Shown here: piece after piece, positions 1-14,218 of the stretch
How the letters are laid out: every line of letters begins with the position of its first letter
Numbering within the stretch: position 1 is the stretch's first letter
Assembly (NCBI GenBank): GCA_005885115.1
Contig: VAXX01000116.1
Coordinates: 1 to 14,218, forward strand
DNA length: 14,218 nt
Source: Actinomycetota bacterium
GTDB taxonomy: Bacteria; Actinomycetota; Actinomycetes; Mycobacteriales; Micromonosporaceae
Reading direction: 5' to 3'
Notes under the pieces: model-generated
The model's database searches: none
Told to the model about the DNA's origin: nothing
What the model saw: the letters and a program-made list of their open reading frames with translations, nothing else
Program-made: the position numbers and the translations under genes

Positions 1-892
1 CGGTCGCGGCCAGGAAGCGCCCGGCGGCGGCCGGGTCCAGCGGCGCCGCGCCGGACACCGCGACCCGCACCGACGCGAACGCCTCGCCGCAGTCGGTGAG
101 CAGAGACCAGGCCACAAACATCGGGGGTACGCCCACCACGGCGGTGATCTGGTGCCGGGCGATCAGCCGCAGCCCTTCGGTCGGGTCGAACCGCTCCATG
201 AGCACCCCGGTGGCGCCGTGGTAGGCCACCGCGCCCAGGCACGAGTTGAGCCCGTACGCGTGGAACAGCGGCAGCGCCAGCAGCAGGACGTCGTCCGGGG
301 TCACCGGCGGCGGCTCGACCTGGGCCAGTTGCTCGTGGTTGGCCAGCAGCGCCCGGTGCGAGAGCATGGCGCCCTTCGGGTCGCCCTCGGTACCGCTGGT
401 GTAGATCAGTACGGCCAGGTCCTCCCCGCCGCTGTCCGGCTCGACGGGCGTTCCCGGCGCGGTCGGGGCTGTGGCGTACCGGTGCGGGATCGGCAGGTCG
501 CCGATGTCGGCCTCGCCGATCAGGACGCAGGCGCCCGAGTCGGACAGCACCTGGCGCAGCTCGCGGGGGGTGTACCCGGGGTTGACCGGTACCGCGACCA
601 GCCCGGCGCGCAGCACCCCGAAGTACGCGACGGCGAAGTCGGGCACGTTGGGCAGCACGATGGCGACCCGGGCCGGGTACCCGGTCGCGGCGTCCCCGCC
701 ACCGGAGGCGGCCGGCAGGCCGAGCTCCAGCAGCGCCCGGGCGGTACCGTCGACGAGCTCGTCCAACTGTGCCCAGGTCAGCGTCTGGTCCTGCCAGAGC
801 AGCGCGGGCTTGCCGGCGCCCGGGCCGGCGGCGGCCCGCCGAACCAGGTCAGCAACGTTGCTTGGCACCCGCACGGACGCTGAGTCTGGCAC
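1..892 (-). CDS. Acyl-CoA synthetase (AMP-dependent ligase), 3' end outside window
   Basis: The product would adenylate a fatty or other carboxylic acid with ATP and pass it to CoA. The reading frame is open from the start region to base 1 with no stop, so only about the N-terminal 290-297 residues are present; this family usually has about 500. The phosphate-binding loop YTSGTEGDPKGAML lies at 362-403. A further family motif, LPLFHAYGLNS, lies near 242-273, and the frame ends in the VSGAAPLDP motif region. Three in-frame GTG starts are possible (892, 874, 868), and none has a strong Shine-Dalgarno or a -10 at leaderless spacing, so the start is uncertain. It diverges from the bldN-type gene across a 300-nt regulatory region. 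The substrate cannot be told from the sequence. Confidence 0.88.
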   Translation of the reverse strand, partial: MPDSASVRVPSNVADLVRRAAAGPGAGKPALLWQDQTLTWAQLDELVDGTARALLELGLPAASGGGDAATGYPARVAIVLPNVPDFAVAYFGVLRAGLVAVPVNPGYTPRELRQVLSDSGACVLIGEADIGDLPIPHRYATAPTAPGTPVEPDSGGEDLAVLIYTSGTEGDPKGAMLSHRALLANHEQLAQVEPPPVTPDDVLLLALPLFHAYGLNSCLGAVAYHGATGVLMERFDPTEGLRLIARHQITAVVGVPPMFVAWSLLTDCGEAFASVRVAVSGAAPLDPAAAGRFLAAT

Positions 893-1196
893 ATCCGCAC
901 CGGCCGCCGGTAGACCGGAGGCCCGTGTCGTCGGCCCTCCGACACGCCCGGATTCCGGGGACACGCCGCGGCGCCGGTACGGCGTGTCGTACGGAGCACG
1001 GCGTGTTGGGCGTGTCGCCGTCCGTGTCTACAGCTACGGGCCGCACACGGTGTGCGACGCGTTCTCTTGCGCGTCGGAAATACTTCGCCCCTGTGTAACG
1101 GACTGCGCACTTGTCGGTGACGTGCGCCCTATTATCGCTGGGTCGGCTTACCCCGATTTGCCGTAGTCGACACCTCTCACCCCAGAGGAGGCCGCA
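893..1196. promoter_or_regulatory. Divergent regulatory region between acyl-CoA ligase and bldN-type gene
   Basis: This stretch of about 300 nt has no convincing gene. It contains six copies of CGTGTC or its complement GACACG: forward at 924, 983, 1011 and 1024, reverse at 941 and 960. An extra GACAC lies at 1169-1173 just before the ribosome binding site. GACACGCC at 960-967 and GGCGTGTC at 981-988 form an inverted repeat with a 13-nt spacer. TATTAT at 1130-1135 is a good -10 hexamer for rightward transcription, but I see no clear -35. GACAC is the core reported for the developmental regulator WhiA in Streptomyces; its use here is inference. Confidence 0.5.
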
Positions 1197-1304
1197 GTGC
1201 CCGTTAAAGCACCGCTATTCCACCTCACGAGCGGTGGTCCGGTTCGCACCAGCGAATCGCCCCACCGCCCGTCCGAAGCACGGCCCGGCGGGAGGGTCCG
1301 GTGA
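1197..1304 (+). CDS. Possible 35-codon leader ORF translationally coupled to the sigma gene
   Basis: A near-perfect Shine-Dalgarno, AGAGGAGG (1184-1191), lies five bases before GTG 1197. The frame runs 35 codons to TGA 1302-1304, which overlaps the GTG at 1301 that opens the sigma factor (GTGA overlap). The peptide begins MPVKAPLFHLTSGGPV and is Pro/Ser/Arg-rich, with no domain I recognise. Third codon positions are less GC-rich than in neighbouring genes, so it may be a regulatory leader rather than a protein selected for function. Alternatively, it may be the original N-terminus of the sigma protein in a lineage with a frameshift. Confidence 0.4.
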   Translation: MPVKAPLFHLTSGGPVRTSESPHRPSEARPGGRVR

Positions 1305-2169
1305 CGGGGTACGAGTTGAGCGCCGAGCTGTTCGGCGCCCGGGCGGCGCTCACCGAGGGCCTCGCGGCGCTGCGGTGGACGATCGTCGAGCTGGCCCGGC
1401 TCGACCGGGTGACCCGGCGGGCCAACGAGAGCGGTACCACCGGTGGAAGCGGCACGGGGGGCGCCGCGCGGACCCGCAACCGGCCGCCGACCAACGACGC
1501 GTCCGGCCGTCACCTGCCGGCGGCGAACGCCCGGCCGGTCGCCGGGATCGGCCGGCCCATCCCGGCGCAGGAGCACACCGCCACCGCCACGATCCTCACC
1601 GAGCCGACCCAGGCACTGCCCACGGTCCAGACCGGTACCCCCGGCCCGACGCCGCCCCCGGATCGGCCCGATCCCGGGGACGCCGCGGCCGAGGTCTGGG
1701 CGCTGGTCGAGCGGGCCCAGGCCGGCGAGTCCGAGGCGTTCGGGCTGATCTACGACCGGTACGTGGACACCGTCTTCCGGTTCATCTACTTCCGGGTCGG
1801 CAACCGGCAGCTCGCCGAGGACCTCACCTCAGACACCTTCCTGCGGGCGCTCAAGCGGATCGGCAGCTTCACCTGGCAGGGCCGGGACCTGGGCGCCTGG
1901 CTGGTGACGATCGCCCGCAACCTGGTCGCGGACCACTTCAAGTCCGGCCGGTACCGGCTGGAGGTCACTACCGGTGATGTCCTCGACGCCGACCGCGAGG
2001 ATCGGGGGCCGGAAGGCAGCCCCGAGGCCGCCGTCGTCGACCACATCACGAACGTGGCCCTGCTCGGCGCGGTCAAGCAATGGGCAAGAACGAAGGGGCC
2101 ATCAAGGCCCTGCAGTACCGGGCCGTCCGCGCGCTCGCCCGGTTACTGCCCGAAGGCTTCCAACCGTGA
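1301..2169 (+). pseudogene. bldN: BldN-type ECF sigma factor, disrupted by a deletion in region 4
   Basis: This ECF sigma factor would recruit RNA polymerase to sheath-protein and developmental genes. Translation from GTG 1301 (Shine-Dalgarno GGAGGG at 1291-1296) gives a long, low-complexity N-terminal extension of about 130 residues, as in the Streptomyces BldN pro-protein. Region 2 follows at residues 135-216, with LVERAQAGESEAFGLIYDRY, LAEDLTSDTFLRALKRIGSFTWQGRD and AWLVTIARNLVADHFKS. After VKQ (2078-2080) the frame breaks. The expected tail, MGKNEGAIKALQYRAVRALA..LLPEGFQP, resumes in another frame from 2080 to TGA 2167-2169. The block of about 26 residues normally between them (region 4.1 and the start of the 4.2 helix-turn-helix) is missing, and the loss is not a multiple of three. 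Both flanks are otherwise undecayed, so the event is either very recent or an assembly artefact. Confidence 0.85.
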
Positions 2170-2221
2170 CGTCCGGTGGCGTGACCGTCGTCACTCATGG
2201 TGACAGAATCCCGCGCGAGGC

Positions 2222-2250
2222 CGTAACCGGCCGGGTGAACGCCGCGTTGA
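2222..2250 (+). promoter_or_regulatory. Sigma-BldN-like promoter of the DUF5667 gene
   Basis: CGTAAC (2222-2227) and CGTTGA (2245-2250) are separated by 17 nt. As I recall it, the Streptomyces sigma-BldN promoter has these same -35 and -10 hexamers. Transcription would start near 2257, about 50 nt before the GTG at 2309. In Streptomyces, rsbN is transcribed from its own sigma-BldN promoter, which gives a negative feedback loop; the arrangement here fits that. Confidence 0.6.
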
Positions 2251-2270
2251 TACCGATGCCACCGGTATCA
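2248..2270. repeat. Inverted repeat TGATACCG-N7-CGGTATCA
   Basis: Perfect 8-bp arms lie at 2248-2255 and 2263-2270 with a 7-nt spacer. The left arm overlaps the last bases of the CGTTGA -10 hexamer and the repeat spans the predicted start site. That suits an operator, or a hairpin at the 5' end of the transcript. The binding protein is unknown. Confidence 0.5.
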
Positions 2271-2308
2271 GCCGTGGTATGCGAGCTCACCGAAGGGGGG
2301 TGCGAGCG

Positions 2309-3310
2309 GTGAATACCTCGGTCTTCCACCGGCGCCGGGCGGAGCGCCTCGCCCAGCTACTCGACGAGTCGTCGGGTGGCCCGGCGCACCATTCCCGGTC
2401 CGCGCACGACCCGGAGCTGGCCGGGTACGTCCGGCTCAGCGACACCCTGACCGCGGCCGCCGGGGTACTCCCCGGCCCGGGTCGGGAGTTCCGGACCGGC
2501 CTGCGGGCCATGCTGGTCGCCACGGCCGAGCGCGACGGCATCGGTACCACCGCCGTTCCCGAGCGCGACCCGGAGTACGGCAGCCGGCGCGCCCGGGTGG
2601 CCCCGCCGCTCGTGGCCCGGGGCCGGGCCAAGGGCGCCATCCTGGTCGGGCTGGCCGCCGGTACGCTCGCCCTGTCCGGAATGTCTGCGGCCAGCGGCAA
2701 CGCGATGCCCGGCGACCCGCTCTACAGCGTCAAGCGCTCCACCGAGAGCGCCCGCCTCGCGCTGGCCGGCTCGGACGTCGGGCGGGGGCAGCTCTACCTG
2801 GAGTTCGCGCGCAACCGGCTGGCCGAGGCCCAGTCGATAGGCCCGCACGGCGCCGACCTGTCCGGGATGCTCGACGACATGGACGCCGACACCCGCAACG
2901 GCGTACGCCTGCTGACCTCCGCCGCCATGGACAAGCACGACCGCACCGGGCTCGACGTGATCGACGCGTTCGTACCGCAACAGCGGGCCGACCTCACCGC
3001 GCTCGGCAACTCCGCCCGGATCCGGCAGTCCCAGGCGCTGCTCGACCAGATCGCCCGCCGCTCGGCGGACCTGCGTCCGGGCCTGGGCTGTGCCTCCGGC
3101 GCGGCGGCCCCGGACGAGCTGGGCGCCACGCCGCAGCAGTGCACCGGGACGGGGACGGTACGCCCCTCGGGGTCACTCCCGCACCCCGAGGCGACGACGA
3201 CCGGCGCGACCGGCACCACCAACCCGGGTACGACCCGATCACCCAGCCCGACGGCCAGCCCGTCCGGCCTCCTGGGTGACCTCGGGCGGATCCTGGGTGG
3301 CGGGCACTGA
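2309..3310 (+). CDS. rsbN: DUF5667 membrane protein, RsbN-like anti-sigma factor
   Basis: It is likely the membrane anti-sigma factor holding the BldN-type sigma factor until signalled. GTG 2309 is chosen over ATG 2279 because GAAGGGGGG (2292-2300) is a plausible Shine-Dalgarno for it and the product then starts MNTSVFHRRRAERLAQLLDE. Residues 1-105 are a charged cytoplasmic region carrying the presumed sigma-binding part. About 108-128 is one hydrophobic segment (AILVGLAAGTLALSGMSA). The DUF5667 signature MPGDPLYSVKRSTESARLAL follows at 133-152. The last 70 residues are Ser/Thr/Pro/Gly-rich, as in an extracytoplasmic tail. Position next to bldN and the upstream BldN-like promoter support the assignment; sequence identity to Streptomyces RsbN was not tested. 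Confidence 0.75.
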   Translation: MNTSVFHRRRAERLAQLLDESSGGPAHHSRSAHDPELAGYVRLSDTLTAAAGVLPGPGREFRTGLRAMLVATAERDGIGTTAVPERDPEYGSRRARVAPPLVARGRAKGAILVGLAAGTLALSGMSAASGNAMPGDPLYSVKRSTESARLALAGSDVGRGQLYLEFARNRLAEAQSIGPHGADLSGMLDDMDADTRNGVRLLTSAAMDKHDRTGLDVIDAFVPQQRADLTALGNSARIRQSQALLDQIARRSADLRPGLGCASGAAAPDELGATPQQCTGTGTVRPSGSLPHPEATTTGATGTTNPGTTRSPSPTASPSGLLGDLGRILGGGH

Positions 3311-3327
3311 CCCGAACGCACAATTGA

Positions 3328-3357
3328 GGGGACTCCGGCAGCGCTGCCGGAGTCCCT
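3328..3357 (+). terminator. Perfect-palindrome hairpin after the DUF5667 gene
   Basis: GGGACTCCGGCAGC (3329-3342) is followed directly by its exact complement GCTGCCGGAGTCCC (3343-3356), 14-bp arms with no spacer. G3328 can add a G-U pair with T3357. It lies 18 nt after the DUF5667 stop and 50 nt before the HAD start. There is no run of T after it, as is usual for high-GC actinobacterial terminators. Confidence 0.75.
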
Positions 3358-3406
3358 ATCTGTGCGACGGCGGTTACCCTCGCAAGGGCAAGGAAGGGAG
3401 GTCGGC

Positions 3407-4182
3407 GTGGCCGGATCATCCGAGCACGAGGTTCTCGCCGGCTGGGCGGCCGCGGAACTGGAGGCGGCGCTCACCGTACCGGTCGAGCCCGGGGTAGCGG
3501 CCTTCTTCGACGTGGACAACACGATGATGCAGGGTGCCTCGATCTACTGGTTCGCCCGGGGTCTGGCCGCCCGCAAGTACTTCAGCACGGCCGACCTCGC
3601 CCGGTTCGCCTGGAGCCAGCTCAAGTTCCGGGTGCTGGCCAAGGAGCGGCACGGCGACATCTCCGACGCCAAGGCGGCCGCGCTGGCCTTCATCAAGGGC
3701 TGGAAGGTCGACGACATGGCCCGGCTCGCCGAGGAGATCTTCGACGAGCTGATGGCCGAACGGATCTGGTCGGGCACCCGGGCCCTGGCCCAGTTGCACC
3801 TCGACGCCGGCCAGCGGGTCTGGCTGGTGACGTCGAGCAGGGCGCGTACACCGGCCGGCTGGTCGGCGACCTGCTGCACGGGCCGGCCAAGGCCGACGCG
3901 ATCCGGGCCCTGGCCGCCGAGGAACACCTGGACCTGGCGCGCTGCACGGCCTACAGCGACTCCACCAACGACCTGCCGATGCTGTCCCTGGTGGGGCACG
4001 CGGTGGCGGTCAACCCGGACGCCGCGCTGCTGCGCGAGGCCCGCCGGCGCAACTGGGAGGTGCGCGACTTCCGCACCGGACGCAAGGCGGCGAAGGTGGC
4101 GGTACCGGCCGCGCTGGGCGCCGGCGTGGTCATCGGGGCGGTCCTCGCGACCGCCGCGATCCGCCGGCGCGGCCGCGACTAG
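3407..4182 (+). pseudogene. HAD-IB family hydrolase (SerB1-like), frameshifted by a deletion
   Basis: It belongs to the phosphoserine-phosphatase-like HAD-IB family (TIGR01490 type, like Rv0505c SerB1). GTG 3407 is chosen because AAGGAAGGGAGG lies just upstream. Motif I is FFDVDNTMMQ, with catalytic Asp35 and Asp37. Motif II is in VWLVTSS. After T/S at about 3832-3838 the frame breaks. The second frame reads VEQGAYTGRLVGDLLHGPAK and then motif IV, AYSDSTNDLPML, and ends at TAG 4180-4182. The usual 25 or so residues between (an APVELA..IA.RLG.TGALGT-like stretch in relatives) are missing, with a non-triplet loss. The C-terminus has a hydrophobic helix (VAVPAALGAGVVIGAVLATA) that could anchor it in the membrane. 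Substrate unknown; phospholipid or serine phosphate are both possible. The stop overlaps that of the convergent acyltransferase gene. Confidence 0.83.
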
Positions 4183-5048
4183 AACTCGGCCTCCGTCTCC
4201 TCCGCGCGCAGCGCGAGGAGCTGGTGGAGGCTCTGCTGGATCGTTTCGCGTACCTGGTCGGCGAGGTTGAACACGACCAGCGGGTCGTCGGCCTGGTCCG
4301 CGCCGAGGTCGGCCGGGATCGGGCTGCCGAACTGGATGTACCACTTGGACGGCAGCGGGATCAGCCCGAGCGGACCCAGCCACGGGAAGGTCGGCGTCAC
4401 CGGGAAGTACGGGGTGCCCAGCAGCCGGGCCACCGACTTGAGGTTGCCCAGCATCGGGTACGTCTCCTCGGCGCCGACGATCGACACCGGGATGATCGGA
4501 GCGCCGGTACGCAGTGCCGCCGAGACGAACCCGCCGCGCCCGAACCGCTGGAGCTTGTACCGGTCCCGGTAGAGCTTGCCGATCCCCTTGAACCCCTCCG
4601 GGAACACGCCGACCAGTTCACCCTTGCGCAGCAGCCGCTCGGCGTCCGGGTTGCAGGCCAGCGTGCTGCCGTGCTTGCGGGCCAGCTCCGAGACGACCGG
4701 CATCCGGAACACCAGGTCGGCCCCGAGCAGGCGCAGGTGTCGCTGCTCCGGGTGCTCGTCGTGGACGGCCAGCGCGAGCATCAGCGCGTCGAGCGCGAGG
4801 GTGCCGGAGTGGTTGGCCACCACCAGGGCGGCACCCTTGGCCGGTAGCTGCTCGATCCCGCGTACGTCCACCCGGAACCAGTCCCGGTAGAGCGGGCGCA
4901 GCAGCGGGTGCAGTACGGCGTCGGTCAGCTCGGGATCGAAGCCGAACTCGTCGACCTCGTACTCCCCGGTCAGGCGGCGGCGCAGGAAGGCCAGCGCGCC
5001 GGCGACCCGGCGGTCCCAGACGTCCGGTACGGGCTCGTACTCGGTCAT
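4179..5048 (-). CDS. PlsC-like lysophospholipid/glycerol acyltransferase (LPLAT, MGAT-like)
   Basis: This 289-residue protein likely transfers an acyl chain to a glycerol or lysophospholipid acceptor at the membrane. The acyltransferase histidine motif is ANHSGTLALD (His80, Asp87). Spacing is H-X6-D rather than the classic H-X4-D, which fits the MGAT-like branch. The glycerol-phosphate-binding motif follows as FPEGFKGIGK (149-158), then the IIPVSIVGAEETYPML block. It is the Rv0502 counterpart. ATG 5048 lies 6 nt after the SDR stop, with a Shine-Dalgarno (AGGTGAGG) inside the end of that gene, so it belongs to the bS22-SDR operon. Its stop shares the palindrome CTAG (4179-4182) with the convergent HAD gene. 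The acceptor lipid is not known. Confidence 0.85.
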   Translation of the reverse strand: MTEYEPVPDVWDRRVAGALAFLRRRLTGEYEVDEFGFDPELTDAVLHPLLRPLYRDWFRVDVRGIEQLPAKGAALVVANHSGTLALDALMLALAVHDEHPEQRHLRLLGADLVFRMPVVSELARKHGSTLACNPDAERLLRKGELVGVFPEGFKGIGKLYRDRYKLQRFGRGGFVSAALRTGAPIIPVSIVGAEETYPMLGNLKSVARLLGTPYFPVTPTFPWLGPLGLIPLPSKWYIQFGSPIPADLGADQADDPLVVFNLADQVRETIQQSLHQLLALRAEETEAEF

Positions 5049-5054
5049 CGTCCC

Positions 5055-6128
5055 TCACCTGCCCAAGGCGGCCCGGCCCTGCCGGATGCCCGCGAGGATG
5101 GTCTGCTCCAGCGCCTTGATGGCCTCGCCCGGCAGTACGCTGCCGGTGCCCCGGAGGAAGTCGGCGAACGCGACCGCGGTCGGTCGCGGCGTGTACCCGA
5201 ACTCGTCGATCAGCGCGGTCGTGTCCACCACCCGACCGTGTACGAACAGGTCCAGCTGGTCCAGGCTCACCGTGGTGCCCAGGCCCCCGCCGGAGCGGCT
5301 GAGCGCGGACATGCCCCGCTCGGGTACCGGTAGGGCGATCCGGCCGGCCCGGCGTACCGCCTGGGACAGCGTGATCACCCCGGCCCCGGCCACGTTGAAG
5401 GTGCCCGGATGCGCTTCGAGGACCGAGCGGTGCAGGACCTCGAGCGCGTCGTCGACGTGGACGAACTGCAACCGCGGGTCCCGGCCGAGCACGGTCGGGA
5501 CGATCGGCGAGCTGAAGTAGCGGGTGAGCGTCGTGTTGGCGTGCCGGCCGATCAGCGGCGCGAACCGCAGTACCGTCGCGGCCACCTCCGGCCGGCGCCG
5601 GCGGAACCCGCGCACGTACCCCTCGATGTCCAGCACGTCGCGCGCGAAGCCGCCGCGCGGGATCTCCCGTGGCTCGGTGTCCTCGGTGAACACGGCCGGG
5701 TCGCGGAACGACGCCCCGTACGCGGCGGTCGAGGACCGTACCACGATCTTCCGCAGGTCCGGCGCGCGCTGGCAGGCGGCCAGGAGCTGCATCGTGCCGA
5801 TGACGTTCTGCTCCTTCATTGCCGCCCGGCCACCGGGCTGGGTACCGGCGCCGGAGGCGATGTCCAGGTGGACGACCGCCTCGACCCGGCGCCCGGTGAT
5901 GACCCGGGCCGGCTCGCTGGTGCAGATGTCAGCGCGCTCGAACTCGACGGTGTCGCCCAGGACAGCGGCCTGCTGACCGGTCGGCTCCCGGTCGTCCAGG
6001 CCGATCACCCGTTCGATCCGGGGATCGGCGGCCAGCCGCGCGGCGACCTGCGCGCCCAGGTACCGGGAGACACCGGTGACCAGCACCACCCGTGGCGGGG
6101 TGGCGGCGGACACCGGTGCGGAGGTCAC
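5055..6128 (-). CDS. Atypical extended SDR, NAD-dependent epimerase/dehydratase family
   Basis: A 357-residue Rossmann-fold protein, counterpart of Rv0501 (annotated galE2). The nucleotide-binding loop is [15 protein letters not shown] (residues 15-29), a variant of TGxxGxxG with Ser-Arg-Tyr in the middle. Acidic residues after strand 2 (VIGLDDREP, 41-49) suggest NAD rather than NADP. The catalytic Ser/Thr strand is present ([10 protein letters not shown], 129-138), but the usual YxxxK is not evident: that region reads [17 protein letters not shown]. The name galE2 is therefore doubtful and the substrate is unknown. GTG 6128 overlaps the TGA of the bS22 gene (GTGA), which implies translational coupling to a ribosomal protein gene. 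Confidence 0.85.
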
Positions 6129-6226
6129 TTGCCGAGACGGCGACGCTGGACCCTGGTCTTGCGCAGCAGCTTGCGGTGCTTCTTCTTCGCCATGCGCTTG
6201 CGGCGCTTCTTGACCACGGAGCCCAT
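6125..6226 (-). CDS. Small ribosomal protein bS22 (AURKAIP1/COX24 domain), 33 aa
   Basis: ATG 6226 to TGA 6125 encodes a 33-residue, strongly basic protein starting [19 protein letters not shown] and ending RVQRRRLGK. It is nearly identical, as I recall, to the mycobacterial 30S protein bS22 (Rv0500B), which sits at the decoding centre of the small subunit. The Shine-Dalgarno GAGGGGA lies 8-9 nt upstream. Its stop overlaps the SDR start by GTGA. It is too short for most ORF callers. The very high Lys/Arg content is normal for the family. Confidence 0.93.
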
Positions 6227-6272
6227 ATGGCCAGTCCCCTCGAACCTGCGTTGCCTGCGTGATTAGGGGTCC

Positions 6273-6278
6273 AGCCTA
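6273..6278 (-). promoter_or_regulatory. Candidate -10 element for the bS22 operon
   Basis: On the minus strand TAGGCT lies about 47 nt before the bS22 start, within the 88-nt gap after the bldC-like stop. It fits the TANNNT form seen elsewhere in the window. No convincing -35 is seen, so this is a weak call. Confidence 0.3.
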
Positions 6279-6314
6279 GCGGCCCGCAGCGGTGTCGCGG
6301 AAATCGGGCCGCGG

Positions 6315-6527
6315 TTACGCGGATTCCTGAAAAGCTTCCCGCAGGTACGTGTGCACCGCGTGCTCCGGTACCCGGAACGACCGGCCGACCCGGACGGCGG
6401 TCAGCTCGCCCGAGTGCACCAACCGGTACACGGTCATCTTGGACACCCGCATGAGTTCCGCCACTTCGGCGACGGTCAGGAACCTGACCTCAGCCAGCCT
6501 GCCGTCCGAGTGCGGTGATCCGGTCAT
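6315..6527 (-). CDS. bldC: BldC-type MerR-like helix-turn-helix regulator
   Basis: A 70-residue DNA-binding protein made almost entirely of one excisionase/MerR-type winged helix domain: FLTVAEVAELMRVSKMTVYR (residues 16-35), then LVHSGELTAVRVGRSFRVP and a short C-terminal helix. It has the size and sequence pattern of Streptomyces BldC, which binds DNA head-to-tail and controls entry into development, and of mycobacterial Rv0500A. ATG 6527 has GGGGTGA just upstream. It lies upstream of bS22 and may share its transcript. Upstream, GTACCGGTAC (6583-6592) and ATCGCGCGAT (6601-6610) are short palindromes that could be regulatory. True orthology to BldC, as against other members of the family, needs a tree. 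Confidence 0.82.
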   Translation of the reverse strand: MTGSPHSDGRLAEVRFLTVAEVAELMRVSKMTVYRLVHSGELTAVRVGRSFRVPEHAVHTYLREAFQESA

Positions 6528-6582
6528 GGCTCACCCCGGTCCCTCGCGGCGCGCTCGGCCACGCGCCTGTGTAACTAGGACG

Positions 6583-6610
6583 GTACCGGTACGTGAGTGA
6601 ATCGCGCGAT
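6583..6610. repeat. Two 10-bp palindromes upstream of the bldC-like gene
   Basis: GTACCGGTAC (6583-6592) and ATCGCGCGAT (6601-6610) are both perfect palindromes with an 8-nt gap, about 56-83 nt before the start codon. TTCACT and TAGTTA on the minus strand (18-nt spacing) flank the first one and could be a promoter. Function is inferred only from position. Confidence 0.35.
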
Positions 6611-6641
6611 CCTTCCCGAGAATCAATCACGACACACCCGG

Positions 6642-7562
6642 CTACTTCCTTGACACGAGCGCCCTGAGGAAGAACGAAAGGTTCGCCGGGCGCTCGGCGA
6701 GGCGGCGCATGAGGTATGCGTACCACTGTGTCCCGTACGGCACGTAGACGCGCACGGTGTACCCCGCCGCGGCCAGCCGGAGCTGCTCCTCCGGCCGGAC
6801 CCCGTACAGGAGCTGGAACTCGAAGTCGCCCGGCACCCGGTCGAACCACCGGGCCCGGTCCTCCGCGATCGCGATCAGCCGGGGATCGTGGGTGGCCACC
6901 ATCGGGTACCCGGGGCCGGAAATCAGGATCGACAGGCACCGCACGTACGACCGGTCCACCTCGAGCGTGGACTGGAAGGCGACCGACTCGGGCTCGGCGT
7001 ACGCCCCCTTGCACAGCCGTACCCGCGACCCCGGCGTGGCCAGCTCGCGGCAGTCCCCCTCGGTCCGGCGCAGGTACGCCTGGAGCACCGCGCCGGTGGC
7101 CGGGAAGTCCGCGCGCAACCGGGCCAACGTGTCCAGCGTCTCGTCGGTGGTCTCGTGGTCCTCCATGTCGAGGGTGACCGTGGTGCCGGCGGCGGCCGCG
7201 GCGGCGCAGACCGCGTGCGCGTGCTCGTACGCCAGCTCCTCGTCGAACCGCTGCCCGAGCGCGGACAGCTTCAGGCTCACCTCGGCGACCCCGGTCAGCC
7301 CGGCGTCGGCGAGGGCCTTGAGCAGCCGCAGGTACTCGTCCTTGGTGGCGGCCGCCTGGTCCGGCGTGAGGGTGTCCTCGCCGAGGTGGTCCAGGGTCAC
7401 CGCGAGGCCCGCGGCGGCGAGCTCGCGGGTCACGCGCAGCGCGTCGTCGGTACCGGTGCCGGCGACGAACCGGCGCACCACGTCCCGGGTCACCGGGACC
7501 GTCTCGACCAGCCGCTCCACCCGGGTTGACCGGGACGCGGCGAGAATGGCGCTTCTCAGCAT
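6642..7562 (-). CDS. Proline dehydrogenase (monofunctional PRODH)
   Basis: A 306-residue FAD-dependent TIM-barrel enzyme that oxidises proline to 1-pyrroline-5-carboxylate, the first step of proline breakdown. Motifs in order: VTLDHLGE (55-62), SLKLSALG (96-103), TLDMEDHETTD (130-140), QAYLRRTEGD (161-170), RLCKGAYAE (182-190), ATHDPRLI (223-230), FEFQLLYGVR (247-256) and the substrate-arginine segment LMRRLAERPANLSFFLR (284-300). Length is normal for the single-domain form. No P5C dehydrogenase gene is in view. ATG 7562 is supported by TACCCT at exactly -12 to -7, so the mRNA is probably leaderless. In mycobacteria the matching place upstream of Rv0500A is held by proC, which makes proline, so the pathway direction is opposite here. 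Confidence 0.93.
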   Translation of the reverse strand: MLRSAILAASRSTRVERLVETVPVTRDVVRRFVAGTGTDDALRVTRELAAAGLAVTLDHLGEDTLTPDQAAATKDEYLRLLKALADAGLTGVAEVSLKLSALGQRFDEELAYEHAHAVCAAAAAAGTTVTLDMEDHETTDETLDTLARLRADFPATGAVLQAYLRRTEGDCRELATPGSRVRLCKGAYAEPESVAFQSTLEVDRSYVRCLSILISGPGYPMVATHDPRLIAIAEDRARWFDRVPGDFEFQLLYGVRPEEQLRLAAAGYTVRVYVPYGTQWYAYLMRRLAERPANLSFFLRALVSRK

Positions 7563-7568
7563 GAGCTG

Positions 7569-7574
7569 AGGGTA
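7569..7574 (-). promoter_or_regulatory. -10 element of a leaderless proline dehydrogenase transcript
   Basis: The minus strand reads TACCCT at -12 to -7 relative to the ATG at 7562, which places transcription start on the A of the start codon. The same hexamer at the same spacing stands before the gene at 10129. No clear -35 is visible. Confidence 0.6.
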
Positions 7575-7623
7575 TCTCCGGCGGCCCGCGCGGACCCGGC
7601 AACCACGACGGGCACCCGGTGGG

Positions 7624-7629
7624 TACGCT
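7624..7629 (+). promoter_or_regulatory. Candidate -10 element of the GSP-like gene
   Basis: TACGCT would start transcription near 7636, about 40 nt before ATG 7676, leaving room for the Shine-Dalgarno GGAAGG (7661-7666). It lies about 50 bp from the divergent proline dehydrogenase -10. No -35 is evident. Confidence 0.4.
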
Positions 7630-7675
7630 CGCGGACGGGCGGACCGCGGAACCCCTTCACGGAAGGTTGGCGTCG

Positions 7676-8773
7676 ATGCACCGGATCAGCAGCGCCCCTC
7701 GGGCCGGCTGGCGGGACATCGTGCGCGCGCAGGCGGCCGAGTTCGCCGGCGCCGACGTACCGGAGGCGTTGCAGCGCTGGGACGAGAGCGCCTGCTACGT
7801 GCTGAGCCTGCGCGAGGTGCTCCGGCTGGAGGCGATCACCGAGGAACTGCACGGGATGTGCCTGGCGGCCGCCCGGTACGTGGTGATGAACAGCCGGTAC
7901 CCGGAGTTCGGCATCCCGGACTGGGCCGCCCCGGGGCTGCGCCGCTCGCTCGCCTCGTACGCGCCCAGCCTGTACAGCTGCCTGGACCTCTGGTACGACG
8001 GCACCTCCCCGCCCAAGCTGCTGGGCTTCCACGCCGACAACCCGCCCGGCCTGGTCGAGACGGCGATCGTCCAGTGGTACTGGCTGGACCAGGTCAGCCC
8101 GGAACAGGACCAGTGGAACCAGCTCCACGAGCGGCTGGTCGCCGGCTGGCAGGCGATCGCGCCGCGGCTGGGCGACAAGACCGTCCACTGTGGATGGTCC
8201 GACCTCGACACGGTCGGCACGGACCGGATGACCATCGGGTACATCGCCGAGACTGCCCGCCAGGCCGGGCTCAGCCCGCAACTGCTGCCGATGCGCGCGA
8301 TCGGCTGGGACGGTGCCCGGTTCCTCGACGAGCGGGCGGAACAGATCACCACCTGCTTCAAGCTGTACCCGTGGTCGTGGATGATCCGCGAGCCCTACGG
8401 CCGGCACGCGCTCGCCGAGACCAACCCGATCAACTGGCTGGAGCCGGCCTGGAAGCTGTTGCTGGCCAGCCCGGCGCTGGCCGCGCTGCTCTGGGAGCTG
8501 TACCCGGGCCATCCCAACCTGCTGCCGGCCTACCTGGACGGCCCGCGCGACCTGCCGGACTTCGACGCCATCCCGCTGCCCGACTCATCCGGGTACTGCT
8601 ACCGGCTGGCCAGCCCGTTGCCGGCGTTCGACGGTCAGCACGTGGCGCTGTCCAGTTGGGTGGTGACCGACGTGGAGAACAAGGGCCGGGCCGCAGGGGT
8701 CGGCTTCCGTGAATCCATCGGACCTACTATGGCGGGGTACGCCCGGTTCGTACCGCACGTGGTGACCCGATGA
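7676..8773 (+). CDS. Glutathionylspermidine synthase-like ATP-grasp protein, probably degenerate
   Basis: The 365-residue product matches the synthetase domain of glutathionylspermidine synthase (PF03738 type): LEAITEELHGMCLAAARYVV (51-70), PPKLLGFHADNPPGLVE (112-128), FKLYPWSWM (228-236), EPAWKLLLASPALAALLWEL (256-275), YPGHPNLLPAYLD (276-288) and RESIGPTMAGYARFVPH (345-361). ATG 7676 is chosen over GTG 7619 because GGAAGG lies 9 nt upstream. Two things are odd. The metal-binding motif, normally EYNADTPT, reads GFHADNPP, so the Glu and Asn ligands are lost, and the family RxD reads CLD. The KPLLGREG nucleotide-binding segment expected after residue 292 is absent: PRDLPDFDAIPLPDSSGYCY runs straight across. 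It is therefore likely inactive as an ATP-grasp ligase, or altered by an in-frame deletion. Neighbours are divergent PRODH and a downstream CGNR regulator. Confidence 0.78.
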   Translation: MHRISSAPRAGWRDIVRAQAAEFAGADVPEALQRWDESACYVLSLREVLRLEAITEELHGMCLAAARYVVMNSRYPEFGIPDWAAPGLRRSLASYAPSLYSCLDLWYDGTSPPKLLGFHADNPPGLVETAIVQWYWLDQVSPEQDQWNQLHERLVAGWQAIAPRLGDKTVHCGWSDLDTVGTDRMTIGYIAETARQAGLSPQLLPMRAIGWDGARFLDERAEQITTCFKLYPWSWMIREPYGRHALAETNPINWLEPAWKLLLASPALAALLWELYPGHPNLLPAYLDGPRDLPDFDAIPLPDSSGYCYRLASPLPAFDGQHVALSSWVVTDVENKGRAAGVGFRESIGPTMAGYARFVPHVVTR

Positions 8774-8798
8774 TGTCGCTTCACGTGGGGTTTGCGTC

Positions 8799-8804
8799 TA
8801 CCGT
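8799..8804 (+). promoter_or_regulatory. -10 element of a leaderless CGNR-regulator transcript
   Basis: TACCGT occupies -12 to -7 from GTG 8811. There is no Shine-Dalgarno before that start, so leaderless translation is the simplest reading. The gene thus has its own promoter although it lies only 37 nt after the GSP-like gene. Confidence 0.55.
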
Positions 8805-8810
8805 TGTCGA

Positions 8811-9338
8811 GTGAACTTCGACGCGTACGCGCACCGCGCCGTTGATCTGGTCAACGCGCCACTGGCCGGCCTCGACGATCTGAAGATCCTGTTCCGGGAC
8901 GAAAGCTGGATGTGCGAGGAGGCCACCGACCGGGACGTCGCCACGTTCCGCCGGGCGCAGAAGAAGCTGCGTGAAGTCTTCGAGCTGGGTGCGGGCGGCC
9001 GCGACCTGGACGCGGTACAGGCGCTCAACCTGCTCCTGGAGACGCACCCGATGCAGCCGCGCATCTCCGGCCACGACGCCGCCGACTGGCACATGCACGT
9101 CACCAGCCGGGGTGCCACCATCTCCGCCGAGTACCTGGCCGGGGCGGTCTGGGGATTGGCCGTGTGGCTGTGCGAGTACGGCAGCGCCCGGTTCGGGGTG
9201 TGCGCCGACGAGCGCTGCGGCAACGTCTACCTCGACACGTCGTCGAACTGCTGCCGGCGGTTCTGCTCCGAGCGGTGCGCGACCCGGTCCCATGTCGCGG
9301 CCCATCGCGCCCGGAAGCGGGCATTGGCGCCAGTCTAA
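8811..9338 (+). CDS. CGNR zinc-finger / ABATE-domain protein, putative transcription regulator
   Basis: A 175-residue protein with an N-terminal ABATE (stress-induced-regulator-like) domain, about residues 1-125, and a C-terminal CGNR zinc finger. The finger reads [18 protein letters not shown], then [20 protein letters not shown], with Cys pairs CxxxxC and CxxxC as zinc ligands. The family is thought to bind DNA, but most members are uncharacterised. Start GTG 8811 fits the leaderless -10 and gives the usual family length. TAA 9336-9338 overlaps the TAG of the convergent TIM-barrel gene by the bases CTAA. Being next to the GSP-like gene it may regulate it, which is inference. Confidence 0.87.
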
Positions 9339-10129
9339 GCGTCCACTGTGGACGGTGCGAGGTGGGTACGGGCGAAGGCGAGCGCCTCGGCCAGATCCGC
9401 CTCCCGGTCCGAGCGGCTGGCCGCCCGGCGCGTCGATACCTCGACCGCGATCGATCCGGTGAACCCGCGTCCGGCGAGCGAGGCGAGCAGCTTCGCGCAC
9501 GGCTGGTTGCCCCGTCCAGGTACGAGGTGCTCGTCGCGACCCTCCCCGGTGCCGTCCCCCAGGTGTACGTGGGCCAGCCGCGGACCCATCGCGTCGGCCA
9601 TCGCCAGCGCGTCGCTGCGCGATGCCGAACAGTGCGACAGGTCCAGCGTGTACGCGTCGAAGCCGACCTTGGTCGGGTCCCAGCCCGGCGCGTACGGGAT
9701 GAACTCCCGCCCGGCCATGCGTACCGGGAACATGTTCTCCACCGCGAACCGGATCCGCGGATGCTGCTCCGCGAGCCGGGCCATCCCCGCCACGAACGTA
9801 CGCGCATAGTCGCGCTGCCACGTGAACGGCGGATGTACCACCACCACCTGCGCGCCCAGCGCGTCGGCCAACCCGGCCGCGCGGCGCAACCGCTCCCACG
9901 GGTCCGGGCTCCACACCCGCTGGGTGACCAGCAGACAGGGCGCGTGTACCGACCGGATCGGCACCCCGTAGTGCTCGGACAGCCCGCGCAGCGCGCCGGC
10001 GTCCTGGCTGACCGCGTCGGTCCAGACCATCACCTCGACCCCGTCGTAGCGCAGGGCCGCCGCGGTCGCGAACGCCGCCGAGGTCGGCTCGGGGAAGACC
10101 GACGACGTCGACAGCAGCACAGGTGTCAC
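9335..10129 (-). CDS. Sugar phosphate isomerase/epimerase family (xylose-isomerase-like TIM barrel)
   Basis: A 264-residue AP-endonuclease-2-type TIM barrel, counterpart of Rv0498. Metal-binding positions expected for the family are visible: [33 protein letters not shown] (Glu), [11 protein letters not shown] (Asp/His), HVHLGDGTG (His/Asp) and [10 protein letters not shown] (Glu). The start is set at GTG 10129 rather than the upstream ATG 10162 because TACCCT stands at exactly -12 to -7 of the GTG, and because the product then begins directly at strand 1 ([11 protein letters not shown]). The substrate is unknown. It lies 36 nt after the Ppx/GppA gene but with its own predicted promoter. Confidence 0.83.
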
Positions 10130-10135
10130 AGCGTC

Positions 10136-10141
10136 AGGGTA
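10136..10141 (-). promoter_or_regulatory. -10 element of a leaderless TIM-barrel gene transcript
   Basis: The minus strand reads TACCCT at -12 to -7 from GTG 10129, identical in sequence and spacing to the element before proline dehydrogenase. It lies between the Ppx/GppA stop (10166) and this start. Confidence 0.6.
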
Positions 10142-10165
10142 GCCCCGCCCCGCGCGCGGCACCCT

Positions 10166-11092
10166 TCAGCTCTCCAGGATGTCCAACCGACGGAGGATGA
10201 CGCCCTCCCGCAGGGCCCACGGGCAGAACTCGACGGCGTCGATACCCAGGCGGCGCATCGTCGCCTCGGCCACGATCGCCCCGGCCAGCAGTTGGTGTGC
10301 CCGGCTGGCGCTGACCCCGTCCATCTCGGCGAGCTTGCTGGACGGGATGTGCTGGATGAAGCCGCGTACCTGGTGCAGCCCGGTCAGCGTGAGCATCCGG
10401 TGGACCAGCGGGCCTTCCGCCGACGGTGCGGCACCGGAGAGCCGGGCCAGGGTACGGAAGGTCTTCGAGGTGGCCACCGGACGGTCCCAGCCGGCCGCCG
10501 TCAACGTCTTCGCCGGCTTGTCGAGCAGCTTGTCCACGTAGTCGATCAGGGCGTCGATGTCGCTGGAGCGCGGCGGGTCGCCGTGCAGGCGCTCGCGGGT
10601 CAGCCGGCCGGCCCCCAGCGGTACGGACAGCGCGGTGTCCGGCTCCTCGTCGATCCCGCTGGCCAACTCCAGCGAGCCGCCGCCGATGTCGAGCACCAGC
10701 AGGCGCCCGGCCGACCACCCGAACCAGCGGCGTACCGCGAGGAAGGTCATCCGCGCCTCGCCCTCGCCGGACAGCACCCGCAGCTCGACGCCGGCCTCCT
10801 CGCGGACCCGGGCGAGCACCTCGGCCGCGTTCGTCGCGTCACGTACCGCCGAGGTGGCGAAGGCGAGCAGGTCGTCGGTCTGCAACCGCTCCGCGGAGCG
10901 GCGCGCCGCCTTGACCGCGGCCACCAGCGCGTCGGCCCCCTCGCGGGACAGCCGCCCGTCCGGCGTGAGCTGCTCGGCCAGCCGCAACACGGCCTTCTCG
11001 GAGTGGGCCGGCCACGGGTGCGCGCCGAGGTACGCGTCCACCACGAGCAGGTGCACCGTGTTGGACCCCACGTCAAGGACACCGAGTCGCAT
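10166..11092 (-). CDS. Ppx/GppA family phosphatase (exopolyphosphatase-type)
   Basis: A 308-residue member of the sugar-kinase/Hsp70 fold, counterpart of Rv0496. It would remove phosphate from polyphosphate or from pppGpp. The two phosphate-binding loops are present: [19 protein letters not shown] (residues 2-20) and [16 protein letters not shown] in the middle. [12 protein letters not shown] and [11 protein letters not shown] are further family motifs. It is the short form without the C-terminal HD-like domain of E. coli Ppx. ATG 11092 lies just after a -10-like TAGCGT, so its leader is one base or none. It is next to the phosphate two-component genes, so a role in polyphosphate balance is reasonable but inferred. 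Confidence 0.9.
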
Positions 11093-11098
11093 GGGGCT

Positions 11099-11105
11099 TA
11101 CGCTA
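11099..11105. promoter_or_regulatory. Bidirectional promoter: overlapping divergent -10 elements
   Basis: On the plus strand TACGCT (11099-11104) is at -12 to -7 from ATG 11111. On the minus strand TAGCGT (11105 down to 11100) is at -13 to -8 from ATG 11092. The two starts are only 18 bp apart, so both -10 hexamers use the same bases. Both transcripts would be leaderless or nearly so. Confidence 0.6.
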
Positions 11106-11110
11106 ACCCG

Positions 11111-11974
11111 ATGGGTACCCCCGTCGCCGTCCAGCTGACCGATCCGCGTGATCTGGAGGTCGGCCTCGACTTCCCCCGGGAGTGGGTGGAGTTCGCCGAT
11201 CCGGCTGACCCGGCGCACCTGGTCCGCGCCGACCTCACCTGGCTGCTGTCCCGCTGGACGTGCGTGTTCGGCAAGTCCTGCCACGGCATCATCCGGGGCC
11301 GGGCGGCGGACGGCTGCTGCTCGCACGGCGCGTTCTTCACCGACGCCGACGACGAGAAGCGGGTACGCGCGGCGGCGAAGAAGCTGACCCCGCAGACCTG
11401 GCAGCACTTCCGGCGCGGGTTCAAGAACTACACCGAGGTCGACACCGTGGACGGTACGACCCCGGCGCGGCGTACCGCGACGCGCGAGGGCGGCCCGTGC
11501 GTGTTCCTCAACGACGCCGACTTCCCGGGTGGCTGGGGCTGCGCGCTGCACGCCCAGGCGCTGCGCGACGGGGTACACCCGTTGGAGTACAAGCCGGACG
11601 TGTGCTGGCAACTGCCGATCCGCCGGGATCAGGAGTGGGCCAAGCGGCCGGACGGCTCGAAGGTACTGGTGTCCACGATCACCGAGTTCGACCGGCGCGG
11701 TTGGGGCGAGGGCGGCCACGACCTGGACTGGTGGTGCACGTCCTCACCGGAGGCGCATGTCGGGGCCGAGCCGCTGTTCGTCTCGTACGGTCCGGAGCTC
11801 ACCGCGCTGATCGGCCGGGCCGCGTACGACAAGCTGCACGAGCTGTGTACCGCCCGGCTGGCCCAGGGTCTGGTGGCCCGGCACCCGGCGACCCCGGCAC
11901 AGCCACCGGCGACGGCCACTCCGGGCGGCCTCGAACCGGCCTCTACCCGCGCCCCGCGCAGCCGCCGCTCCTGA
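11111..11974 (+). CDS. Conserved Cys-rich protein of unknown function (Rv0495c-like)
   Basis: A 287-residue protein whose place beside Ppx and RegX3 matches Rv0495c of M. tuberculosis. It has an ordered set of Cys and His residues: C51-X5-C57-H58, C69-C70-S-H72, C130 (GGPCVFLN), C144-X2-H147 ([11 protein letters not shown]) and C165 ([10 protein letters not shown]). That pattern suggests a bound metal or iron-sulfur site. W/F-rich stretches ([20 protein letters not shown]) are also conserved-looking. There is no signal peptide or membrane helix. The C-terminal 30 residues are Pro/Thr/Ala-rich and probably disordered. ATG 11111 fits a leaderless -10. The stop is 7 bp from the convergent regX3 stop. 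I do not know its function. Confidence 0.8.
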
Positions 11975-11981
11975 GCGCGGC

Positions 11982-12600
11982 CTACGGCTCGAACTTGTAG
12001 CCCAGGCCGCGGACGGTGACGATGTAGCGCGGCGTGGACGGCTCCGGCTCGATCTTGGAACGCAACCGCTTCACGTGTACGTCGAGGGTCTTGGTGTCCC
12101 CGACGTAGTCCGCGCCCCACACCCGGTCGATGAGCTGTCCCCGGGTCAACACCCGACCCGAGTTGCGCAGCAGCATCTCCAGCAGCTCGAACTCCTTGAG
12201 CGGCAACGGTACGGCGGCTCCGGAGACGGTCACCACGTGCCGTTCGACGTCCATCCGTACCGGGCCGGCGGACAGGGTCGGCGGGGTCAGCTCGGCGGCC
12301 TCGCCGGCGTTGCGGCGCAGGACGGCCCGGATCCGCGCGACCAGTTCCCGCGGCGAGTACGGCTTGGTCACGTAGTCGTCGGCGCCGATCTCCAGCCCGA
12401 CGACCTTGTCGATCTCGGAGTCCCGTGCGGTGAGGAAGCATCAGGTCCAGCAGGACGATGTCCGCGCCGGTGCGGTCGAACTCGGTGAGCGCGGAGGTAC
12501 CGGTCGCGGCGACCGACACCTCGAAGCCCTCTTTACGCAGCATGTAGGACAAGGCGTCCGAGAACGACTCCTCGTCCTCCACGACCAGCACTCGGGCCAT
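11982..12600 (-). pseudogene. regX3: RegX3/PhoP-type response regulator, disrupted by a deletion in the receiver domain
   Basis: This OmpR-family regulator would control the phosphate-starvation regulon. ATG 12600 overlaps the senX3 stop (TGATG), so translation is coupled. The receiver begins ARVLVVEDEESFSDAL and reaches the phosphorylation site Asp52 in VLLDLMLP. The frame then breaks at about 12432. The second frame resumes at TARDSEIDKVVGLEIGADDY and runs through VTKPYSPRELVARIRAVLRR and a full winged-helix domain (LKEFELLEMLLRNSGRVLTR, DVHVKRLRSKIEPEP, TVRGLGYKFEP) to TAG 11982-11984. About 22 residues (helix 3 and strand 4) are missing and the loss is not a multiple of three. Total span is 619 nt against about 680-690 for an intact family member. 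Confidence 0.87.
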
Positions 12601-13814
12601 CAGGCGCTTCCCTTCGCTTCCGCGGTTTCCGCCGCGATCTCAACGGACGGTGGTAGCGGCAGGACGGCGTCCGGCGGTCGCGCCGGCAGCCGCAAGGTGA
12701 ACGTCGATCCGACGCCGACCGTGCTGACCACCTCGACCTGCCCGCCGTGGTTGGTCGCGATGTGCTTGACGATGGCCAGGCCCAGCCCGGTACCGCCGGT
12801 GGCGCGCGAGCGCGCCTTGTCGGCGCGGTAGAACCGCTCGAAGATCCGGTCGAGGTCCTTGGGTTCGATGCCGATCCCCTGGTCGATCACGGCGATCTCG
12901 ACCACGTCGGCGTCGCCGCGCGCGGTGATGGTGACCCGGGGAGCGGGTTTGCCGTCCTCGGCGTCGGGCGAGTACGCCACCGCGTTCTCCGCGAGGTTGG
13001 CCACCGCGGTCATCAGTTGGCTCTCGCTGCCGTACACGGTCAGCCCGCGCATCCCGACGAAGCCGACCTCGAGCCCCTTGGCCGAGGCCGGGGTACGGGT
13101 CCGATCGATCACCTCGGCGACGATCCGGTCGACCGAGACGGGTGCCGGCTCGGGCAGCGGCTCCCCGCCCTGTAGCCGGGTCAGGTCCAGCAGCTCGCTG
13201 ACCAGCCGGCCGAGCCGGGTGGACTCGTGCCGGATCCGCTCGGCGAACCGGCGGGCCGCCGCGAGGTCCTGGCGGAAGTCGGTCTGGCGCAGTTCCTCGT
13301 CGGTGGAGTCGGCGGCCACGTCGGTGGCGTCGAGCAGCGCCTCGGCCAGCAACTGCAGGGCCCCGACCGGGGTCTTCAGCTCGTGGCTGACGTTGGCGAC
13401 GAAGTCCCGGCGTACCCGGGCGACCCGGTGCGCCTCGGTGACGTCGGCCGCTTCGACCGTCACGTACCCGTCCCCGAGCGCGACCGCGCGGATGTGCACC
13501 CCGAGCGGGTCCCGCCCGCCGCCCCGGGGCAGGTCGAGCTCCACCTCCCGGCGGGTACCGGTGCGGCGGGCCTGCCCGGCCAGGGTACGGACGACGGTGT
13601 GCGCGACGGGTGCCCCCCCGACGGTGGTTCCGGCGCGCAGCAGCCCCATCTCCTTGGCGGCCGGGTTGGCCAGCACCGCCCGGTCCTCCCCGTCCAGGAC
13701 GAGCACCCCGACGCGCAGCGCGTCGAGGCTGCGCCGGCCCAGCCCTTTGGCCCCGACGCGCCTGTCGGGCTCGGCGGCGTCGGCATCGTTACGGCGCCGC
13801 ATCAGGAACTCCAC
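12600..13814 (-). CDS. senX3: SenX3/PhoR-type sensor histidine kinase without membrane segments
   Basis: A 404-residue kinase that would phosphorylate RegX3/PhoP. Residues 30-130 form a PAS-like region (SLDALRVGVLVLDGEDRAVL). The H-box is RDFVANVSHELKTPVGALQ with His144. The N-box is LAENAVAYS with Asn277, G1 is DQGIGIEPKD (311-320), the F-box is IFERFYRADKARSR, and G2 is GGTGLGLAIVKHI (340-352). The start at GTG 13814 is supported by TACCAT at -12 to -7, and an in-frame TAA closes the frame shortly upstream. The N-terminus (MEFLMRRRNDADAAEP) has no hydrophobic helix, whereas M. tuberculosis SenX3 has two. The protein therefore looks cytosolic. Its stop overlaps the regX3 start. Confidence 0.9.
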   Translation of the reverse strand: MEFLMRRRNDADAAEPDRRVGAKGLGRRSLDALRVGVLVLDGEDRAVLANPAAKEMGLLRAGTTVGGAPVAHTVVRTLAGQARRTGTRREVELDLPRGGGRDPLGVHIRAVALGDGYVTVEAADVTEAHRVARVRRDFVANVSHELKTPVGALQLLAEALLDATDVAADSTDEELRQTDFRQDLAAARRFAERIRHESTRLGRLVSELLDLTRLQGGEPLPEPAPVSVDRIVAEVIDRTRTPASAKGLEVGFVGMRGLTVYGSESQLMTAVANLAENAVAYSPDAEDGKPAPRVTITARGDADVVEIAVIDQGIGIEPKDLDRIFERFYRADKARSRATGGTGLGLAIVKHIATNHGGQVEVVSTVGVGSTFTLRLPARPPDAVLPLPPSVEIAAETAEAKGSA

Positions 13815-13820
13815 AGGCAG

Positions 13821-13826
13821 ATGGTA
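13821..13826 (-). promoter_or_regulatory. -10 element of a leaderless senX3 transcript
   Basis: The minus strand reads TACCAT at -12 to -7 from GTG 13814. GTTAACC (13835-13841, plus strand) lies within the presumed promoter and resembles a PHO-box half unit. Confidence 0.55.
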
Positions 13827-13886
13827 GGGCGATTGTTAACCTTCGGATTTCGCCCTGCTGGACAAATCCGGCACGCGACGGAGAAT

Positions 13887-13930
13887 GTTTCATCCATGTT
13901 CACCGGTACGACGCTTGATCAACCTAGCGT
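13887..13930 (+). promoter_or_regulatory. phoU promoter with PHO-box-like 11-nt direct repeats
   Basis: Two adjoining 11-mers, GTTTCATCCAT (13887-13897) and GTTCACCGGTA (13898-13908), resemble the direct-repeat units of actinomycete PHO boxes (GTTCACC-type). TAGCGT (13925-13930) is a likely -10, so the second repeat covers the -35 position, as expected for a PhoP/RegX3-activated promoter. Transcription would start near 13937, about 20 nt before phoU. Confidence 0.5.
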
Positions 13931-13956
13931 CCAGACCAGCCACCCGAGGGAGCGAC

Positions 13957-14218
13957 ATGCGTCAGGAGTACCAGGCCGAACTCGCCGAGGTGAACCGGCT
14001 CCTGGTCACCATGGCCGAGGGGGTCCGCGCGGCGCTGCACCGGGCGACCGGGGCCCTGCTCAACGCCGACCGGACCGAGGCCGAGGAAGTGGTCCACGCC
14101 GACGCGGAGATCGACGCGGTGTACCAGCAGGTCGAGGACAAGGTGTACGACCTGCTCGCCCGGCAGGCACCGGTCGCCTCCGACCTTCGGCTGGTGGTGA
14201 CCGCGCTGCACATCGCCG
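13957..14218 (+). CDS. phoU: PhoU, phosphate signalling protein (5' part only)
   Basis: The first 87 codons are present and the gene runs off the window. The product starts MRQEYQAELAEVNRLLVTMA and contains the PhoU helical-bundle pattern, including ADAEIDAVYQQVEDKVYDLL and the conserved APVASDLRLVVTALHIA. PhoU is a cytosolic three-helix-repeat protein that links the phosphate transporter to the sensor kinase and keeps the regulon off when phosphate is plentiful. ATG 13957 follows GAGGGAG (13946-13952). It is divergent from senX3 across 142 nt, the same arrangement as Streptomyces phoU / phoR-phoP. Confidence 0.93.
   Translation, partial: MRQEYQAELAEVNRLLVTMAEGVRAALHRATGALLNADRTEAEEVVHADAEIDAVYQQVEDKVYDLLARQAPVASDLRLVVTALHIA

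What the first reader, a model, noticed from the sequence alone, without database searches (positions are those of the whole stretch)
2070..12440. A pattern: three or four losses of 60-80 nt inside coding regions of one window
bldN (2080), the HAD gene (3836) and regX3 (12432) each lack about 22-26 codons, always inside a conserved domain and always a single clean join. The GSP-like gene lacks a block of comparable size in frame. Independent selection for such uniform losses is unlikely. The simplest explanation is systematic assembly loss, for example at strong GC hairpins. A biological cause (a deletion-prone strain or excised short elements) would be remarkable.
Basis: inference. Interest (0 to 1): 0.7.

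Follow-up and report, generated by a model that had tools for sequence, protein, structure and literature searches.

The report
Gene breaks are genome-assembly joins
Three genes in this stretch of an actinobacterial draft genome look broken by 65 to 76 missing letters, but the same loss recurs elsewhere in the draft and also at its marked scaffold gaps, so it is almost certainly an assembly error and not biology.

Summary
Against the same-genus genome G001 and other genera the window lacks 76 nt in a BldN-family sigma gene (2079/2080), 76 nt in a HAD-IB gene (about 3828) and 65 nt in an OmpR-type regulator gene (12433/12434). The fourth, the GSP_synth gene, is no such loss: the window has more there than G001.

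The pattern is not local. In 121 kb of own draft aligned to G001 there are 32 distinct losses of 60-110 nt (27 unmarked, 5 at N runs; 23 inside one G001 gene, 65-107 nt, mean 80) and one gain of that size. In 85 control loci (756 kb aligned) there are 3 frame-changing breaks, none of that size. Lost stretches are not hairpin-rich, GC-rich or bounded by a motif.

The draft carries N runs (scaffold gaps). At 5 of the 6 (of 8 seen) that could be measured, the reference stretch exceeds the own stretch by 67-94 nt, the same shortfall as at unmarked joins; the sixth by 35. NAD+ synthase (twice) and glutamine synthetase genes are hit by unmarked joins.

Verdict: a systematic artefact of contig joining. 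No reads were available, so this is inference. Not a biological feature.

The parts
1301..2169 (+). BldN-family ECF sigma factor gene, broken at 2079/2080: 76 nt absent, which in the G001 protein falls inside sigma region 4 (Sigma70_r4_2, residues 242-293)
   Evidence: alignment to G001; (76 nt in 5 of 5 listed loci); G001 orthologue hits TIGR02952 BldN family above cut-off; window's first piece keeps only Sigma70_r2
2079..2080 (+). unmarked join 1 (76 nt absent, no N, one best split point)
3407..4182 (+). HAD-IB family hydrolase gene, broken at about 3828: 76 nt absent inside the HAD domain
   Evidence: G001 orthologue passes TIGR01490; the window's pieces hit PF12710 profile 1-106 and 134-188
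3826..3831 (+). unmarked join 2 (76 nt absent; exact base uncertain by a few nt)
11982..12600 (-). OmpR-type response regulator gene (RegX3-like by recall), broken at 12433/12434: 65 nt absent inside the receiver domain
   Evidence: G001 orthologue has Response_reg 2-110 and Trans_reg_C
12433..12434 (-). unmarked join 3 (65 nt absent, no N)
7676..8773 (+).
5024..5054 (.). possible further join: 78 nt fewer than G001 at a gene start or intergenic stretch; undecided

Best explanation
The three breaks are joins made when short contigs of a fragmented draft (probably a metagenome-assembled genome) were put together. At each join roughly 65-107 nt of real sequence is left out. Where the software thought a gap remained it wrote N, and there too the own stretch is short by about the same amount. 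Where it thought none remained it abutted the contigs without a mark, which looks like a clean deletion in a gene. Shown: the losses, their size, their spread over the sampled contigs, and the equal shortfall at 5 of 6 measured N runs. Inferred: that the unmarked joins are the same kind of scaffold join, and that the loss is a roughly fixed stretch of contig end discarded or miscounted by the assembler (for example a presumed k-mer overlap that was not there); which program did it is unknown.
For: Genome G000 has 607 contigs, 77.74% complete. 8 N runs (1, 9, 9, 24, 28, 39, 128, 153) in 326,455 bases of 41 unmasked sequences; one N run in 433,807 bases of G001. Reference stretch minus own stretch at the 6 N-marked joins with a G001 counterpart: 67, 94, 91, 35, 78, 67, against 65-107 at the 18 unmarked joins of that size class inside genes. 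Protein-level scan of G001 genes against the own contigs: 19 breaks, 18 of them 65-98 nt (mean 80.1, sd 9.4; three of these at N runs), one -11. DNA scan of 121,311 aligned bases: 32 losses of 60-110 nt, 1 gain of that size. Control: 85 loci, 755,934 nt aligned, 3 frame-changing breaks of net 1, 10 and 1 nt. Unmarked joins hit core metabolic genes: glutamine-dependent NAD+ synthase at two places and type I glutamine synthetase; N-marked ones hit aspartate carbamoyltransferase and NuoL. Only 1 internal stop in 82,099 nt of own sequence aligned at 70% or more, so the genes are otherwise well kept.
Against: No reads or coverage could be examined. One of the 6 measured N-marked joins falls short by only 35 nt, and 2 of the 8 N runs could not be measured. 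If the scaffolder only underestimated gap sizes, unmarked losses below 60 nt should be common; inside genes there are 9 losses of 16-52 nt (one N-marked), about as many as the 8 gains of 6-36 nt, so a fixed cut fits better than a biased estimate, but the exact step is not shown. In-frame sizes are few (2 of 23 inside genes; 1 of 10 in contigs not picked for their breaks), which I put down to picking contigs by frame break and to chance. At one join (L029:1668) relatives disagree on the size: 73 nt against G001, 172 and 49 nt against two other genera, and none against a third. The control counted breaks between alignments only, not gaps inside one alignment.
Confidence: 0.95

Rival explanations
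1. The polymerase or the assembler skips strong GC hairpins, so that the lost stretches are hairpins.
For: The same-genus relative is about 72% GC (base make-up), where secondary structure is plausible.
Against: 15 lost stretches as read in G001: fold energy per nt -0.222 against -0.225 in random coding stretches (P 0.99); GC 0.726 against 0.728.
Confidence: 0.03
2. Real deletions: a decaying or deletion-prone strain has lost parts of many genes by 65-107 nt deletions.
For: The window's three losses are consistent against several relatives and leave frameshifts.
Against: Real decay should give stops and small indels too; 18 of 19 coding breaks are 65-98 nt and 1 internal stop was seen in 82,099 nt. 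Core metabolic genes are hit. The same shortfall appears at N-marked gaps. No long microhomology: 1-7 equally good split points at the 12 unmarked joins looked at.
Confidence: 0.015
3. Short elements of about 80 nt are excised from genes in this organism.
For: Narrow size range.
Against: The window's lost stretches are ordinary conserved coding sequence in the relatives compared; no boundary motif (P 0.10 and 0.69, n 15); no full-length copy of two of the lost stretches elsewhere in the draft (the third was not searched).
Confidence: 0.005

Closest known systems
Scaffold-gap size error / negative-gap joining in short-read assembly
   Same: Scaffolders estimate gap sizes, which can be negative, and must then join overlapping contig ends (passages of PMC3158087 on the Meraculous assembler).
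   Different: Here 65-107 nt is lost at joins with and without N; five paper searches (listings only) showed no paper that describes this signature.
Pseudogene decay in reduced bacterial genomes (recalled)
   Same: Frame-broken genes.
   Different: Decay gives mixed lesions; here nearly all frame-changing breaks are one size class and core genes are hit.

Membership tests
Assembly join artefact | Draft is fragmented and scaffolded (N runs present) | tested here: met
   607 contigs; 8 N runs in 326,455 bases
Assembly join artefact | Recurs across the genome irrespective of gene function | tested here: met
   32 losses of 60-110 nt in 121,311 aligned bases, about 3.5% of the draft; hit genes of many kinds
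Assembly join artefact | Marked scaffold gaps show the same shortfall as unmarked joins | tested here: met
   5 of 6 measured N-marked joins fall short by 67-94 nt, one by 35; 2 of the 8 N runs not measured
Assembly join artefact | Reads clip or coverage drops at the join | not testable with these tools
   no reads held
Pseudogene decay | Mixture of stops, small indels and deletions | tested here: not met
   18 of 19 breaks are 65-98 nt; 1 internal stop in 82,099 nt
Hairpin-mediated loss | Lost stretches more foldable than background | tested here: not met
   z 0.19, n 15, read in the relative
Excised element | Shared boundary motif or copies elsewhere | tested here: not met
   no motif (n 15); no full-length copy for the 2 stretches tested

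The most novel reading that the evidence does not exclude
The organism truly lacks these stretches: many genes carry a real loss of about 80 nt, produced by an unknown process with a narrow size preference.
Probability: 0.015. Interest if true: 0.9.

Novelty: not a real feature. Interest (0 to 1): 0.08.

Why it matters
It warns that this draft (and perhaps others made by the same pipeline) holds, by extrapolation from one loss per 3.8 kb in a partly picked sample, some hundreds of joins, mostly unmarked, each of which can look like a pseudogene, a frameshift or a lost domain. Findings of broken genes from it should be checked against this signature (65-107 nt, no N) before any biology is read into them.

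Tried and rejected
Hairpin, GC, microhomology and boundary-motif explanations were tested and dropped. A first frame model trained on the longest ORFs was misled by antisense ORFs and was replaced by one filtered for GC by codon position and retrained; it was trained on G001 stretches that also serve as a control. A first pairwise alignment timed out. Six own contigs (L021, L023, L029, L039, L047, L048) were searched against relatives because of their length or predicted frame breaks, and the window was given; the count by frame is biased for these, and the 10 coding events in the other contigs are given apart. Sizes by protein and by DNA alignment differ by up to 15 nt at some joins (85 and 100 near L247:7880; 98 and 107 near L249:3240; 85 and 73 near L029:1670), because flanks are diverged. 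Three losses seen elsewhere are missing from the DNA list: L029:2221 (67 nt by protein), L242:6684 (68 nt) and L047:14818 (75 nt). For 4 of 19 protein-level breaks no DNA pair was found for the junction analysis, and two of the 15 used (both in L249) have poorly matching flanks. Duplicate rows (overlapping L048 references) were merged. Five paper searches (two of them returned nothing) showed no description of this signature; of PMC3158087 I saw passages only, of the others the listing.

Full report
The window is the whole of contig C189 (14,218 bases) of a draft genome of 3,469,911 bases in 607 contigs, 77.74% complete. The one same-genus genome among the 30 relatives listed, G001, is 6.7 Mb; its contig C64 is colinear with the window. 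Other relatives named are mostly Micromonospora, Actinoplanes, Paractinoplanes and Dactylosporangium, so the window comes from the Micromonosporaceae or very near (inference).

The observation. Aligned with G001, the window lacks 76 nt after 2079, 76 nt after about 3828 and 65 nt after 12433, each as one join without N. Other genera agree: 76 nt in 5 of 5 listed loci for the first join and 76-78 in 5 of 5 for the second (G001 included), and 65 in 9 of 9 relatives' loci for the third. The genes are a BldN-family sigma factor, a HAD-IB family hydrolase and an OmpR-type response regulator beside a sensor kinase (the name RegX3 is recalled and rests on no equivalog hit). A codon-usage frame model trained on G001 finds these three same-strand frame switches in the window and no other. 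The GSP_synth gene is not a fourth case: against G001 the window has 19 residues more, and only against 9 homologues about 50% identical does it lack 19-22 residues, near the place where G001 lacks still more.

Is it local? No. With one rule for a frame switch (no stop in the first frame within 60 nt after it, no start in the second within 60 nt before it; applied by hand to the table, own cases listed) the own sequences (33, 219,488 bases, of which 10,156 are masked) hold 19, three of them in the window. G001 holds 8 in 433,807 bases, and six 20-kb loci of other genera none in 120,000. Some of the 19 lie at N runs, and one (L034:4765) is a 115-nt perfect tandem duplication, not a loss.

Sizes. 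Genes predicted in 578 kb of G001 were compared at protein level with 41 own sequences (326,455 bases). There were 19 breaks: -11, then 65, 67, 67, 68, 76, 76, 76, 78, 80, 83, 83, 83, 85, 85, 89, 89, 94 and 98 nt; three of these (67, 94, 78) are at N runs. At DNA level, over 121,311 aligned bases, 74 distinct length differences were found. Inside one G001 gene there were 34 losses (9 under 60 nt, 23 of 60-110, 2 larger) and 8 gains, none of 60-110; elsewhere 20 losses (9 of 60-110) and 12 gains (1 of 60-110). The 23 have mean 80.0, sd 11.6, range 65-107, and 5 of them are at N runs. Control: the G001 genes around the window against 85 loci of other genomes (79 named, 6 unnamed), 755,934 nt aligned, gave 3 frame-changing breaks of net 1, 10 and 1 nt and no in-frame break; gaps inside one alignment were not counted there.

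The key evidence. The own draft holds N runs of 1, 9, 9, 24, 28, 39, 128 and 153, that is, declared scaffold gaps. For six of the eight a G001 counterpart was aligned. The reference stretch is longer than the own stretch, N included, by 67 (N=1), 94 (N=9), 91 (N=24), 35 (N=39), 78 (N=128) and 67 (N=153). Five of six fall in the range of the unmarked joins. The draft therefore loses about 80 nt at joins whether or not it marks them, and the window's three breaks are most simply the unmarked kind.

What it is not. In 15 events with a DNA junction the stretch lost, as read in G001, does not fold better (P 0.99) and is not richer in GC (P 0.73) than random coding stretches. Its ends show no shared motif (P 0.10 and 0.69). 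Two of the window's three lost stretches were searched in the draft and have no full-length match; the longest of the matches listed covers 46 nt. Unmarked joins hit core metabolic genes: NAD+ synthase twice and type I glutamine synthetase; N-marked ones hit aspartate carbamoyltransferase and NuoL. Only one internal stop was seen in 82,099 nt of well-aligned own sequence. A living cell with real lesions at this rate in such genes, and hardly any other kind of lesion, is hard to credit.

Mechanism. Best supported: joining of contigs by read pairs with a loss of contig-end sequence of rather constant size. A pure underestimate of gap size would also leave many unmarked losses below 60 nt; those seen there are about as frequent as small gains, so a fixed cut, such as removal of a presumed k-mer overlap, is the better guess. 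The program is unknown. That scaffolders meet negative gaps and must join overlapping ends is described in passages of PMC3158087. Five paper searches showed nothing on this exact signature.

Limits. No reads were available. The reference is a different species (11,250 of 13,922 aligned columns identical over the window), so sizes may be off by some nt; at L029:1668 three other genera give other sizes than G001. About a tenth of the draft was fetched and about 3.5% compared with G001, and part of that was picked for its frame breaks.

Noticed in passing
L034:4638-4867 (own contig C13): A perfect 115-nt head-to-tail duplication inside an ORF; looks like two contig ends whose overlap was not merged, or a real duplication; it lies in a stretch without counterpart in the G001 stretch compared.
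   Followed up: partly
L029 about 3122 (own contig C8): One in-frame stop in a glutamine synthetase gene, the only internal stop in 82,099 nt of aligned own sequence; could be an error or a real change.
   Followed up: no
window 6123-6227, - strand: A 105-nt stretch 93-96% identical in four other genera, far above its surroundings; a very small basic ORF, by recall the bS22/AURKAIP1-type ribosomal protein.
   Followed up: no
L063:300-1450 (G001 C64 about 260300-261450): Direct repeats spaced 276 nt in the relative; a 276-nt spacing also occurs at L259:10783.
   Followed up: no
L034:2151-5220: A 3-kb stretch absent from the colinear place in G001, carrying an ORF with a secretion-like start.
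   Followed up: no
window 4166-4205, 10153-10166, 11958-11982, 13760-13955: Intergenic stretches shorter than in G001 by about 130 to 620 nt; normal turnover or further joins cannot be told apart here.
   Followed up: no
L242:11252-11410: 59-nt tandem repeat unit in an own contig, in a stretch that G001 lacks at that place.
   Followed up: no
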